Origin: Aureibaculum flavum
Lineage (GTDB): Bacteria; Bacteroidota; Bacteroidia; Flavobacteriales; Flavobacteriaceae
DNA: 64,000 nt
Assembly: GCF_016406085.1 (NCBI RefSeq)
Contig: NZ_JAEHFJ010000003.1
Location: 1-64,000 of the forward strand
Reading direction: 5' to 3'
Shown: piece after piece, positions 1-64,000 of the stretch
Position numbering within the stretch: the first letter of the stretch is position 1
Layout of the letters: every line of letters begins with the position of its first letter
Position numbers and translations under genes: made by a program
Notes under the pieces: generated by a model
Databases searched by the model: none
What the model was told of the DNA's origin: nothing
Seen by the model: the letters and a program-made list of their open reading frames with translations, nothing else

Positions 1-170
1 ACTCACAACAACTTGAAAACGAGATCTAAGTCTCACAGAACTGAACGTGATTTAAAGTAGAAAAGAGAGAGGATTATCAATGTTGTCGAAGTCTGTAGCT
101 TCACCGTATATATTAACCTTAATTCTCTCTTTTATTCTTTCTGATTAAGTATCTAATTTAATGAATTACA
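1..170. other. Left-edge stretch without a confirmed gene
   Basis: No gene is supported here. Two short reading frames enter from the left edge: frame 1 stays open to a TAG at 58-60 (last residues RTERDLK), frame 3 to a TAA at 27-29. Either could be the tail of a gene outside the window. A 10 bp inverted repeat (AAAAGAGAGA at 61-70, its complement at 124-133) encloses about 53 bp and may be a terminator or only an AT-rich coincidence. Confidence 0.3.
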
Positions 171-300
171 AACTTAAGCCGTGTATAATTCATTGCTAGT
201 ACTTGCCTACTTGGAAATCCCTTCGGAATTTTCTCTGGTTCGTTTTAGTTTACTAATTTAGGTGCTGAAACACGCAACAAAGTAAAGAACAACGTTAGCT
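171..300 (+). repeat. attC-like repeat element, copy A
   Basis: This 130 bp non-coding element aligns with 984-1118. Shared blocks, in order, are AACTTAAG, GTGTATAATT, ATTGCT, a TACTYGGAAA stretch forming a small hairpin with a complementary GGAATTT/GGATTTCC, GTTCG, TTACTA, a CGCAA block and a terminal AAC-CGTT/ACGTT. Copy A ends GTTAGCT at 294-300, and copy B is preceded by its exact complement AGCTAAC at 980-986, bracketing the EndoU-like gene. The layout resembles integron attC sites and gene cassettes. No integrase is in view, so a recombination role is inferred only. Confidence 0.6.
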
Positions 301-318
301 ACAATTTTATAATTTCAT

Positions 319-981
319 TTGGACTATTACTATTACATCCTTAAAAATTCCTTTTCGACTGATAAACAAAGTCTAAAAACAGGTGTTATAATACATAAAG
401 TACCAACAACATACCCATTTGATTTTATTAATGGAAATGGTCCGTTTAAGGATTTGAAAGAATTAAAGAGAAAGTCGACAATTTATCGAAATCTTATTTT
501 AAGAAACCCTAAAAGAGCGGAACAAATTTGTGTGGAAAAAAATATGAGGGTCATTAAAGCTGTTGTACTAGCTAAAAAAGGTTTACGTGTTAATTTAGAT
601 TTTATTGAAATTATAGAGCATTGTACTAAAGGAAGAGTAAACAGGGGAAAGGTTTCTGGAATTCACTTCTATGACCCTAAAACAGTTAAAATATTAAATA
701 TTATTGATCAAAATCCATCCAACGGAATTTGGGAAGCCCAAATAGAATATTTTGATTCACGAACAAAAAAATGGATTAAAAAGGATACTTCAACTACATT
801 TTTCCCAAACGACTGGAGTTATCATCAATTATTTCATGAATGTTTATTTGCAGTCAATAATAAAATAAAGAAAAAGAATAGTAAGAACATCTATACATCA
901 AAAACTGAAAGCGGAATTGAGGTGGAAATAATATGTCTGAATGGAGCAATGAAGTCCATTTATCCTGTACTGAAACAGTAG
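319..981 (+). CDS. EndoU-type nuclease domain protein (putative toxin), cassette-borne
   Basis: A 220-residue protein with a TTG start, which is the first start downstream of repeat A; an internal start is possible. Residues 1-100 match nothing I recognise. Residues 101-220 look like the bacterial EndoU ribonuclease fold: two histidines 15 residues apart (H101, H116), a GIWEA strand at 136-140, the typical TTFFPNDWS block at 159-167, an SGIEVE strand near 198-203 and a YPV ending near 215. This domain usually sits at the C-terminus of polymorphic toxins; here it is a small stand-alone protein with no signal peptide or secretion domain. Its stop codon overlaps the AGCTAAC arm of the next repeat, as in gene cassettes. 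No immunity gene is recognised. Catalysis and toxicity are inferred. Confidence 0.6.
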   Translation: MDYYYYILKNSFSTDKQSLKTGVIIHKVPTTYPFDFINGNGPFKDLKELKRKSTIYRNLILRNPKRAEQICVEKNMRVIKAVVLAKKGLRVNLDFIEIIEHCTKGRVNRGKVSGIHFYDPKTVKILNIIDQNPSNGIWEAQIEYFDSRTKKWIKKDTSTTFFPNDWSYHQLFHECLFAVNNKIKKKNSKNIYTSKTESGIEVEIICLNGAMKSIYPVLKQ

Positions 982-1118
982 CTAACTTAAGAGGTGTATA
1001 ATTAATTGCTTGGGTCTGTGTGTACTCGGAAAATCCTACGGATTTCCCTAACGTTCGGTTTATTCTTACTAGATTATTTGCGAGACAATCGCAATCAACC
1101 ATACACAAACCGTTGCGT
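980..1118 (+). repeat. attC-like repeat element, copy B
   Basis: Second copy of the element at 171-300. It opens with AGCTAAC (980-986), overlapping the stop codon of the EndoU-like gene, and closes near GTTGCGT (1112-1118). Outer arms are imperfectly complementary (GTGTATAATT near 994-1003 against AACCATACAC near 1097-1106). A strong internal hairpin is GGAAAATCC-tac-GGATTTCC near 1028-1047. Size, imperfect end symmetry and position between unrelated small genes fit an attC-like cassette boundary. Confidence 0.6.
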
Positions 1119-1140
1119 ACAAGTTGAAAAACGAGAATAA

Positions 1141-1404
1141 TTGAGAAAAACGATTTACATAATTACTCTGACTTTACTAATAATCGGAATTCCATTATTT
1201 GAATTTATGGCTTTTAATTCAATGGTCAGTTTAAAATATGAAACACGTGAATTGACTGATTGTATTTCACTCGTTTCTGGAATTGATTTATGCAACGCAA
1301 TCAGAACTTTTCACATTTTAGCAATTCTTTGCGGACTGACAATTATCGGATTTTTAATTTATAGAAAGCGGATTTTAAAACAAAAAAATGACAAAGTTTT
1401 ATAG
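1141..1404 (+). CDS. Small two-helix membrane protein, unknown
   Basis: An 87-residue protein with a TTG start. It has two predicted membrane helices, about residues 4-25 and 54-75, separated by a short loop with two cysteines (near residues 41 and 51) and followed by a basic tail. I recognise no family. It follows attC-like copy B and overlaps the next gene by 17 bp, so the two were probably gained together. Position after an EndoU-like gene raises the idea of an immunity function, but a repeat element lies between them and nothing in the sequence shows it. Confidence 0.45.
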   Translation: MRKTIYIITLTLLIIGIPLFEFMAFNSMVSLKYETRELTDCISLVSGIDLCNAIRTFHILAILCGLTIIGFLIYRKRILKQKNDKVL

Positions 1405-1681
1405 CATATTTATTTGTCTCTTATTAATAGTTTATAGTTGTAGTATAGAAAATGAGCGAGAACAATACGCTAAAATAATAATTGAAAAAGTTGAACAATT
1501 TAAAACAGAACAAAATAGATTGCCGAAAAATGTTTCTGAAATTGGTCTGATTGAACTTGAAAACAGTAAAGCATTTTACGAGAAAAAAACAGACTCCACC
1601 TATATAGTATGGTTTGGTTTGAGTCTTGGAGAATCTAAAACTTATAATTCAACAACTAAAAAATGGACAAAAGGCGGATAA
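1388..1681 (+). CDS. Small lipoprotein, unknown
   Basis: A 97-residue protein with a lipoprotein signal peptide: hydrophobic residues 6-16 and a lipobox ending VYSC with the lipidated Cys at 18. The mature part is short, with one charged helix followed by an RLPKNVSEIGL stretch resembling the segment after the N-terminal helix of pilin/GspG-like proteins, and a terminal beta-rich part containing YIVWFGL. It overlaps the upstream membrane protein by 17 bp, which suggests co-translation. Function unknown. Confidence 0.55.
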   Translation: MTKFYSIFICLLLIVYSCSIENEREQYAKIIIEKVEQFKTEQNRLPKNVSEIGLIELENSKAFYEKKTDSTYIVWFGLSLGESKTYNSTTKKWTKGG

Positions 1682-1776
1682 TAGTAAGCCCTCGGCTCAT
1701 AAAGAACTAAGCCAAAACATAAATTATTCATATCTTTAAATCATCATCTATTAAAGCATTTCAAAAAATAAAACCT

Positions 1777-2451
1777 ATGAAAACACTTCTCACTATTTTA
1801 CTTTTAACCACTACAATTTGCTTTAGCCAAACCGGTTTTATAGAAATTGAAGTTAGAGATACCATTAAAATAAAACCCGAAAGTTTTGATTATCAAATTA
1901 GTGTAGACGAGTCAACATTGAGAGATTATAACAACACTGGGCCTTACGACCCAAGAATATCCAATGAAAAACTAAAATTAAAGTTGAAGGAATTAGAATC
2001 TTTTTTAAAAGAAAAGACTACTAATTTTACACCATTACAACATTCTACCTATGAAGTTAATAACACTTCCTATTTTGCAAAAAATGGATTTATGGTAACG
2101 TTTACCTCAGCAAAAGATTTGCAAAAATTCATGCACGAACTTAAAATACTAGATTATGTAAATGGAAATTTAGGAGAATTCCATTATACCAATGAAGAAA
2201 AATCAGAAGAAAGATTATTTAAAAAACTACTAGATAAAGCCGAAAAAAAGGCAATGACAATTGCCAAATTATCCAATTTAAAACTAGGTAAACTTATAGA
2301 GTTTAGTGAAGTTGCTGATGTTGATAATTTAACTTTTAATATGTTAGATATGTATACGGTTATGAAAGGCAATAAGAAATGGAACTCATCTAACAATGAA
2401 TTATATGGTCAAAGATCTAAAGCCATTATCGTAAAATTTTCAGCAAAATAA
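1777..2451 (+). CDS. SIMPL-like (DUF541) exported protein
   Basis: A 224-residue protein with a Sec signal peptide cleaved near residue 18 (CFSQ). The mature protein has the SIMPL/DUF541 layout: N-terminal strands beginning GFIEIEVRDTI, a central region with an amphipathic helix, and the helix-rich stretch at about 146-170 with the ALxxAxxKAxxIAKLSNLKLGKL pattern (here LLDKAEKKAMTIAKLSNLKL), ending in a strand AIIVKFSAK. The family is periplasmic or outer-membrane associated with no agreed biochemical role. Single gene, probably transcribed alone; a near-consensus TATCTTTA box lies about 45 bp upstream. Confidence 0.6.
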   Translation: MKTLLTILLLTTTICFSQTGFIEIEVRDTIKIKPESFDYQISVDESTLRDYNNTGPYDPRISNEKLKLKLKELESFLKEKTTNFTPLQHSTYEVNNTSYFAKNGFMVTFTSAKDLQKFMHELKILDYVNGNLGEFHYTNEEKSEERLFKKLLDKAEKKAMTIAKLSNLKLGKLIEFSEVADVDNLTFNMLDMYTVMKGNKKWNSSNNELYGQRSKAIIVKFSAK

Positions 2452-2491
2452 ATTAACAGCTCACACTAATAATTTTCTAAAAAAGTTAACG

Positions 2492-2499
2492 TAATTTTG
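2492..2499 (+). promoter_or_regulatory. Promoter -7 box of the HAD phosphatase gene
   Basis: TAATTTTG matches the Bacteroidota -7 consensus TAnnTTTG and lies 22 bp before the ATG at 2522. Confidence 0.5.
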
Positions 2500-2521
2500 A
2501 AGTTCACTAGATTTTTATAAC

Positions 2522-3169
2522 ATGAATTTTAAAGGCGTACTCTTTGATTTAGACGGCACATTGGTAAACTCATTAGAAGATATTGCCAATGCAATGAATA
2601 GTGTGTTGTCGCAGTGTAATTACCCTACACATACCTTAGTAGATTACAAGTCATTTACCGGAAAAGGAATTTTAAGTTTGGTAGAAGTCTCTCTACCCAA
2701 AACAGCTCAAAATAAAGAAACAATTGCTTCGTGTATGGAGCAATTTTTAACTTTTTACAGTGAAAATTGCACCGTTAACACAAAACCGTATGACGGTATT
2801 ATGGAGCTGCTTGACGAATTAAAATCGCGTCAATTAAAACTAGCCGTTTTTTCTAATAAAGCAGATGATTTTACTAAAAAAATAGTAGAGGCCTTATTGC
2901 CTGGTTATTTTAGTATCGTTGCAGGCTTAAAAATTGAAGCTCATAAAAAACCCAACCCGTTAGTGGCTCTACAAATTTGCGAGCAATTAAACATTAAACC
3001 TCAAGAAGCTATTTATGTGGGTGATACCAATGTAGATATGCAAACGGCTACAAATGCAGACCTGTATGGCGTTGGCGTACTTTGGGGCTTTAGAACCAAA
3101 GAAGAACTTATGGCCAGTGGAGCCAAACAAACACTAAACCATCCTTTAGATTTAATACAATCATTATAA
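2522..3169 (+). CDS. HAD-family phosphatase, phosphoglycolate phosphatase-like
   Basis: A 215-residue cytosolic hydrolase of the haloacid dehalogenase superfamily. Motif I is FDLDGT with nucleophile D9 and general acid D11; the cap domain spans about 16-85; motif II is FSNK with S111; the motif III lysine is in HKKPNP near 143; motif IV is GDTNVD with D168 and D172 binding magnesium. Length and cap type match the Gph/PGP group that removes phosphate from 2-phosphoglycolate or similar small phosphoesters; exact substrate cannot be read from sequence. It stops 1 bp before the aldo/keto reductase start, so the two are very probably co-transcribed. Confidence 0.85.
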   Translation: MNFKGVLFDLDGTLVNSLEDIANAMNSVLSQCNYPTHTLVDYKSFTGKGILSLVEVSLPKTAQNKETIASCMEQFLTFYSENCTVNTKPYDGIMELLDELKSRQLKLAVFSNKADDFTKKIVEALLPGYFSIVAGLKIEAHKKPNPLVALQICEQLNIKPQEAIYVGDTNVDMQTATNADLYGVGVLWGFRTKEELMASGAKQTLNHPLDLIQSL

Positions 3170-3170
3170 A

Positions 3171-4166
3171 ATGAACGACAGCATGAAAACCCGAACATTA
3201 GGTAACAACGGATTAAACATAAGTGAAATTGGACTAGGTACATGGCAGATTGGTGGCAACTGGGGAAAAGATTTTTCAACCCAAAAAGCCATGGACATTT
3301 TAATGACCGCCGTAGATAGTGGCGTTACTTTTTTTGATACTGCTGATGTCTATGGTGATGGTAAAAGCGAAGCTTTTATTGGCGAATTTTTAAAAAATAC
3401 GGATGCCAAAATTAAAGTGGCTACTAAATTTGGAAGAGGAGCAAACGTTTTTCCTGATAACTATACCAAAGAGGCCTTAAAAAAAGGAATTGAAGCCTCA
3501 TTAAGCAGACTTGGCGTAACTACATTAGACCTGTTGCAATTGCATTGCATACCCACCGCTGAATTAAAAAAAGGAGATGTATTTGATTGGCTCCGCGATT
3601 TTAAAAGTGAAGGACTTATTAAAAATTTTGGTGCTAGTATAGAATCTGTCGAAGAAGGATTACTCTGCTTAGAGCAAGAAGGCCTACAAGCCTTGCAGAT
3701 TATTTTTAATATCTATAGACAAAAACCAATTACTGCATTGTTTCCACAGGCTGAAGAAAAAGGCGTAGGTATTATTGTTAGACTGCCATTAGCCAGTGGT
3801 TTACTTACGGGTAAGTTTACCAAAGACACTAAATTTCATAAAGAAGATCATAGAAATTTTAATAAAGACGGTGCCGTTTTTAATGTTGGCGAAACCTTTG
3901 CAGGACTCCCTTTTGAAAAAGGTATAGAAATTACAGAAGCTCTAAAAGACTTTCTTCCTAAAGACATGACCATGGTACAAATGGCTCTACGTTGGATCTT
4001 AGACCACAAGGCGGTTTCAACAATTATTCCTGGAGCTAGCTCACCAACACAAGCAGAAAACAATGCGTATGTTTCCAGTTTAAATCCGTTACCAGAAGAA
4101 CTGCATGCCGCACTTACTGAATTTTACAATACGGAAATACACCAATACATTCGTGGTGTGTATTAG
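3171..4166 (+). CDS. Aldo/keto reductase
   Basis: A 331-residue NADPH-dependent oxidoreductase of the AKR TIM-barrel family. The catalytic tetrad is visible: D56 and Y61 in FFDTADVYG, K86 in VATKFG and H125 in LQLHC. The phosphate/adenosine-binding end is IIPGASSPTQAENN near 285-298. The group is close to the YajO/general-stress AKRs, reducing aldehydes or ketones; substrate unknown. Translation may start here or at the in-frame ATG at 3183, which gives a more usual MKTRTLGNNGL start. It follows the HAD phosphatase by 1 bp. Confidence 0.9.
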   Translation: MNDSMKTRTLGNNGLNISEIGLGTWQIGGNWGKDFSTQKAMDILMTAVDSGVTFFDTADVYGDGKSEAFIGEFLKNTDAKIKVATKFGRGANVFPDNYTKEALKKGIEASLSRLGVTTLDLLQLHCIPTAELKKGDVFDWLRDFKSEGLIKNFGASIESVEEGLLCLEQEGLQALQIIFNIYRQKPITALFPQAEEKGVGIIVRLPLASGLLTGKFTKDTKFHKEDHRNFNKDGAVFNVGETFAGLPFEKGIEITEALKDFLPKDMTMVQMALRWILDHKAVSTIIPGASSPTQAENNAYVSSLNPLPEELHAALTEFYNTEIHQYIRGVY

Positions 4167-4257
4167 CTTTTAACTAGCAATTAATTAAAAAAAGATACGG
4201 TGAATAGACCGTAAAATAATACTTAACTTGCCGTTATAATTGACCAACCCTTGTCAT

Positions 4258-5760
4258 ATGCGTATCAAAAAATTAAAATTCCCCACAGCACAAACCATTT
4301 TATTGTTAATTGCGGGTTTAGTTGCCCTACTCACTTGGGTGGTTCCTGCTGGTAAATTTGACAGCTTAACCTATGATGCTACTGCCAAAACCTTTACAAA
4401 AACCAGTTTAGAAACCACCACAGCATTACCCGCTACACAACAAACCTTAGACAATTTACAGATAAAAATACCCTTAGAAAAATTTACAAGCGGAGCCATT
4501 TATAAACCCATTGGCATCCCTAATACCTATCAAGAATTAGCATCTAAACCACAAGGTTTTGCCGCTTTTATGCAATCGCCCATAAAGGGAATAATAGCCG
4601 CAGCAGACATCATTTTCTTAGTCTTAATTATTGGCGGTCTAATCGGCATTATGAACCTTACCGGAGCTTTTGATGCTGGTATTGCTTGGCTAGCAAAAGC
4701 CTTAGAAGGAAGAGAATTTATTTTAATTATTCTAGTTACGTGTTTGGTCGCTGCTGGCGGAACCACTTTCGGATTGGCAGAAGAAACCATTGCGTTTTTC
4801 CCGATACTTATTCCCGTTTTTATTGCCGCAAAATATGATGCTATGGTCGGTTTGGCCTGTATCTTTTTAGGGTCTTCTATTGGTACCATGTGCTCTACGG
4901 TAAATCCGTTTTCAACAATAATTGCCTCTGATGCCGCGGGTATCAACTGGACCACTGGACTTAACGGTAGGTTTGTTATGCTTATGGTGGTGCTTGCCAT
5001 TAGCATTTGGTATATACTGCGTTATGCCAAGCGTGTAAAAAACGACCCTACAAAATCTATTATTTACGATCAGAAAGAACAAATAGAAGCCCTTTTTCAT
5101 ATCAAAGAAACCAATGCTAAACTTAAATTGACTACCAGATTACGCTTAATTTTATTGGTATTTATCCTAAGTTTTGTCATTATGATTGTGGGTGTTTCAA
5201 AATTAGATTGGTGGTTTGTAGAAATGACCACTACCTTTTTAGTAGGAGCAATAATTATTGGCTTTTTAGGAAAAATAAAGGAAGCTAACTTTGTAGAGGC
5301 CTTTTCTAAAGGAGCAGGAGAATTATTAGGAGTTGCTTTTATTATTGGTATTGCCAGAGGTGTTTCTGTACTTATGGACGATGGCTTAATTAGCGATACC
5401 ATGTTATATTATGCAAGCACATTTACCGAAGGTATGAACAAAGGTGTATTTGTAAATTCGATGCTTTATATTTATGGAGGCTTGTCCTTTTTTATTCCCT
5501 CTTCTTCTGGGATGGCGGTATTAACCATGCCGGTAATGTCTCCATTGGCTGATACCGTTGGCGTAGGTAGAGAAGTTATTGTAAACACCTATCAATACGG
5601 AATGGGTTTGTTTTATTTTATAAATCCTACAGGTTTAATTTTAGCCTCTTTAGCTATTGTAAAAATTGGTTATGACAAGTGGTTAAAATTTGTTTTGCCT
5701 TTGTTTATTACGCTTATTGTAGTAACGATGATCGCACTTACTATTTCTGTGTATTTATGA
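4258..5760 (+). CDS. YfcC/DcuC-family membrane carrier
   Basis: A 500-residue inner-membrane transporter with about 12 helices. It belongs to the YfcC family (PF03606, C4-dicarboxylate or arginine/ornithine type carriers): N-terminal KFPTAQTILLLI-GLVALLTWVVPAGKFD, a conserved GGTTFGLAEETIAFFPIL block near 170-187, and SSSGMAVLTMPVMSPLAD near 415-432. I use the ATG at 4258; an in-frame TTG at 4240 lies inside a TATAATTG promoter-like stretch and adds six non-family residues. The substrate (peptide-derived amino acids or dicarboxylates) cannot be assigned. It overlaps the following DUF3995 gene by ATGA. Confidence 0.85.
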   Translation: MRIKKLKFPTAQTILLLIAGLVALLTWVVPAGKFDSLTYDATAKTFTKTSLETTTALPATQQTLDNLQIKIPLEKFTSGAIYKPIGIPNTYQELASKPQGFAAFMQSPIKGIIAAADIIFLVLIIGGLIGIMNLTGAFDAGIAWLAKALEGREFILIILVTCLVAAGGTTFGLAEETIAFFPILIPVFIAAKYDAMVGLACIFLGSSIGTMCSTVNPFSTIIASDAAGINWTTGLNGRFVMLMVVLAISIWYILRYAKRVKNDPTKSIIYDQKEQIEALFHIKETNAKLKLTTRLRLILLVFILSFVIMIVGVSKLDWWFVEMTTTFLVGAIIIGFLGKIKEANFVEAFSKGAGELLGVAFIIGIARGVSVLMDDGLISDTMLYYASTFTEGMNKGVFVNSMLYIYGGLSFFIPSSSGMAVLTMPVMSPLADTVGVGREVIVNTYQYGMGLFYFINPTGLILASLAIVKIGYDKWLKFVLPLFITLIVVTMIALTISVYL

Positions 5761-6176
5761 TACTAACCCTGATTTTAAGTAGTGTATTTTTCATTTTAGC
5801 TCTTATTCATTTCAATTGGGTTGTGGGTGGTAGCTTCGGTTTTGCAGCTTCATTACCCACTACAGTAACTGGAGAACGTATGTTGAATCCCAAAAAAATG
5901 GACAGTGCTATTGTTGGATTGGGTTTAACCGCTTTTGGCTTGTTCTATTTAATAAAAGCCGACCTGATTGATATACCATTACCCTTATGGATTTTCACTG
6001 TTGGCTCGTGGCTTATTCCTGCTATTTTCCTAATACGTGCCATAGGCGAATTTAAATATGTCGGCTTTTTTAAACGCATAAAAACTACAGATTTTGCTAG
6101 ATTAGATTCCAAACTCTTTTCTCCTTTATGTTTGATTATTGCTGTTTTGGGTGTATTAATTCATGTTTTAAACTAG
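5757..6176 (+). CDS. DUF3995 membrane protein
   Basis: A 139-residue protein with four predicted membrane helices. The start is the ATG overlapping the carrier's stop codon (ATGA), giving MILTLILSS; this implies translational coupling with the transporter. The family signature is LIHFNWVVGG followed by a Pro-Thr-Thr turn (SLPTTVTGERMLNP). DUF3995 proteins have no known role. The last 24 codons and the following bases are partly duplicated at 6224-6327. Confidence 0.8.
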   Translation: MILTLILSSVFFILALIHFNWVVGGSFGFAASLPTTVTGERMLNPKKMDSAIVGLGLTAFGLFYLIKADLIDIPLPLWIFTVGSWLIPAIFLIRAIGEFKYVGFFKRIKTTDFARLDSKLFSPLCLIIAVLGVLIHVLN

Positions 6177-6327
6177 TTACTATAAACTTTTGTTGAGCTC
6201 CTCCCTTTGTATAAATACAGGTGGATTCCAAACTCTTTTCACTCATGTGTCTGATTATTGCCACTCCAGTTTCATTAATTGAAGTGTTCAACTAGTTACT
6301 ATAAACTTTTGTTGAGCTCCTCCCTTT
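6105..6327 (+). repeat. Tandem duplication of the DUF3995 gene tail
   Basis: The 104 bp at 6105-6208 (last part of the DUF3995 gene and bases after its stop) recur at 6224-6327. Both ends are identical, including GATTCCAAACTCTTTTC and AACTAGTTACTATAAAC, while the middle has diverged by many substitutions. A remnant of the palindromic CCTCCCTTT element separates the copies. The second copy is non-coding. Confidence 0.85.
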
Positions 6328-6381
6328 AGATAAAGGGAGGTGGATTCCGACTTTTTCAGTCGAAAGACGGAGGGTTTGAAA
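6319..6381 (+). repeat. 63 bp palindromic repeat, copy 1
   Basis: It starts with the hairpin CCTCCCTTT-agat-AAAGGGAGG, continues with TGGATTCCGAC, a second hairpin GACTTTTTCAGTC, and ends GACGGAGGGTTTGAAA. 61 of 63 bases match the copy at 6519-6581. Direct orientation, non-coding, typical of dispersed intergenic elements in Flavobacteriaceae. Confidence 0.85.
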
Positions 6382-6482
6382 AACCTAACCTTCAGGTTTT
6401 CTTACCGTTTTGGGGATTAGTCCTGACGAACTTTGATTTCAAACTCACCTTTCTCAGCCAACGCACCACCTGGCTCCTCGCT

Positions 6483-6507
6483 AATATTGGTCTACTAGAC
6501 CAATATT
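6483..6507. repeat. Perfect 12 bp inverted repeat in the 6.2-6.6 kb island
   Basis: AATATTGGTCTA and its exact complement are separated by a single C. It has no T-run after it, so it does not look like an intrinsic terminator. It lies between the two 63 bp repeats. The rest of the gene-free stretch 6177-6645 shows only these repeats and a short AAAACCT/AGGTTTT hairpin near 6380-6400. Confidence 0.75.
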
Positions 6508-6518
6508 GAACGCTCGGC

Positions 6519-6581
6519 CCTCCCTTTAGACAAAGGGAGGTGGATTCCGACTTTTTCAGTCGGAAGACGGAGGGTTTGAAA
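6519..6581 (+). repeat. 63 bp palindromic repeat, copy 2
   Basis: Second direct copy of the element at 6319-6381, differing at two positions: agaC for agaT in the first loop, and GTCGG for GTCGA in the second hairpin, where this copy forms the better stem. Confidence 0.85.
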
Positions 6582-6645
6582 CCTCAACATAAAATACCCA
6601 TAATTTGAAATTTTTGTAACTTAGGATATTCTAAAACCTACTACC

Positions 6646-7188
6646 ATGGAAAAAGCCTTACAAACAATGATTGATAATATGCCTGAGAAAACAGGTAAAT
6701 CTTTAGAAGAGTGGAAAAAAATATTAAAGTCTAAAGACTTTGCCAAACATGGAGAAGCGGTAAAGTATTTAAAAAGTGAACATCAGGTAACGCATGGTTT
6801 TGCAAACACCATTGTTACCCTTTCAAAAGAAAATAACGACACGGCAGATGATTTAGTTAGCAATCAATATAAAGGTAAAGAAGCCTTATTTCCAATCTTT
6901 GAAAAGTTAATTAACACCATAAGTACCTTTGGTAATGATATTACCATAACCCCAAAGAAAACCAGCGTAAGCCTTATTAGAAAAAAGCAATTTGCCTTGA
7001 TAAAACCAGCAACCAAAACCAGAATTGATTTAGGTTTAAAACTAATAGATGTACCAACAACTGACCGACTTGAAAACTCAGGGCCATTTGGAACCATGTG
7101 TACACACCGTGTACAATTAAATTCATCTGCTGAAGTTGACGAGCAGTTATTAGACTGGTTAAAGGAAGCTTATGAAAAAGCAGAGTAA
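6646..7188 (+). CDS. DUF4287/DUF5655 protein
   Basis: A 180-residue soluble protein. Residues 1-65 match DUF4287 (MIDNMPEKTGKSLEEWKKIL, then a helix ending VTHGFANTIV). Residues 75-178 match DUF5655, a YdhG-like fold with the KKTSVSLIRKKQFALIKP strand pair, RIDLGLKL near 125-132 and a C-terminal helix. Such fusions are common in environmental bacteria; no biochemical role is established. Monocistronic, immediately after the repeat island; a TAACTTAG box about 30 bp upstream is only a weak promoter match. Confidence 0.75.
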   Translation: MEKALQTMIDNMPEKTGKSLEEWKKILKSKDFAKHGEAVKYLKSEHQVTHGFANTIVTLSKENNDTADDLVSNQYKGKEALFPIFEKLINTISTFGNDITITPKKTSVSLIRKKQFALIKPATKTRIDLGLKLIDVPTTDRLENSGPFGTMCTHRVQLNSSAEVDEQLLDWLKEAYEKAE

Positions 7189-7459
7189 GAGGTAAATCAT
7201 TTAAAATTGTATTAAAAACAAAGCTAAAGTCCTAGTTTATAGCAATTTTAGGCCGTTTTTATTGTTTTTTAAAGGGTAAATTAATAAATTAGCACCTTAT
7301 ATAATCGCTAAACATGTTCTCCCCTAACTCCCCCACATATTCAATTGGACTACATTTTAATAAAAAATGTAATGGGTTTGCTTTTTTACCAAAAGCACAG
7401 CATGTTTTAAAACTACCTTATTTTATTTAAAACCAAGTAACCAACTAAATCAACCAAAA
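7189..7459. other. 271 bp intergenic stretch with a small hairpin
   Basis: No gene seen. It holds a fragment CTCCCCTAACTCCCCC near 7319-7334 that looks like half of the dispersed C-rich palindromic elements found elsewhere in the window, and a perfect 8 bp hairpin TACATTTT/AAAATGTA at 7351-7371 without a T-run. Confidence 0.4.
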
Positions 7460-7681
7460 ATGCCACACCCGCACTCCCACAGAAAGAAAAAGTTCATGGA
7501 CCATTACAGTAAACTAAGTGAACAAGATTATAAATTAGAGGTATTGTATTCTCAACAAATGACCCGTCAAAAACTTGAAAAAATACGGGCTAATTTAAGT
7601 ATCATTATTTGGACTATGGCCACCTTTATTGTAGTTGCTATAATCTGTACTTTTTTTGTAGTTTACCGAGCAGGACTATAG
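7460..7681 (+). CDS. Small single-helix membrane protein, unknown
   Basis: A 73-residue protein with a His/Lys-rich N-terminus (PHPHSHRKKK), a charged helical middle and one membrane helix at about 48-69. The charge pattern suggests an inside N-terminus. I recognise no family. Its last 19 bp overlap the end of the convergent brnQ gene. It could be a real small protein, as the ATG follows a purine-rich stretch. Confidence 0.5.
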   Translation: MPHPHSHRKKKFMDHYSKLSEQDYKLEVLYSQQMTRQKLEKIRANLSIIIWTMATFIVVAIICTFFVVYRAGL

Positions 7682-8976
7682 TTTTTCCGAGCTTTATAAA
7701 GATCTACTATATTCACTAAAATAAACATAATAAACGCAGGCATCACCCAGCCCAAACTATATTTTGCTAACGGAATAATACCTTGCAAGCCACTTAAACT
7801 TTCTTCAGGAACTATAAACTTTAAAAAGTCAGGAATACTGAATAAAAAAGTAATTAAAACTACCATTCTAAAAACAGCTTTAGAAGCAAATTTATCGGGT
7901 ACCACATTTAATAAAATCAATATAATGGTTATCGGATAAATAAACATCAACACAGGTAAGGCAATCATTATAATAGAATAGAAATTCAGCTGCCCCACTA
8001 AAATACCCAACGCACAACCTAATATTGCCGTTATAACATACGCTTTTTGAGAATTTTTAAACAAACCCTTAAAATAATCGGCTGTACCGGTAACAATCCC
8101 CACAGCAGTGGTAAAACAAGCCAACGCAATTAAAACACTTAAAAACAGATTCCCAATCGGACCTAAAGTTCTAAGGCTGATTCCCATTAATAAATTGGCT
8201 CGTTGCATGTCACTACTTAAAGCATCATCAATAAAAATTTCAGCACCATAAAACGATCCTAAAGCAATGAGTCCCGCATAAATAATAAACAAGCCTGAGC
8301 CCGCTATAAATCCTGATTTTATAATCAATTCTTTTTTAGCTTCAAATGAAGCATTACTTTTTAAATTGAGTGAGACGATGATTACAGCACCAACAACAAC
8401 AGCACCAATAGCATCAAATGTTTGATAACCTTCTAATATGCCATCTACAATGGGAGCCTTAAAATTAGACGGATTCATAAGCATATCACTAGAAAACAAG
8501 CCAATCCCAATTACCAAAAAGAGCATAACCACAATGAGAGGCGTTAAAAACTTACCAATAAAGCTTAATATTTTGGAGCGATTGAGCACAAATAACAAAA
8601 CGAGTCCAAAATAGACACTACTAGTTAATAACGGACTTGTATTAAAAAGTGGATAAATGGCAATTTCGTGAGTGGCAGCAGCAGTTCGAGGTGAGGGTAT
8701 GGCAATTGCAATGAGATAGACAATTATACAATAGATTACACTAAAAATTGGCGATACTTTTTTACCAAAATCGTACATGGTTCCTTGTAATTTGGCATGA
8801 GCCAAAATACCGAGAATCGGTATCACTACAGCAGTAATCATAAAGCCAAGTGTAACCAAAAACCAGTCAGAACCTGCATTATAACCTAATAAAGGCGGTA
8901 GCAATAAATTTCCTGCTCCAAAAAACAAGGAGAACAAGGCAAATCCGGTAATAAGTATTTCTTTAGTTTTATTCAC
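7663..8976 (-). CDS. brnQ: Branched-chain amino acid carrier BrnQ
   Basis: A 437-residue inner-membrane protein with 12 predicted helices, matching the LIVCS family of Na+- or H+-coupled carriers for leucine, isoleucine and valine. Family marks are the N-terminal FALFSLFFGAGNLLLPPLLG, the IPSPRTAAATHEIA block near 94-107, and QTFDAIGAVVVG near 186-197. Length fits the family. It is divergent from the alpha/beta hydrolase across a 40 bp spacer and convergent with the small membrane protein. Confidence 0.93.
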   Translation of the reverse strand: MNKTKEILITGFALFSLFFGAGNLLLPPLLGYNAGSDWFLVTLGFMITAVVIPILGILAHAKLQGTMYDFGKKVSPIFSVIYCIIVYLIAIAIPSPRTAAATHEIAIYPLFNTSPLLTSSVYFGLVLLFVLNRSKILSFIGKFLTPLIVVMLFLVIGIGLFSSDMLMNPSNFKAPIVDGILEGYQTFDAIGAVVVGAVIIVSLNLKSNASFEAKKELIIKSGFIAGSGLFIIYAGLIALGSFYGAEIFIDDALSSDMQRANLLMGISLRTLGPIGNLFLSVLIALACFTTAVGIVTGTADYFKGLFKNSQKAYVITAILGCALGILVGQLNFYSIIMIALPVLMFIYPITIILILLNVVPDKFASKAVFRMVVLITFLFSIPDFLKFIVPEESLSGLQGIIPLAKYSLGWVMPAFIMFILVNIVDLYKARKNYSPAR

Positions 8977-9004
8977 TAATAAAAAATAAGTAAGCCAATA
9001 TAGT

Positions 9005-9012
9005 TATTTTTG
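9005..9012 (+). promoter_or_regulatory. TAnnTTTG box 4 bp before a start codon
   Basis: TATTTTTG lies only 4 bp before the ATG at 9017. Transcription from such a box normally starts a few bases downstream, so the hydrolase mRNA may have little or no leader. Confidence 0.45.
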
Positions 9013-9016
9013 TGGG

Positions 9017-9805
9017 ATGGATAATTTTTTTACATACAAAAATACCGCAATTCGGTATCGTACTTCAGGTAAAGGAGCTGCTGTTATCTTACTTCATGGG
9101 TTTTTAGAAGATGTAACCATGTGGGATGATCTCTCAAAAGAACTTTCAACAAGAAACAAAGTGGTTTCCATTGATTTATTAGGGCATGGAGCATCTGGTA
9201 ATTTAGGATATATCCATACCATGGAAGAACAGGCTGAAATGGTAAAAGCGGTATTAAAACACTTAAAACTGCGAAAATATATTATTGTCGGACATAGTAT
9301 GGGTGGCTATGTAAATCTTGCATTTGCAAAATTATTTCCCAATACTATAAAAGGCATTTGTTTAATGAACTCGACCTTTGAAGCAGATACCAAAGAGAAA
9401 AAAATAAACCGAGATAGAGCTATTGTAGCCGTAAAGCAAAATCATAAAATGTTTATAAGAATGTCTATTCCCAATTTATTTTGCGAACAAAACAGAGTTG
9501 CTTTTAAAAACGAAATTGATCAGATAACACAAAGTGCTTTAAAATTATCAATTCAAGGAATAATAGCTTCTTTAGAAGGAATGAAAATTAGAAAAGACAG
9601 TACAAGTTTCTTTAAAAAAGCTACCTTTAAAAAAATGTTGATTCTCGGAGCAAAAGATCCTGTTTTAGATTCAGAATCACTTAAAAATAAAGTAAAAAAT
9701 ACTGAAGTTCAAGTAGTTGAATTCCCTGATGGGCATATGAGTCATGTTGAAAACAAAAATGAACTCGCAAAAACACTGATTGAATTTATAAAATCTTGTA
9801 ATTAA
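9017..9805 (+). CDS. Alpha/beta hydrolase
   Basis: A 262-residue cytosolic alpha/beta-hydrolase. HGFLED at 27-32 forms the oxyanion hole, the nucleophile elbow is GHSMGG with S94, the acid is probably D214 in GAKDPV, and the base H240 or H243 in DGHMSH. Similar to MhpC/BioH-like esterases; substrate unknown. The start fits the family (about ten residues before the first strand). Confidence 0.85.
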   Translation: MDNFFTYKNTAIRYRTSGKGAAVILLHGFLEDVTMWDDLSKELSTRNKVVSIDLLGHGASGNLGYIHTMEEQAEMVKAVLKHLKLRKYIIVGHSMGGYVNLAFAKLFPNTIKGICLMNSTFEADTKEKKINRDRAIVAVKQNHKMFIRMSIPNLFCEQNRVAFKNEIDQITQSALKLSIQGIIASLEGMKIRKDSTSFFKKATFKKMLILGAKDPVLDSESLKNKVKNTEVQVVEFPDGHMSHVENKNELAKTLIEFIKSCN

Positions 9806-9844
9806 CCCCAATATTTAACGACAACTTAGTCACAAACACTATTT

Positions 9845-10951
9845 ATGCAGAGAATACTATTTTTATTGACAATTATTCTTTTTACATCATGTGCTAAAAA
9901 AGAAAATGCAACATTTACATTACAGGGTCAGATTAATAATTCCGAAAATAAGTATGTACTTCTATATCAAGAAAATGACATTGAAAGAAAAAACAACACA
10001 TTAATTGACACGATAAAATTAGACGAAAATGGAAATTTTTCGGTTGCACTAAATAAAGAGCCACACTTCTATTCTTTGGTAGTGAACGAAAATGAAAACA
10101 TACCACTGGCTATAGATAAAGATCAGCAAATTACAATAGAATCAACTAATGCTACACCGTTGGTTACCGGATCTAAAGACACCGACTTGCTTAATGCGTA
10201 TGAAAACTTAAGAAAAGAATCTTTAGACCGCTTGGTAAACACCATTAGAAAACAAATTGTAACTGAAAATAAATCTGAAAATCCAAACCCTAAAACCATT
10301 GATTCTTTAGGTAAACTAGAGTTAAAAAATTATGATTTGCATTTGGCAGAATTAAACGCTTTTATAAAGGAAAAAATGGGAACTAGCATTGCCATTTACC
10401 CAACTTCATTACGATGGAAAGATGATAACATTAAATTCTTTGATAGCTTAACCAATGCATTTGAAAATGCTCATCCTAATTTAGCTATTTCTAAAAAATT
10501 AAGAGAAAAAGTAACGCGATTACAACAAACAGCCGTAGGCGGAAAAGTACCAGGTATTGTAATGACTACCGCTGATAAAGACACGGTAAGTCTTTTTTCT
10601 ATCACCGAAAAATATACGCTAATAGATTTTTGGGCAAGTTGGTGTGGCCCTTGCCGAAGAGAAAGTGGTATCTTAAATAAATTATACGAAAAGTATAATG
10701 AAAAAGGCTTTACAATTTATGGTGTGTCTTTAGATACCAATAAAAAACAATGGACCAATGCCATGGCTAAAGACCATAGAATTTGGGCAAATGTATCGTC
10801 TCTAGAAGGTTTTGAAACACCAGCAGCTTATAATTTTGCAGTAACCGCTTTACCTATGAATTATTTAATTGATAGTAAAGGAATAATTATTGCTAAAAAT
10901 TTACATGCAGAAGAGCTAGAACTATTAGTTGATCAAGTAATGGCTAATTAA
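9845..10951 (+). CDS. TlpA-like thioredoxin lipoprotein with DUF4369
   Basis: A 368-residue lipoprotein: signal peptide with lipobox FTSC (C16), a DUF4369 domain at about 22-120, a helical linker, and a TlpA/ResA thioredoxin fold at about 235-368. The redox motif is WCGPC with C267 and C270; the cis-proline lies in TALPMNY near 345. The family reduces disulfides or transfers electrons in the periplasm, for example in cytochrome c maturation. It follows the hydrolase by 39 bp and abuts a convergent lipoprotein gene with no spacer. Confidence 0.9.
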   Translation: MQRILFLLTIILFTSCAKKENATFTLQGQINNSENKYVLLYQENDIERKNNTLIDTIKLDENGNFSVALNKEPHFYSLVVNENENIPLAIDKDQQITIESTNATPLVTGSKDTDLLNAYENLRKESLDRLVNTIRKQIVTENKSENPNPKTIDSLGKLELKNYDLHLAELNAFIKEKMGTSIAIYPTSLRWKDDNIKFFDSLTNAFENAHPNLAISKKLREKVTRLQQTAVGGKVPGIVMTTADKDTVSLFSITEKYTLIDFWASWCGPCRRESGILNKLYEKYNEKGFTIYGVSLDTNKKQWTNAMAKDHRIWANVSSLEGFETPAAYNFAVTALPMNYLIDSKGIIIAKNLHAEELELLVDQVMAN

Positions 10952-11521
10952 TTATTTCAGTGCTGTTAATTCTAGGCCGATATTTTCAGAATGAAGAAAC
11001 ACACCTGTAATGGCTTCTTTTACTGCTAACTTTTCTGTGAGTTGATCACACAAATTAGCACAATCAATTTTAGTACCATCTAATAACTCAAAAGTGGAGT
11101 TATCAGTCTTTGTAAAAAAAGGTTCAAAACCGCCATCGTCATAAGTTCTTGATAAGAGAATTTCAAAAGAAATATCAGAAGCTGCCTTTTCTTTACCTAC
11201 CTCATCAATAAGCTTATAACTTATTGAACCGCCGTCTGCTGCTATATTTCCTATCGTTTTCTTTTCTACCGTTAACGTGTATACATAACCCCATTCATAG
11301 TTAAAACCTTCAATTCCACTATAAAACATATTATACATGGCGTCTCCTGCATCACTTCCTTCATAGACTAATAAAAACTGAGAAGTAAACGAGCCTACTC
11401 CTGACTGCTTAAAATGATTCACTTTTAGGGTTACAATTTCCACATCATCATCACTTGTACAAGAGGAGATTGAAATTAAACATGCTAAAAAAAGAATCAC
11501 GGATACGCTTATAAACTTCAT
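10952..11521 (-). CDS. Lipoprotein, unknown
   Basis: A 189-residue lipoprotein starting MKFISVSVILFL with the lipidated cysteine at 21 followed by an acidic TSDDDVE stretch, a common outer-membrane sorting pattern in Bacteroidota. The longer upstream start at 11605 is rejected because it would bury the signal peptide. The mature protein looks beta-rich with no recognised domain. Stop codon begins directly after the tlpA-like stop, so the genes are convergent. Downstream of thiL. Confidence 0.65.
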   Translation of the reverse strand: MKFISVSVILFLACLISISSCTSDDDVEIVTLKVNHFKQSGVGSFTSQFLLVYEGSDAGDAMYNMFYSGIEGFNYEWGYVYTLTVEKKTIGNIAADGGSISYKLIDEVGKEKAASDISFEILLSRTYDDGGFEPFFTKTDNSTFELLDGTKIDCANLCDQLTEKLAVKEAITGVFLHSENIGLELTALK

Positions 11522-11583
11522 AGAATAGAATTTATAAGTAGATGCAAAATTAAATAAAGCGTTGCTCCATTTATGATATAATT

Positions 11584-12630
11584 TTATTTCAACATGGCGT
11601 TCCACCCCTGAGCCGTCAATTCTATTTTTTGATTGCCTCGTGTTATTAAATTCATTCCTTCATCTTTTTCAGTAATATGTCCTATAACTGTTAAATGCGG
11701 ATTTGCTTTAATTTTCGGATAATCTGCCGTATCTACCGTAAAAAGTAATTCATAATCTTCACCACCACTTAAAGCCACGGTTGTGCTATCTAACTTAAAT
11801 TCTTCGCACGTTGAAATAACCTGTGGGTCTAAAGGAAATTTATCTTCAAACAAATTACAACCCACTTCACTTTGACTACAGATATGAATAATTTCTGACG
11901 ACAAGCCATCACTAATATCAATCATAGATGTAGGTTTTACCTCTAATTCTTTTAGCAAATTTGGGATGTCTTTTCGAGCTTCTGGTTTTAGCTGACGTTC
12001 TACCAAGTAGGTATAATTGTCCAATTCTGGTTGAGCATTTGGATTGGCTTGAAAAACTTGCTTTTCGCGTTCTAAAACTTGCAACCCTAAATATGCAGCT
12101 CCTAAATCTCCGGTTACCACGATTAAATCATTAGGTTTTGCTCCATTTCTATAGACAATATCTTCTTTATTAGCTTCTCCAATTGCTGTAATACTAAGTA
12201 ACAAACCTTTTGTAGAAGAAGAGGTATCACCACCTATTAAATCGACATTATATGTTTTACAAGCCAAATGAATACCAGCATACAACTCTTCAATAGCCTC
12301 TAAAGGAAAACGGTTAGACACCGCTAATGAAACCGTAATTTGAGTAGCCTTACCATTCATAGCATACACATCAGATAAATTAACCATTACCGCCTTATAA
12401 CCTAAGTGTTTTAAGGGCATATATGATAAATCAAAATGCACACCTTCCACTAACAAATCTGTAGTTACTAAAATCTGTTTGTCTTTAAACTCCAATACAG
12501 CAGCATCATCACCAACTCCTTTTATAGAAGATTTATGTGTTAACTTAACCTGATCTGTTAAGTGCTTTATTAATCCAAACTCCCCTAATTCAGCTAAAGA
12601 GGTTCTTTGTTCATTTTTATCTTCTAACAT
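11584..12630 (-). CDS. thiL: Thiamine-monophosphate kinase
   Basis: A 348-residue enzyme that phosphorylates thiamine monophosphate with ATP to give thiamine diphosphate. Signature blocks are GVGDDAAVL, TTDLLVEGVHFDL with metal-binding Asp residues, the NLSDVYAMNG helix, IGGDTSSS and the C-terminal ALSGGEDYELLF. The ATG at 12630 (MLEDKNEQRTSL) fits the family better than the ATG at 12663, which only adds basic residues. It lies 81 bp downstream of the S41 peptidase gene on the same strand. Confidence 0.93.
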   Translation of the reverse strand: MLEDKNEQRTSLAELGEFGLIKHLTDQVKLTHKSSIKGVGDDAAVLEFKDKQILVTTDLLVEGVHFDLSYMPLKHLGYKAVMVNLSDVYAMNGKATQITVSLAVSNRFPLEAIEELYAGIHLACKTYNVDLIGGDTSSSTKGLLLSITAIGEANKEDIVYRNGAKPNDLIVVTGDLGAAYLGLQVLEREKQVFQANPNAQPELDNYTYLVERQLKPEARKDIPNLLKELEVKPTSMIDISDGLSSEIIHICSQSEVGCNLFEDKFPLDPQVISTCEEFKLDSTTVALSGGEDYELLFTVDTADYPKIKANPHLTVIGHITEKDEGMNLITRGNQKIELTAQGWNAMLK

Positions 12631-12711
12631 ACTTTTTTTGTCCTTAAGAGTAACGCGTAGCATCTTTTTAAAATGTATTTCACATCTAATAGATTCTTGT
12701 ATACACTCTAT

Positions 12712-14304
12712 TTAATTATCTTTTTTTACTTCTATATCTTCCAAAACCCAATCCAATTCAGGGTCTATATTGTTTAACCTATCTTCTATGGTAGGCAGAA
12801 TTTCTACATCTGGTTTTATTCCATATCCATCAGGATCCATGATATATGGTGCCTCAATTTGAGCTAGACCAATATTCATTTTCACTTTTGAGTTGGGCAA
12901 TTCAATATATTTAAATAAACCGGCAACGGTTCCGTTATAAGCTCCACCTGTTTCTTCGCCTACAAAAATAGCTCTTTTATTTGCATGTAAATTTGTAGAT
13001 AAAATAGAAGATGCTGAAAATGAAGCTCCATTAATCAACACATACATTTCTCCTTTAAAATGTAAAGGATCTGGTTTTTTTAGGTTAGCACTTGAAAATG
13101 AATAATAGGTTTTTCCATCATTTTTTCCGGATTTAAACAAGTTGTGAATGGCTACAAAAGGTGATAACAACACAGCTCCAATTTTTACAAATGAAGAACT
13201 GTTTTTTGATAACATTGAGGTTAAAAAAGGCTGCCGTGTTAAGACTTCTGACTTTTTTATTAACTGGTACTCTTTTTCTGTTAAATACGAATATAGTTTA
13301 TCAATTTCGTCAAGCCTACCACCTGTATTATCTCTTAAGTCTAGTATTAAATACTCCGTTTTTAAGGAGTCCATTTTAGCAAAACTTTCCTTATAAAATT
13401 TTTTATAGTTTCCATTACCAAAGCTGCGTATTTTCAATAGAGCAACGGTACTATCCTTTCCTATAAAATTTAAGTTTCTTGTATATCTATTTCTGTCTTT
13501 TTCAAAACCATAAATATAATCTCTATCCTTCTTTTGTTTCTGCTTCAGTTTTAAATCTTTCTTTTCTTGATCTGTTAGTTTCTTTGGTTTTTTCGCTAAA
13601 GAATCTATTTCCTTTTTTTTCCCTTTTACAGAATCTTTAGGAATTCTTCTAAACATTTTCGTAAATAAAGAATCTTCATTTTTCAATGTCATTGAAAGGC
13701 TATCTACAAACCCTTTATCTTTATAATAAAAACCAGAAAATCGAGATGCTATTATTCTATTCTGAAAGGTATTGTTATAGCCATCAGATGAAAATAATTT
13801 TTTATATTTTTCAAAAAGTTTATAAATATCTTCTCCATTAATTTTGACTGCCTTACTACCAACGATGGTAGAATCTAAACCTCTCGTATCTACAATCCAC
13901 AAACTGTCATTTAAGTATTCGAAATCTAACGCATAAAATTCAAACTTCTTTTTATTTAATACCTTTCTTTCTTTACCATTAAAAAGTTTCTGTGGTGGAC
14001 TAATCGTAATATGTCCTTGCCGTACTTCTGAGATAACCGGAGCTAATTTTTCGTAAAACTGTTTACTGGTTAAGGGCGTAACAATAGTGTTTTTTAAGCT
14101 ATCAAATTTATAATCTAATATAGGTTTTGTAATATATTGATATAACCGAGGATGCAGTTTTTGTAGTTTTTTATACGCCACATCAACATCTTTTTTTAAA
14201 CTGTGTGCGGAATGGTTTACATTAATTTCTTCGTTATAAGATTTCACACTAACGCAAGAAAACAGCAATAAAAAAACACAAAAAAATAAGAGTAGTTTTT
14301 GCAT
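12712..14304 (-). CDS. S41-family peptidase, lipoprotein
   Basis: A 530-residue protein with lipoprotein signal MQKLLLFFCVFLLLFSC (C17). The S41 (tail-specific/C-terminal processing) peptidase domain occupies about 300-500, with LILDLRDNTGGRLDEI and the serine region INGASFSASSILS, then GEETGGAYNGTVA. Residues about 235-285 are an unusually Lys-rich linker. The serine nucleophile in SFSASS is at the expected place; the lysine partner is less clear. A start 25 codons upstream would precede the signal peptide and is rejected. Divergent from the M1 aminopeptidase gene. Confidence 0.8.
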   Translation of the reverse strand: MQKLLLFFCVFLLLFSCVSVKSYNEEINVNHSAHSLKKDVDVAYKKLQKLHPRLYQYITKPILDYKFDSLKNTIVTPLTSKQFYEKLAPVISEVRQGHITISPPQKLFNGKERKVLNKKKFEFYALDFEYLNDSLWIVDTRGLDSTIVGSKAVKINGEDIYKLFEKYKKLFSSDGYNNTFQNRIIASRFSGFYYKDKGFVDSLSMTLKNEDSLFTKMFRRIPKDSVKGKKKEIDSLAKKPKKLTDQEKKDLKLKQKQKKDRDYIYGFEKDRNRYTRNLNFIGKDSTVALLKIRSFGNGNYKKFYKESFAKMDSLKTEYLILDLRDNTGGRLDEIDKLYSYLTEKEYQLIKKSEVLTRQPFLTSMLSKNSSSFVKIGAVLLSPFVAIHNLFKSGKNDGKTYYSFSSANLKKPDPLHFKGEMYVLINGASFSASSILSTNLHANKRAIFVGEETGGAYNGTVAGLFKYIELPNSKVKMNIGLAQIEAPYIMDPDGYGIKPDVEILPTIEDRLNNIDPELDWVLEDIEVKKDN

Positions 14305-14321
14305 AAAAGATGGGTAAAGCA

Positions 14322-14329
14322 CAAAAATA
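14322..14329 (-). promoter_or_regulatory. Promoter -7 box of the S41 peptidase gene
   Basis: Read on the minus strand the bases are TATTTTTG, matching TAnnTTTG, 17 bp before the ATG at 14304. Confidence 0.5.
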
Positions 14330-14390
14330 AAACGAATTTTTATAATGAACTGATTTATATTGGTACTTTTAAAGTCCAAAAATACTATTT

Positions 14391-16310
14391 ATGCCGCTAA
14401 AGCAAAACATATTAACACTTCTTTTCATTTTTGGATGTTACTTTGTCTATGCACAACAGTTGGATTTATCAACCATTATTGAAGCAGAAGCAAAAGCGGC
14501 AACTAAAATTATAAATCATAAAGCCAATATTAATACCGTAAACTACGATGTTACCCATCATAGAATGGATTGGGTTATTGACCCCGCCATTGCTTTTATA
14601 AATGGATCTGTAACCACTACCTTTACCGCTCTAGAGAATTTGAGCACAGTCACTTTTGATTTGGATGACAATATGATGGTGTCAGCAGTTTCAGAAAACG
14701 GAACCTCGTTAGCCTTTTCTCAAAATGCCAATGATGAGTTAATTATTACCTTACCTCAAACACTATTGCTAGGAGAATCTACAGCGATAAAAATTACATA
14801 CAGTGGTAATCCACAAAGTTCAGGCTTTGGCTCTTTTGAACAAACCGAACATAATGGAACACCAATAATTTGGACACTTTCAGAACCTTTTGGAGCAAAA
14901 GGTTGGTGGCCGTGTAAACAAGACCTCAACGACAAAATTGACAGTATAGATGTGTATTTAAAAACACCAGAACTATATACTTCTGTTTCTAACGGATTAG
15001 AACAAAGCCAGACGATAGATGCTGGAATCAAAACCACACATTTTAAACACAAATATCCTATTCCCGCCTATTTAATTGCCATCGCGGTAACTAATTACAG
15101 CACTTATAATCACACTGTGGCTAATAACGGAAATCCTTTTGAGATTGTAAATTATGTGTATCCTGAAAGTTTAGCATCCGCCCAAAGCCAAACTCCCGTA
15201 ACCGTTGAAATCATGAATTTATTTACGGAGTTGTTTGAAGAATATCCTTTTGCGGATGAAAAATATGGCCATGCTCAATTTGGATGGGGTGGCGGCATGG
15301 AGCATACCACCGTTTCTTTTATGGGTAGCTTTAACCGAGGATTAATTGCTCATGAATTGGCACACCAATGGTTTGGGAATAAAATAACTTGCGGTAGCTG
15401 GAAAGATATTTGGTTAAATGAAGGCTTTGCTACGTATTTGGCAGGACTTACCATTGAAAATTTAGATGGCGACGAAGCTTTTAAAAATTGGCGAACAAGT
15501 TCCGTAAATCAAGTTACGGCTCAGACTGATGGCTCCATTTACCTTTCTGACACCGACACTACCAGTGTAAGCAGAATATTCAATGGCCGTTTGTCGTATA
15601 CCAAAGCGTCAATGGTTTTACATATGCTCAGAAAAAAATTAGGAGATACCGCTTTTTTTCAGGGAATGAAAAATTATTTAGCAGACCCCAACTTAGCTTA
15701 TAGTTATGCAAAAACACCTGATTTTATTGTAAATATGGAAAATGCAAGTGGAGAAGATTTATCAGAATTTTTTGATGATTGGATCTACGGAGAAGGACAT
15801 CCAACCTACTCAGCAACATGGTTTCAACCAGAAAATGACGAAATAAAAATCACGATAAATCAAACCCAAAGTCATGCTTCAGTAAATTATTTTGAAGCTC
15901 CGGTGCCAGTTAGAATCACAGGAACCAACAACGAAATTTTAAAGGTAGTTTTAGACAATACCACGGATGGTCAAGAATTTACAGAAACTGTGAGTTTTCA
16001 AGTTGCTCAAATTCAAATTGATCCTGATGTACACTTAATTTCAACAAGTAACACGGCTGTTTTGGGAATTGAAAAAGAAATAGCCTCACAATTCAACATT
16101 TACCCCAACCCTGTTACAAACAGCCTTACTATAAATACCACTGACCATTCAAGTATTGCAAATATTACAATTTACAACACATTAGGTCAAATAGAACGTG
16201 AATTCACCACCTCACAAAACCTTGATGTTTCTACATTAACAAATGGTTTGCATTTTATCAGAATAAAAACAGATAAAAACACAATTAATAAACCCTTTTT
16301 AAAGCAATAA
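14391..16310 (+). CDS. M1-family aminopeptidase with T9SS sorting domain
   Basis: A 639-residue secreted metallopeptidase. After a signal peptide (cleaved near 21, FVYAQ) comes the M1 N-terminal beta domain, then the catalytic domain with GGGMEH substrate-binding motif (about 303-308) and zinc site H321-E322-x2-H325 plus E344 in WLNEGFA. Residues 565-639 are a T9SS type A C-terminal domain: FNIYPNPVTNSLTI, a YNTLGQ turn and a NGLHFIRIKT strand. It should be exported by T9SS and attached to or released from the surface, removing N-terminal residues from peptides outside the cell. It is 4 bp upstream of the phosphoesterase gene. Confidence 0.92.
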   Translation: MPLKQNILTLLFIFGCYFVYAQQLDLSTIIEAEAKAATKIINHKANINTVNYDVTHHRMDWVIDPAIAFINGSVTTTFTALENLSTVTFDLDDNMMVSAVSENGTSLAFSQNANDELIITLPQTLLLGESTAIKITYSGNPQSSGFGSFEQTEHNGTPIIWTLSEPFGAKGWWPCKQDLNDKIDSIDVYLKTPELYTSVSNGLEQSQTIDAGIKTTHFKHKYPIPAYLIAIAVTNYSTYNHTVANNGNPFEIVNYVYPESLASAQSQTPVTVEIMNLFTELFEEYPFADEKYGHAQFGWGGGMEHTTVSFMGSFNRGLIAHELAHQWFGNKITCGSWKDIWLNEGFATYLAGLTIENLDGDEAFKNWRTSSVNQVTAQTDGSIYLSDTDTTSVSRIFNGRLSYTKASMVLHMLRKKLGDTAFFQGMKNYLADPNLAYSYAKTPDFIVNMENASGEDLSEFFDDWIYGEGHPTYSATWFQPENDEIKITINQTQSHASVNYFEAPVPVRITGTNNEILKVVLDNTTDGQEFTETVSFQVAQIQIDPDVHLISTSNTAVLGIEKEIASQFNIYPNPVTNSLTINTTDHSSIANITIYNTLGQIEREFTTSQNLDVSTLTNGLHFIRIKTDKNTINKPFLKQ

Positions 16311-16314
16311 AACT

Positions 16315-17211
16315 ATGGGTTTAATGCATTCTATATTAGACAACGCTTTTAAAAACGCGAAACCTTTAACCATTAATAAAGATTCTAAAATTATACTTTT
16401 TAGCGATCTACATAAAGGGGACAATAGTTATGCGGATGATTTTTTGCATAATATGCTTATTTATCAGTATGCTATAAAAGAATATTATGATAAAAAATAC
16501 ACCTATATAGAATTAGGTGATGGTGTAGAACTCTGGGAAAATTATTCTTTTGAACCCATTTACAAAGCTCATAAAAGTTCATTTGAATTACTCAAATTAT
16601 TTTATGATGATGATCGTCTGCATATGCTTTGGGGAAACCATGATATGATTTTTGGAGATCCGTTGACGGTAGAAAAAATGCTGTATAAAATTTTTCCTCC
16701 AAAAAACATCGAGCAAAAAGAGCGACTTTTTAATTTAGAATATCACGAAAGTATGCTCTTAGAAATTGAAAACACAGACAAGAAGATATTTTTAATTCAC
16801 GGTCATCAAGCCGATTGGTTTAATTATAGATTTTGGAAAGTCAGTCGTTTTTTTGTACGTTATTTATGGATGCCGTTACAAAAATGGTTTAACGTAAAAG
16901 ACCCTACGAGTCCCGCAAAAAACAACACTACACTCAACAGAATTGAGAAAAAATTAAAAAACTGGATGTTGAAAAATGACAATCAAATGGTAATTGCGGG
17001 TCATACGCATAGACCGCGTTTTCCAGATCCTGGACTGTTACCTTATTTTAATGATGGTAGTTGTGTACATCCAAATTCTATTATTGGACTTGAAATTGAA
17101 AATTTAGAAATTACCATGGTAAAATGGCATTTTGAAAAGGATGATTCTGGCGAAAACCATATCGTAAAAACGATTTTGGCTGGGCCACAAAAATTGGAAT
17201 TGTATTTGTAA
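16315..17211 (+). CDS. Calcineurin-like metallophosphoesterase
   Basis: A 298-residue protein with all five metallophosphatase motifs: D31-x-H33 in SDLHKGD, GDGVELWEN near 66-74, GNHD near 106-109, GHQADW near 160-165, and GHTHRPRF near 229-236. The order and the DGVELWE variant resemble UDP-2,3-diacylglucosamine hydrolase-like (LpxH-related) enzymes, but it is longer than LpxH and substrate is unsure. Starts 4 bp after the M1 peptidase stop, so likely co-transcribed, and is followed after 9 bp by a small membrane protein. Confidence 0.85.
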   Translation: MGLMHSILDNAFKNAKPLTINKDSKIILFSDLHKGDNSYADDFLHNMLIYQYAIKEYYDKKYTYIELGDGVELWENYSFEPIYKAHKSSFELLKLFYDDDRLHMLWGNHDMIFGDPLTVEKMLYKIFPPKNIEQKERLFNLEYHESMLLEIENTDKKIFLIHGHQADWFNYRFWKVSRFFVRYLWMPLQKWFNVKDPTSPAKNNTTLNRIEKKLKNWMLKNDNQMVIAGHTHRPRFPDPGLLPYFNDGSCVHPNSIIGLEIENLEITMVKWHFEKDDSGENHIVKTILAGPQKLELYL

Positions 17212-17220
17212 AACTCAACT

Positions 17221-17700
17221 ATGAATAGTTTAAAACAAAAAAGACATTTTAACACAAAAACCGTTGATTTTAAAACCGGAGGAATTCAATATAGTAGTGG
17301 AAACATTTTAAATTCTCATAGTATTTTTATACCATATAATGAAATTGAAATTAACAATTACTTTAGAGAGTTTAAGACGGATAAGTTTAACTTATTTGTA
17401 GCTATAGTATCACTTGGAGTGCTCATAAAAGCACTTTTAGGGTTATCAGATAATCCTGAAGGGTTAAACAAAGGACTCTGGCCACTGGCTTTGCTGTTTT
17501 TTATTGTGTTTACAATTGCAACTTTATTAAGCAGAAAACACCTGTTATTTATTCCAACACAAAGATTTATATTAGAATTATACGATAATAACCCTTCTGA
17601 AAAAGAAATGACCGATTTTATTCAAACTTTAGAGAATAATGTAAAAGAATACAACACAAATAATCCAAACAAAGAGATGGTCAATTCTAAAAAAAATTGA
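17221..17700 (+). CDS. Membrane protein, unknown
   Basis: A 159-residue protein with two predicted membrane helices (about 60-76 and 86-104) between a cytoplasmic N-terminal domain (residues 1-55, containing IPYNEIEINNYF, similar in layout to PH-like or DUF6232-type domains) and a charged C-terminal tail. No family can be given with confidence. It follows the phosphoesterase by 9 bp and probably ends the operon. Confidence 0.6.
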   Translation: MNSLKQKRHFNTKTVDFKTGGIQYSSGNILNSHSIFIPYNEIEINNYFREFKTDKFNLFVAIVSLGVLIKALLGLSDNPEGLNKGLWPLALLFFIVFTIATLLSRKHLLFIPTQRFILELYDNNPSEKEMTDFIQTLENNVKEYNTNNPNKEMVNSKKN

Positions 17701-17734
17701 TTTTTTACCGCCAACTAAAAACTACTACTGCGAA

Positions 17735-18508
17735 CTAAAGTCCTCGTTCCGCCTGAATTTGTTCGTAGGCTTTTTGTATTTGTCTAAACTTTTCTTCGGC
17801 ACCTTTTTGATGAGCTTCACCCAAGTGTCTAAGCTTATCTGGGTGGTGTTTTTTAACCATTCTACGATAGGCCTTTTTAACCTCAACATCAGTAGCCGTT
17901 TTTGTTATTTCTAAAATTTTGTAGGCAGTAACACTACTATACGATGTTGAAGATGATGACGAAGATGAAGAGCCATAAAACATTGCTTTTATAGATTCAA
18001 AATCGCGACTGCTAATATATAAATAGGTAGAAATACGCTTTATAGCATCAATTTCTGATTGACTAACAGAACCATCTGATTGAGCAATACCAAACAAAAA
18101 ATGTAATAATTGCAATCGCGAAGCATGTGTCATATGTTCCCTGATTTGCATACATACTTGCCGTGTTGGTATGGTACCTTTTTTTCTTAATTCATTAAAT
18201 AATTTAAAGGCATTATTCGCACGTTCTTTACCATACATTCTAACGAAGTTATCACGTACATAATCCATTTCTTTTTTGCTAGATCTACCATCTGCTTTAA
18301 TCACAACAGCGGCGAGTACCAATAAGCTAATTTCAAAGTCACCACCAGCTGTCCTTGCTGATGTTCTTGGACCTTGCCCTGCCGTATTAATATCACCTTC
18401 AGTAAATCCATCTACTAAACTACCAACAATAAAACCTAAAATACCACCAATAGGTCCACCTACAGACCAACCTAATGTAGCACCTATCCATTTTGAAAAA
18501 TTCGACAT
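17735..18508 (-). CDS. TerB-like / DnaJ-domain co-chaperone (DjlA-like)
   Basis: A 257-residue protein. Residues 1-40 are a Gly-rich hydrophobic segment (WIGATLGWSVGGPIGGILG) typical of membrane-anchored DjlA-like proteins. Residues about 55-175 form an all-helical TerB-like domain with the AAVVIKADG and AQSDGSVSQSE repeats. A poly-Ser linker (178-190) leads to a C-terminal J domain (about 192-257) with the invariant HPD near 222-224, which stimulates Hsp70 ATPase. Stand-alone gene. Confidence 0.85.
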   Translation of the reverse strand: MSNFSKWIGATLGWSVGGPIGGILGFIVGSLVDGFTEGDINTAGQGPRTSARTAGGDFEISLLVLAAVVIKADGRSSKKEMDYVRDNFVRMYGKERANNAFKLFNELRKKGTIPTRQVCMQIREHMTHASRLQLLHFLFGIAQSDGSVSQSEIDAIKRISTYLYISSRDFESIKAMFYGSSSSSSSSTSYSSVTAYKILEITKTATDVEVKKAYRRMVKKHHPDKLRHLGEAHQKGAEEKFRQIQKAYEQIQAERGL

Positions 18509-18530
18509 AAAAAATAATCAATTGAGGGTT

Positions 18531-18538
18531 CAAAGATA
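18531..18538 (-). promoter_or_regulatory. Promoter -7 box of the TerB/J-domain gene
   Basis: Minus-strand TATCTTTG, a full TAnnTTTG match, 22 bp before the ATG at 18508. Confidence 0.6.
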
Positions 18539-18732
18539 CATTTATCTTAGAACTATTCTTAGAACACGTCTTGACCTTCTCTTTTACCTGCAAATTTAAC
18601 ATTTCGCATCCTAATTTTGTCTTTTTTTAGTTCCGTACTAAGGCTATGCTACTAAAAAAAGCATTCATCACTGCACAAAAGCCGAAATTTTCGGTTTAAA
18701 ACAAAAATTCGAGATGAGTTCTTAATAATGAT

Positions 18733-18740
18733 TATCTTTG
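18733..18740 (+). promoter_or_regulatory. Promoter -7 box of the bacilliredoxin gene
   Basis: TATCTTTG, 26 bp before the ATG at 18767. Confidence 0.6.
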
Positions 18741-18766
18741 CCATTCAATTTTAAAAAGAAAAGAAT

Positions 18767-19177
18767 ATGTATCCAGAAGAAATAGTAAAACCAATGCGTC
18801 AACAATTAGTAGATGCTGGTTTTCAAGAATTAAAAACTGCAGACCAAGTTGACGCTATATTGAGTGAAAAAGGTACCACTTTAGTAATGGTAAATTCAGT
18901 TTGTGGTTGTGCAGCAGGTACTGCAAGACCAGGAGCCATTTTATCTACTACAGGTGATAAAACACCAGATCATTTTACTACTGTTTTTGCGGGAAATGAT
19001 GTTGAAGCAGTGAATAAAGCGAGAGAACATATGATTCCGTTTCCTCCATCTTCTCCAGCAATAGCATTATTTAAAGATGGTGAATTGGTGCACATGTTAG
19101 AACGTCATCATATTGAAGGTAGAACCGCTGAAATGATTGCAGAAAATTTAACAGGAGCTTATCAAGAATTTTGTTAA
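18767..19177 (+). CDS. BrxA/BrxB-family bacilliredoxin
   Basis: A 136-residue cytosolic thioredoxin-fold protein. The active site is the CGC motif at 46-48 in VNSVCGCAAGTARPG, the hallmark of the BrxA/BrxB (YphP/YqiW, DUF1094) family that removes bacillithiol from mixed disulfides. An extra Cys is the last residue (136). Family match is full length. In organisms of this group bacillithiol is plausible but its synthesis genes are not in this window. Own promoter and an apparent terminator. Confidence 0.9.
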   Translation: MYPEEIVKPMRQQLVDAGFQELKTADQVDAILSEKGTTLVMVNSVCGCAAGTARPGAILSTTGDKTPDHFTTVFAGNDVEAVNKAREHMIPFPPSSPAIALFKDGELVHMLERHHIEGRTAEMIAENLTGAYQEFC

Positions 19178-19191
19178 ACTTTACAAGTTAA

Positions 19192-19241
19192 CCCTCTTCT
19201 GTCCTTGTACTAAAACTTTAGTATATTTGGAAAGAAGAGGG
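19192..19241 (+). terminator. Long-loop hairpin after the bacilliredoxin gene
   Basis: Outer arms CCCTCTTCT (19192-19200) and AGAAGAGGG (19233-19241) enclose an inner perfect repeat TACTAAA-ac-TTTAGTA, followed by ATTTTTATTT. It probably ends the bacilliredoxin transcript. A TATATTTG promoter-like box (19222-19229) for the next gene lies inside the structure, so termination and initiation may be coupled. Confidence 0.45.
19222..19229 (+). promoter_or_regulatory. Promoter -7 box of the acyltransferase gene
   Basis: TATATTTG, 28 bp before the ATG at 19258, inside the hairpin listed above. Confidence 0.5.
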
Positions 19242-19257
19242 ATTTTTATTTAAAAAC

Positions 19258-19995
19258 ATGAGAAAACTATTAGCCTATCCTTTATCTGTTGTATATTACC
19301 TGTGTTTTGGATTAACACTGTTAATATTTCATCCTATTTTATGGATTAGCAATAACGTATTTGGCTATAACTCATTAAAGAAAAGTGTTGATCTGTTTAA
19401 CTTTTTCTTATTACGATGTTTAAATGTTTTAGGTACTCGATTTACATTTACCAACCCCTATGATATAGAAATAAATCAACCCTTGATTATTGTTTCTAAT
19501 CATCAAAGCATGTACGACATATCGCCAATAATATGGTATATGCGTAAACATCATCCTAAATTTATAAGCAAGGCCGAATTAGGTAAAGGCATACCGAGTA
19601 TTTCTTATAACTTACGCCATGGAGGTTCTGCATTAATAGAAAGAAAAAATCCGAGACAAGCCATTACTGCCATAAAGGAATTTTCAGTTTCTGTGGTGAA
19701 AAACAATTGGGCTGCTGTAATTTTCCCAGAAGGAACAAGAAGTAAAAATGGAGTGCCAAAAGATTTTCAAAAAAGAGGATTGTTAACTTTATTTAAAGAA
19801 ATACCGGAAGCTACAGTTGTTCCAATCTCTATAAATAATTCTTGGAAAACAGTACGTTACGGAAAATTTCCTATGGGCATTGGTACGCACATGACCATTA
19901 CAGTACACAAACCAGTAAAAATTGCTACCTTTACGGATAAGGAGCTCTTAATAAACGAAGTTGAAACCACCATTAAAAATGGTGTTCATCCATAA
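19258..19995 (+). CDS. 1-acyl-sn-glycerol-3-phosphate acyltransferase (PlsC family)
   Basis: A 245-residue membrane-associated acyltransferase. Motif I is NHQSMYD with H82 and D87; motif III is FPEGTRSKNG near 159-168; the substrate pocket block VVPISINNSW follows. One or two N-terminal membrane helices (about 10-32). It transfers a fatty acyl chain to lysophosphatidic acid or a related acceptor. It is 13 bp upstream of an acyl-ACP desaturase, so this pair may set the unsaturation of membrane lipids. Confidence 0.88.
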   Translation: MRKLLAYPLSVVYYLCFGLTLLIFHPILWISNNVFGYNSLKKSVDLFNFFLLRCLNVLGTRFTFTNPYDIEINQPLIIVSNHQSMYDISPIIWYMRKHHPKFISKAELGKGIPSISYNLRHGGSALIERKNPRQAITAIKEFSVSVVKNNWAAVIFPEGTRSKNGVPKDFQKRGLLTLFKEIPEATVVPISINNSWKTVRYGKFPMGIGTHMTITVHKPVKIATFTDKELLINEVETTIKNGVHP

Positions 19996-20008
19996 AATAT
20001 TTATATAT

Positions 20009-20995
20009 ATGTCGTTAAAAAATAAAAGATTAGAAGTAATGCGATTTTTGGAAAAAGATGTTGATGCATTGATTCAAAAATATTTAATCCCAGTTGATAA
20101 AATTTGGCAGCCTTCCGATTTCTTACCTGATTCTGAAGGTGATAATTTTTTTAATGAGGTTACTGAAATACGTGAACTAGCAAAAGAATTACCTTACGAT
20201 TTTTGGGTTGTTTTAGTTGGTGATATGATTACTGAAGAAGCACTACCTACTTACGAGTCGTGGTTAATGGATGTTGAAGGTGTAGATCAAGTTGATACCA
20301 ACCCTTGGGGAAAATGGGTGCGTCAATGGACAGGTGAAGAGAATAGACACGGTGATGTACTTAATAAATATTTATATCTGTCCGGCAGAGTAAATATGAG
20401 AGAAATTGAGATAACCACACAGCATTTAATTACTGATGGTTTTGATATTGGTACTGACCGTGACCCTTACAAAAACTTTGTGTACACTAGTTTTCAAGAG
20501 CTAGCAACCTATGTATCTCATAACAGAGTCGCTAAATTGGCAAAAGCAAAAGGCAATAAACAATTGGCCAAAATGTGTCGTATTATTTCTGGTGACGAAA
20601 TGCGTCATCACAATGCGTATTCTGAATTTGTAGAGCGTATTTTTAAAGTCGACCCTAGTCAAATGATGTTGGCATTTCAATATATGATGAAGCAAAAAAT
20701 TGTTATGCCTGCACAATTTTTAAGAGAGTCTGGTGATAAAATCGGAACTGCTTTTGAGGAATTTTCGAATACAGCACAACGTATAGGTGTGTACACTTCT
20801 TTAGATTATGTAGACATTCTAGACAAACTTGTAAAACGTTGGGAAATTGATAAAATTACGAACCTTAGTGATGAAGCCGAAAAAGCAAGAGATTATTTAA
20901 TTGCCTTACCTGCAAGAATGATGCGTTTAGCTGATAGGATGAAAGTTCCTGAAAATTCTTTTCAATTTAAATGGGTAGAACCTGCGACCAAATAG
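20009..20995 (+). CDS. Acyl-ACP desaturase
   Basis: A 328-residue soluble di-iron desaturase of the plant stearoyl-ACP type. Iron ligands are visible in GEENRHGD (E111, H114) and GDEMRHH (E197, H200), with further glutamates in ITEEALPTY near 76-77 and FQELAT near 164. The start at 20009 (MSLKNKRLEVMRFLE) is preferred; a start at 19961 would add residues overlapping plsC. The enzyme puts a cis double bond in an acyl chain bound to acyl carrier protein. Between plsC and an HD hydrolase in a tight run. Confidence 0.92.
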   Translation: MSLKNKRLEVMRFLEKDVDALIQKYLIPVDKIWQPSDFLPDSEGDNFFNEVTEIRELAKELPYDFWVVLVGDMITEEALPTYESWLMDVEGVDQVDTNPWGKWVRQWTGEENRHGDVLNKYLYLSGRVNMREIEITTQHLITDGFDIGTDRDPYKNFVYTSFQELATYVSHNRVAKLAKAKGNKQLAKMCRIISGDEMRHHNAYSEFVERIFKVDPSQMMLAFQYMMKQKIVMPAQFLRESGDKIGTAFEEFSNTAQRIGVYTSLDYVDILDKLVKRWEIDKITNLSDEAEKARDYLIALPARMMRLADRMKVPENSFQFKWVEPATK

Positions 20996-21004
20996 ATTCA
21001 ATAT

Positions 21005-21676
21005 ATGGATCAAGATCAAGTCATCTCTAAGACCATTGAATTTGTAAAAGAAACCTTAAAAGGAGCAGAAGGCGGACATGATTGGTTTCATATTGAACGT
21101 GTTTATAATAATGCCCAATTGATTTCTAAAACAGAGAAGGCAGACGGTTTTATCGTGGCCCTTGGTGCATTATTGCATGACATTGCTGATGCTAAATTTT
21201 ATCCCGACGCATCGGGAGGAGATGAAACTATTGGACCTAAAGTAGCACGTAAATTTTTATTTCAACAAAATATTGATAGCACAATAATTGAGCACGTTAT
21301 TAAAATTATTGAAAATATTTCTTACAAATCATCGCTTTCTAAAAGCCAAAATAGATTTACCTCCATTGAACTTGACATAGTGCAAGATGCGGACAGATTA
21401 GATGCTATTGGAGCTATTGGCATTGCACGTTGTTTTAATTATGGAGGATTTAAAAACAGGGAAATTTACAACCCAGATATTGCTCCAAATTTAAACATGA
21501 GCAAAGAAGAATATAAAAAATCGACAGCTCCAACCATCAATCATTTTTACGAAAAGTTATTGCTTTTAAAAGATAAAATGAATACCAAGTCTGGTAAAAA
21601 AATAGCCAAGAAAAGACATGAGTATATGATAAAATATTTAGATCAGTTCTATGGAGAATGGAATGGTAAATTATAA
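21005..21676 (+). CDS. HD-domain phosphohydrolase (YpgQ-like), with palindrome-derived insert
   Basis: A 223-residue HD-superfamily protein. Metal residues are H29 in WFHIERV, H58-D59 in LLHDIAD, and D129-like aspartates in VQDADRLDA. Related to the YpgQ/YedJ group, which hydrolyses nucleotides or pyrophosphate; substrate unknown. Starts 9 bp after the desaturase. Odd: the codons for YPDASG (66-71) are formed by the palindrome TCCCGA-cgca-TCGGGA at 21202-21217, a dispersed repeat also seen at 42193-42208. Relatives usually have a short loop here, so this looks like an in-frame repeat insertion tolerated in a surface loop (from memory, not aligned). Confidence 0.85.
   Translation: MDQDQVISKTIEFVKETLKGAEGGHDWFHIERVYNNAQLISKTEKADGFIVALGALLHDIADAKFYPDASGGDETIGPKVARKFLFQQNIDSTIIEHVIKIIENISYKSSLSKSQNRFTSIELDIVQDADRLDAIGAIGIARCFNYGGFKNREIYNPDIAPNLNMSKEEYKKSTAPTINHFYEKLLLLKDKMNTKSGKKIAKKRHEYMIKYLDQFYGEWNGKL
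21202..21217. repeat. 16 bp palindromic repeat inside the HD gene
   Basis: TCCCGA-cgca-TCGGGA, perfect 6 bp arms. Matches the form of 42193-42208 (TCCCGA-agcc-TCGGGA), which is intergenic. Translated in frame here. Confidence 0.7.
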
Positions 21677-21690
21677 TTGATTTCAAACAA

Positions 21691-21733
21691 AAAAAAGCCC
21701 AATGAAAATGTTATTTTCATTGGGCTTTTTTTT
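21691..21733. terminator. Bidirectional intrinsic terminator
   Basis: AAGCCCAATGAAAAT-gtt-ATTTTCATTGGGCTT, perfect 15 bp stem with A-run before and T-run after. Serves the HD gene (plus) and the convergent TraB/GumN gene (minus). Confidence 0.95.
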
Positions 21734-21748
21734 AATAAATTCAATGTT

Positions 21749-22609
21749 TTAGTCTAATACAGGTGTTACGGTATACCCTTCTTCTTTTAATAATTGTATA
21801 ACTCCTTTTTCACCACCTAAATGTCCGGCTCCTACAGCATAAATCACTTTTTTCTCCTTAGAAATTTCAGGTATTTTTTTCACCCAATTCTTATTTCTAT
21901 TCAGCAATAAAGCATCAATCATTTTTTCATCGTTATCAAAAGATTTCAACGTAAAATTGTACAAAGAATCTATATTTTCTGACTTGTATTTTGCTACCAT
22001 TTTTCCGTAAAGTTCTTTTGTCTCCTCAGGATCATCTAACATTTCAACTAATTCATCTAATTGATCCTCATAAGGGATACTATCAAAAACTGACATTTGA
22101 TCATTTACCGTTTCCAACCCTTTTAATTCTTTTTTAGCTTCTTTAGCCATACCAATAAATGTCATTTCGTAACTTGCTACTTGCTTACCCATAAATGAAG
22201 ACATTATGGTAGATGACATATACAACGGTTTAAATTTATTAAATTGAGCAAAGCCTAAACCTACATTTTCTTTTAAATAAGCGTCCAATATTTTGTACTC
22301 TGTAGAATCAACATGATTAGACAATAGATCTTGTTCTTCAATCATCATTTCTTTCATCATTTCCTGCATCATTTCAGGACTATCCATATCCAACTCCAAA
22401 TAAATTTCATCTGAACCTTCAAAGGCATCTTTTACCTTCTGAGGCATAGAAAAATCTTTTTGAGGCATCATATGTATGGTACCAAAAATATAGGAAGTTT
22501 GAATACCCTTACCTTCTATTTTCCACAACAGACTACTTTTTTCTTGAGCTTGAATTGCCACGGTTAGCAGGCATAATAATGTAAATAGTATTACTGTTTG
22601 TTTTTTCAT
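21749..22609 (-). CDS. TraB/GumN family protein
   Basis: A 286-residue exported protein: signal peptide cleaved near 21 (AIQAQ), then the TraB/GumN fold with SYIFGTIHMM (the GxxH motif near 40-50) and the C-terminal YAVGAGHLGGEKGVIQLL near 255-272, the paired motifs of this putative peptidase/Tiki-like superfamily. A Met-rich acidic stretch near 75-95 (MMQEMMKEMM) is unusual. Role in bacteria not firmly known. Transcribed away from the S9 peptidase with about 108 bp between. Confidence 0.85.
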   Translation of the reverse strand: MKKQTVILFTLLCLLTVAIQAQEKSSLLWKIEGKGIQTSYIFGTIHMMPQKDFSMPQKVKDAFEGSDEIYLELDMDSPEMMQEMMKEMMIEEQDLLSNHVDSTEYKILDAYLKENVGLGFAQFNKFKPLYMSSTIMSSFMGKQVASYEMTFIGMAKEAKKELKGLETVNDQMSVFDSIPYEDQLDELVEMLDDPEETKELYGKMVAKYKSENIDSLYNFTLKSFDNDEKMIDALLLNRNKNWVKKIPEISKEKKVIYAVGAGHLGGEKGVIQLLKEEGYTVTPVLD

Positions 22610-22717
22610 ATTAGCGTTTTTGTATGTGTTAAAAGTACATAATTTTATGTTGCAATGTAACTATAATTAAAAAGTGGGAAATCCAATATGGAAATCCCAC
22701 TCCTAAATCTGTGTAAT

Positions 22718-25357
22718 CTATTTTATTTTAGTAGTAACTTTTGCATTACCCATGGCAGGCACAACCTGTTCCATTTGACTTGCTACTTTTTTATCTACGT
22801 CAATCAACATTGTAGTTACTTCTTTCTCATTTTCTGCATTAGAGATAGCAACTTTCCATTGTTTATTTTCCTTACTTAAAACGACTAACTTCATAATATT
22901 CAATTTTTGAGTCATCGCATCGAAAGTATAAAAAGAAGTTTTATATCCTTCTGCCAACGGTAAACGAGCTACTAAGAAATCATATCCAGGGCCATTCGTT
23001 AAATAAGCACCTTCAAATGGTAAGTCTTTCGTTTTACCCATCATAGTTAACGCAATGCTATTTTCAGAATAATTTATCTCTATGGTTTGCCCACCTTGCA
23101 TCATTACTCGCTTTACTGGCTTCATATCTTCTAAATACAGTACATCTTCACTATCACCCATGGCAGATGTTGAAGCATCTTTAATAATCCATTGCTTTCC
23201 TTCTTTCTTAATTTCGCGTGTTAATTCCATAGGTATGTTCTGTCCTTGAACTTCAACCATAACGTCGTATTGAATTGTTGACGCTTTTAAATCATCACTT
23301 AATACAGGTAAGGCAGATGGCACCTCAACTTTTTCTGTTTTATTATACACTACTTTAGAAACATCTTGAGTAATTTCGCCAAGACGTTTTATCACTTCCT
23401 CGGATCCATCTTTTTGATAACGACCACCTAAATGTTTGGCTAGAAATTTTTCTATAGACATCCACATCGCCATATTGTTATTTGGCTTTCTAAATCCATG
23501 ACCTTCATCATCTGCTAAAATATATTCAACATCCTTACCAGAATCACGCATAGAAACCACAATCTGGTCACTTTCTGCTTGTTTTACTCTTGGATCGTTT
23601 GCTCCTTGAATAATTAATAATGGTTTGGTAATTTTATCGGCACTAAATAACGGACTCGCTTCTGTAATTAGTTTTTTACCTTCTTCAGTTTCAGGGTCTC
23701 CTGTCATTTCATACAAACTTTTTCTAAAAGATTCCCAATATGCAGGGATTGATTCTAGCAATGTAAATAAATTACTTGGCCCTACAATATCAACACCACA
23801 AGTGTAAACATCTGGTGTAAATGCTAAACCTGCTAAGGTTGCATAACCACCGTAACTACCACCCATTATGGCTACTCTATCTTTATCAGCAACACCATTA
23901 GCAATAAAATGCTTTACACCCCACGTAATATCATCTTGCATTTTTTTACCCCATTCTCTATCTCCTGCATTTAAGAATGCTTTTCCGTAACCACCACTCG
24001 CTCTAAAATTGGGTTGTAATACGGCATATCCTCTATTCGCTAATATTTGAGCATAAGGATTATATCCCCAATAATCTCTTGGTCCTTTTGGACCACCATG
24101 TACTAAAACGACAAGCGGTAAATTCTTCTTTGCTACGCCTACTGGTACAGTTAAATAACCAGGAATCTCTAATCCGTCACTACTTTTATAAGAAACAGGT
24201 TCCATTTTAGCTAAATGCTGTTCTACTTCTTTTAAAAGAGGTCTTGGTGTATACTGATGAATCAATTCTTTTGTATCCCAATTAAAATAATAGGTATCAG
24301 AAGCTGAATTATCACTACTTATTGAAATCAACATTTGTTTATAGTCTTTAGTAAAACTAGCGAAACCTATTTCTTTTCCTTTAAATTTCTTTTCCAAAAA
24401 TTTAAACATTTTTTCCCACTTCTTATCTTTCCAAACACGTTCTCTTTTATCGTATGTGTACGATGTATATATAATTTCACGTGTATTATCATCAACAAAC
24501 ATTCCGCCAAAATCTACTTTGTTTTTAGGGTCACTCTCCATTTTTTCAATGTTCTTGGTTAGAGGATCCATAGTGTAAAGTGTTGAAAAGTTAACATCAC
24601 CTTTGTTAGAAACCAAATACATTTTAGTATTGTCTTTGTTCCAACCTGCTACATAAGCACTTTCTTGAAGATTCGTTTCATAAATCTTTGTAAATTTATT
24701 ATCGCCATCTATTCGATGAATTTCAGAATGACCAGCTTCATTAGTTCTATAAGCTAATCGTGGGTTTTCATCCCAATCAAAGTTCCAACTCGTTATTCTA
24801 TTGTTATTTTCATATAATAAATCTAATTTACCTGTACTGATATCTAATTTATACAAATCATGCCAAGCTTTATCTCTATCATTAATACCCACCATAAGTT
24901 CATTCGGGTTTTTTCTGCTCGCTTGATAAATTTGTACCGTAACATCTTTCATAGGTGTTAGGTTTTTTGAATTAGGAACACCTGTTGCCGCATCAGCTTC
25001 ATCATTCGGATTTACAGCATAAATATTATAGTTCTCGTCGCCCTTATTATCTTTTACAAATAGGATCTTTGAACCATCGTAAGTCCATGAATAACCTCCA
25101 AGTGGCCTTTCATTGTTAGTTAACGGCTTCGCGGCATCAAAAGGTTGATCAAATTTTTTCACCCAAATATTCATGATTCCGTTGTATTCTTTTAAGAAAG
25201 AAATCCACTGTCCATCAGGGCTCAGTTGCCCACCAGATATTTCAGGATTTCCAAAAAAGATATCACGATCAATTATAGGTATATCATTTTGTTGTGCATT
25301 TACTTTAGGAATTAGCAATGTAAATAGTGTCAGCATTAATAAGATTTGTTTTTTCAT
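22718..25357 (-). CDS. S9-family (prolyl oligopeptidase-type) peptidase
   Basis: An 879-residue exported serine peptidase. Signal peptide [22 protein letters not shown] is followed by a WD40-like beta-propeller (about 30-390) and an alpha/beta-hydrolase domain (about 400-650). The nucleophile is S501 in GGSYGGY, the acid in GANDPRV and the base in DEGHGF. Residues from about 680 to the end form an extra C-terminal region not part of the peptidase core. The ATG at 25357 is chosen because it starts the signal peptide; the ATG 18 codons upstream does not. Probably last gene of a minus-strand run. Confidence 0.9.
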
Positions 25358-25385
25358 TTTTAAAAATTTAAAGTTAGTATTTTTT

Positions 25386-25640
25386 TTATTTTGTTGTTTG
25401 ACTAATTGCATAATAAATTACATAGATCCAGCTAAATACACCATGTAAAATGGCCCACAGAATGGATTTATTTCGCTCCCAAGATACTGTTACCGCAATT
25501 ACGCTACCTAGGCCTACTCCATTTCTGATAACTGTTTGTTTTATTTCTGGACTAACAGTATTCTGACTGTAACCATCTACTGAAGCCAGTAATATAATTA
25601 AAATCGAGAACAGTAATTTGTTTATTTGTTGTTTTTTCAT
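25386..25640 (-). CDS. Small exported membrane protein, unknown
   Basis: An 84-residue protein with an N-terminal signal-like helix (cleavage near GYSQ, residue 25) and a second hydrophobic stretch at 55-78 rich in Trp and Tyr. No family recognised. It lies 28 bp upstream of the S9 peptidase gene, on the same strand. Confidence 0.55.
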
Positions 25641-25651
25641 TTTTGATTCTG

Positions 25652-25756
25652 TTATAGGTAAAGCTCAACGAAGACATATACTGCAGCTCCAATTAAGATT
25701 CCGGCTACAAATTTTAGTTTCTGATATTTATCTGTTTTTTTACAATTTTCTTTCAT
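25652..25756 (-). CDS. 34-codon small membrane protein, unknown
   Basis: An ORF of 34 codons with ATG at 25754-25756 and TAA. It begins MKENCKKTDKYQKLKF and continues into one hydrophobic helix VAGILIGAAVYVFVELYL. A basic N-terminus followed by a helix of membrane length is typical of a single-span small protein. It is 11 bp upstream of the 84-residue gene. Coding is supported only by this pattern and the tight spacing. Confidence 0.45.
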   Translation of the reverse strand: MKENCKKTDKYQKLKFVAGILIGAAVYVFVELYL

Positions 25757-25767
25757 AATTAGTTCTT

Positions 25768-25824
25768 TTATAAGATTACGGCTTCTATTATTTTGATGAT
25801 TGCATCTATTACTACTAGTATCAT
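25768..25824 (-). CDS. 18-codon hydrophobic micro-ORF
   Basis: The ORF encodes MILVVIDAIIKIIEAVIL, an almost wholly hydrophobic amphipathic peptide, 11 bp upstream of the 34-codon gene. It sits in a string of evenly spaced small minus-strand genes. It may be a membrane-active peptide, a leader peptide or chance; no Shine-Dalgarno is evident. Confidence 0.3.
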   Translation of the reverse strand: MILVVIDAIIKIIEAVIL

Positions 25825-25845
25825 TTTATAGGGTTTTTAGATTAA

Positions 25846-26235
25846 TTATTGAATTACACCATTTTTAATGGTAAGTGTTTCGCTATTTATTTTATTATTG
25901 ATTTCTATGGTTAAGAGATCAAAATCTTTAAAGCCTTTAACCTTCTTATTTAAAACATCATTAATACGTATCGCTTCGACTTCAAAAGATTGATAATCAC
26001 AATCTATCATTTGATATTCTGCCTTTTCAGTTGACATACCTTCTTTACCAAATTGTAATCCTTTCGCATAGATGATCTGGTTGATCTCAGAACAATTGCA
26101 ATTCTCTTCGAGTACTTCGCTAATTAATTCTGACCTGTCTTTAGCATCTTGGTAGCCATCAATAAATCCATAAACGGAAACAATCGCCGCAATTAATACA
26201 AGGATAATAATACCTGTTTTAGTTAATTTTTTCAT
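25846..26235 (-). CDS. Exported or membrane-anchored small protein, unknown
   Basis: A 129-residue protein with an N-terminal hydrophobic helix (about 7-26) and a soluble mixed domain containing a CNC pair (about 46-48) and a single Cys near 79. No family recognised. It is 42 bp downstream of the carboxypeptidase-regulatory-like gene and heads the string of small proteins before the S9 peptidase. Confidence 0.55.
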   Translation of the reverse strand: MKKLTKTGIIILVLIAAIVSVYGFIDGYQDAKDRSELISEVLEENCNCSEINQIIYAKGLQFGKEGMSTEKAEYQMIDCDYQSFEVEAIRINDVLNKKVKGFKDFDLLTIEINNKINSETLTIKNGVIQ

Positions 26236-26277
26236 TTTTTTTATTTTAAGTGATTACTCTTTTTAACTACTCTATTT

Positions 26278-27099
26278 CTAATATTTTACAGTACAATTAA
26301 ACCCAACACCTACGGCACCTACTTTCTCCCAATCACCTTGACTAACACTTCTAATAATCATTTTGTTTCCTAAAAATGCCGCTGAAAAAAACAGTTCATC
26401 CTCAGGATTTGGAACTTCTATCAACTCAAGTGTACAATAGATATCATCTTTCACAATAATGTTATACGCTTCAAGGTTCAGTGTAAATTCGCCCTCTTTT
26501 ACATCAATTGGAAAAATTATATTTTGATTTACAATTTTCTCATAAGGAAGTCCATCTTTTATGCTATAGAAATTGATACGATATTTTAGTGTATCATTAC
26601 TATTCGCTGCAATATTGGTGTGAAAGCTTTTAATATAAGTTGGACTATTGTTTATCCTAATTTTTGTTCCAATTTCTTGTCCAAGTGTAATTTCTGTAAA
26701 TCCGAGTCTTATTCTTTTAGATTTCGATTTATTTCCAATTACTTTTTCTTTCAGTTTTTTAGCGGTAATGACAACTTCGTTTAATGCGGTTACATCAGGA
26801 ATTAGTAATACCTCTGAATTAGTCTTTAACATCTTTAAAAAATCACGAAAAATCATAGATTCCGATTTATAGCCAATAGAAGAGAGTCTGATGGTATCAT
26901 TAGATATATTTGATTGTGTTTCAAATTGAAACTTTCCTTCAAAATTAGTAACGGTTCCAATGCTCTTATTGATAATACCAATATTCACATAAGGGATAGG
27001 TTCGTTTGTTTCAATATCTTTTATGATTCCCTCTGCAAAATTTTGTGCTAAAAGAGACATTGTGCTAATCAATAAGATGATGCTTGTTGTAAATTTCAT
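26278..27099 (-). CDS. Carboxypeptidase-like regulatory domain protein
   Basis: A 273-residue exported protein. Signal peptide MKFTTSIILLISTMSLLAQ, then a CarboxypepD_reg-like beta sandwich (about 22-110: GIIKDIETNEPIPYVNIGI and GTVTNFEGKFQF), the domain that opens many TonB-dependent receptors, ending in a LNEVVITAKK stretch. The rest is a beta-rich region without recognised domain; there is no outer-membrane barrel. Starts at 27111 or 27225 are possible but only 27099 puts the signal peptide at the N-terminus. Confidence 0.7.
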   Translation of the reverse strand: MKFTTSIILLISTMSLLAQNFAEGIIKDIETNEPIPYVNIGIINKSIGTVTNFEGKFQFETQSNISNDTIRLSSIGYKSESMIFRDFLKMLKTNSEVLLIPDVTALNEVVITAKKLKEKVIGNKSKSKRIRLGFTEITLGQEIGTKIRINNSPTYIKSFHTNIAANSNDTLKYRINFYSIKDGLPYEKIVNQNIIFPIDVKEGEFTLNLEAYNIIVKDDIYCTLELIEVPNPEDELFFSAAFLGNKMIIRSVSQGDWEKVGAVGVGFNCTVKY

Positions 27100-27345
27100 T
27101 TTAAATGTCATGCTATTAAATTTTCTAGTTATTAATTGTTGTTTGATTTCTGAAGCAAATAACCTTCTAAATAAAGTGACATACAAGCAAAGCATCCCCA
27201 GTTTTAGAAAAATGGGGATAAACATTTAGACTTAACAGGTTGATTAATTGTGACTTATACTAAATTTTAACTTAACAAACGAACGCGTCATTTGGCAACC
27301 CTATATTTATAAATTTAGGGTAAAAGAAGTGTAAAAACGAGCTAT

Positions 27346-29067
27346 CTAGGAAAGTGAATTGAGTTCTTTGATGTAAAATGAAGGGTTTAATCCTGTACGT
27401 AATTTGAAGTATTTTGAAAAAGAATCTGCACTCTTGTAACCTATTTCTTCAGCAATAGACTGTACAGAAAAAGAACGAAAACGACTATCATTTTTCAATC
27501 TTAATACCGCATAATTGATTCGTAAGTCATTAATATAGGTATTAAAGTTTTTCTCGAAATGTGAGTTTATTACTTTAGAAAGATAAGATGTATTTGTTTT
27601 TATTTTTTTAGCCACATTGTATGAATTACAATCTTGTCTTAAAAAGTATTCTTGTTCTTTTAAGGATTGTAAGCCTGCCAATATAAGGTAAGTTGTTTCT
27701 TCATTTACCTCTGCTGAAATCTTTTCTTCAAGCACTTTATCTTTAGTGTCTATAATTTCAAATGTTGGTTTTTCTTGCTGACTAAATTTAGCCAACAATA
27801 CATTGAACTTTTCTGTATTTTTCTTTTTCTCTTTAATTAGATAAATAATAAAAGTTATAAGAAGCACAAGCAATCCCAACCCAATACTCATATATAAGTA
27901 AAACGTATTCTTTTGAGTAGATTTTTCTTTTTCTAAGTTTGATACTTCTTGTGTATGAAAAGCAGATGTAATGGTATCTTTACTTTTTTCTAAGGCCGTT
28001 TGATTTAAAATGTACTTTTCGTAATACACATTTGATTTTTCTAAATTACCTGATGCTTTATAGATTTTTGCCAGTAATTTATAATCTTCAGTTAGGGAAG
28101 TTTCTTTAACTCTAGGCTTAACAACTGCAATCCCTTCCTCCAATGTATGTATCGCTTTTTCATTTTCATTTATTTTAAAATAAGTTTCTGCTAAATCATA
28201 ATATACTATTGCAGGTGCTAAAACGGAATCATACTTGTATGCCATACTTTCAGCCTCTTTTAAATTTTCAAGAGCTTTCTGAAATTCTTCTTTTTTCAAA
28301 TATATCTTACCTCTCTGGGCAATAACACGCATTTCAAATCTACCTATCGAATCTAATTGCTCTAGCACATCATCATTTAAAATCCAAATGGCCGAATCTT
28401 TTTCATTTAATTTAAGATAAATTTCACTAAGCTTCAGAGCAATACTAGACCTATTATGCACTATAATATTTTTATCTATATCGGTTACTTTATTTAAAGC
28501 ACTAAATGATTTCTTATTTTTTATTAAAGCTTCTTTATAATCCCCAACGGTAAAATCTAAATCAGCAATAATTGCCGGCATCACTGCTTTATAAAATTCT
28601 AAATTATCCCTTTCTGCAATTCTTAAACATTTATCGTAAGTTTTAAATGCCTTATCATATTGTCCCAGAAGTTTATAATTTTGACCTAATTGTGCCAAAA
28701 TTTCTATTTCTGTAAATCCTTTAAACTTTATACTATCTCTGCTTATATCATATTTACTTATTAACCTAAGTTCTTTTTGGAAATACCCTATTGATTGTTC
28801 AAATTCTGCAATCACCTGGCTATTACTACCTAGTCGATGCAACAAAATTATCATTTCAGTGGTATCATTATTCTTTTCCACAAGTTGTAATAGCCTTTTT
28901 TCAAAATCAACTGCCAATCGTTTATTAGAACTCGTGTGTTTTGAAACAGAATCTTGCAACATTTCATATTCCTTTTTATAATCTTTTAGATCTTGAGCAT
29001 GCCCATTACTTAAATTAAAAAAGATAAATACAATTAGAATTAATACTATGTTTAAGGAAAATTTCAA
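27346..29067 (-). CDS. Periplasmic-TPR / transmembrane / AraC-HTH regulator, paralog 1
   Basis: A 573-residue protein: signal-like helix (cleaved near AQD, about 25), about six TPR-type helical repeats (55-375), a membrane helix at about 388-411, a basic linker, and a cytoplasmic AraC-type HTH at about 480-570 (AKKIKTNTSYLSKVINSHF, then SIAEEIGYKSADSFSKYFK). This is a one-protein membrane regulator layout: periplasmic sensing by TPRs, DNA binding inside. The C-terminal ~210 codons are nearly identical in DNA to paralog 2 while the TPR half has diverged. It has its own promoter box at 29152-29159. Confidence 0.85.
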   Translation of the reverse strand: MKFSLNIVLILIVFIFFNLSNGHAQDLKDYKKEYEMLQDSVSKHTSSNKRLAVDFEKRLLQLVEKNNDTTEMIILLHRLGSNSQVIAEFEQSIGYFQKELRLISKYDISRDSIKFKGFTEIEILAQLGQNYKLLGQYDKAFKTYDKCLRIAERDNLEFYKAVMPAIIADLDFTVGDYKEALIKNKKSFSALNKVTDIDKNIIVHNRSSIALKLSEIYLKLNEKDSAIWILNDDVLEQLDSIGRFEMRVIAQRGKIYLKKEEFQKALENLKEAESMAYKYDSVLAPAIVYYDLAETYFKINENEKAIHTLEEGIAVVKPRVKETSLTEDYKLLAKIYKASGNLEKSNVYYEKYILNQTALEKSKDTITSAFHTQEVSNLEKEKSTQKNTFYLYMSIGLGLLVLLITFIIYLIKEKKKNTEKFNVLLAKFSQQEKPTFEIIDTKDKVLEEKISAEVNEETTYLILAGLQSLKEQEYFLRQDCNSYNVAKKIKTNTSYLSKVINSHFEKNFNTYINDLRINYAVLRLKNDSRFRSFSVQSIAEEIGYKSADSFSKYFKLRTGLNPSFYIKELNSLS

Positions 29068-29151
29068 GTAGTTTATAATTATTAAGTCTTTGTTATTTCT
29101 TTAAAATTATTTAGAATGTCTTGTGTATAGAAGATAGTAGTACTAAAAGAA

Positions 29152-29159
29152 CAAAGGTA
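29152..29159 (-). promoter_or_regulatory. Promoter -7 box of TPR-HTH paralog 1
   Basis: Minus-strand TACCTTTG fits TAnnTTTG in the 126 bp spacer between paralogs 2 and 1. Confidence 0.45.
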
Positions 29160-29193
29160 AATTATAAGAATGATATTTTAAAACTATTTTCAC

Positions 29194-30936
29194 TTATTGA
29201 TTTCCGTCTAAAGAATTTAATTGTTTAATATAAAAAGAAGGATTTAAACCAGTACTTAATTTGAAGTATTTTGAAAAAGAATCTGCACTCTTATAACCTA
29301 TTTCTTCAGCAATAGACTGTACAGAAAAAGAACGAAAACGACTATCATTTTTCAATCTTAATACCGCATAATTGATTCGTAAGTCATTAATATAGGTATT
29401 AAAGTTTTTCTCGAAATGTGAGTTTATTACTTTAGAAAGATAAGATGTATTTGTTTTTATTTTTTTAGCCACATTGTATGAATTACAATCTTGTCTTAAA
29501 AAGTATTCTTGTTCTTTTAAGGATTGTAAGCCTGCCAATATAAGGTAAGTTGTTTCTTCATTTACCTCTGCTGAAATCTTTTCTTCAAGCACTTTATCTT
29601 TGGTGTCTATAATTTCAAATGTTGGTTTTTCTTGCTGACTAAATTTAGCCAACAATACATTGAACTTTTCTGTATTTTTCTTTTTCTCTTTAACTAGATA
29701 AATAATAAAAGTCATAAGAAGCACAAGCAATCCCAACCCAATACTCATGTACAAGTAAAACATATTCTTTTGAGTAGATTTTTCTTTTTCTAAGTTTGAT
29801 ACTTCTTGGGTATGAAAAGCAGATGTTATAGTATCTTTACTTTTTTCTAAGGCCGTTTGATTTAAAATGTACTTTTCGTAATACTCATTTGATTTTTCTA
29901 AATTACCTGATACTTTATAGATTTTTGCTAATAGTTTAAAATCGTCCGTAAGGTAAATTTCTTTAGAATTTTGCTTTTTTACGTTAATACCATTTTCCAA
30001 TATTTTTATGGCCTTATCATATTCTTTTAGATTAAAATAAGATTCCCCTAACTCTAAACTTACTTCTTTAGGTGCACTAACTGAATCATATTCATATGCC
30101 AACTTCTCTGCTTCTAGCAAGCTTATTATTGCTTTATTATATTCTTTTTTAGCTAAATATACATTTCCTCTTTGTGCCGTTAAAATAATTTTCGCTTTTA
30201 AATCTAAGGTATCTAGTTTTTCCCTTAAACCTTCGTCAAGTATATAGAGAGCCGAATCTTTTTCATTTAACTTTAAGTACGTTTCGCTTATGGCTACAGT
30301 TTGTTCTCCTCTATTATAAACCCGTGTTGCCTCAGAAATAGTTATAGTTGTCTCTAATGCTCTAAAGGACTCTTTATGCTTTTCCAAAGCCTCTTTATAA
30401 TTACCCATTGTAAAATGCAAATCGGCAACTAGAGTAGGCATAATATCTTTATAGAACTCTAAATCTTCTTTATAAGCTATATCTATACATTTGTTATAAG
30501 TGGCAAATGCTTTTTCAAATTGGCCTAACTCTTTATAGTTTTGACCGAGTTGAGCCATTACCTCTATTTCAGTAACATCATCATATTTAAGCTTTCGATA
30601 TTTGAACCTTTCTACATCTATTATCTTTATCAAATTTAACTCCTTTTCAAAATATTTTATGGATTCTTTATATTCACCAATAAATTGATTTTGCCTACCT
30701 AAGTGATGTAATGTATAAATAGTTCTTGATGTATCTTTATCTTCAGTAACTAACTTTAATATCTTTTCTGCATATTTAAGTGACAAGCGTACATTACTAT
30801 TATAGTATTTTGTTACTGAATCTATAAGAATATCAAATTCCTTTTTATTATCTTTAAGATCTTGTGTATGAGCAGTATTTACTCCAAAAAAGGTTAATGT
30901 GAATAAAAGAAGTGCTATTTGGTAAAAATTTTTCAT
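29194..30936 (-). CDS. Periplasmic-TPR / transmembrane / AraC-HTH regulator, paralog 2
   Basis: A 580-residue paralog with the same order: signal helix (cleaved near AHTQD), TPR repeats to about 380, membrane helix at about 392-415, AraC-type HTH at about 485-575. Its ATG overlaps the TAA of paralog 3 by one base (TAATG), so translation is probably coupled. From about 29258 to 29900 its DNA is almost the same as 27396-28040 of paralog 1, pointing to recent gene conversion or duplication of the output half. Confidence 0.85.
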   Translation of the reverse strand: MKNFYQIALLLFTLTFFGVNTAHTQDLKDNKKEFDILIDSVTKYYNSNVRLSLKYAEKILKLVTEDKDTSRTIYTLHHLGRQNQFIGEYKESIKYFEKELNLIKIIDVERFKYRKLKYDDVTEIEVMAQLGQNYKELGQFEKAFATYNKCIDIAYKEDLEFYKDIMPTLVADLHFTMGNYKEALEKHKESFRALETTITISEATRVYNRGEQTVAISETYLKLNEKDSALYILDEGLREKLDTLDLKAKIILTAQRGNVYLAKKEYNKAIISLLEAEKLAYEYDSVSAPKEVSLELGESYFNLKEYDKAIKILENGINVKKQNSKEIYLTDDFKLLAKIYKVSGNLEKSNEYYEKYILNQTALEKSKDTITSAFHTQEVSNLEKEKSTQKNMFYLYMSIGLGLLVLLMTFIIYLVKEKKKNTEKFNVLLAKFSQQEKPTFEIIDTKDKVLEEKISAEVNEETTYLILAGLQSLKEQEYFLRQDCNSYNVAKKIKTNTSYLSKVINSHFEKNFNTYINDLRINYAVLRLKNDSRFRSFSVQSIAEEIGYKSADSFSKYFKLSTGLNPSFYIKQLNSLDGNQ

Positions 30937-32693
30937 TAGCTAGATTGTCCTAAAGAATTGAGTTGCTTAATGTAAAATGAAGGGTTTAATCCGGTACTTA
31001 ATTTAAAGTATCTGGCAAATGAATCCGCACTTTTATAACCGATTTCTTCAGCAATGGATTGCACAGAAAAAGAACGGAATCGACTATCATTTTTCAATCT
31101 TAATATGGCATAGTTAATTCTTAAATCATTTATATAGGTATTAAAATTTTTCTCAAAATGAGAATTAATTACCTTAGAAAGATAGGACGTATTGGTCTTA
31201 ATTTTTTTGGCAACAGTATAAGAAGTGCAGTCTTGTCTTAAGAAGTATTCTTGTTCTTTTAAGGATTGTAAGCCTGCCAATATAAGGTAGGTTGTTTCTT
31301 CATTTACCTCTGCTGTAACCTTTTCTTCCAACACTTTATCTTTGGTGTCTATGATTTCGAATGTTGGCTTTTCTTCTTGGTTAAATTTGGCCAACAAAAC
31401 ATTAAACATTTCCTTGTTTTTCTTCTTTTGTTTGATCAGGTATAATATATAAGCTATTAAAAGTAAAAGTAAACCGAGCCCAATGCTCATAAATAAATAA
31501 AACGTATTTCTTTGAGTAGATTTTTCGTTTTCAACTTTTGATAATTCTTGAGTATGAAAAGACGAAGTGATCGTATCTTTACTTTTTTCTAAGGCTGTTT
31601 GGTTTAAAATATACTTTTCGTAATATTTGTTAGACTTTTCTAATTCGCCTGATGCTTTATATATTTTTGCTAATAATTTATAATCCTCGGTTAAATAAAT
31701 TTCCTTCGTATTTAGTTTTTTAACGTCAATACCTCTTTCTAATACTTCGACAGCTTTGTTATATTCTTTAAGGCTGAAGTAACATTCTCCTAATTCTAAA
31801 CTTACATAAGACGGTCCACTTACCGAGTCATACTGATAAGATAATTCATTTGCCTTTTTAAAATATTCTAGTGACTTCGCAAATTCCTTTTTTGCTAAAT
31901 ACACTTTTCCTTCTTGAGAGATAAATTCTATTTTTAAGGTTTCATCAATAGTATCTAATTTTTCTACTAAACCTCTTTTTAAAATCCAATTGGCCGAATC
32001 CTTTTGGTTCAATTTTAGATAGGTTTCACTTAATTTAAGGGTTACGGAACCCATATTAAAAATTTTACTTCGAAAATCAATATTTTGTGAGTTATTTAAA
32101 CGGCTAAAGGATTCCTTATGTTTTTCCAACGCCTTTTTATAATCACCTTTAATATTAAATAAATTGCCAATAATTGTAGGCATAACCGCTTTATAAAACT
32201 CCAAATTCTCTCTATTAGCAATATCAACGCATTGATTATATAATTTAAAGGCTTTTTCAATTTGACCAAGTTCTTCATAATCTTGACCCAATTGTGCTAA
32301 AACTTCTATTTCTACAAATTGACTGTTGCGAAGACCTTCATATTTCTCATCATTTAAATTAATACTTCTGAGTAATTCAAGTTCTTTTTTAAAATATGAT
32401 ATAGATTGATGGTATTCATTGATAAACTGACTTTCTCTACCAATCAAATGCAATGCCATTATAATTTTGAGGGTATCTTCAGCATCAGTTGCAAGCGGAA
32501 TTGTTTTCTTTGCATATTCAATTGACAGTCTCTTATCTATCTTATAATACTTTCCAATTGAATCTCTAAGCTTATCATATTCTTTCTTATTATCCTCAAT
32601 ATCTTGAGCATAACTATCACTTATACTAAAAAAAGTTGATACGAATAATAAAAATACTATATTGTAGAAATACTTCAAAAGATTATAGGTCAA
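30936..32693 (-). CDS. Periplasmic-TPR / transmembrane / AraC-HTH regulator, paralog 3
   Basis: A 585-residue paralog, first of the three in transcription. N-terminal signal helix (about 10-28, then AQDIEDNKKEY), TPR region, membrane helix near 398-420, AraC-type HTH near 489-580. Protein identity to the other two is very high after the membrane helix and modest in the TPR half, but many third-codon positions differ, so it is the older branch. It starts 6 bp after the enoyl-CoA hydratase stop, suggesting one transcript with it and with the histidine kinase. Confidence 0.85.
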   Translation of the reverse strand: MTYNLLKYFYNIVFLLFVSTFFSISDSYAQDIEDNKKEYDKLRDSIGKYYKIDKRLSIEYAKKTIPLATDAEDTLKIIMALHLIGRESQFINEYHQSISYFKKELELLRSINLNDEKYEGLRNSQFVEIEVLAQLGQDYEELGQIEKAFKLYNQCVDIANRENLEFYKAVMPTIIGNLFNIKGDYKKALEKHKESFSRLNNSQNIDFRSKIFNMGSVTLKLSETYLKLNQKDSANWILKRGLVEKLDTIDETLKIEFISQEGKVYLAKKEFAKSLEYFKKANELSYQYDSVSGPSYVSLELGECYFSLKEYNKAVEVLERGIDVKKLNTKEIYLTEDYKLLAKIYKASGELEKSNKYYEKYILNQTALEKSKDTITSSFHTQELSKVENEKSTQRNTFYLFMSIGLGLLLLLIAYILYLIKQKKKNKEMFNVLLAKFNQEEKPTFEIIDTKDKVLEEKVTAEVNEETTYLILAGLQSLKEQEYFLRQDCTSYTVAKKIKTNTSYLSKVINSHFEKNFNTYINDLRINYAILRLKNDSRFRSFSVQSIAEEIGYKSADSFARYFKLSTGLNPSFYIKQLNSLGQSS

Positions 32694-32699
32694 TTAAAT

Positions 32700-33473
32700 T
32701 TAAAATTCAGCTTTTCTTTTTTGTAAAAAAGCAGTGGTACCTTCTGTAAAATCATCAGTACCAAAACATTTACCAAATTGTTTTATCTCCTTATCATAAC
32801 CATTTATACCATCTTTGAATCCGGCATTAACCGCTTTTATCGCAGAACTTATAGCTAAAGGAGAATTCTGAATTATTTTAGAAGCTAGATTTTCCGCTAA
32901 TGGTAGTAATTCCTCTTGGGTAACCACATAATTAACCAATCCCACTTTTAAAGCTTCATCTGCATTTATCATCCGTGCTGTCATAATCATTTCCATAGCT
33001 TTACCTTTACCTACCAATTGAGGCAAACGTTGTGTACCACCATAACCAGGAATAACACCCAAACTCGTTTCTGGCAATCCCATTTTGGCATTATCTGAAG
33101 CTATTCTAAAATGACAGGCCATCGCTAACTCTAAACCTCCACCTAAAGCAAAACCATTAATTGCAGCTATTACAGGTATAGAAAGATTTTCAATAAAATC
33201 AAAAACTAACTTTTGACCTTGTTTGGCCAAAGCTGTCCCTTCTTTTACCTCAAAATCAGAAAATTCAGAAATATCTGCACCAGCTACAAAGGCTTTTTCT
33301 CCACTTCCTGTTAATATAATAACCCGCGTAGTTCCATCTCCTTCAATTTCAACGAAAGCATTGTGTAATTCTGAGAGTGTCTCTCTATTTAAGGCATTAA
33401 GTTTACTTGGACGATTAATTGTAATCGTTGTAATATTATGATCCTGCTCAATTAGAATATTGTTGTAACTCAT
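32700..33473 (-). CDS. Enoyl-CoA hydratase/isomerase family protein
   Basis: A 257-residue crotonase-fold enzyme. The oxyanion-hole segments are AFVAGADISEF near 63-73 and NGFALGGGLELAMACH near 107-122. Both catalytic glutamates of true hydratases appear to be present (E115 in GGGLELA and E135 in LPETSLGVIPGYGGTQRL). It hydrates trans-2-enoyl-CoA in fatty-acid or amino-acid breakdown. Starts 7 bp after the histidine kinase stop and ends 6 bp before a regulator gene, an unexpected neighbourhood for a beta-oxidation enzyme. Confidence 0.9.
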   Translation of the reverse strand: MSYNNILIEQDHNITTITINRPSKLNALNRETLSELHNAFVEIEGDGTTRVIILTGSGEKAFVAGADISEFSDFEVKEGTALAKQGQKLVFDFIENLSIPVIAAINGFALGGGLELAMACHFRIASDNAKMGLPETSLGVIPGYGGTQRLPQLVGKGKAMEMIMTARMINADEALKVGLVNYVVTQEELLPLAENLASKIIQNSPLAISSAIKAVNAGFKDGINGYDKEIKQFGKCFGTDDFTEGTTAFLQKRKAEF

Positions 33474-33480
33474 TAGTAGT

Positions 33481-34944
33481 TTATTTTTTTGGAATGGTAA
33501 TTTTAAAAACGGTACCTATACCTAATTCAGATACAAAGGTAATATTTCCATCATAAGCCTCCACAATATTTTTTACCATGGCTAATCCTAATCCCATTCC
33601 ACTCGATTTCGTAGTAAATTTAGGTTCAAAAATTTTATCCTTAAACTCCTCTTCAATTCCAACCCCGTTATCCGCAATGGTAATAACAATCTGATTGTTA
33701 TCCTGTGCCACACGTACCTCAATTTTCGGATTTTCCTTATCTTCTATAGATTGAATAGCATTTTTTGTGAGGTTTGTAATAACGCGAATCAATTGTGTTT
33801 TGTCTAATTTGGCAATTAACTCTTTATCTTCATTAAAATAATGAATATAGTCTTCATTAAAAATATCTAATGCCAATTTAACCACTTCTACAACATTTAA
33901 ATTCTCACTATTTTGCTTAGGCATTTCAGCAAAATTAGAAAAAGCAGAAGCGATAGAACTCATTGTATCAATTTGTTGAATTAAAGACTTACTAAATTCG
34001 TTTATTTTCGATTTTATATTTGGATCATTTGCATCAAAACGCTGCTCAAAGCTTTGAACTGTTAAACGCATTGGGGTAAGCGGATTTTTAATTTCATGTG
34101 CCACTTGTTTTGCCATTTCTCTCCAGGCCTGTTCACGCTGACTTTTAGCTAATTTGGCCGCACTATTTTCTAATTCATCAACCATCTTATTATATGCGTT
34201 AACTAGGTTGTAAATTTCTAAACTTGCCGTGTCTAATAGAATTTTTTCATTACTTTTCCCTAAGACCGTCATCGCCATTTTATCACTTACTGTTTCTATA
34301 GATTGAGAAATATACTTGGATACAAAATAGGCTATGGTGATCGCAATTAATAACATGAAAAAATAAACGTAAGATAATCTTCCTAAAAATTCTATAAGTT
34401 CATCATTTTGAAACGTATTATCTTTTAAATAATGAATATGTAAAATACCAATAGGCTTAAATTTACTATCATAAATGTAGGTATAGGCAGATTTATATTT
34501 TATCCCACTCGGTGTCTGATCTTCAACCACTACTCTATGATCTGAGCTTTCTGCTAATCCATTCAACACTCGCTGAGAAATGTCATAATTAGTATCGTCT
34601 TTTGCAAAACTCGATGAAGAACTGATTTGTAGCTTCCCTTTTAAATCAAAAATGAGAATATCGAGTTGGTTTATATCAGAAATATCATAGATTCTATCTT
34701 TATATTTAAAGATATTATATAAATTTTCTTCTGTAACTGGAAAAGTAGTATGCTTTTTTAACTCAATACCAATAGTGGTTTTTATGGTATTTTCTTTACG
34801 TTCTAAACGATCTTCGTGATAATCTTTAGTTTGTTCACGGTATTGATAAACCGCCACCAAGGCAATTAAAACAGAGGCTATAACCACCAATAGGATCATA
34901 GCTAAAAAGATACGGGTACGTAAAGAGAATTTTTTTAGTTTCAT
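33481..34944 (-). CDS. NtrY-like sensor histidine kinase
   Basis: A 487-residue membrane kinase: first helix about 11-31, a periplasmic sensor region of about 155 residues, second helix about 190-212, a HAMP-like linker, the dimerisation/phosphoacceptor helix with H283 in AHEIKNPLTPM, and a HATPase with N-box TNLTKNAIQS, G1 DNGVGI and G2 GMGLGLAMVK. The AHEIKNPLTPMRL box is typical of the NtrY/NtrB type. No response regulator gene lies beside it, so its partner is encoded elsewhere. It is first of the apparent operon that continues into the hydratase and TPR-HTH genes. Confidence 0.9.
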   Translation of the reverse strand: MKLKKFSLRTRIFLAMILLVVIASVLIALVAVYQYREQTKDYHEDRLERKENTIKTTIGIELKKHTTFPVTEENLYNIFKYKDRIYDISDINQLDILIFDLKGKLQISSSSSFAKDDTNYDISQRVLNGLAESSDHRVVVEDQTPSGIKYKSAYTYIYDSKFKPIGILHIHYLKDNTFQNDELIEFLGRLSYVYFFMLLIAITIAYFVSKYISQSIETVSDKMAMTVLGKSNEKILLDTASLEIYNLVNAYNKMVDELENSAAKLAKSQREQAWREMAKQVAHEIKNPLTPMRLTVQSFEQRFDANDPNIKSKINEFSKSLIQQIDTMSSIASAFSNFAEMPKQNSENLNVVEVVKLALDIFNEDYIHYFNEDKELIAKLDKTQLIRVITNLTKNAIQSIEDKENPKIEVRVAQDNNQIVITIADNGVGIEEEFKDKIFEPKFTTKSSGMGLGLAMVKNIVEAYDGNITFVSELGIGTVFKITIPKK

Positions 34945-35027
34945 CTAGGCGTAAAGATAGCAAATATCATACCTAAAAAATATAAAATAATATAACTAAA
35001 TATTCTATTGAGATTTCGAAGAAATTC

Positions 35028-35468
35028 TTAAATCTTAATAAATTTGGAAATGCTTCCTTTATTTACTTTAAGATAATACACCCCAGGTTTAAGGCTTTCG
35101 GTTTTAATTTTAATTTGATTGTTTTCAGCAGGCATTGAAGAATTTTCGTACACTACTTGACCTAAATTATTAAAAATATGAACGGTATTCACAGCATCTT
35201 TTGAAGCATTTAATGACCCGACAATAAGTACATCTTTAACTGGATTTGGAAATATTCTTACGGCTTTTTTTTCAAGATTTGTAACCTTAGTCGCGTTATT
35301 CTTTTGCAATTCCGTTTTTTCTACAACAGTTGTTGCTGGTGTACCAACGGTATCGTTTACCTTTATATAAGATTTAGAATTATTGCCAACAAAGTCGTTA
35401 GAATTAGTAGCTGCAAAAAGTAAAGTAGGTATAAAAAGTAGTATACCTATCAAAAGTTTTAAGCCCAT
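35028..35468 (-). CDS. Minimal T9SS-exported protein
   Basis: A 146-residue protein made of a signal peptide (MGLKLLIGILLFIPTLLFAA), a short polar stretch of about 45 residues and a T9SS type A sorting domain from about 69 to the end (VRIFPNPVKDVLIV, HIFNNLGQVVYE, LKPGVYYLKV). There is practically no cargo domain. It could be a carrier for a small peptide, a decoy for the sorting machinery, or the remnant of a larger protein. Single gene. Confidence 0.75.
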   Translation of the reverse strand: MGLKLLIGILLFIPTLLFAATNSNDFVGNNSKSYIKVNDTVGTPATTVVEKTELQKNNATKVTNLEKKAVRIFPNPVKDVLIVGSLNASKDAVNTVHIFNNLGQVVYENSSMPAENNQIKIKTESLKPGVYYLKVNKGSISKFIKI

Positions 35469-35512
35469 CCTTTTTTATTAATTTAGAGTTATGTAATCAA
35501 TTTTGGGTTTTG

Positions 35513-35520
35513 CAAATATA
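35513..35520 (-). promoter_or_regulatory. Promoter -7 box of the small T9SS protein gene
   Basis: Minus-strand TATATTTG, 44 bp before the ATG at 35468. Confidence 0.5.
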
Positions 35521-35552
35521 TAAAAAAAATTAATCAACTGATATGCAAATCA

Positions 35553-36320
35553 TTATGCCTTTAGTATCTTACTAACAAATTTATCAACATCATTTATGCC
35601 AAAACTTGTAACGTGTTTTATAAATGCCGAACCGATAATTGCTCCTTTAGCATACTCAGTAGCTTGGGTAAATGAGGTGTTATCAGAAATACCAAAACCA
35701 ATAATTTGTGGATTGTCTAAGCTCATTTTTTCTATGCGTTTGAAGTAGTTTGTTTGCTCTTCTCCAAAACCAGATTGACTACCAGTAACACTAGCACTAC
35801 TTACCATATAAATAAACCCATTAGATATAGAATCTATAAAGCGAATGCGTTCATCAGAAGTTTGAGGTGTAATTAAAAATACGTTCACCAATCCATATTT
35901 TTCAAAAGTAGCTTTATATTGATCATTATAGACATCTACTGGAAGATCTGGTATTATTAATCCATCAATGCCAATTTCTGAGCATTTTTTACAAAATTCT
36001 TCTACACCAAATTGTAAAATAGGATTAAAATACCCCATAATAATCAAAGGTATTTTTACCGTTTCTCTTATGTTTTTTAATTGCCCAAACAATACTTCAC
36101 TGGTCATACCATTCTGTAAAGCTTTTGTAGAACTTGCTTGTATTGTAGGTCCATCCGCCAAAGGATCACTAAATGGCAATCCAATTTCTATCATATCAAC
36201 TCCTGATTTTTCAAGATTTTGAATGATAGTAACTGTGTCATTTAAATTTGGATAACCAGCTGTAAAATATATAGAAAGTAAACGTTTACTTTCCTCGAGT
36301 TTTTGGTTTATTCTATTCAT
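35553..36320 (-). CDS. trpA: Tryptophan synthase alpha chain
   Basis: A 255-residue TIM-barrel enzyme that splits indole-3-glycerol phosphate to indole and glyceraldehyde 3-phosphate; indole passes to the beta chain. Catalytic glutamate in DMIEIGLPFSDPLADGP (about 41-57) and aspartate in DGLIIPDLPV (about 124-133) are present, as is the phosphate-binding GFGIS near 207. Last gene of the trp operon, 61 bp after trpB. Confidence 0.96.
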   Translation of the reverse strand: MNRINQKLEESKRLLSIYFTAGYPNLNDTVTIIQNLEKSGVDMIEIGLPFSDPLADGPTIQASSTKALQNGMTSEVLFGQLKNIRETVKIPLIIMGYFNPILQFGVEEFCKKCSEIGIDGLIIPDLPVDVYNDQYKATFEKYGLVNVFLITPQTSDERIRFIDSISNGFIYMVSSASVTGSQSGFGEEQTNYFKRIEKMSLDNPQIIGFGISDNTSFTQATEYAKGAIIGSAFIKHVTSFGINDVDKFVSKILKA

Positions 36321-36337
36321 CTTTAAGTAGCATATTA

Positions 36338-36369
36338 AGACCTCACAGATTTTAAAACCCGTGAGGTCT
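36338..36369. repeat. Intergenic hairpin repeat between trpB and trpA
   Basis: AGACCTCAC at 36338-36346 and its complement GTGAGGTCT at 36361-36369 form a stem, extended by an AGATTTT/AAAACCC inner part with wobble pairs. It lacks a T-run. This type of hairpin is dispersed in Flavobacteriaceae intergenic regions; in the operon it might affect processing or trpA level. Confidence 0.75.
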
Positions 36370-36381
36370 AATCTTAAATTT

Positions 36382-37563
36382 TTATAATTTAAAATAGTTT
36401 ATATAAGTATCTAAATCTTTATCGCCACGCCCAGATAAGCTTACTACTACAATGTCGTCTTCCTTGAACTTTTTCTTTTCAAAAATGGCTAATGCATGTG
36501 AACTTTCAATGGCTGGAATTATTCCTTCTAATTTACTAAGTTCTAATCCCGATTTCATGGCCTCATCATCTGTCGCTGACATAAATTCTGCTCGACCTGT
36601 TTTACATAAATGTGCGTGCATTGGTCCAACCCCTGGATAATCTAATCCCGCAGAAATAGAATATGGCTCCGTAATTTGACCATCATTAGTCTGCATTAAT
36701 AATGTTTTACACCCATGTATAATTCCTTCTTTTCCCAATATAGAAGTTGCAGCACTTTCTCCTGAATCGACTCCTAATCCCGCCGCTTCTACAGCTATTA
36801 TCTTTACACTTTCTTCATGTAAAAAGTGATAATACGTTCCTGCTGCATTACTACCGCCACCAATACATGCCACAACATAATCAGGATTTTCTCTACCTTC
36901 ATGTTCTTTTAATTGCCATTTAATTTCTTCTGAAATTATAGATTGAAACCGTGTAACCATGTCTGGATATGGATGTGGACCAATAGCAGAACCTATAATA
37001 TAGTGCGTGTTTACAGGATTGTTAATCCAATCGCGAATAGCTTCATTAGTAGCATCTTTTAAGGTTCTACTGCCTGATAAAGCCGGAATTACAGTTGCCC
37101 CTAACATCTTCATTCTAGCAACGTTTGGTGCCTGGCGAGCAATATCAATTTCACCCATATACACAATACATTCCATTCCCATTAAAGCACATACAGTTGC
37201 TGTTGCCACACCATGTTGACCCGCTCCTGTTTCAGCAATAATTCTGCTTTTTCCTAAACGTTTAGCCATTAAAATCTGACCAACCGTATTGTTTATTTTA
37301 TGAGCACCTGTATGGTTTAAATCTTCACGTTTTAGATATATCTTAGTGTTATATTTTTCAGACAATCGTTTGGCAAAATAAAGAGGTGAAGGTCTACCAA
37401 CATAATCTCTTAACAATTGCTGAAATTCTTTTTGAAAATCAGGTTCTGCCATAACCTTCAAGTAATTCTGGCGTAATTCTTCTACATTCGGATAAAGCAT
37501 TTCAGGAATATATGCTCCTCCAAACACTCCATAGTATCCTTTTTCATTGACGTTATAATTCAT
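36382..37563 (-). CDS. trpB: Tryptophan synthase beta chain
   Basis: A 393-residue PLP enzyme that joins indole and serine to tryptophan. The PLP lysine is in [11 protein letters not shown] (K about 86), with the catalytic glutamate in AETGAGQHG near 109-117 and the phosphate-binding GGGSNAAG near 234-241. Full length. Lies between trpF (50 bp) and trpA. Confidence 0.97.
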
Positions 37564-37613
37564 TTTTTATAATTTAGTAAGTGAAAAATCACTCGAACAC
37601 AAGATCTCCTTAT

Positions 37614-38264
37614 TTAAAAAAGACCTTTCTTAAATTCTTTTAATTGTTCTATATCTTTTAATGCTGGCTCTATTTCAAACCGACTATTAATATCTAAAAC
37701 TTCACAATATTTCGAAGCGTTACTTTTAAAGAAAATATCTAATTTATCTTTTGATTCTAATCCAATACCTCCACTTAAAAAATAGGGTTTTGTTGATGGA
37801 TAATTTTCTAGAACATTCCAGTTAAACGTGTAACCATTACCTCCTGGATTTTTTCCCTTTGTATCAAACAAAAAATAATCACATACCATTTCATAGGGCT
37901 GTAAAACCTTAAAATCAAATTCATCTTTTATCGAGAATACTTTGATAATATCGGGATGTAATCCTGAAATACCCCGATGCTTAGGGGCAAAAGAATGCCT
38001 TAGTTTGATACAATATTCAGGTGTTTCTTCGCCATGTAATTGCACGGCTTGCAAACCATATCTGTTAACTTTATCAATAACCTCTTCTAAACTAGCATTT
38101 ACAAAGACGCCAACTTTATGAATTGATTTTGGAATCTCTGGCATATTTCCTACAAAATTTCGTGGAGATTTATCATAAAATATAAAGCCCATATAATCAG
38201 GTTGCAAGTCAGCAACGCCAATTACATTATCATGATATTTCATTCCACAAACCTTGAGTTTCAT
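37614..38264 (-). CDS. trpF: Phosphoribosylanthranilate isomerase
   Basis: A 216-residue TIM barrel. Catalytic Cys is C6 in KVCGMK and the catalytic Asp lies in CDYFLFDTKGKNPGG (about 128-142); VQLHGEE and FLSGGIGLES are further family marks. It converts N-(5-phosphoribosyl)anthranilate to the enol-ribulose form. Starts 6 bp after trpC. Confidence 0.95.
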   Translation of the reverse strand: MKLKVCGMKYHDNVIGVADLQPDYMGFIFYDKSPRNFVGNMPEIPKSIHKVGVFVNASLEEVIDKVNRYGLQAVQLHGEETPEYCIKLRHSFAPKHRGISGLHPDIIKVFSIKDEFDFKVLQPYEMVCDYFLFDTKGKNPGGNGYTFNWNVLENYPSTKPYFLSGGIGLESKDKLDIFFKSNASKYCEVLDINSRFEIEPALKDIEQLKEFKKGLF

Positions 38265-38270
38265 CTTGCT

Positions 38271-39056
38271 CTATTTATTCAATAATTCTATAAATTCCTT
38301 GGCACTTTTACCTGCATCATCTGTTTTCATAAAGTTTTCACCAATTAAAAAACCTTTATAGCCATAGGGTTGTAATTCCTTAATTGCCTCAATACTACTA
38401 ATACCACTTTCAGAAACTTTTACAAAGTCATTGGGTATTTTGGCTGCTAAATTCTTACTATTTTCTAAACTAACTTCAAAAGTTTTTAAATTTCTATTAT
38501 TTACACCCAACATATCTAAACTAGGCATGATAGACTTCTGTAATTCTTCTTCATTATGGACTTCTAACAGCACTTCCAATCCCAATTTTTTAGCAAATTC
38601 AGAAAAGTGTTTTATTTCCTTTTGTGATAAAACTGCAGCAATAAGTAAGATAACATCTGCACCGTATGATTTTGCTTCTAACAACTGATATTCATCAACA
38701 ATGAATTCTTTACGCAACAACGGTAAATTACAATTTGCTCTGGCGGTTAATAAATCATCTAATGATCCTCCAAAATATTTACCATCTGTTAAAACGGACA
38801 TCCCACATACACCCGCCTCTTCATAACCTTTGGCAACGTCAAAAACATTTAAACTGGTATTTATAATTGATTTAGAAGGAGACCTTCTTTTGTGTTCCGC
38901 AATAATTCCACTGCTGCTGTTCTTTAACCTATTCGCTAAAGAAATCGTTTCTCGTTCAAATAAAACCGAATTTTCCAATTGCGATATTGGTAACACGCTT
39001 TTACGAAGTTTAACCTCTATATATTTATCTGCAATTATTCTATCTAGTATTGTCAT
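38271..39056 (-). CDS. trpC: Indole-3-glycerol phosphate synthase
   Basis: A 261-residue TIM barrel. AEHKRRSPSK near 53-62, the LLRKEFIVDEYQ block near 113-124, LLEVHNEEEL near 162-171 and VNNRNLKTF near 187-195 are the expected catalytic and binding segments. Makes indole-3-glycerol phosphate by ring closure and decarboxylation. Follows trpD by 4 bp. Confidence 0.96.
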   Translation of the reverse strand: MTILDRIIADKYIEVKLRKSVLPISQLENSVLFERETISLANRLKNSSSGIIAEHKRRSPSKSIINTSLNVFDVAKGYEEAGVCGMSVLTDGKYFGGSLDDLLTARANCNLPLLRKEFIVDEYQLLEAKSYGADVILLIAAVLSQKEIKHFSEFAKKLGLEVLLEVHNEEELQKSIMPSLDMLGVNNRNLKTFEVSLENSKNLAAKIPNDFVKVSESGISSIEAIKELQPYGYKGFLIGENFMKTDDAGKSAKEFIELLNK

Positions 39057-39060
39057 ATTT

Positions 39061-40059
39061 TTAATTATTACTACTAATTGCCTGCAATTTCTTCAATACT
39101 TCTAGACCTTTTCCACTTAATAGTGCCTCTTTTGCTAATTCAAAACCTGCTTTTGGTTGTAAATGTTTTACCGTGGCTATTGCCATTCCTGCATTTGCAC
39201 AAACTACATTATTTTGTGCAGTTGTACCCTTCCCGCTTATCACTTCCATAAAAATTTTAGCAGAATCTTCTACTGTATTTCCACCAAAAATTTCTTCTTG
39301 GGTTATTTGTGGCACTCCGAAATCTTCCGGACTTAACATCGTTTCCGTATGATTTGTAATCGCTTTCGTATCTCCTGTTAAAGATATTTCATCATAACCA
39401 TCTAAAGCGTGCAAAATGGTAAAGTTTTTATCCGTGTTTTGATACAAATAACTGTACATTCTTGCTAATTTCAAATTAAAAACGCCCACCAATTGATTTT
39501 TAGGAAAGGCAGGATTTACCATTGGGCCTAACATATTAAAAAAGGTTTTTACACCTAATGCCTTACGAATTGGAGCTACATTTTTCATGGCAGGATGAAA
39601 CAACGGAGCATGCAATACACAGATACCTGTTTCTTCTAAACTTTTTTGCAAAAAACCTTCGTCATTACTAAATTTTATGCCTAAAAATTCCATGACATTA
39701 CTAGAACCTGATACGGAAGAAACACCATAATTACCATGCTTAGTAACATGTATTCCCGCTCCAGCAGCAACAAAAGATGATAGTGTTGAAATATTAAAAG
39801 TGTTTTTACCGTCACCACCTGTTCCACATAAATCAATCGTGTTATAATCGGAAAAATCAACTGCTAAACATAAATCTAACAATGCATCACGAAAGCCTTC
39901 AAGCTCTTCAACAGTTATACTCCTCATCATATATACCGTTAAAAAAGAAGCAATCTGACTCGGATTATATTCACCTTTCGAAATATTTACCAATACATTT
40001 TTAGCCTCCTCTTTGGAAATGGTTTCATGATTGATTAATCTATTTAATATTTGTTTCAT
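39061..40059 (-). CDS. trpD: Anthranilate phosphoribosyltransferase
   Basis: A 332-residue enzyme joining anthranilate to PRPP. The glycine-rich CGTGGDGKNTFNIST (about 79-93) binds PRPP; KHGNYGVSSVSGSSN near 107-121 and PLFHPAMKNVAPIRKALG near 151-168 are family blocks. 33 bp after trpG. Confidence 0.96.
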   Translation of the reverse strand: MKQILNRLINHETISKEEAKNVLVNISKGEYNPSQIASFLTVYMMRSITVEELEGFRDALLDLCLAVDFSDYNTIDLCGTGGDGKNTFNISTLSSFVAAGAGIHVTKHGNYGVSSVSGSSNVMEFLGIKFSNDEGFLQKSLEETGICVLHAPLFHPAMKNVAPIRKALGVKTFFNMLGPMVNPAFPKNQLVGVFNLKLARMYSYLYQNTDKNFTILHALDGYDEISLTGDTKAITNHTETMLSPEDFGVPQITQEEIFGGNTVEDSAKIFMEVISGKGTTAQNNVVCANAGMAIATVKHLQPKAGFELAKEALLSGKGLEVLKKLQAISSNN

Positions 40060-40092
40060 TTGATAGCTATTAAAGATAAGACTATAGACAAA

Positions 40093-40659
40093 CTAGCTTA
40101 TTAACCAGTTTTCTAATATTTTTTTTCCATTTGGAGTTAGCACAGATTCAGGGTGATATTGAACACCTTTTACATCATACTTTTTATGGCGTAATGACAT
40201 TATTTGACCGTTTTCATCAAATGAAGTAGCTTCCAAATCGTCAGGCAAAAGGGTATCAACTACCCAAGAATGATATCGACCAACTTCAAAATTCTTCTCC
40301 AAACCCTTAAACATAGGCTCATCATCTACGGCAAGCTGTATACTTGTTGCCACGCCATGATAAACTTCATCTAAGTTGATAATTTTACCACCAAAAACTT
40401 CGGCAATCGCTTGCTGACCTAAACAAACGCCCAATATACTTTTTGTAGAAGCATATTGTCTAATTATTTCTTTTAACAATCCTGCTTCATCAGGAATACC
40501 TGGCCCAGGAGACAATACGATTTTATCATAGGCTTCAACCTCATCTAGAGCTAATTGGTCATTACGTTTTACAGTAACTTCACAGCCTAAATCTTCTAAA
40601 TAATGTACCAAATTGTAGGTAAAACTATCGTAATTATCTATAACTAATATTTTTTTCAT
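40093..40659 (-). CDS. trpG: Anthranilate synthase component II (glutamine amidotransferase)
   Basis: A 188-residue class I amidotransferase. Catalytic Cys in ILGVCLGQQAIAE near 79 and the His/Glu pair in VQYHPES near 170-172. Supplies ammonia to TrpE. The neighbouring trp genes mark it as TrpG rather than PabA, though one protein may serve both. Confidence 0.95.
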   Translation of the reverse strand: MKKILVIDNYDSFTYNLVHYLEDLGCEVTVKRNDQLALDEVEAYDKIVLSPGPGIPDEAGLLKEIIRQYASTKSILGVCLGQQAIAEVFGGKIINLDEVYHGVATSIQLAVDDEPMFKGLEKNFEVGRYHSWVVDTLLPDDLEATSFDENGQIMSLRHKKYDVKGVQYHPESVLTPNGKKILENWLIS

Positions 40660-40674
40660 TCCTATTCTATTAAA

Positions 40675-40748
40675 CCTTTCTCGAGAAAGGGAATTGTAGT
40701 TAACTCTTTAACTTTATGTAAAACACTTCTGTAGTCCCCTCAAGGGGA
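40675..40748. repeat. Pair of palindromes in the trpE-trpG spacer
   Basis: The 101 bp spacer holds a perfect 16 bp palindrome CCTTTCTCGAGAAAGG (40675-40690) and TCCCCT-ca-AGGGGA (40735-40748). The second has the same C-rich/G-rich core as the element inserted in leuS near 46467-46482. Together they look like the two ends of a dispersed element of about 75 bp. Confidence 0.6.
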
Positions 40749-40760
40749 CAATTAATACAT

Positions 40761-42161
40761 TTACACGCGTTCTGCCAATTCAATGGCATGTGTTAATGCT
40801 CCTAATTTATTATATACCTCTTGTAATTCATTTTCAGGGTCTGATTTTGAAACCAATCCCGCTCCAGCTTGCCAATGCAATTCGTGATTTTTACTTAAAA
40901 AAGTTCGAATCATAATAGCGTGGTTAAAATTTCCTTCAAAATCCATAAAGCCAATAGCTCCACCATAAAAAGCTCTACTCGTTTTTTCATATTGCTCTAT
41001 CAATTGCATCGCTCTATGTTTAGGTGCACCGCTAAGTGTTCCGGCAGGAAAAGTATCAGCAACCACTTGCATGGTTGAAGTATCCTTATGTTTTTGTCCA
41101 GTTACCTTACTCACTAAATGTATTACATGCGAGAAAAACTGAACCTCTCTATACGTTTCAACTTTTACCTGACTGCCATGTCTACTCAAATCATTTCTAG
41201 CCAAATCAACCAACATGACATGCTCCGCATTCTCTTTTTCGTCTACCGATAATTCTTTAGCTAAAACTGCATCTTGTTCATCATTACCAGAACGTTTAAA
41301 AGTCCCTGCAATAGGATGTATTTCTGCCAAACCATCTTTTACAACCAACTGGGCCTCTGGCGAACTTCCAAATATTTTAAAATCACCATAATCAAAATAG
41401 AAAAGATAAGGAGATGGATTGATACTTCGTAAGGTTCTATACACATTAAATTCATCCCCTTTAAAAGCTTGTTTAAACTTTTTAGACAACACCAATTGAA
41501 ACACGTCACCTCTTGCACAATGCTTTTTTGCAATTTCTACATGTTCTTTATATTCCTCATCTGTTAGATTAGAACTTATCTCTCCATCTTTAGTAAACTT
41601 ATATGTAGTGAAATTCTGAGCTTTTATCAGCTGATGTAAGTCTTCAATATTGCTTTTTTTATCATAATCATGAGCAAAAATATAGGCATGATTCTTAAAA
41701 TGATTTATCGCTATAATATTTTGATATACAGCATAAAACATATCTGGAATTTCAATAGAATTTTCCTTTTTTGAAATTTCTACATCTTCAAAATAACGTA
41801 CGGCATCATAACTAGTATACCCGAAGATTCCATTGTGGATGAATTTGAAATTTTCATCTTTTTGAACATCAAAACGTTGTGAAAATTTGTGGATTTCAGC
41901 AGGAACATCAGTGTCACTATTAATATCCATCACTTCACTACTGCCATCAGGAAATGTTTGAAATATCTTTTCATTTACAACTTTAATGGTTGCAATTGGA
42001 TTAAAACAGATATATGAAAAGCTATTATTGTTACCATGATAATCACTACTTTCTAATAAAATGCTGTTCGGAAAACGGTCGCGAATTTTCAAATACACAC
42101 TTACAGGTGTAATAGTATCTGCAATTATTTTCTTCGATGTTGTGTTTAGTTTAAATTTCAT
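40761..42161 (-). CDS. trpE: Anthranilate synthase component I
   Basis: A 466-residue chorismate-binding enzyme that makes anthranilate with TrpG. Family blocks are LVLSKKFKQAF, NPSPYLFYFDYGDFKIFGSSPE (about 250-271), IAGTFKRSG, the SGAPKHRAMQLIE segment near 380 and GAGLVSKSDPENE near the end. The N-terminal part carries LLESSDYHG, corresponding to the LLES feedback-site region that binds tryptophan. First structural gene of the operon, downstream of the trpL leader. Confidence 0.96.
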   Translation of the reverse strand: MKFKLNTTSKKIIADTITPVSVYLKIRDRFPNSILLESSDYHGNNNSFSYICFNPIATIKVVNEKIFQTFPDGSSEVMDINSDTDVPAEIHKFSQRFDVQKDENFKFIHNGIFGYTSYDAVRYFEDVEISKKENSIEIPDMFYAVYQNIIAINHFKNHAYIFAHDYDKKSNIEDLHQLIKAQNFTTYKFTKDGEISSNLTDEEYKEHVEIAKKHCARGDVFQLVLSKKFKQAFKGDEFNVYRTLRSINPSPYLFYFDYGDFKIFGSSPEAQLVVKDGLAEIHPIAGTFKRSGNDEQDAVLAKELSVDEKENAEHVMLVDLARNDLSRHGSQVKVETYREVQFFSHVIHLVSKVTGQKHKDTSTMQVVADTFPAGTLSGAPKHRAMQLIEQYEKTSRAFYGGAIGFMDFEGNFNHAIMIRTFLSKNHELHWQAGAGLVSKSDPENELQEVYNKLGALTHAIELAERV

Positions 42162-42192
42162 GTGTTCATATTTAATAGCATTTTAATGGTCA

Positions 42193-42208
42193 TCCCGAAG
42201 CCTCGGGA
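42193..42208. repeat. 16 bp palindromic repeat upstream of trpE
   Basis: TCCCGA-agcc-TCGGGA, same 6 bp arms as the copy inside the HD gene at 21202-21217. Lies between the attenuator and trpE, so it is part of the trpE leader RNA. Confidence 0.7.
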
Positions 42209-42277
42209 CTGTTCGCCATTAATCTTTCCTTTAAGTGATAAAACTTTTAACATGCTCGTTACATGTATTCGATATAA

Positions 42278-42304
42278 TAAAAAAAGCTTGTCGTGAATGA
42301 CAAG
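42278..42304 (-). terminator. trp attenuator (intrinsic terminator in the trpE leader)
   Basis: On the minus strand GCTTGTC-attcac-GACAAGC is followed by seven T. It lies 37 bp after the trpL stop and 117 bp before trpE. The stretch TTCACGA across its loop and 3' arm is the complement of TCGTGAA at the trpL stop codon (plus-strand 42341-42347), which could form a competing antiterminator helix. Confidence 0.85.
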
Positions 42305-42341
42305 CCTTGTTATTTTTAATTTAAATATACAATAGGTTAGT

Positions 42342-42398
42342 TCACGAATTAGTTTTTCGAGAATTCCACCACCAAGTATGATTTAAAATTGTGTTCAT
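42342..42398 (-). CDS. trpL: trp operon leader peptide with three Trp codons
   Basis: An 18-residue ORF, MNTILNHTWWWNSRKTNS, with ATG at 42396-42398 and TGA at 42342-42344. Three consecutive TGG codons sit at positions 9-11. It starts 17 bp after a consensus promoter box and is followed by a terminator hairpin before trpE, the arrangement of ribosome-mediated attenuation: stalling on the Trp codons would leave the stop-codon region (TCGTGAA) free to pair with the terminator loop, while a ribosome reaching the stop would cover it. Function is inferred from this arrangement. Confidence 0.88.
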   Translation of the reverse strand: MNTILNHTWWWNSRKTNS

Positions 42399-42414
42399 AG
42401 TTATATTGTTGATA

Positions 42415-42422
42415 CAAATGTA
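42415..42422 (-). promoter_or_regulatory. Promoter -7 box of the trp operon
   Basis: Minus-strand TACATTTG, a full TAnnTTTG match, 16 bp before the trpL ATG. This gives a leader RNA of about 250 nt before trpE. Confidence 0.7.
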
Positions 42423-42455
42423 ATAAAATATTTAAACAATAAAAAAATTATTGGC

Positions 42456-43523
42456 TTAAAGCAATGATACTTCTTTCCATTCGGTACCATTATGGAAATA
42501 TAATTTACCATCGGTATTTACATATAAATCACCTAACGCTCCTGTAGGTGCTGCAGCTTGTGGTTCTAGACGCATTACACCACTAATATGTAGTTTTTGT
42601 TGAGGCGATGTTGTGCCTATACCTAAATTACCTTTCATATAACTATCTGCATCAGAATCAGAATACAGTGAAAAATTATCACCTGTTCCTTGATTAAAAG
42701 TGTCGGAAATCCAAAGTCCATAACTATTTGTAACACTTGAAGACCCTGTATAATCTATATAGCTACCAAATGCGTTTATTAAGGTACCATTGTTCTCAAT
42801 GTTAGAATAATTACTATACGCATTAGTTACAGTGTTCCCACTATTATTCTTCAGTATATTCCAGACTCCAACCGATGTATTTATGGTTCCTGAATTATTA
42901 ATTCTGATTTTTGTACCCGAAATTGAATTAATATTCCCAAAATTATTCGCCTCTGAACTTAATACGTCACCAGTGGTTATTGTACCGTTAGTGCCGTTGC
43001 CAATTATACTCCTTGTACCTATTGCATACCCAATAGTACCTGTACCTTGATTTTCAGCTGTACTTGCCAACCCGTAGGTTGAAAGACTTGTACCTGTACC
43101 TTCAAATATTGCCTCAATATTAACCGCATTATTCTGTCCATCAGAAGATTTTTTCCCCTCTACATAAAGTTTATGAATTGGAGAAGGGTCATTTCTGCCA
43201 ATACCAACTGTTCCTTCATAATAAGCTATTGCAGAAGTTGCTCCATCCACAAATTTACCAGCTCCTCCAGAACCTTCTACCCAAGCAGTTCCATCATAAT
43301 TCCATACAGATTTAGTGTCTGTATCATATGTCAACAATCCTAAAGCTGGCGATACTATTGCAGTTCTTTGAGTTGTTGTCATTCTTGGAATTAACAATCC
43401 TTTATCTGTTGCATCAATATCTAGGGCAGCAGAAGCATCCGGCGTTGTTGTACCAATACCCACCTGTGCAAAAACGTGAGCTGACAATAAAACCGCAAAA
43501 ACAATTAATACTACTTTTCTCAT
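42456..43523 (-). CDS. Secreted tail-fibre-like repeat protein, unknown
   Basis: A 355-residue exported protein (signal peptide cleaved near AHVFAQ, 20). It begins with the [16 protein letters not shown] unit common in large Bacteroidota surface proteins, repeats VGIG-NDPSP and LGIGTTSP units near 112 and 303, and has a low-complexity Asn/Gly/Ser/Thr middle. The C-terminus ([22 protein letters not shown]) is also typical. It lacks a T9SS sorting domain, but the gene 11 bp upstream has one. Probably a surface or matrix protein; function unknown. Confidence 0.65.
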
Positions 43524-43534
43524 AACTCAATAAA

Positions 43535-44455
43535 TTATTTAATTAATATTTTTTTAGTTCCTATTTTACCTTCATGCTCAAACTTCAATAGATATATTCC
43601 GCTTTTTAAATTGGGTTTAGCAATGGAACCTCTATTACTTGAAACTGAAATATTTTTCTGATTACTTATTTTTCTACCTAACAAATCAAAAATAGTAACT
43701 TCAAGATTATCAAGACTAGCAGAAACAAACTGAATACTTTCAGCATCACTATCAATCGGATTAGAAATGATACGAATATCATTTGAAATAAATAAATCGT
43801 CTATACCTAAAACCACTTGATGATCAATCCCAAAAGTATACTGTGTAAAACCATTTAAAACAACTTCGGTTGCACTATCGGTTGTAACCGTACCATTAGA
43901 TAAATCTCCTGTTACCACATTTGTTTGCGTGGCACTCGTCAAATTCCAAACACCACCAATTAATCCAACCACGGCAATCGAACTCAATTTACCTCCATTA
44001 TCAGTTACTAAATTTGTGATATCACTTGCAGGTATCCAAGGCAAAGTAACAATACCTTGACCATTCAACTCCCAATATTCTTTATCAGAAACGGCATCTA
44101 CATCAGCACCATTAGTACCACTTGTAGGAATAGCATTAAAATATTGTGCTTCTGAATCAATAGAATGATTTAACAGTACTGGTGCATAAACTCCATTATC
44201 ACCAACAGGTAATTTGGTTTCACCTAAGCCATACACATAAACTTTACCGTTTACATATTCTTGAGAATCGCCCCAAGTTGAAGCAGCCTCAACTGAAAAT
44301 TTCCCGGTAGTTCCAAGCGTAACTACAGTATTACTTGTGGTAAAGTCCAACCCTTTTTTCAGATAAAATTCAGCTCCATCTCCAACATAAAGTTCTTGAG
44401 CAAAACAATTTAGTCCAAAAAAAACAAGTAAAAATAAAGTGTAAACTTTTTTCAT
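43535..44455 (-). CDS. Secreted protein with T9SS sorting domain
   Basis: A 306-residue protein: signal peptide MKKVYTLFLLVFFGLNCFAQ, a beta-rich body starting ELYVGDGAEFYLKKGLDF, and a T9SS type A C-terminal domain from about 225 (VTIFDLLGRKIS, LKSGIYLLKFEHEGK). The ATG at 44455 is preferred over 44461 because of the promoter spacing and because it begins the signal peptide. Likely co-transcribed with the tail-fibre-like gene 11 bp downstream. Body function unknown. Confidence 0.75.
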   Translation of the reverse strand: MKKVYTLFLLVFFGLNCFAQELYVGDGAEFYLKKGLDFTTSNTVVTLGTTGKFSVEAASTWGDSQEYVNGKVYVYGLGETKLPVGDNGVYAPVLLNHSIDSEAQYFNAIPTSGTNGADVDAVSDKEYWELNGQGIVTLPWIPASDITNLVTDNGGKLSSIAVVGLIGGVWNLTSATQTNVVTGDLSNGTVTTDSATEVVLNGFTQYTFGIDHQVVLGIDDLFISNDIRIISNPIDSDAESIQFVSASLDNLEVTIFDLLGRKISNQKNISVSSNRGSIAKPNLKSGIYLLKFEHEGKIGTKKILIK

Positions 44456-44472
44456 AGACATTTATTTTTTTT

Positions 44473-44480
44473 CAAAAGTA
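44473..44480 (-). promoter_or_regulatory. Promoter -7 box of the T9SS-protein operon
   Basis: Minus-strand TACTTTTG matches TAnnTTTG and lies 17 bp before the ATG at 44455. Confidence 0.5.
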
Positions 44481-44493
44481 ATAAAAATTATAA

Positions 44494-44751
44494 CTACTTG
44501 AATCTCAATTTAAAATAAATTAATAGCAATGACAATATAGCAGTTATACTATTGGTTACCATCATTGCAATACTATTTACATAAATGCCATAAATTAACC
44601 ATAGAATAATGCCTACAAAAAATACGGTATACATAGTTAATGAAAGACTATCAGCGGATTTACTTTTATAGGTTTTATAAACTTGCGGTACAAAAGATGC
44701 AGTTGTTAAACCACCTGCCAATAATCCTAAAATTTCAATCGATGCTATCAT
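44494..44751 (-). CDS. SemiSWEET sugar transporter
   Basis: An 85-residue protein with three membrane helices and the PQ motif in ASFVPQVYKTYKSKSADSLSL (about 18-38), the signature of SemiSWEET transporters, which work as homodimers carrying sugars across the inner membrane. Asn in the second/third helix region (about 68) fits the conserved substrate pocket. It starts 8 bp after alanine dehydrogenase and may be on the same transcript. Confidence 0.9.
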   Translation of the reverse strand: MIASIEILGLLAGGLTTASFVPQVYKTYKSKSADSLSLTMYTVFFVGIILWLIYGIYVNSIAMMVTNSITAILSLLLIYFKLRFK

Positions 44752-44759
44752 ATTTAACT

Positions 44760-45842
44760 TTAATGTAAATTTTCTAAAATTTCTTTATAAACGACCTCAC
44801 CATAAGCAATATTAAGTCCTTTTTGCAGCCCTTCATTCTCTTCACAAGCTTTTTCCCAACCTTTGTTCGCTATATTTATTACATAGGGCAAAGTTACATT
44901 AGTAAGAGCAATAGTTGAAGTATATGGAACTGCTCCTGGCATATTAGCAACACAATAATGAACAATATCGTCGATAATATAAGTAGGGTCTTCATGAGTT
45001 GTAGGTTTTGTTGTCTCCATACAACCACCTTGATCTACCGCTACATCAACTAATACAGTACCAGGGTGCATTTCTTTCAACATATCTCTAGTAATTAATT
45101 TTGGAGCTTTGGCACCCTTAATTAAGATACCTCCAATAATAAGATCATGTGTTTTAATATGTCTTCTAATATTATATTCATTGGAATACTCTGTTACAAC
45201 ATGGCTCGGCATTACATCATTTACATATCTCAATCGGTCCATATTTACATCCATAATGGTAACATGAGCCCCTAAACCTGCGGCCATTTTTGCTGCCTGA
45301 ACACCAACAATTCCCGCTCCTAAAATCAATACTTTACCAGGTTGAACTCCAGGTACACCACCTAACAGAATTCCTTTACCCTTAATAGGTTTTTCTAAAT
45401 ATTTTGCTCCTTGTTGTACCGCCATTCTACCGGCAACTTCTGACATTGGTGTTAATAAAGGTAATGTACCGTTTTTATCTTCAACGGTTTCATAAGCAAT
45501 ACAAACACTTTTACTTTTAATCATAGCATCTGTAAGCGGTTGACTCGATGCAAAATGAAAATAGGTAAATACAATTTGCCCTTCTTTAATTAAGCCATAC
45601 TCTTCTGCTATAGGTTCTTTCACCTTAACAATCATTTCTGCTTTGGCGTAAACTTCTTCAATGGTATCTAAAATAGAAGCACCTACATCGGTATAATCTA
45701 CATCAGAGAAACCACTATTAAATCCAGCATCTTTTTGAACAAAAACCGTATGCTCATTTTTAACCAATTCAAAAACTCCTGCAGGAGTTAATGCTACTCG
45801 GTTTTCATTATTCTTTATTTCTTTTGGAAGTCCTACTATCAT
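44760..45842 (-). CDS. ald: Alanine dehydrogenase
   Basis: A 360-residue NAD-dependent enzyme interconverting L-alanine and pyruvate plus ammonia. Substrate residues are in KEIKNNENRVALTP (R15) and YFHFASSQPL (His about 95), and the Rossmann motif is GAGIVGVQAA near 173. Full family match, a little short at the C-terminus. A palindrome at 45895-45911 is a possible operator. Downstream of leuS by about 140 bp. Confidence 0.94.
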   Translation of the reverse strand: MIVGLPKEIKNNENRVALTPAGVFELVKNEHTVFVQKDAGFNSGFSDVDYTDVGASILDTIEEVYAKAEMIVKVKEPIAEEYGLIKEGQIVFTYFHFASSQPLTDAMIKSKSVCIAYETVEDKNGTLPLLTPMSEVAGRMAVQQGAKYLEKPIKGKGILLGGVPGVQPGKVLILGAGIVGVQAAKMAAGLGAHVTIMDVNMDRLRYVNDVMPSHVVTEYSNEYNIRRHIKTHDLIIGGILIKGAKAPKLITRDMLKEMHPGTVLVDVAVDQGGCMETTKPTTHEDPTYIIDDIVHYCVANMPGAVPYTSTIALTNVTLPYVINIANKGWEKACEENEGLQKGLNIAYGEVVYKEILENLH

Positions 45843-45894
45843 AACTTATTTTTTCTGCAAAAATCGTTATAAAAATGATATTATAAAATTATAC

Positions 45895-45911
45895 CCCCTA
45901 ATATTTAGGGG
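45895..45911. promoter_or_regulatory. Palindrome upstream of ald, possible operator
   Basis: CCCCTAA-tat-TTAGGGG, perfect 7 bp arms, 53 bp before the ald start. No T-run, so not an intrinsic terminator for leuS. Could be a regulator site; no regulator gene is adjacent. Confidence 0.4.
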
Positions 45912-45982
45912 TTAAAAGTCTATTTTTAATCATTCTAAGGTTTTTAGCCTAAAAAAAGAGCTGTATTTGTGAAATTAAAATT

Positions 45983-48900
45983 TTAACCTACAATATTTAC
46001 AATTTTACCAGGCACTATAATTACCTTTTTAGGTGTTCTACCTGCCAACTGTGCTATCGTTTTTTCATGTGCCATAACCGCTGCTTCAATTTCATCTTTG
46101 GTTAAATCTAAAGATAAGTCCATAGTAAAACGCATTTTTCCATTGAAAGAAATAGGATAGGTTTTACTACTTTCTACCAAATAACTACCATCAAATTCTG
46201 GAAAAGGTGCTGTTGAAATAGACGTATTATGACCTAATTTACTCCACAATTCTTCTGCAATGTGCGGAGCATATGGTGAAATTAATATGATTAATGGTTC
46301 TAGAATTGCTCTGCTGTTGCATTTTTCTGCGGTTAACTCATTTACAGCAATCATAAAAGTAGATACCGAAGTGTTAAAAGAGAAATTCTCAATATCTTCT
46401 TCTACTTTTTTAATGGTTTTATGTAAGGTTTTAAATGACTCCGAAGAAGGTTCAACACCCCCCACGCCCCCCTCAAGGGGGGAATTAGTCACATAGAAAC
46501 TTCCGTTTTCACCGGTGTGATACAATTTCCATAATTTCTTTAAAAAACTATGTACTCCTGTAATCCCTGCGGTATTCCAAGGTTTTGCTTGTTCTAATGG
46601 ACCTAAAAACATTTCGTACAAACGTAAACTGTCCGCTCCGTATTGCTGACAAATAGCATCGGGATTTACAACATTATATTTGGATTTAGACATTTTTTCG
46701 ACTTCTCTCTGAGAGAAATATGGCGTCTCTTCCAAAAATACAGAATCTGAATACTGCAACGTATTTAGCAGAGCCTCTTTGTTAATCTCATCTGTTAGTC
46801 CCTTTAGTAGGGAAATATCTAAGTTTGGTCTAATTAATCTATCCGAAGAATATGAAATTTTCATTCCTTCATTTTGATTTTCGAATTGCTCCACCCATTC
46901 ATCCACCAAATCATTTTTGCCATACTCTTTAACATCATTGAAAACATCTTCAGAAACAATTAAAGATTTCGGAGCTTTGATAGCTTTAGTCAATTTATCA
47001 TTATCCTTAAATGAAGTTTTTCCCTCTAAAAGAAATGAATTATTAAGATTGGTTTTGACTTTTAACAACAAAACATAAACAAACGCACTTGTCCCCAAAA
47101 TCATACCTTGATTAATCAACTTCTTTGCAAACTCATCTTTAGGAACCAACCCTTTATCAAACATAAATTTTTGCCAAAAACGGCTGTATAATAAATGCCC
47201 CGTTGCATGCTCGCTACCACCGATGTATAAATCAACATCTTGCCAATAATTTACAGCATCTTGTGAAAATATTTCACCCTCATTATGAGGATCCATATAA
47301 CGGTTAAAATACTGCGAACTTCCTGCCCAACCCGGCATGGTGTTTAATTCTAAAGGGTGTACCGTTTTGTTATCAATTTTACTATTATCAACAACCTGGT
47401 TCGTTTCCGTACACCAAGCCCAAACCTCAGCATTGCCTAATGGCGGTTTACCATCTTCAGTAGGCAAGTATTTTTCTACTTCAGGTAAAACAATTGGTAA
47501 ATATTTCGGGTCTATCATTTGCGGTAAACCATTCACATAATACACAGGAAAAGGTTCTCCCCAATAACGCTGGCGACTAAATACCGCATCACGCATTCTA
47601 TAATTTATCTTTTTATAGCCAAATCCACGTTTTTCAATTTCATAAATGATAGTTTTCATCGCCTTTTTATAAGGCAATCCATTTAGGAAATCAGAATTTG
47701 CTATAACTGTTTTGTCTTTATCTGCATATGCTTCCTCAGAAATATCCACCCCTTCAAAAATATTAGGGATAGCAATGTTGAAATGCTTCGCAAAATCATA
47801 ATCACGTTGATCACCACACGGTACAGACATAACCGCACCTGTACCATAACCTGCCAATACATAATCACCAATCCAAATTGGTATTGGTTCTTTAGTAAAA
47901 GGATGCTCTGCATAGGCACCTGTAAACGCACCTGAAATGGTTTTCACATCTGCCATTCTATCCAATTCACTACGTTTTGCAGTAGCCTTAACATACGCTT
48001 CTACTTCAGCTTTTTGAGCATCAGTTGTTATTTTGGTCACCAATTCATGTTCTGGTGCCAAGGTCATAAAACTTACTCCGAAGATAGTGTCTGGACGGGT
48101 TGTGAAGACTGGGATATCCCATCCTTTAGTTGGGACCTCCCCCAACCCCTCCGAAGGAGGGGAGTTTAGTTCTTGATTTATTTTTAAAAGTACGTTATCA
48201 ATGTCATTTAAAACCTCTTCATTAGTGAAACGTAACACTTTAAAACCTTTCTTTTGTTCTAGTAATAATTGTCTTTCAGCGTCCGCGTTTAATTGGTATT
48301 TATGAATTCCACCATCAACTTCAATGATTAATTTTTTTTCAATACAAACAAAATCAACTATATAATTAAAAATTGGATGCTGTCTTCTAAACTTAACTTT
48401 AAGACCTTTCTTTTTTAGAATTTCCCAAAGTTTTGCTTCCGCTAAAGTTGGATTCTTACGCATTTCCTTAGCTCTATCTAAAAGAATGCCGTAAATGTCA
48501 GAATCACTCGTTCTATAACGAGGCTCCGTTCCACCTCCTTCGGAGGGGGCTAGGGGGAGGTCTCCCGTTGACAGGACCTTAAACGACACCATCGCCCCTT
48601 CAGATCTACCAATCCAATTGGTTTGCGAATCCTTAAGCGGTTGTGGCCAGTCAATTTTATTTAAACCATCTAACAAACGTTGAGCATATGCAGAAATACG
48701 CATACTCCATTGTTTCATTTTTTTACGTTCTACGGGATGTCCACCACGCTCTGAAACGCCATTTACAATCTCATCATTTGCCAGAACAGTACCCAATGCA
48801 GGACACCAATTTACTTCCGTTTCAGACAAAAATGTTAAACGGTATTGTAAGAGTATTTTTTGTTGTGCTTCGCTCGAAAAAGCATTCCATTGTTCCGCAG

Positions 48901-49462
48901 TAAAGGGTTCAATACCATCATCTGACGCTGCATTAACTCCGGCGTTCCCTTCCTTCTCAAAAACAGAAATTAGGCTAGAAATATCTTCTGCCTTATCTGA
49001 ATCTTTGTTGTACCAAGAGTTGAATAATTGAATAAAAATCCACTGTGTCCATTTATAATAATTAGGATCAGAAGTACGGACTTCACGAGACCAATCGAAA
49101 GAAAAACCTATTTCATCTAATTGGCGTCTGTATGTTTTTATATTCTCAGCAGTAGTTACAGCAGGATGTTGTCCTGTTTGGATAGCATATTGCTCAGCGG
49201 GTAATCCAAAACTATCATAACCTTGCGGATGCATTACATTAAACCCCTTATGCCTTTTATATCTAGCATAAATATCAGAAGCAATATACCCTAAAGGATG
49301 CCCTACATGTAAACCTGCACCACTAGGATAGGGAAACATATCTAACACATAAAATTTGGGTTTTTCAGAACCTTCCTCACCAGGATTAGCTGCTTTAAAA
49401 GTTTGTTTTTCTGCCCAGTACTTTTGCCATTTGGCCTCAATTTCATTAAAATGGTAACTCAT
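45983..49462 (-). CDS. leuS: Leucyl-tRNA synthetase with in-frame DUF559 insertion
   Basis: A 1159-residue class I synthetase that charges tRNA-Leu. HIGH motif is HVGH in AGLHVGHPLGY (about 50-60), editing-domain block FTTRPDTIFG just after 450, KMSKS with M924 in EKMSKSKYNVV, and a C-terminal anticodon-binding domain. Bacteroidota LeuRS is usually near 940 residues. The surplus has three sources: a 143-codon element with a DUF559 endonuclease domain (residues 301-443), a small palindrome-derived insert (about 994-1006), and an expanded stretch before KMSKS (between M787 and M924). The frame is intact throughout, so the gene is probably functional and essential. No intein splicing motifs are seen. 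Confidence 0.93.
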   Translation of the reverse strand: MSYHFNEIEAKWQKYWAEKQTFKAANPGEEGSEKPKFYVLDMFPYPSGAGLHVGHPLGYIASDIYARYKRHKGFNVMHPQGYDSFGLPAEQYAIQTGQHPAVTTAENIKTYRRQLDEIGFSFDWSREVRTSDPNYYKWTQWIFIQLFNSWYNKDSDKAEDISSLISVFEKEGNAGVNAASDDGIEPFTAEQWNAFSSEAQQKILLQYRLTFLSETEVNWCPALGTVLANDEIVNGVSERGGHPVERKKMKQWSMRISAYAQRLLDGLNKIDWPQPLKDSQTNWIGRSEGAMVSFKVLSTGDLPLAPSEGGGTEPRYRTSDSDIYGILLDRAKEMRKNPTLAEAKLWEILKKKGLKVKFRRQHPIFNYIVDFVCIEKKLIIEVDGGIHKYQLNADAERQLLLEQKKGFKVLRFTNEEVLNDIDNVLLKINQELNSPPSEGLGEVPTKGWDIPVFTTRPDTIFGVSFMTLAPEHELVTKITTDAQKAEVEAYVKATAKRSELDRMADVKTISGAFTGAYAEHPFTKEPIPIWIGDYVLAGYGTGAVMSVPCGDQRDYDFAKHFNIAIPNIFEGVDISEEAYADKDKTVIANSDFLNGLPYKKAMKTIIYEIEKRGFGYKKINYRMRDAVFSRQRYWGEPFPVYYVNGLPQMIDPKYLPIVLPEVEKYLPTEDGKPPLGNAEVWAWCTETNQVVDNSKIDNKTVHPLELNTMPGWAGSSQYFNRYMDPHNEGEIFSQDAVNYWQDVDLYIGGSEHATGHLLYSRFWQKFMFDKGLVPKDEFAKKLINQGMILGTSAFVYVLLLKVKTNLNNSFLLEGKTSFKDNDKLTKAIKAPKSLIVSEDVFNDVKEYGKNDLVDEWVEQFENQNEGMKISYSSDRLIRPNLDISLLKGLTDEINKEALLNTLQYSDSVFLEETPYFSQREVEKMSKSKYNVVNPDAICQQYGADSLRLYEMFLGPLEQAKPWNTAGITGVHSFLKKLWKLYHTGENGSFYVTNSPLEGGVGGVEPSSESFKTLHKTIKKVEEDIENFSFNTSVSTFMIAVNELTAEKCNSRAILEPLIILISPYAPHIAEELWSKLGHNTSISTAPFPEFDGSYLVESSKTYPISFNGKMRFTMDLSLDLTKDEIEAAVMAHEKTIAQLAGRTPKKVIIVPGKIVNIVG
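46467..46482. repeat. C/G-rich palindrome inserted in leuS
   Basis: CCCCCC-tcaa-GGGGGG, with flanking C/G runs (CCCCCCACG on the left). Translated on the minus strand as SPLEGGVGGV (residues 994-1003), a stretch out of character for LeuRS between well conserved segments (WKLYHTGENG before, KTLHKTIKKVEEDIE after). Same core as 40735-40748. Confidence 0.8.
48134..48562 (-). mobile_element. Palindrome-bounded element with DUF559 endonuclease domain, in frame in leuS
   Basis: The element is 429 bp, exactly 143 codons. On the minus strand it starts GACCTCCCCCTAGCCCCCTC and ends in an inverted, slightly diverged copy of that sequence; each end also contains a CCTCC/GGAGG hairpin. Residues 337-432 form a DUF559 domain related to Vsr-type PD-(D/E)xK nucleases: E342 in TLAEAKLWEIL, RRQHP (358-363), D370 in YIVDFVC, E381 and D383 in IIEVDGGIH with H387, and VLRFTNEEV. 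All expected catalytic positions are kept. It sits just before the FTTRPDT block at the edge of the LeuRS editing domain. Element status is inferred from the repeats, exact frame and domain. Confidence 0.85.
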
Positions 49463-49483
49463 TCAGTTATTTTTTTCGAATGG

Positions 49484-49491
49484 CAAAGTTA
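49484..49491 (-). promoter_or_regulatory. Promoter -7 box of leuS
   Basis: Minus-strand TAACTTTG, a TAnnTTTG match, 21 bp before the ATG at 49462. Confidence 0.5.
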
Positions 49492-49570
49492 CGTTTAAAG
49501 TGGCAAAGGGAAAAAAAAATGAACAGCTCCTTATTTTTTGTATCTTTAAAACCTAAAACTACCCCTAACC

Positions 49571-51190
49571 ATGAAAATTTTATACACTTTAATCCTTTCT
49601 GTTTTCCTCCTTGTAAGCTGTAAAAATCAAAAAAAAGCCGATTTAATAATTTTCAATGCGAATATTTACACCGTAAATGATTCTTCTCCAAAAGCAGAAG
49701 CCATTGCTATAAAAGATGGCAAATTTGTTGCTGTTGGCACAACAACGGAATTAATGACGAAATATACTGCAGAAAACAATTTAGATGCAGAAGGCAAAAC
49801 ACTGCTTCCAGGATTAATAGATGCCCATTGTCATTTTTTTGGGTTGGGACTGTCGGAGCAATCTGTAAAGTTAGAAGGGACAAAAAGTTTTGATGAAGTA
49901 GTACAACGCATTGTCGATTTTCAAAAAGAGAAAAATGTAAACTATATTACAGGTCGCGGTTGGGATCAAAATGATTGGGAAGTGAAAGAATTCCCTACAA
50001 AAGAGAAGCTAGATGAACTTTTTCCTGACACACCAGTGGCTATTGCACGTATAGACGGACACGCCTTATTAGTAAATCAAGCTGCAATAGATTTAGCGGG
50101 TGTAACTACCGCCTCTCCTTTTTCCGGTGGAGATATCCTTCAAAAGGACGGGAAATTAACAGGTATTTTTATAGACAACCCAATGGATTTAATTTATGCT
50201 AAAATTCCAAGCGAAAGTTTAAACGAGGCTATTCAAGCGTTGAAAGATGCCGAGAAAATTTGTTTGGCTCATGGACTAACAACAGTAAATGATGCGGGGT
50301 TATCAAGAGAAGCCATTGAACTCATTGATAGTTTACAACAAGTTGGGGAACTGAAAATTCGTGTGTATGCAATGGCATCTGCATATCCCGAAAATTTAGA
50401 CTATTACCTAAAAAGAGGAATTTATAAAACCGATCGTTTAAATGTGCGTTCGTTTAAAGTTTATGGAGATGGTGCATTGGGTTCGCGAGGTGCTGCTATG
50501 AGAGAACCATATAATGATAAACCCGAGCATTTTGGAGCTTTAGTTAACACTCCTGAAAATTTAAAAGAAATAGCCAAGCGTATTGCTGATTCTGATTTTC
50601 AAATGAATACGCACGCTATTGGTGATTCTGCCAACCATTATTTATTAGAAACTTATAAAGAAGTCTTGAAAGACAAGAAAGACCGACGTTGGAAAATTGA
50701 ACATGCTCAGATTATTTCGCCTGAGGATTTTAACGCTTTTAAAAATATTATTCCTTCTATTCAACCTACGCACGCTACATCTGACATGTATTGGGCAAAG
50801 GATAGAATTGGTGCAGAACGCATGAAAGGTGCTTATGCTTACAAAGACTTATTAAAACAATACGGAAAAGTGGTATTAGGTACTGATTTTCCTGTTGAAA
50901 AGGTAAGTCCGATGTTAACCTTTTACGCAGCTGTAGCAAGAAAAGATTTAAACAACTTTCCTGAAAATGGTTTTCAAATGGAAAATGCTTTATCTAGAGA
51001 AGAAACCCTAAAAGGTATGACCATCTGGGCTGCCTATTCCAATTTTGAAGAAAATGAAAAAGGCAGTATTGAGATTGGCAAAATGGCCGATTTTATAATT
51101 CTAGACCAGAATATTATGGAAATTCCTATTGAGAATGTTCCTAAAACAAAAGTGGTTCATAATTATATAAACGGCGAAATTTTAAATTAA
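49571..51190 (+). CDS. Amidohydrolase (YtcJ-like), lipoprotein
   Basis: A 539-residue metal-dependent hydrolase of the amidohydrolase superfamily. Signal peptide with lipobox LVSC (C17). Metal ligands in GLIDAHCHFFGLG (about 83-95), the carbamylated-lysine region SFKVYGDGALGSRGA (about 296-310), HAIGD near 344-348, IEHAQ near 374-378, and GTDFPVEK near 438-445. The YtcJ group hydrolyses amide or formamide-type bonds; substrate unknown. Being a lipoprotein it acts in the periplasm or at the outer membrane. Confidence 0.87.
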   Translation: MKILYTLILSVFLLVSCKNQKKADLIIFNANIYTVNDSSPKAEAIAIKDGKFVAVGTTTELMTKYTAENNLDAEGKTLLPGLIDAHCHFFGLGLSEQSVKLEGTKSFDEVVQRIVDFQKEKNVNYITGRGWDQNDWEVKEFPTKEKLDELFPDTPVAIARIDGHALLVNQAAIDLAGVTTASPFSGGDILQKDGKLTGIFIDNPMDLIYAKIPSESLNEAIQALKDAEKICLAHGLTTVNDAGLSREAIELIDSLQQVGELKIRVYAMASAYPENLDYYLKRGIYKTDRLNVRSFKVYGDGALGSRGAAMREPYNDKPEHFGALVNTPENLKEIAKRIADSDFQMNTHAIGDSANHYLLETYKEVLKDKKDRRWKIEHAQIISPEDFNAFKNIIPSIQPTHATSDMYWAKDRIGAERMKGAYAYKDLLKQYGKVVLGTDFPVEKVSPMLTFYAAVARKDLNNFPENGFQMENALSREETLKGMTIWAAYSNFEENEKGSIEIGKMADFIILDQNIMEIPIENVPKTKVVHNYINGEILN

Positions 51191-51193
51191 CTT

Positions 51194-51763
51194 CTAATTA
51201 GAAACGAGTACAGGCTCTTTTTCAAATTTTAGTGGAACGTTAACTCTAACATTATCCCAGCCTAAAATCATTTGAGTAGCCTTATTTTTTTCCTTAAAAG
51301 ATATTGTAAATGAATCAAGAGTTTCCCCTTTTTTTACAGGCACAATAATTTCGGCTACGTTAAAAAACGGATTGTACTGAAAAGATCCCCAAACATCAGT
51401 TTGTGAATTTAAAATAACTTGCCATTCTTTTTCATGTGGTATGGTTACAAGTACATAAGTACCTGCTTTTACTTCACAATCGCCAAAATGGACATCATTA
51501 TAAAATTTAACTTCAGTTGCTTCATTAGCACCCGTACGCCATAATTTATCAAATGGAACAAGGTTACCAAAAACTTCTTCATCGTTTTTTTGAGGCCTAC
51601 CATAAAGCACTTTAGCCAATGGCGGAGTTACCTTGCTTTCGCGACAATATGATATATCATGAGGAATATCATCTGCAGGCACAAAACCCTGAGCTCTAGC
51701 TTCAGAAATAAAAAAAAGTAATAAAAAGAGGGAGATTACAGTTGAAAAGTAATGTTTTACCAT
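51194..51763 (-). CDS. DUF2911 exported protein
   Basis: A 189-residue exported protein (signal peptide cleaved near EARAQ, 25). DUF2911 signature: VLYGRPQKNDEEVFG, PFDKLWRTGANEATEVKF, and AGTYVLVTIPHEKEWQVIL. A beta-sandwich family of unknown role common in Bacteroidota. Convergent with the amidohydrolase gene, 3 bp between their ends. Confidence 0.85.
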   Translation of the reverse strand: MVKHYFSTVISLFLLLFFISEARAQGFVPADDIPHDISYCRESKVTPPLAKVLYGRPQKNDEEVFGNLVPFDKLWRTGANEATEVKFYNDVHFGDCEVKAGTYVLVTIPHEKEWQVILNSQTDVWGSFQYNPFFNVAEIIVPVKKGETLDSFTISFKEKNKATQMILGWDNVRVNVPLKFEKEPVLVSN

Positions 51764-51881
51764 GCATTAATATAGTTTAGTTGAGTTAACAACGCTATTT
51801 TTACACTTTTAGTATTTATTATTGATAACTAAATTGATAATTATTATTTTAAAATTGTTACAAATAATCACCAATATCGTT

Positions 51882-51889
51882 ATATTTGT
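51882..51889 (+). promoter_or_regulatory. Promoter -7 box of asnB
   Basis: TATATTTG, with a TTG 23 bp upstream. The 5' leader before the ATG at 51977 is about 80 nt. Confidence 0.6.
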
Positions 51890-51976
51890 TTTAATATGTA
51901 ACCATATTGGCGTTTTTTGTTTACGTAATGAAATAAAAAATGAATTTTTGCATTATTAAATTATAAAATTGAAATT

Positions 51977-53647
51977 ATGTGTGGAATTGTATGTGCTTTT
52001 GATCTAAAGCAAAAATCTGAAGATTTAAGACCTCAACTATTAGAAATGTCTCAAAAGATTCGTCATCGTGGACCGGATTGGAGTGGTATTTATTGTGATG
52101 ATAAAGCTATTTTAGCTCATGAGCGTTTAGCAATTGTTGATCCAGCTTCTGGTAAACAACCTTTATTTAGTGAAGATAATAAGTTAATCTTGGCCGCCAA
52201 TGGCGAAATATATAATCATAGAGAATTACGTAAACAATTTGAAGGAACGTATAACTTCCAAACAGAATCAGATTGTGAAGTTATTTTAGCTCTTTATCAA
52301 AAGAAAGGCGTTGATTTTCTTGATGAAATGAACGGAATTTTTGGTTTTGCTATTTATGATGCTGAAAAAGACGAGTACTTTATTGCTCGTGATCATATGG
52401 GGATTATCCCTCTATATATTGGATGGGATGAAAACGGAACTTTTTATGTGGCTTCTGAATTAAAAGCTTTAGAAGGGGTTTGTACTAAAATTCAACTATT
52501 TCCTCCAGGACACTATATGTCTAGTAAAGATGGAGAGTTTGTACAATGGTATAAAAGAGACTGGACAGATTATGATGCCGTAAAAGAAAACGAAACTTCT
52601 ATAAAAGAAATCAAAGATGCGTTAGAAGCTGCTGTACACAGACAGTTAATGAGTGATGTACCCTATGGTGTTTTACTTTCTGGAGGATTAGACTCTTCAG
52701 TGACTTCTGCAATTGCTCAGAAATATGCCGAAAAACGTATCGAATCTGGAGATACTCAAAAAGCATGGTGGCCACAATTACACTCTTTTTCTGTGGGATT
52801 AGATGGCTCTCCCGATTTAGCTGCGGCGAAATTAGTAGCAGATCATATTGGTACGGTACACCACGAAATAAAATTTACAATTCAAGAAGGATTAGATGCC
52901 ATACGAGATGTAATCTATAAGATAGAGACCTATGACATTACTACTATTCGCTCTGCCACACCTATGTATTTAATGGCTAGACTTATTAAGTCTATGGGTA
53001 TAAAAATGGTATTATCAGGTGAAGGAGCAGATGAACTTTTTGGAGGATATTTGTATTTTCATAAAGCACCAAATGCAAAAGAATTTCATGAAGAGACCGT
53101 GCGTAAGCTAAGTAAACTACATATGTATGATTGTTTACGTGCTAACAAAAGCTTAGCGGCTTGGGGTATTGAAGGTCGCGTTCCCTTTTTAGATAAGGAA
53201 TTTATGGATGTTGCAATGCGTATTAACCCACAAGACAAAATGATCAATGGAGAACGTATGGAAAAATGGGTAGTTAGAAAAGCTTTTGAAGATATGATAC
53301 CTAAAAGTGTAGCATGGAGACAAAAGGAACAATTTAGCGACGGTGTAGGATATAGCTGGATAGATACCTTAAAAGAAATTGTAGAAGTAGAAGTAAGTGA
53401 TGAACAGTTGGCGAATGCAAAATTTAAATTCCCAATTCAAACCCCTACAACTAAAGAGGAATTTTATTATAGATCTATTTTTACAGAACACTTCCCAAGT
53501 GATGCTGCAGCACTATCTGTACCGCAAGAAGCTTCAGTAGCATGCAGCACTCAAATTGCCTTAGATTGGGATGAGAGTTTCAAAAACATGAATGAACCAT
53601 CTGGTAGAGCAATTGCGAATGTTCATGATTCTGCCTATTCAAAATAG
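51977..53647 (+). CDS. asnB: Asparagine synthetase B (glutamine-hydrolysing)
   Basis: A 556-residue enzyme making asparagine from aspartate, glutamine and ATP. The N-terminal class II amidotransferase domain begins with the catalytic C2 (MCGIVCAFD), followed by RHRGPDWSG near 29-37 and NGEIYNH near 75-81. The synthetase domain has the PP-loop LLSGGLDSS near 234-242 and GEGADELFGGY near 351-361. Full length, own promoter and terminator. Confidence 0.96.
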   Translation: MCGIVCAFDLKQKSEDLRPQLLEMSQKIRHRGPDWSGIYCDDKAILAHERLAIVDPASGKQPLFSEDNKLILAANGEIYNHRELRKQFEGTYNFQTESDCEVILALYQKKGVDFLDEMNGIFGFAIYDAEKDEYFIARDHMGIIPLYIGWDENGTFYVASELKALEGVCTKIQLFPPGHYMSSKDGEFVQWYKRDWTDYDAVKENETSIKEIKDALEAAVHRQLMSDVPYGVLLSGGLDSSVTSAIAQKYAEKRIESGDTQKAWWPQLHSFSVGLDGSPDLAAAKLVADHIGTVHHEIKFTIQEGLDAIRDVIYKIETYDITTIRSATPMYLMARLIKSMGIKMVLSGEGADELFGGYLYFHKAPNAKEFHEETVRKLSKLHMYDCLRANKSLAAWGIEGRVPFLDKEFMDVAMRINPQDKMINGERMEKWVVRKAFEDMIPKSVAWRQKEQFSDGVGYSWIDTLKEIVEVEVSDEQLANAKFKFPIQTPTTKEEFYYRSIFTEHFPSDAAALSVPQEASVACSTQIALDWDESFKNMNEPSGRAIANVHDSAYSK

Positions 53648-53691
53648 CATTTCATAATTGAGGCACCTCAATTAAAAATAAAAAATTAATA

Positions 53692-53718
53692 AAAAACTCT
53701 GCTTTCGGCAGAGTTTTT
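53692..53718 (+). terminator. asnB intrinsic terminator
   Basis: AAAAACTCTGC-tttcg-GCAGAGTTTTT, stem of 11 with T-run. Confidence 0.9.
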
Positions 53719-53728
53719 GTATTTTACA

Positions 53729-53736
53729 TATCTTTG
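53729..53736 (+). promoter_or_regulatory. Promoter -7 box of the GIN-domain gene
   Basis: TATCTTTG, 20 bp before the ATG at 53757 and just after the asnB terminator. Confidence 0.6.
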
Positions 53737-53756
53737 ATACAACAAAACTAAAACAA

Positions 53757-54590
53757 ATGAAAAAACACTACTCCCTAATCATTGTACTTGTTACAATGGT
53801 TCTAACACCTTTTAACATGTCTGCTCAAGACAAATTAAAAGGTAACAAAATAGTAACTTCAGAAAATAGATATATTGATGCGTTTTCTAAAATTGAAACC
53901 AATGACAAAATTGAAGTTATTATAGCCCAAGGCATGGAACAATCCGTTACTGTTGAGGCCGATGAAAACCTGCACGTAGCTGTGTACACTGAGGTAAGAG
54001 ACAGCACACTAATCATTGATCTTACAAAACGTATAACAAGAAAAAAAGAGCTAAAAGTATATGTTACCATAGATCAATATATTGATGAAATTATCACCAA
54101 AGATAAATCTGAAATAACGTCATCTGGCACATTAAAGTTTGATCAGTTAACAATTAACGCAGAAGATGACTCTAAATTGACTTTAGATTTTCAAGCCGCT
54201 AAACTCATTCTAAATAACAACGAAAGTGCCAATGCAAAATTAACTGTTAATGCCGATGATGTTTTTATTAACGCTGATAATTCAGGCAAATCTAAAATCG
54301 CACTTTCATGCGACCATGCCGAGGTTACAATACAAGGATCTTCAACTACCGAAGTTACCGGAAGCTGCTCAGAATTATATGTAAATGCTGAAAACAGGAG
54401 CAATTTTAAAGGAGGTAGTTTTGAAAGTAATGAGGCCATTGTTGAGTCTTCTGATAGTGCAGACGTTCAAGTAAGTGCAAAAAAGGATCTAATTATTTCA
54501 GCCATTGACGATTCTGAAATTTATATATTTAACAATCCTCAAATAACGATTGAAAAATTTTCTGACAAGGCTATTTTAAGAAAAAAATAA
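53757..54590 (+). CDS. GIN-domain (DUF2807) exported protein
   Basis: A 277-residue exported protein (signal peptide cleaved near NMSAQ, 24). The body matches the head GIN domain/DUF2807: FSKIETNDKIEVIIAQG near 44-60, LTKRITRKKELKVYVTI near 92-108, then repeated short strands with Asn/Asp/Ser-rich turns (INAEDDSKL, VNADDVFINADNSGKS, YVNAENRSN) forming a beta-solenoid-like stack. Role unknown; often near regulators of envelope stress. It lies 165 bp upstream of the response regulator. Confidence 0.8.
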   Translation: MKKHYSLIIVLVTMVLTPFNMSAQDKLKGNKIVTSENRYIDAFSKIETNDKIEVIIAQGMEQSVTVEADENLHVAVYTEVRDSTLIIDLTKRITRKKELKVYVTIDQYIDEIITKDKSEITSSGTLKFDQLTINAEDDSKLTLDFQAAKLILNNNESANAKLTVNADDVFINADNSGKSKIALSCDHAEVTIQGSSTTEVTGSCSELYVNAENRSNFKGGSFESNEAIVESSDSADVQVSAKKDLIISAIDDSEIYIFNNPQITIEKFSDKAILRKK

Positions 54591-54755
54591 GAAAACATAT
54601 CATAGATGTTTACATAAATAATTCCATTTTTGCATATAACGATTCAATAACTCTAAATTTTGAACTGATGAAACAAGCATGTAATGAGTATTTTCGCTCA
54701 AGGGGTCTTTTAATAGCGAATTGCATGTATCAGTTAAAAAAATAAATATAAACAC

Positions 54756-55439
54756 ATGAAAATATTAATAGTAGAAGATGAAGTTGAATTATTAGATTCA
54801 ATGGCAAGTTATCTTAAAAATGAAGATTTTATCTGCGAAAAAGCGACTTCTTTTTTTGATGCAGAAGATAAAATTGTAAGTTTTAAATACGATATAATTA
54901 TTTTAGACATTACTCTACCTGACGGCAGTGGTATTGATTTATTAAAATTAGTAAAAGAACAAAATTCTAAAACAGGGGTTTTGATTGTATCTGCAAAAAA
55001 CTCCTTAGATGATAAACTCAAAGGTTTAGATCTCGGTGCTGATGATTATATTACTAAACCTTTTCATTTAGCAGAATTGAACTCAAGGGTTAATTCGTTA
55101 ATTAGACGTAGAAATTTTGACGGCGATGAGTTTATTGAATTTAACGAAATAAGAGTAGACCCAAGCTCTAAAGAAGTAACAGTGCATGGTAAACCTATAG
55201 AGTTAACCAAAAAGGAATATAACTTACTATTGTATTTTATAACCAATAAAAATAAAGTACTAACGAAAGAGTCTATTGCAGAGCATCTTTGGGGTGATGA
55301 TATTGAGATGGCAGATAGCTATGATTTCATTTATACACACATGGGTAACCTTAGAAAGAAAATAAATAAATTAGGTGGTAATAATTACCTGCAAACCATG
55401 TATGGTCTTGGCTATAAATTTACAGATACATTAAAGTAA
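54756..55439 (+). CDS. OmpR-family response regulator
   Basis: A 227-residue DNA-binding regulator. Receiver domain 1-115 with acidic pocket E7-D8, phosphoacceptor D51 in ILDITLPDG, S79 and K101 in ITKPFH. The C-terminal winged helix (about 130-225) has ELTKKEYNLLLYFITN and DFIYTHMGNLRKKI with the YGLGYKF ending. Regulators of this type bind direct repeats spaced 10-11 bp. The PepSY-like array just downstream has five such repeats, making it the likely target. The kinase gene follows after 54 bp. Confidence 0.93.
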   Translation: MKILIVEDEVELLDSMASYLKNEDFICEKATSFFDAEDKIVSFKYDIIILDITLPDGSGIDLLKLVKEQNSKTGVLIVSAKNSLDDKLKGLDLGADDYITKPFHLAELNSRVNSLIRRRNFDGDEFIEFNEIRVDPSSKEVTVHGKPIELTKKEYNLLLYFITNKNKVLTKESIAEHLWGDDIEMADSYDFIYTHMGNLRKKINKLGGNNYLQTMYGLGYKFTDTLK

Positions 55440-55493
55440 ATTTATAACATATCAATTCCACTTCTTTAAGGATTAAAATAATATTCCAATCGC

Positions 55494-56783
55494 ATGAAAT
55501 TAATAGAAAGAACGAGTAGAACCTATTTATGGCTATCTATTGTTATATTTTTAATTTCTGCTGGTATGCTTATTTTTGTCTTGACTATTGTCATGAATAA
55601 TAGGCTTGATGAGCAATTACGCTATAGTAAAGATGTTATTGCCAAAAGAATAAAATACGACTACCCACTAACTTTATTTGATGAACCAAAGGAACTGAAT
55701 GAGGCGGAGCAATTCAAATTTCCGAATGATACCATTATATATAAGGATACTCTAATTCTAAGAAACATTGAAGGAGAAGGCATTAATGAATTTGAGAAAT
55801 ACAGACAATTAACGGCTTACGAAACACTTCATAACAATAGATACAAAATTGTCGCTAGAAATTCATTAGTCAGAAATCAAGATTTTATTTGGGTAATTGT
55901 GGTTTCCTCATTTATAATAATAATCCTATTATTAATTGGATTATGGATTTTGAACACCCAGATCTCTAAAAAGCTATGGCACCCATTTTACACCAATTTA
56001 AATAGACTTAAAAATTTCTCTGTTCAAGATCAAGAACCTATTAAACTGGAAAAATCAAACATCGAAGAATTTAAAGAACTAAATGAATCCATACGCAACT
56101 TAACTCAGAAATTACAATCTGATTTTAGTAATTTAAAAGAGTTTTCAGAAAATGCTTCACATGAAATGCAAACACCGTTGGCAATAATGCAATCTAAAAT
56201 TGAATTGCTATTGCAGTCGGACAATATTAACAAAGAGCAATCTGAACAATTACAATCCATTTATCAGGCCGGCAAGCGATTGTCAAAACTAAACAAAACA
56301 TTATTATTACTGGCAAAGGTAGAAAACCAACAATTTAGCACAAAAGAAGAAGTTTCGTTCAAAGAGTTAATAGAAAAACAATTAGAAAATTACGAGGACT
56401 TTATTCTTAATAAAAATATATCTGTTAGTAAAGAATTATCCGATCATATAATTTCTACAAATATCATATTGGTAGACACGCTCGTTTCAAATTTATTAAG
56501 TAACGCCATTAAACATAATATTAATAACGGTACCATCTCCATTACTTTTTCTAAAAATCAATTGATTTTTTCCAATACTGGTGAACAATTAAGAGGTGAT
56601 CCTGAAAATTTATTTAATAGATTTAAAAAACAGAGTACTAGAAAAGACTCACTTGGTTTAGGCTTAGCTATTATTAAGCAAATTTGCGATGTTAATCAAT
56701 GGCAACTGCAATATTCTTGCGAGGACAAACTGCACACCCTCAGTGTCAGCTTCACGAGCACAACAACTAATCAGAACGATTAG
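55494..56783 (+). CDS. Sensor histidine kinase, partner of the OmpR-family regulator
   Basis: A 429-residue inner-membrane kinase: helices at about 12-33 and 131-152 with a periplasmic loop of about 95 residues between, a HAMP-like linker, H223 in ENASHEMQTPLAIMQ, N-box LVSNLLSNAIKHN near 326-338, and a G2 box SLGLGLAIIKQI near 390-401. The G1 box is reduced (FSNTGEQL instead of DNGxG), a variation common in this Bacteroidota group. It should phosphorylate the upstream regulator. Confidence 0.92.
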   Translation: MKLIERTSRTYLWLSIVIFLISAGMLIFVLTIVMNNRLDEQLRYSKDVIAKRIKYDYPLTLFDEPKELNEAEQFKFPNDTIIYKDTLILRNIEGEGINEFEKYRQLTAYETLHNNRYKIVARNSLVRNQDFIWVIVVSSFIIIILLLIGLWILNTQISKKLWHPFYTNLNRLKNFSVQDQEPIKLEKSNIEEFKELNESIRNLTQKLQSDFSNLKEFSENASHEMQTPLAIMQSKIELLLQSDNINKEQSEQLQSIYQAGKRLSKLNKTLLLLAKVENQQFSTKEEVSFKELIEKQLENYEDFILNKNISVSKELSDHIISTNIILVDTLVSNLLSNAIKHNINNGTISITFSKNQLIFSNTGEQLRGDPENLFNRFKKQSTRKDSLGLGLAIIKQICDVNQWQLQYSCEDKLHTLSVSFTSTTTNQND

Positions 56784-56876
56784 CATAGACTCTTAATACA
56801 CTTAGACGTTTTTATCGAAATTACTATTTAGTTAGCAAATCACAATTAAATGTTAAAGAAAAATTCTTTTATAAAT

Positions 56877-56911
56877 CTTAAGAATATCTTTAGAATCTGC
56901 ACATACATTTG
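56877..56911 (+). promoter_or_regulatory. Array promoter 1: direct-repeat operator and -7 box
   Basis: CTTAAGA (56877-56883), four bases, CTTTAGA (56888-56894), nine bases, TACATTTG (56904-56911). The 11 bp start-to-start spacing is one helical turn, as for OmpR-family sites. Confidence 0.75.
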
Positions 56912-56966
56912 GTCCAACAAAAACAAACAAAATTAAATATTAATTAATTAAAAAAAACACAAAATT

Positions 56967-57299
56967 ATGAGAAAATTAAGTTTCCTAGCAGCAGTTGCGG
57001 TAATGAGTTTAGTAAGTACTGCAACTTTTGCACAAGAAGAAGAAGTTATTGAAGTAGTAGAAGTTGCTGAAGCAGCACAAGAAGAAAGTGTTGAAATTCA
57101 AATAAGCGAATTACCAGAAGCTATAACAACTACAATAGCGGCTGATTTTGCTGATTATACTGCTGACAAAGCTTTTAAAGTTTTAAAAGATGAAAAAGAA
57201 ACTTATTCAGTAATTTTATCTCAAGAAGGTCAAACTACTATCAAAGTTCTTTTTGATTCAGAAGGTAAAGTAATTGAGCAAGAAGACGCTCAACTTTAA
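56967..57299 (+). CDS. PepSY-like secreted protein, array gene 1
   Basis: A 110-residue exported protein: signal peptide MRKLSFLAAVAVMSLVSTA with cleavage near TFAQ (22-23), an acidic linker rich in Glu and Val (23-45), and a small domain (46-110) resembling PepSY-like DUF2874: ISELPEAITTTIAADFADY, then AFKVLKDEKETYSVIL, then the terminal IKVLFDSEGKVIEQED strand pair. The family is periplasmic with no known enzyme activity; inhibitor or sensor roles have been proposed. Only four residues differ from array gene 2. Preceded by an operator-like direct repeat and followed by two hairpins. Confidence 0.8.
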   Translation: MRKLSFLAAVAVMSLVSTATFAQEEEVIEVVEVAEAAQEESVEIQISELPEAITTTIAADFADYTADKAFKVLKDEKETYSVILSQEGQTTIKVLFDSEGKVIEQEDAQL

Positions 57300-57340
57300 A
57301 AATATTAAAAAAAGCAAATTGGGTTGATTGCTTTTAATTG

Positions 57341-57377
57341 AACAGCTTAACACTACTTTTTTGTTAAGCTGTTTTTA
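57341..57377 (+). terminator. Array terminator 1
   Basis: AACAGCTTAAC (57341-57351) pairs with GTTAAGCTGTT (57363-57373), followed by T-run. A weaker AGCAA/TTGCT hairpin lies just before it (57312-57332). Confidence 0.9.
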
Positions 57378-57402
57378 TTGAAATAAATTTGAATTATTTT
57401 AT

Positions 57403-57429
57403 AAAACACGTTCAAGTTGAACGTGTTTT
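57403..57429. repeat. ACACGTTC palindrome of array unit 1
   Basis: AAAACACGTTCAA-g-TTGAACGTGTTTT, perfect 13 bp arms, then TT. Related hairpins occur at 58082-58108, 58741-58770 and 59308-59335 (just before gyrB), marking the end of each unit. Confidence 0.85.
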
Positions 57430-57556
57430 TTATTTTAAAGATATTCGCACCTGAGCTAAACGAAATCAGTTCATTAGGAAGTGTTTAATATGCAATTATC
57501 TATTTGATTTTAAAGCGATTATTAATAAAATGTTAAAATAAAAATACGCTTACCAA

Positions 57557-57591
57557 CTTAAGAATATCTTTAGATTTTACACATACATTTG
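57557..57591 (+). promoter_or_regulatory. Array promoter 2: direct-repeat operator and -7 box
   Basis: CTTAAGA (57557-57563), CTTTAGA (57568-57574), nine bases, TACATTTG (57584-57591). Same spacing as unit 1. Confidence 0.75.
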
Positions 57592-57645
57592 AAGTAACAA
57601 AACAAACAAAACTAAATATTAATTAATTTAAAAAAACACAAAATT

Positions 57646-57978
57646 ATGAGAAAATTAAGTTTCCTAGCAGCAGTTGCGGTAATGAGTTTAGTAAGTACTA
57701 CAACTTTTGCACAAGAAGAAGAAGTTATTGAAGTAGTAGAAGTTGTTGAAGCTGCACAAGAAGAAAGTGTTGAAATTCAAATAAGCGAATTACCAGAAGC
57801 TATAACAACTACAATAGCGGCTGATTTTGCTGATTATACTGCTGACAAAGCTTTTAAAGTTTTAAAAGATGAAAAAGAAGCTTATTCAGTAATTTTATCC
57901 CAAGAAGGTCAAACTACTATCAAAGTTCTTTTTGATTCAGAAGGTAAAGTAATTGAGCAAGAAGACGCTCAACTTTAA
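57646..57978 (+). CDS. PepSY-like secreted protein, array gene 2
   Basis: A 110-residue near copy of array gene 1: the differences are in the signal peptide (T for A before TFA), the acidic linker (V for A), and one position in the domain (EAYSV for ETYSV). Flanking DNA is also nearly identical, and start-to-start distance is 679 bp, showing a recent tandem duplication of the whole unit from promoter to terminal palindrome. Confidence 0.8.
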   Translation: MRKLSFLAAVAVMSLVSTTTFAQEEEVIEVVEVVEAAQEESVEIQISELPEAITTTIAADFADYTADKAFKVLKDEKEAYSVILSQEGQTTIKVLFDSEGKVIEQEDAQL

Positions 57979-58019
57979 AAATATTAAAAAAAGCAAATTG
58001 GGTTGATTGCTTTTAATTG

Positions 58020-58056
58020 AACAGCTTAACACTACTTTTTTGTTAAGCTGTTTTTA
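58020..58056 (+). terminator. Array terminator 2
   Basis: AACAGCTTAAC (58020-58030) and GTTAAGCTGTT (58042-58052) with T-run, identical in stem to terminator 1. Confidence 0.9.
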
Positions 58057-58081
58057 TTGAAATAAATTTGAATTATTTTAC

Positions 58082-58108
58082 AAAACACGTTCAAGTTGAA
58101 CGTGTTTT
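58082..58108. repeat. ACACGTTC palindrome of array unit 2
   Basis: Same perfect 13 bp arms as in unit 1. Confidence 0.85.
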
Positions 58109-58235
58109 GTATTTTAAAGATATTCGCACCCGAGCTAAACGAAATCAGCTCATTAAAAAGTGTTTAATATGCATTTATCTATTTGATTTTAAAGTGATTA
58201 TTAATAAAATGTTAAAATAAAAATACGCTTAACAA

Positions 58236-58270
58236 CTTAAGAATATCTTTAGATTTTGCACATACATTTG
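58236..58270 (+). promoter_or_regulatory. Array promoter 3: direct-repeat operator and -7 box
   Basis: CTTAAGA (58236-58242), CTTTAGA (58247-58253), nine bases, TACATTTG (58263-58270). Confidence 0.75.
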
Positions 58271-58323
58271 AAGTAACAAAACAAATAAAACTAAATATTA
58301 ATTAATTTTAAAAACACAGTATT

Positions 58324-58647
58324 ATGAAAAAATTAAGTTTCCTAGCAGCAGTTGCAGTAATGAGTTTAGTAAGCACTACAACTTTTGCACAAGAAGTAGA
58401 AGAAACAGTTATTGAAGCTGTTGCTCAACAAGAAGACAAAGTTGAAATTCAAGTAAGTGAATTACCAGAAACAGTAACAGCTACTTTAAGTGCAGACTTT
58501 GCTGATTATTCAGCTGACAAAGCTTTTAAAACAATGCAAGATGAAAAAGAAGTGTATTGGGTAGCATTGTCAAAAGAAGATGCGAATATTAAAGTACTTT
58601 TTGATTCAGAAGGTAAAGTAATTGAGCAAAAAGACGGAGATCTTTAA
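58324..58647 (+). CDS. PepSY-like secreted protein, array gene 3
   Basis: A 107-residue paralog with the same signal peptide (MKKLSFLAAVAVMSLVS) and ending (IKVLFDSEGKVIEQKDGDL). The linker is shorter and differs, and the domain has diverged (VTATLSADFADYSADKAFKTMQDEKEVYWVALSKED, written here in part as AFKTMQDEKEVYWVAL). Start-to-start distance from gene 2 is 678 bp. It is the older member and its YWVALSKE stretch is closest to the truncated gene 4. Confidence 0.8.
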   Translation: MKKLSFLAAVAVMSLVSTTTFAQEVEETVIEAVAQQEDKVEIQVSELPETVTATLSADFADYSADKAFKTMQDEKEVYWVALSKEDANIKVLFDSEGKVIEQKDGDL

Positions 58648-58679
58648 ATAAAGCAAATTGGGTTGATTGCTTTTAACAG

Positions 58680-58715
58680 AACAGCTTAGTTTCACTAAAC
58701 GCTAAGCTGTTTTAT
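58680..58715 (+). terminator. Array terminator 3
   Basis: AACAGCTTAG (58680-58689) and CTAAGCTGTT (58702-58711) with T-run. The stem differs in sequence from terminators 1 and 2 by a compensated pair, so pairing is conserved. Confidence 0.85.
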
Positions 58716-58740
58716 TACAAAATATATTTGAATTAATTTT

Positions 58741-58770
58741 AAAACACGTTCTAATTTTAGAGCGTGTTTT
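58741..58770. repeat. ACACGTTC palindrome of array unit 3
   Basis: AAAACACGTTCTAA and TTAGAGCGTGTTTT pair over 14 bases with one G-T wobble, then a long T-run. Confidence 0.8.
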
Positions 58771-58863
58771 TTTTCATTTATCGAAGTTCGATATTTAAAT
58801 TAGTTTTGGTTCCAGCTGACCTCTTCTATTAATAAAATGTTAAACTTTTAATCCATCAATTAC

Positions 58864-58898
58864 CTTAAGAATATCTTTAGATTCACATTCTATATTTG
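58864..58898 (+). promoter_or_regulatory. Array promoter 4: direct-repeat operator and -7 box
   Basis: CTTAAGA (58864-58870), CTTTAGA (58875-58881), nine bases, TATATTTG (58891-58898). Kept although the gene behind it is truncated. Confidence 0.75.
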
Positions 58899-58919
58899 GT
58901 CTTATAAAATTGAAAAAAC

Positions 58920-59063
58920 ATGGAAAACGAAAAAGAATTATTCTACGTAACCTTAGCTAATAAAAGTGCAAAAGTCAAATTCATTTTTAATGCTAAAGGA
59001 AAATTATTAAAAAAAGAAGATGTAAAAGCCTTATTAACAACAAGTTTAGTTGGTTCTTTTTAA
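58920..59063 (+). pseudogene. Truncated PepSY-like gene, array gene 4
   Basis: A 47-codon ORF, MENEKELFYVTLANKSAKVK followed by FIFNAKGKLLKKEDVKALL and a short tail. It matches only the last third of the array proteins (DEKEVYWVALSKEDANIKVL and DSEGKVIEQKD); signal peptide, linker and first part of the domain are lost, and the start codon now follows the promoter after 21 bp. If made it would stay in the cytoplasm. A decayed copy is more likely than a functional gene, but the reading frame and promoter are intact. Confidence 0.6.
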
Positions 59064-59075
59064 TTTCCTACAAAA

Positions 59076-59110
59076 CTTTAGAAAGTCTTTAGATTCTCTT
59101 ATTACATTTG
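59076..59110 (+). promoter_or_regulatory. Array promoter 5: direct-repeat operator and -7 box, no gene
   Basis: CTTTAGA (59076-59082) and CTTTAGA (59087-59093) form an exact direct repeat with the same 11 bp period; nine bases later TACATTTG (59103-59110). It is followed within about 30 bp by the unit's 3' region, with no coding sequence between. Confidence 0.75.
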
Positions 59111-59114
59111 AAGT

Positions 59115-59209
59115 AACAAAAAACACTAAATTAAAAACGGAGCAAATTGGGTTGATTGCTTTTAATTGAAACAGCTTAATATATTACTACACATTAAGCT
59201 GTTTCTTTT
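59115..59209 (+). ncRNA. Possible short RNA from gene-less array unit 5
   Basis: An intact regulated-type promoter leads directly into a terminator with no ORF between. If transcribed, the product is about 90 nt with two hairpins and shares sequence with the 3' ends of the array mRNAs. It may be a relic or a small RNA; nothing in the sequence decides. Confidence 0.3.
59168..59209 (+). terminator. Array terminator 5
   Basis: GAAACAGCTTAAT (59168-59180) and ATTAAGCTGTTTC (59193-59205) with T-rich tail. The transcript from promoter 5 would be about 90 nt and consist of the AGCAA/TTGCT hairpin plus this terminator. Confidence 0.85.
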
Positions 59210-59307
59210 TCTTTAAAATCCATTATGCCAAACAATAAAACACTCTAAATTTAAATACCTCTCTTTTGAAGAGAATTTGTTAATAACTTACGTTATTTAA
59301 CGACCTT

Positions 59308-59335
59308 GAAAACACGCTCAACCGAGCGTGTTTTC
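59308..59335. terminator. Hairpin before gyrB
   Basis: GAAAACACGCTC-aacc-GAGCGTGTTTTC. Related to the palindromes closing array units 1-3, and so probably the original from which they were copied. Lies between the array and the gyrB promoter. Confidence 0.75.
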
Positions 59336-59336
59336 T

Positions 59337-59344
59337 TATATTTG
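59337..59344 (+). promoter_or_regulatory. Promoter -7 box of gyrB
   Basis: TATATTTG directly after the hairpin and 38 bp before the ATG at 59383. Confidence 0.6.
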
Positions 59345-59355
59345 TATGTTTTTGA

Positions 59356-61320
<1,965 letters not shown>

Positions 61321-61337
61321 GTAAAACCCATCCCTGA

Positions 61338-61357
61338 CCCTTCCCAAGGGGGAAGGG
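61338..61357. repeat. C/G-rich palindrome after gyrB
   Basis: CCCTTCCC-aagg-GGGAAGGG, 17 bp after the gyrB stop. Same style as the dispersed palindromes in leuS and the trp spacer; preceded by ACCCATCCCTGA. May act as a hairpin end for gyrB mRNA but has no T-run. Confidence 0.65.
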
Positions 61358-61449
61358 AATACAGCTGTATTGCGACATACAATTGTTACCATTTTAAATT
61401 AGGGATGTTGAAATAATAAAAGAATTTATAAACATTAAATAATATTAAA

Positions 61450-62376
61450 ATGAAAGTAACTATCGTAGGTGCAGGAGCTGTTGGAGCAAGCTGTGCAGAG
61501 TACATCGCTATTAAAAACTTCGCATCAGAAGTTGTAATTTTAGACATTAAAGAAGGTTATGCCGAAGGTAAAGCTATGGACTTAATGCAAACAGCCTCAT
61601 TAAACGGATTTGACTCCAAAATTGTGGGTACAACTGGAGACTACTCCAAAACTGCTGGAAGTGACGTTTGTGTAATTACTTCAGGTATACCACGTAAACC
61701 AGGAATGACTCGTGAAGAATTAATTGGTATAAATGCAGGAATTGTAAAAACTGTTTCAGGAAGTTTAATTGAACATTCACCAAACACCATTATTATTGTA
61801 GTTTCAAATCCTATGGATACGATGACATATTTGGTACATAAAACTACTGGATTACCTAAAAATAGAATAATTGGAATGGGTGGTGCATTAGATTCTGCTC
61901 GTTTTAAATACAGATTAGCAGAAGCTTTAGAAGCTCCTATTTCTGATATTGACGGTATGGTTTTAGGTGGTCACTCTGATACAGGTATGATTCCTTTGAC
62001 AAGTTTAGCTACACGAAACAGTGTACCAGTAAGTAAATTTTTATCTGAAGAAAGACTGAATCAAGTTGCTGAAGATACTAAAGTAGGTGGTGCTACCTTA
62101 ACAAAATTATTAGGTACTTCAGCTTGGTATGCTCCAGGTGCAGCAGTTTCTAGTTTAGTTCAAGCCATTGCTTGTGACCAGAAAAAAATGTTCCCTTGTT
62201 CTACAATGCTAGAAGGCGAATACGGATTAAGTGATATCTGCATTGGTGTTCCTGTAATTTTAGGAAAAGACGGTATCGAAAAAATAGTGAAAATTGACCT
62301 TTCAGATGCTGAAAAAGAAAAAATGAAAAATAGTGCTGAAGCGGTTAGTAAAACAAATGCATTATTAGAGTTGTAA
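61450..62376 (+). CDS. mdh: Malate dehydrogenase
   Basis: A 308-residue NAD-dependent enzyme of the TCA cycle, of the lactate dehydrogenase-like type found in Bacteroidota. GAGAVGAS at 7-14 binds NAD; the mobile-loop arginines are in TSGIPRKPGMTREEL (about 75-89); SNPMDTMTYL near 118-127; the catalytic His in GGHSDTGMIPL near 173-183. Full length, with a clear terminator after it. Confidence 0.95.
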   Translation: MKVTIVGAGAVGASCAEYIAIKNFASEVVILDIKEGYAEGKAMDLMQTASLNGFDSKIVGTTGDYSKTAGSDVCVITSGIPRKPGMTREELIGINAGIVKTVSGSLIEHSPNTIIIVVSNPMDTMTYLVHKTTGLPKNRIIGMGGALDSARFKYRLAEALEAPISDIDGMVLGGHSDTGMIPLTSLATRNSVPVSKFLSEERLNQVAEDTKVGGATLTKLLGTSAWYAPGAAVSSLVQAIACDQKKMFPCSTMLEGEYGLSDICIGVPVILGKDGIEKIVKIDLSDAEKEKMKNSAEAVSKTNALLEL

Positions 62377-62406
62377 AATAAACTCTTTAATAACAATCAA
62401 AATGGG

Positions 62407-62436
62407 CTACTTTAATTTAAAGTAGTCTTTTTTTTA
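62407..62436 (+). terminator. mdh intrinsic terminator
   Basis: CTACTTTAA-t-TTAAAGTAG followed by TC and nine T. Confidence 0.9.
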
Positions 62437-62470
62437 TATATTTATCGAAATTTAAAAACAAAAACAAAAT

Positions 62471-63130
62471 ATGAAAAAATTTATTCTAGTTGCTCTTCTA
62501 TCGTTGAGCGTGAGCGTTTTTGCTCAAAAAGAAATTAAAGAAGGTGTAATGACAACAAAAGTTACCATGTCTTCTGATAATGAGCAAGTAAATGCCTCTT
62601 TTGCAATGATTGGTGATATTGGTGCAACAACTCATTTTAAAGGTAATAAAGCGAGAACAGAACAAACCAATCAGATGACTGGTACTCAAACTTCTATAGT
62701 TGATCAAGAAGCTGAAAAAATGTTGATGTTAATGGATGTTCCTATGATGGGAAAAAAATACATGAAACAAGACACTAAAAAATCAGAAGAAGAATTAAAA
62801 GATGTTTCTGTAACTGCTAATGGTGAAAGTAAAACTGTAGCTGGTTATGACTGTAAAGGTTATGATGTGGTTTCAAAAGTAAATGGTCAAGAGATCAAAA
62901 TGAAAATGTTTGTTACAGACAAAATTTTAGCTCAAGAGCAGTATACTGCTATGTTAGGTGGCAAATTAAAAGGTTTTCCATTACACATGGTAATATCAAT
63001 GAATCAAGGTGGAATGGCAATGGACATTACAATGGAAGTTACTGAGGTTAAAGCTGAAAGCGTGCCAGACAGTAAATTCGATATGACTGTACCTGAAGGA
63101 TATACTGAAATGGCAATGCCAAAACAATAA
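62471..63130 (+). CDS. DUF4412 exported protein
   Basis: A 219-residue exported protein (signal peptide cleaved near SVFAQ, 19). DUF4412 features: an N-terminal strand EGVMTTKVTMSS, Met-rich middle (KMLMLMDVPMMGKKYM), the VAGYDCKGYDV block near 121-131 in which the Cys is conserved, and a GFPLHMVISMNQGG strand. Unknown role, probably periplasmic. Single gene between two terminators. Confidence 0.8.
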   Translation: MKKFILVALLSLSVSVFAQKEIKEGVMTTKVTMSSDNEQVNASFAMIGDIGATTHFKGNKARTEQTNQMTGTQTSIVDQEAEKMLMLMDVPMMGKKYMKQDTKKSEEELKDVSVTANGESKTVAGYDCKGYDVVSKVNGQEIKMKMFVTDKILAQEQYTAMLGGKLKGFPLHMVISMNQGGMAMDITMEVTEVKAESVPDSKFDMTVPEGYTEMAMPKQ

Positions 63131-63146
63131 TTAAAACTTACTTCTT

Positions 63147-63176
63147 AAAAAAGCCCCGAAGTTCGGGGCTTTTTTT
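63147..63176. terminator. Bidirectional intrinsic terminator
   Basis: AAAAAAGCCCCGAA-g-TTCGGGGCTTTTTT, perfect 14 bp arms with A- and T-runs. Serves the DUF4412 gene and the convergent M28 peptidase. Confidence 0.95.
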
Positions 63177-63182
63177 ATATCA

Positions 63183-64000
63183 CTAATCTTCTATTCTGGT
63201 AGGTGTATCCTTACCACTAATTATACTTTCTGTCCCTGTTGCAATAGCTTTTATCGTTTCCGTGATGGTAGACACACTTAATGTTGTTGCCTCATCAGAT
63301 ACTTTATGATAATGCTGATCATTATCTATCGGTCCCGTTGAAAAGGTATGAGCAGGAATTCCTAATTTAGCCATTGCTGCATTGTCCGATCTATAAAATA
63401 ATTGATATGCTTTATATGGATCAGGATGCAATGTGTAACCTGAATTTATAAGGTTTTTCTGAATAATTGTTCCAAAATCAGAACGCTCAAAGCCAGTTAA
63501 CCATGCCGTTTTAGGTCCAAATTTAGATTCTTTCCCTATCATTTCGATATTGATTCCAGCCACAAAATTATCTGGTTCTATCTGCTTACCAAAATAAGTG
63601 GACCCCACTAAACCCATTTCTTCTGCTGTGAAGGTTACAAAAATAATTGTCCGTTCGTTACTATCTATATTTTTAAAATATTCCGCTAAAGCTAAAACGG
63701 CAGCTACCCCTGAAGCATCATCATCTGCACCATTATATATAACATCTCCACTACCATTTTCCTTTACACCTAAATGATCGTAATGAGCGGAGACTAATAC
63801 ATATTCATCTTTTTTACTTTTTCCCTCCAATACTCCTATGATATTAAACAAATTCAATTCTTTTTCTTCAAAAGATTGACGATATGTTTTTAAATCTTGA
63901 AATTTACTCAAGCCAATTCTCTCAAATTCTGATTCTATATACTGTGCCGCTTTTTCAATGCCAGGTGTACCTGCTTTACGACCTTCCATTTCATCAGAAG
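63183..64000 (-). CDS. M28-family zinc peptidase, N-terminus outside the window
   Basis: At least 268 residues, and the frame stays open to the right edge (SDEMEGRKAGTPG, where relatives have a longer N-terminal part), so the visible ATG at 63989 is probably not the real start. Zinc ligands of the M28 aminopeptidase fold are visible: VSAHYDHLG, the bridging Asp in NGADDDASGVAA, the Glu pair in TAEEMGLVGS, a later Asp in RSDNAAMA, and a terminal His in NDQHYHKVSDE. Expected to be exported and to cleave N-terminal residues from peptides. Confidence 0.88.
   Translation of the reverse strand, partial: SDEMEGRKAGTPGIEKAAQYIESEFERIGLSKFQDLKTYRQSFEEKELNLFNIIGVLEGKSKKDEYVLVSAHYDHLGVKENGSGDVIYNGADDDASGVAAVLALAEYFKNIDSNERTIIFVTFTAEEMGLVGSTYFGKQIEPDNFVAGINIEMIGKESKFGPKTAWLTGFERSDFGTIIQKNLINSGYTLHPDPYKAYQLFYRSDNAAMAKLGIPAHTFSTGPIDNDQHYHKVSDEATTLSVSTITETIKAIATGTESIISGKDTPTRIED

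Follow-up and report, generated by a model that had tools for sequence, protein, structure and literature searches.

In-frame DUF559 endonuclease inserts with hairpin ends in leuS of Aureibaculum flavum and in other bacterial housekeeping genes: candidates for a homing-like mobile element

The insert in leuS

The window analysed here, a stretch of 64,000 nucleotides from Aureibaculum flavum (contig NZ_JAEHFJ010000003.1, positions 1 to 64,000), carries on its minus strand the leucyl-tRNA synthetase gene leuS (45983..49462), whose product of 1159 aa is encoded by a single open frame and was matched by TIGR00396 (leuS_bact) at 865 bits, in four stretches. An element of 429 bp, or 143 codons, is placed in frame in this gene (48134..48562, minus strand), corresponding to LeuRS residues 301-443, and the ORF of 1159 codons runs uninterrupted across it. 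These coordinates had been proposed in a first-pass annotation of the sequence and were recovered here. In the alignment of LeuRS from the genus, the insert occupied the loop between GRSEGAMVSF and VFTTRPDT, which we take to be the start of the editing domain, in agreement with the insertion point before FTTRPDT that had been annotated. An AlphaFold2 model of the whole LeuRS, graded only moderate because of its mean pLDDT of 71.5 and pTM of 0.64, placed the insert between strands 286-296 and 449-454 as an alpha/beta domain of its own, whose flanks (306-316 and 436-447) had pLDDT <50.

The insert codes for a DUF559/Vsr-like endonuclease domain (48167..48478, minus strand), which was matched by Pfam DUF559 (PF04480) at E 1.7e-34 in LeuRS and at E 4.3e-36 for the insert alone (123.6 bits, against a curated cut-off of 20.6). 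The presence of this domain had been anticipated at residues 337-432, and the Pfam span proved slightly wider (329-432); the residues E342, D370, E381, D383 and H387, named as likely catalytic, were found at exactly those positions. When the domain was modelled alone by AlphaFold2, its core was mostly above 90 pLDDT, with 94 of 169 residues at >=90. A profile of the family's inserts matched two PDB entries, 3hrl (E 1.2e-32) and 3r3p (E 4e-8), the latter being the catalytic domain of I-Bth0305I, deposited as 'Mobile intron protein'. The same two structures headed the Foldseek results (E 7.7e-7 and E 3.3e-5, with a target TM of 0.75 for 3r3p), Vsr being found lower in the list (E 0.037), and a PADLOC homing-endonuclease model matched weakly (27 bits, E 7.7e-7). 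In the alignment with the 3r3p chain, E381 was paired with E, but the acidic residues D370 and D383 were paired with A and N, so that the two active sites cannot be called identical. Phage homing endonucleases typically have additional DNA-binding regions, according to the available part of the source (PMC3943268), and the family profile search found no DNA-binding region beyond DUF559 in the insert. Pfam still describes DUF559 as a protein of unknown function.

The inverted ends reported in the first-pass annotation were confirmed as two complementary repeats, one of 15 nt (48146-48160 and 48534-48548, 100% complementary) and the other of 16 nt (48134-48149 and 48547-48562, 88% complementary). 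The 5′ (upstream) end (48531..48562, minus strand) comprises an outer C-rich arm followed by a hairpin around GAA, and the 3′ (downstream) end (48132..48162, plus strand) is an inverted copy of it, each end being a GC-rich hairpin around GAA/TTC. An end model, R1, was built from 20 ends, four of them from the 64-kb window, and it matched the upstream and downstream ends at E 2.4e-4 and E 0.007, respectively, both ends being themselves among the 20 rows that built the model.

Homing elements usually come with splicing, and inteins bring a nuclease into conserved sites of essential proteins. The usual association of homing with splicing, together with inverted ends that could pair in the mRNA, would favour the removal of the insert by an unrecognised intron, by intein-like splicing or by ribosomes bypassing the segment across its paired ends. 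Against it, leuS presented no match in Rfam, with no intron RNA found, and the family profile searches of leuS and the insert returned neither an intein family nor a splicing domain among their matches; the insert resembles inteins in its placement in an essential protein but matches none of their families. In addition, the frame was kept with that of the host in nearly every copy read, and the terminal fusions found in HisD and IspF, described below, would require neither splicing nor bypassing. Removal of the insert by any of these routes is very improbable.

Related inserts and their hairpin ends

When 199 genomes of the family were searched with the insert, the 25 best matches, its own included, were in open frames of 416-1251 residues, and the matches ranked after them were in small frames of the length usual for DUF559. 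When GTDB contigs were scanned with an alignment of 30 inserts (A1, 30 of 31 rows, with L053 left out), at least 80 loci were obtained. With freestanding copies included, matches were obtained in 43 of 296 genomes in a survey of the order (E<=1e-20) and in 145 of 395 genomes in a survey of the phylum (E<=1e-25). Dereplication reduced 162 DUF559 ORFs to 144, of which 117 frames, representing 116 loci, had at least 220 aa among the matches listed; the LeuRS locus L081 was counted twice, because its insert is broken into two frames. Hosts were named by blastp class and NCBIfam, RecG being recognised by eye, and some host matches fell below curated cut-offs, as expected for split hosts. Among the matches listed, the 117 frames were assigned to LeuRS (57), MetH (18), RecG (14), IleRS (6), ValRS (3), RecJ (2), LegC (2), IspF (2), HisD (1) and other proteins (12).

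The inserts occupied two sites in LeuRS and at least two in MetH, and they were C-terminal in HisD and N-terminal in IspF. Other hosts comprised guanylate kinase, acetylglutamate kinase, an RdgB-type frame, LegC-type aminotransferases, a nucleotide-sugar dehydratase/epimerase-like protein, a CoA-transferase, an RNA methyltransferase, a glycosidase, helicases and HsdR. Ordinary fusion of domains may account for some hosts, such as the restriction enzymes, and in some N-terminal cases the insertion may lie upstream and merely read as an open frame. Loci found later corresponded to additional MetH copies and second-site LeuRS copies. The exceptions to the open frame were L081, from a 64%-complete draft, whose insert is broken between two frames, and L280, which contains a stop. 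The earlier statement that LeuRS has no such domain did not hold, since inserts recur in the LeuRS of Bacteroidota at the very same site.

Among the matches listed, the inserts were nearly all in Bacteroidota, with one Patescibacteria-type LeuRS (L158) that carries the insert at the same LeuRS site and with hairpin ends. Record titles naming other phyla accompanied 4 of the at least 80 GTDB loci; L121 and L164, which have such titles, were not in large frames, and the MetH copy from a Nitrotoga bin (L143) is probably misbinned, given that its host and that of a family member share 87% identity. This case, and the many relatives that are metagenome bins, would be expected if the inserts were an artefact of assembly, binning or annotation. 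Nevertheless, named isolates carry them too, as does a complete chromosome (Cellulophaga baltica, Gillisia mitskevichiae and Maribacter halichondriae), the Patescibacteria LeuRS looks real because it shares only 42-46% identity with the four Bacteroidota LeuRS to which it was compared, and independent finds were repeated, so that an artefact is given practically no weight. The searches for phage and plasmid carriers pointed to none: the phage search gave 2 records, at 41% and 38% identity, the plasmid search gave 39 records, all below 60% identity, and the annotated ones among the 10 listed were endonuclease or DUF559 proteins.

Hairpins also accompany the domain in the rest of the family. In 114 inserted copies (3 of the 117 were omitted for being near a contig end), the highest-scoring hairpin next to the domain reached a median score of 12 on the left and 11 on the right, against 6 in the controls, which were 2280 windows taken from the same ORFs. 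A score >=10 was reached on both sides in 76 of these 114 copies and on neither side in 15, compared with 87 of the 2280 control windows; in small-frame DUF559 genes, it was reached on both sides in 3 of 25. When the left end of each copy was compared with the reverse complement of that copy's right end, a score >=12 was obtained for 40 of 114; swapped ends gave such a score in 64 of 570 pairs, and control pairs from host genes in 0 of 514. Two copies from Prevotella, L108 and L117, apparently occupy one and the same site in IspF; over 53 bp, the right end of the former is the reverse complement of the left end of the latter, with 50 identical positions. The idea that pyrimidine/purine ends are specially stop-free in six frames was rejected, with 64 of 175 ends (37%) open against 35% of shuffled copies.

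End-like hairpins were also observed apart from the element. In the genome of the window, R1 matched at least 33 places at E<=1 when 150 of 309 candidates were scored, four of the matches being R1's own rows; under the same scoring, at least 22 were on contig C27, six on C20, three on C1, one on C3 and one on C12. The six on C20 are the two ends of the element, two solo hairpins and two matches beside a freestanding DUF559 gene. The first solo hairpin (46454..46482, plus strand) lies in frame in the part of leuS that codes for the C-terminal region, where it contributes the peptide NSPLEGGVGGVE; its R1 match is weak (E 0.17) and it is itself among the R1 rows. A similar peptide was present in the LeuRS of G013 and absent from G001-G003. 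The second (61325..61356, plus strand; R1 E 0.007, also among the R1 rows) is intergenic, bordered by ORFs that, recognised by eye, are presumably gyrB and malate dehydrogenase. The hairpins that flank the freestanding DUF559 gene on C20 are of opposite polarity. Finally, two of the three matches on C1 form an intergenic hairpin pair devoid of nuclease, at C1:626497/626610. End-like hairpins are thus dispersed, and the form with a nuclease may represent one state of a family of repeats.

The number of R1 matches and the nuclease-free pair would fit a passenger of REP/MITE type, whose hairpin ends would be mobilised by a different enzyme, such as a RAYT/IS200-type transposase, with DUF559 as cargo. 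Consistent with this, the same loop is occupied by a hairpin-only piece or by an unrelated repeat in other LeuRS of the genus, and the literature on REP elements (PMC3733652) describes both intragenic and RAYT-linked REPs, palindromic repeats that, like the leuS element, often form inverted pairs. However, REP/RAYT systems rely on a GTAG tag and a Y1 transposase, whereas GTAG (or CTAC) was present in 0 of the 20 ends of set A4, and the leuS element has a Vsr-like nuclease instead. The single Y1_Tnp match in the window's genome is a truncated ORF, frame-broken by eye, and no intact Y1 transposase was found there, although an enzyme encoded elsewhere may act on the ends. Moreover, a domain that is simply carried along would not need to retain its acidic residues, which are present in 114 of 114 copies, and recurrent allelic sites fit homing better. 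A passenger of this kind is considered unlikely, albeit the strongest of the alternatives.

Site occupancy, divergence and lateral movement

To the in-frame architecture and hairpin ends of the family are added recurrent sites and a patchy presence. Rather than a LeuRS site filled throughout and lacking end repeats, the 14 aligned members of the genus presented five filled sites (G000, G001, G004, G005 and G008), seven empty ones (G003, G009, G012, G013, G014, G015 and G016) and two with only a short piece, which resembles one hairpin end in G002 and is a different repeat in G006. Outside these 14, G011 carries a partial copy at the end of a contig, in G007 the LeuRS match ends short of the site, and G010 gave no match there. 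The alignment of relatives, which the first-pass annotation had recommended for finding empty sites and a target duplication, therefore supplied the former but not the latter: no target-site duplication was seen by eye at the sites compared, where the linkers are too variable, and no fixed target sequence was seen at these sites. At the RecG site, which was read at 15 loci of the genus (two of 17 genomes, G011 and G016, were left out), seven loci had a short linker (a 30-residue segment), four were filled and four were intermediate (38-54 residues). The RecG segment of the window's genome would be a deletion scar, since the site is filled in its close relatives G001 and G002, and the longer linkers in general are probably scars.

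A domain tree was built with 140 rows and 128 columns (the 144 ORFs minus three that were too short and one of the two L049 copies), and 54 of its 136 inner forks were open. It separated 15 ordinary freestanding rows from the other 125 (91/85), of which 11 were in frames <220 aa. The view that DUF559 is usually free-standing consequently requires a qualification for this subfamily, which as sampled is mostly inserted, apart from the 15 freestanding rows; because the wider searches began from inserted copies (A1 and A2), freestanding members of the clade may be undercounted. RecG inserts formed one clade (98/94), and so did those of ValRS and those of RecJ, while LeuRS requires 12 changes on the tree. 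The supported groups included mixtures of LeuRS site 1 with site 2, of MetH site 1 with site 2, of LegC with the nucleotide-sugar enzyme, and of RecJ with the CoA-transferase and LeuRS.

Hosts and inserts were compared for 46 of the 57 LeuRS rows, 11 second-site copies, fragments and partial rows being set aside, and L158, which has a long branch, was omitted from a second host tree. The LeuRS hosts of the five filled genus members formed a clade (95/92), and their inserts fell in three places. Forcing the five inserts together lowered lnL by 156 (AU p 6e-105), in a test chosen after viewing the tree, the genus being a natural group; simple vertical inheritance of a single LeuRS insert in the genus was rejected on this result. 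Similarly, the insert of L024 was grouped with that of L148 at 100/100, a pairing rejected by the host tree (p 2e-6).

Synonymous divergence was compared between inserts and hosts in hand-picked pairs. In RecG L177/L179, dS was 0.03 for the insert and 0.37 for the host; the corresponding values were 0.45 and 1.43 in RecJ L099/L103, 0.67 and 2.47 in LeuRS L024/L148 (L148 being the same sequence as L070), and 0.38 and 0.76 between the window's genome and G001. Since insert dS was below host dS in most of these chosen pairs, small gaps are no evidence and only the large ones count. The insert had the higher dS in four pairs (L024/L023, L022/L020, L066/L110 and L064/L105), and the two values were about equal in L151/L078, which indicates inheritance that is vertical over stretches. 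With such mixed results in the chosen pairs, a general rule that inserts are always younger than their hosts was discarded. In RecG L177/L179, conservation extends over the insert and perhaps 20-40 codons downstream of it, as gene conversion would produce; such a tract was plain only for this pair among the five plotted. Taken together with the mixed groups of the domain tree, these comparisons show by computation that the inserts have moved laterally and have changed host gene.

The catalytic-type residues are conserved under purifying selection. E342, W346, D370, F371, E381 and D383 were identical in 114 of 114 aligned inserted copies and H387 was kept in 109 of 114, with the caveat that copies found by a profile are biased toward conserved ones. 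Insert dN/dS was 0.02-0.18 in 19 of 23 non-identical pairs and 0.24-0.42 in the other 4 (one of the 23 repeats the same sequences and one has saturated dS; codons containing N were skipped). The highest value belonged to the RecG pair G001/G002, in which H362 and H387 were lost, and host dN/dS was often below that of the insert.

Purifying selection is also what a host-domesticated domain would display, that is, one ancient insertion per site that acquired a useful function (for instance, DNA-damage or phage sensing) and was inherited mainly vertically and often lost. The vertical stretches noted above, with RecG inserts in one clade and insert dS comparable or higher in several pairs, agree with such a history. 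It is at odds with the genus LeuRS inserts, which are not one clade, with RecG L177/L179, which indicates recent transfer, with the many unrelated host proteins and with the empty sites in close relatives. Domestication is accordingly regarded as improbable.

Known parallels and the proposed mode of persistence

Several features of the element have separate precedents. EDxHD homing endonucleases, represented by I-Bth0305I (3r3p), possess a homologous catalytic domain and fold, the available part of PMC3943268 supplying the catalytic-domain parallel, and homing into allelic sites would be the parallel; but the PDB entry is named for a mobile intron, whereas no intron was found for the leuS insert, whose domain apparently stays in the host protein. 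Rickettsia palindromic elements, as presented in the part of PMC10969869 that was available, are likewise palindromes in frame in unrelated protein genes, but they have ~150 bp and encode a short peptide, in contrast to the 429 bp, the endonuclease domain and the recurrent allelic sites of the leuS element. The WHO elements of yeasts share unspliced homing, into FBA1, with the reading proposed here (PMC7282813, available in part); they replace the 3′ end of the gene, whereas the leuS element is a small, internal, hairpin-ended bacterial insert for which homing is only proposed. A LAGLIDADG homing endonuclease sequence is also fused in frame to a host gene in mitochondrial rps3, but that fusion concerns one host gene and another nuclease family, and hairpin ends go unmentioned in the available part of the source (PMC7902536).

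Among the titles and abstract openings listed from the open literature, with subscription papers mostly outside it, none described an element like the leuS insert, and those on DUF559 contained nothing about insertions. No LeuRS with an endonuclease domain was found in the part of the open literature that was covered, nor a description combining palindromes of the Rickettsia type with an unspliced in-frame homing nuclease. The element is rated as joining two known kinds because each parallel is known separately and their combination was not found in that part of the open literature; there is a real chance that it deserves a class of its own.

The explanation that we favour, and that we consider moderately probable, is a hairpin-ended, translated-through, homing-like mobile element that codes for a DUF559 (Vsr/EDxHD-type) domain. 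The proposal of the first-pass annotation, a frame-keeping, unspliced mobile element in an essential gene, is supported by these computations and proved to be general rather than confined to leuS. According to this explanation, the element would sit in loops or at the termini of housekeeping proteins, in which it would persist because it is translated through in frame. Its palindromic ends would code for flexible linkers and the nuclease would fold as a separate domain, so that the host protein could still work; both host and nuclease are probably active. Spread would chiefly reach the corresponding site of the gene in other lineages, in the manner of homing elements, with occasional jumps to new host genes. 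We infer that it is driven by the cutting of empty alleles followed by repair, a suggestion strengthened by the homology to a homing endonuclease, and the hairpins presumably take part in the moves to new sites. Loss would proceed by in-frame deletion, leaving short linker scars, and the nuclease would be maintained by the renewal that lateral spread to empty alleles provides.

A more specific proposal, to which we assign an even chance, is that these inserts constitute an undescribed, autonomous, in-frame homing class, in which a hairpin-ended unit has as its only gene an EDxHD-like nuclease that resides within essential enzymes, cuts empty alleles and copies itself into them, with splicing at neither the RNA nor the protein level. 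As part of the same evenly balanced proposal, the class would be distributed in Bacteroidota and, at least once, in Patescibacteria. If this is true, the host enzymes permanently carry a covalently joined selfish nuclease. The general view is that homing elements in essential genes survive by splicing out or by rebuilding the end of the gene, and this family suggests another route of survival in bacteria, that of a tolerated, translated domain. It would explain the odd DUF559 domains found in LeuRS, IleRS, MetH, RecG and other proteins and would give DUF559 a testable role. It would also show how new domains enter old enzymes and supply a natural inventory of loops in which insertions of ~140 residues are tolerated.

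End-like repeats in the Aureibaculum flavum genome

A region at about 257-440 kb on contig C27 of the A. flavum genome (among loci L229-L256) was found to be dense in palindromic repeats resembling the ends of the leuS element, the 429-bp in-frame DUF559 insert with inverted hairpin ends in LeuRS (window 48134-48562). The end model R1, built from 20 ends, gave 33 matches at E<=1 in this genome, of which 22 fell on C27 (150 of 309 candidates scored). In this region the end-like palindromes were interspersed with other repeats, and one solo copy and one of the leuS element's ends had 27 bases in common.

Other palindromes were observed in the window itself: four related ones of the form AAAACACGTTC...GAACGTGTTTT inside 2 kb (57403-59335), and a near-identical pair, CCTCCCTTTAGA(T/C)AAAGGGAGG, at 6319-6340 and 6519-6540, with a spacing of 200 bp.

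Freestanding DUF559 genes

A freestanding DUF559 gene on the window's contig (L005, C20:125902-126225) was flanked on both sides by inverted hairpins whose G/C arm was directed towards the gene, a polarity opposite to that of the leuS element. In the same-genus genome G001, a tandem array (L056, C1:4831728-4834346) comprised four closely similar freestanding DUF559 ORFs, with stops within the listed matches.

Further hairpins and repeats in leuS

The element-bearing leuS also harbored a lone in-frame hairpin in its C-terminal part (window 46454-46482), encoding the peptide NSPLEGGVGGVE; a similar peptide was present in the congeneric genome G013 and absent in G001, G002 and G003. In leuS of G006 (L035), another genome of the genus, a different repeat encoding VIASEAKQS occupied the LeuRS loop used by the leuS element, between GRSEGAMVSF and VFTTRPDT, and this loop therefore takes unrelated insertions.
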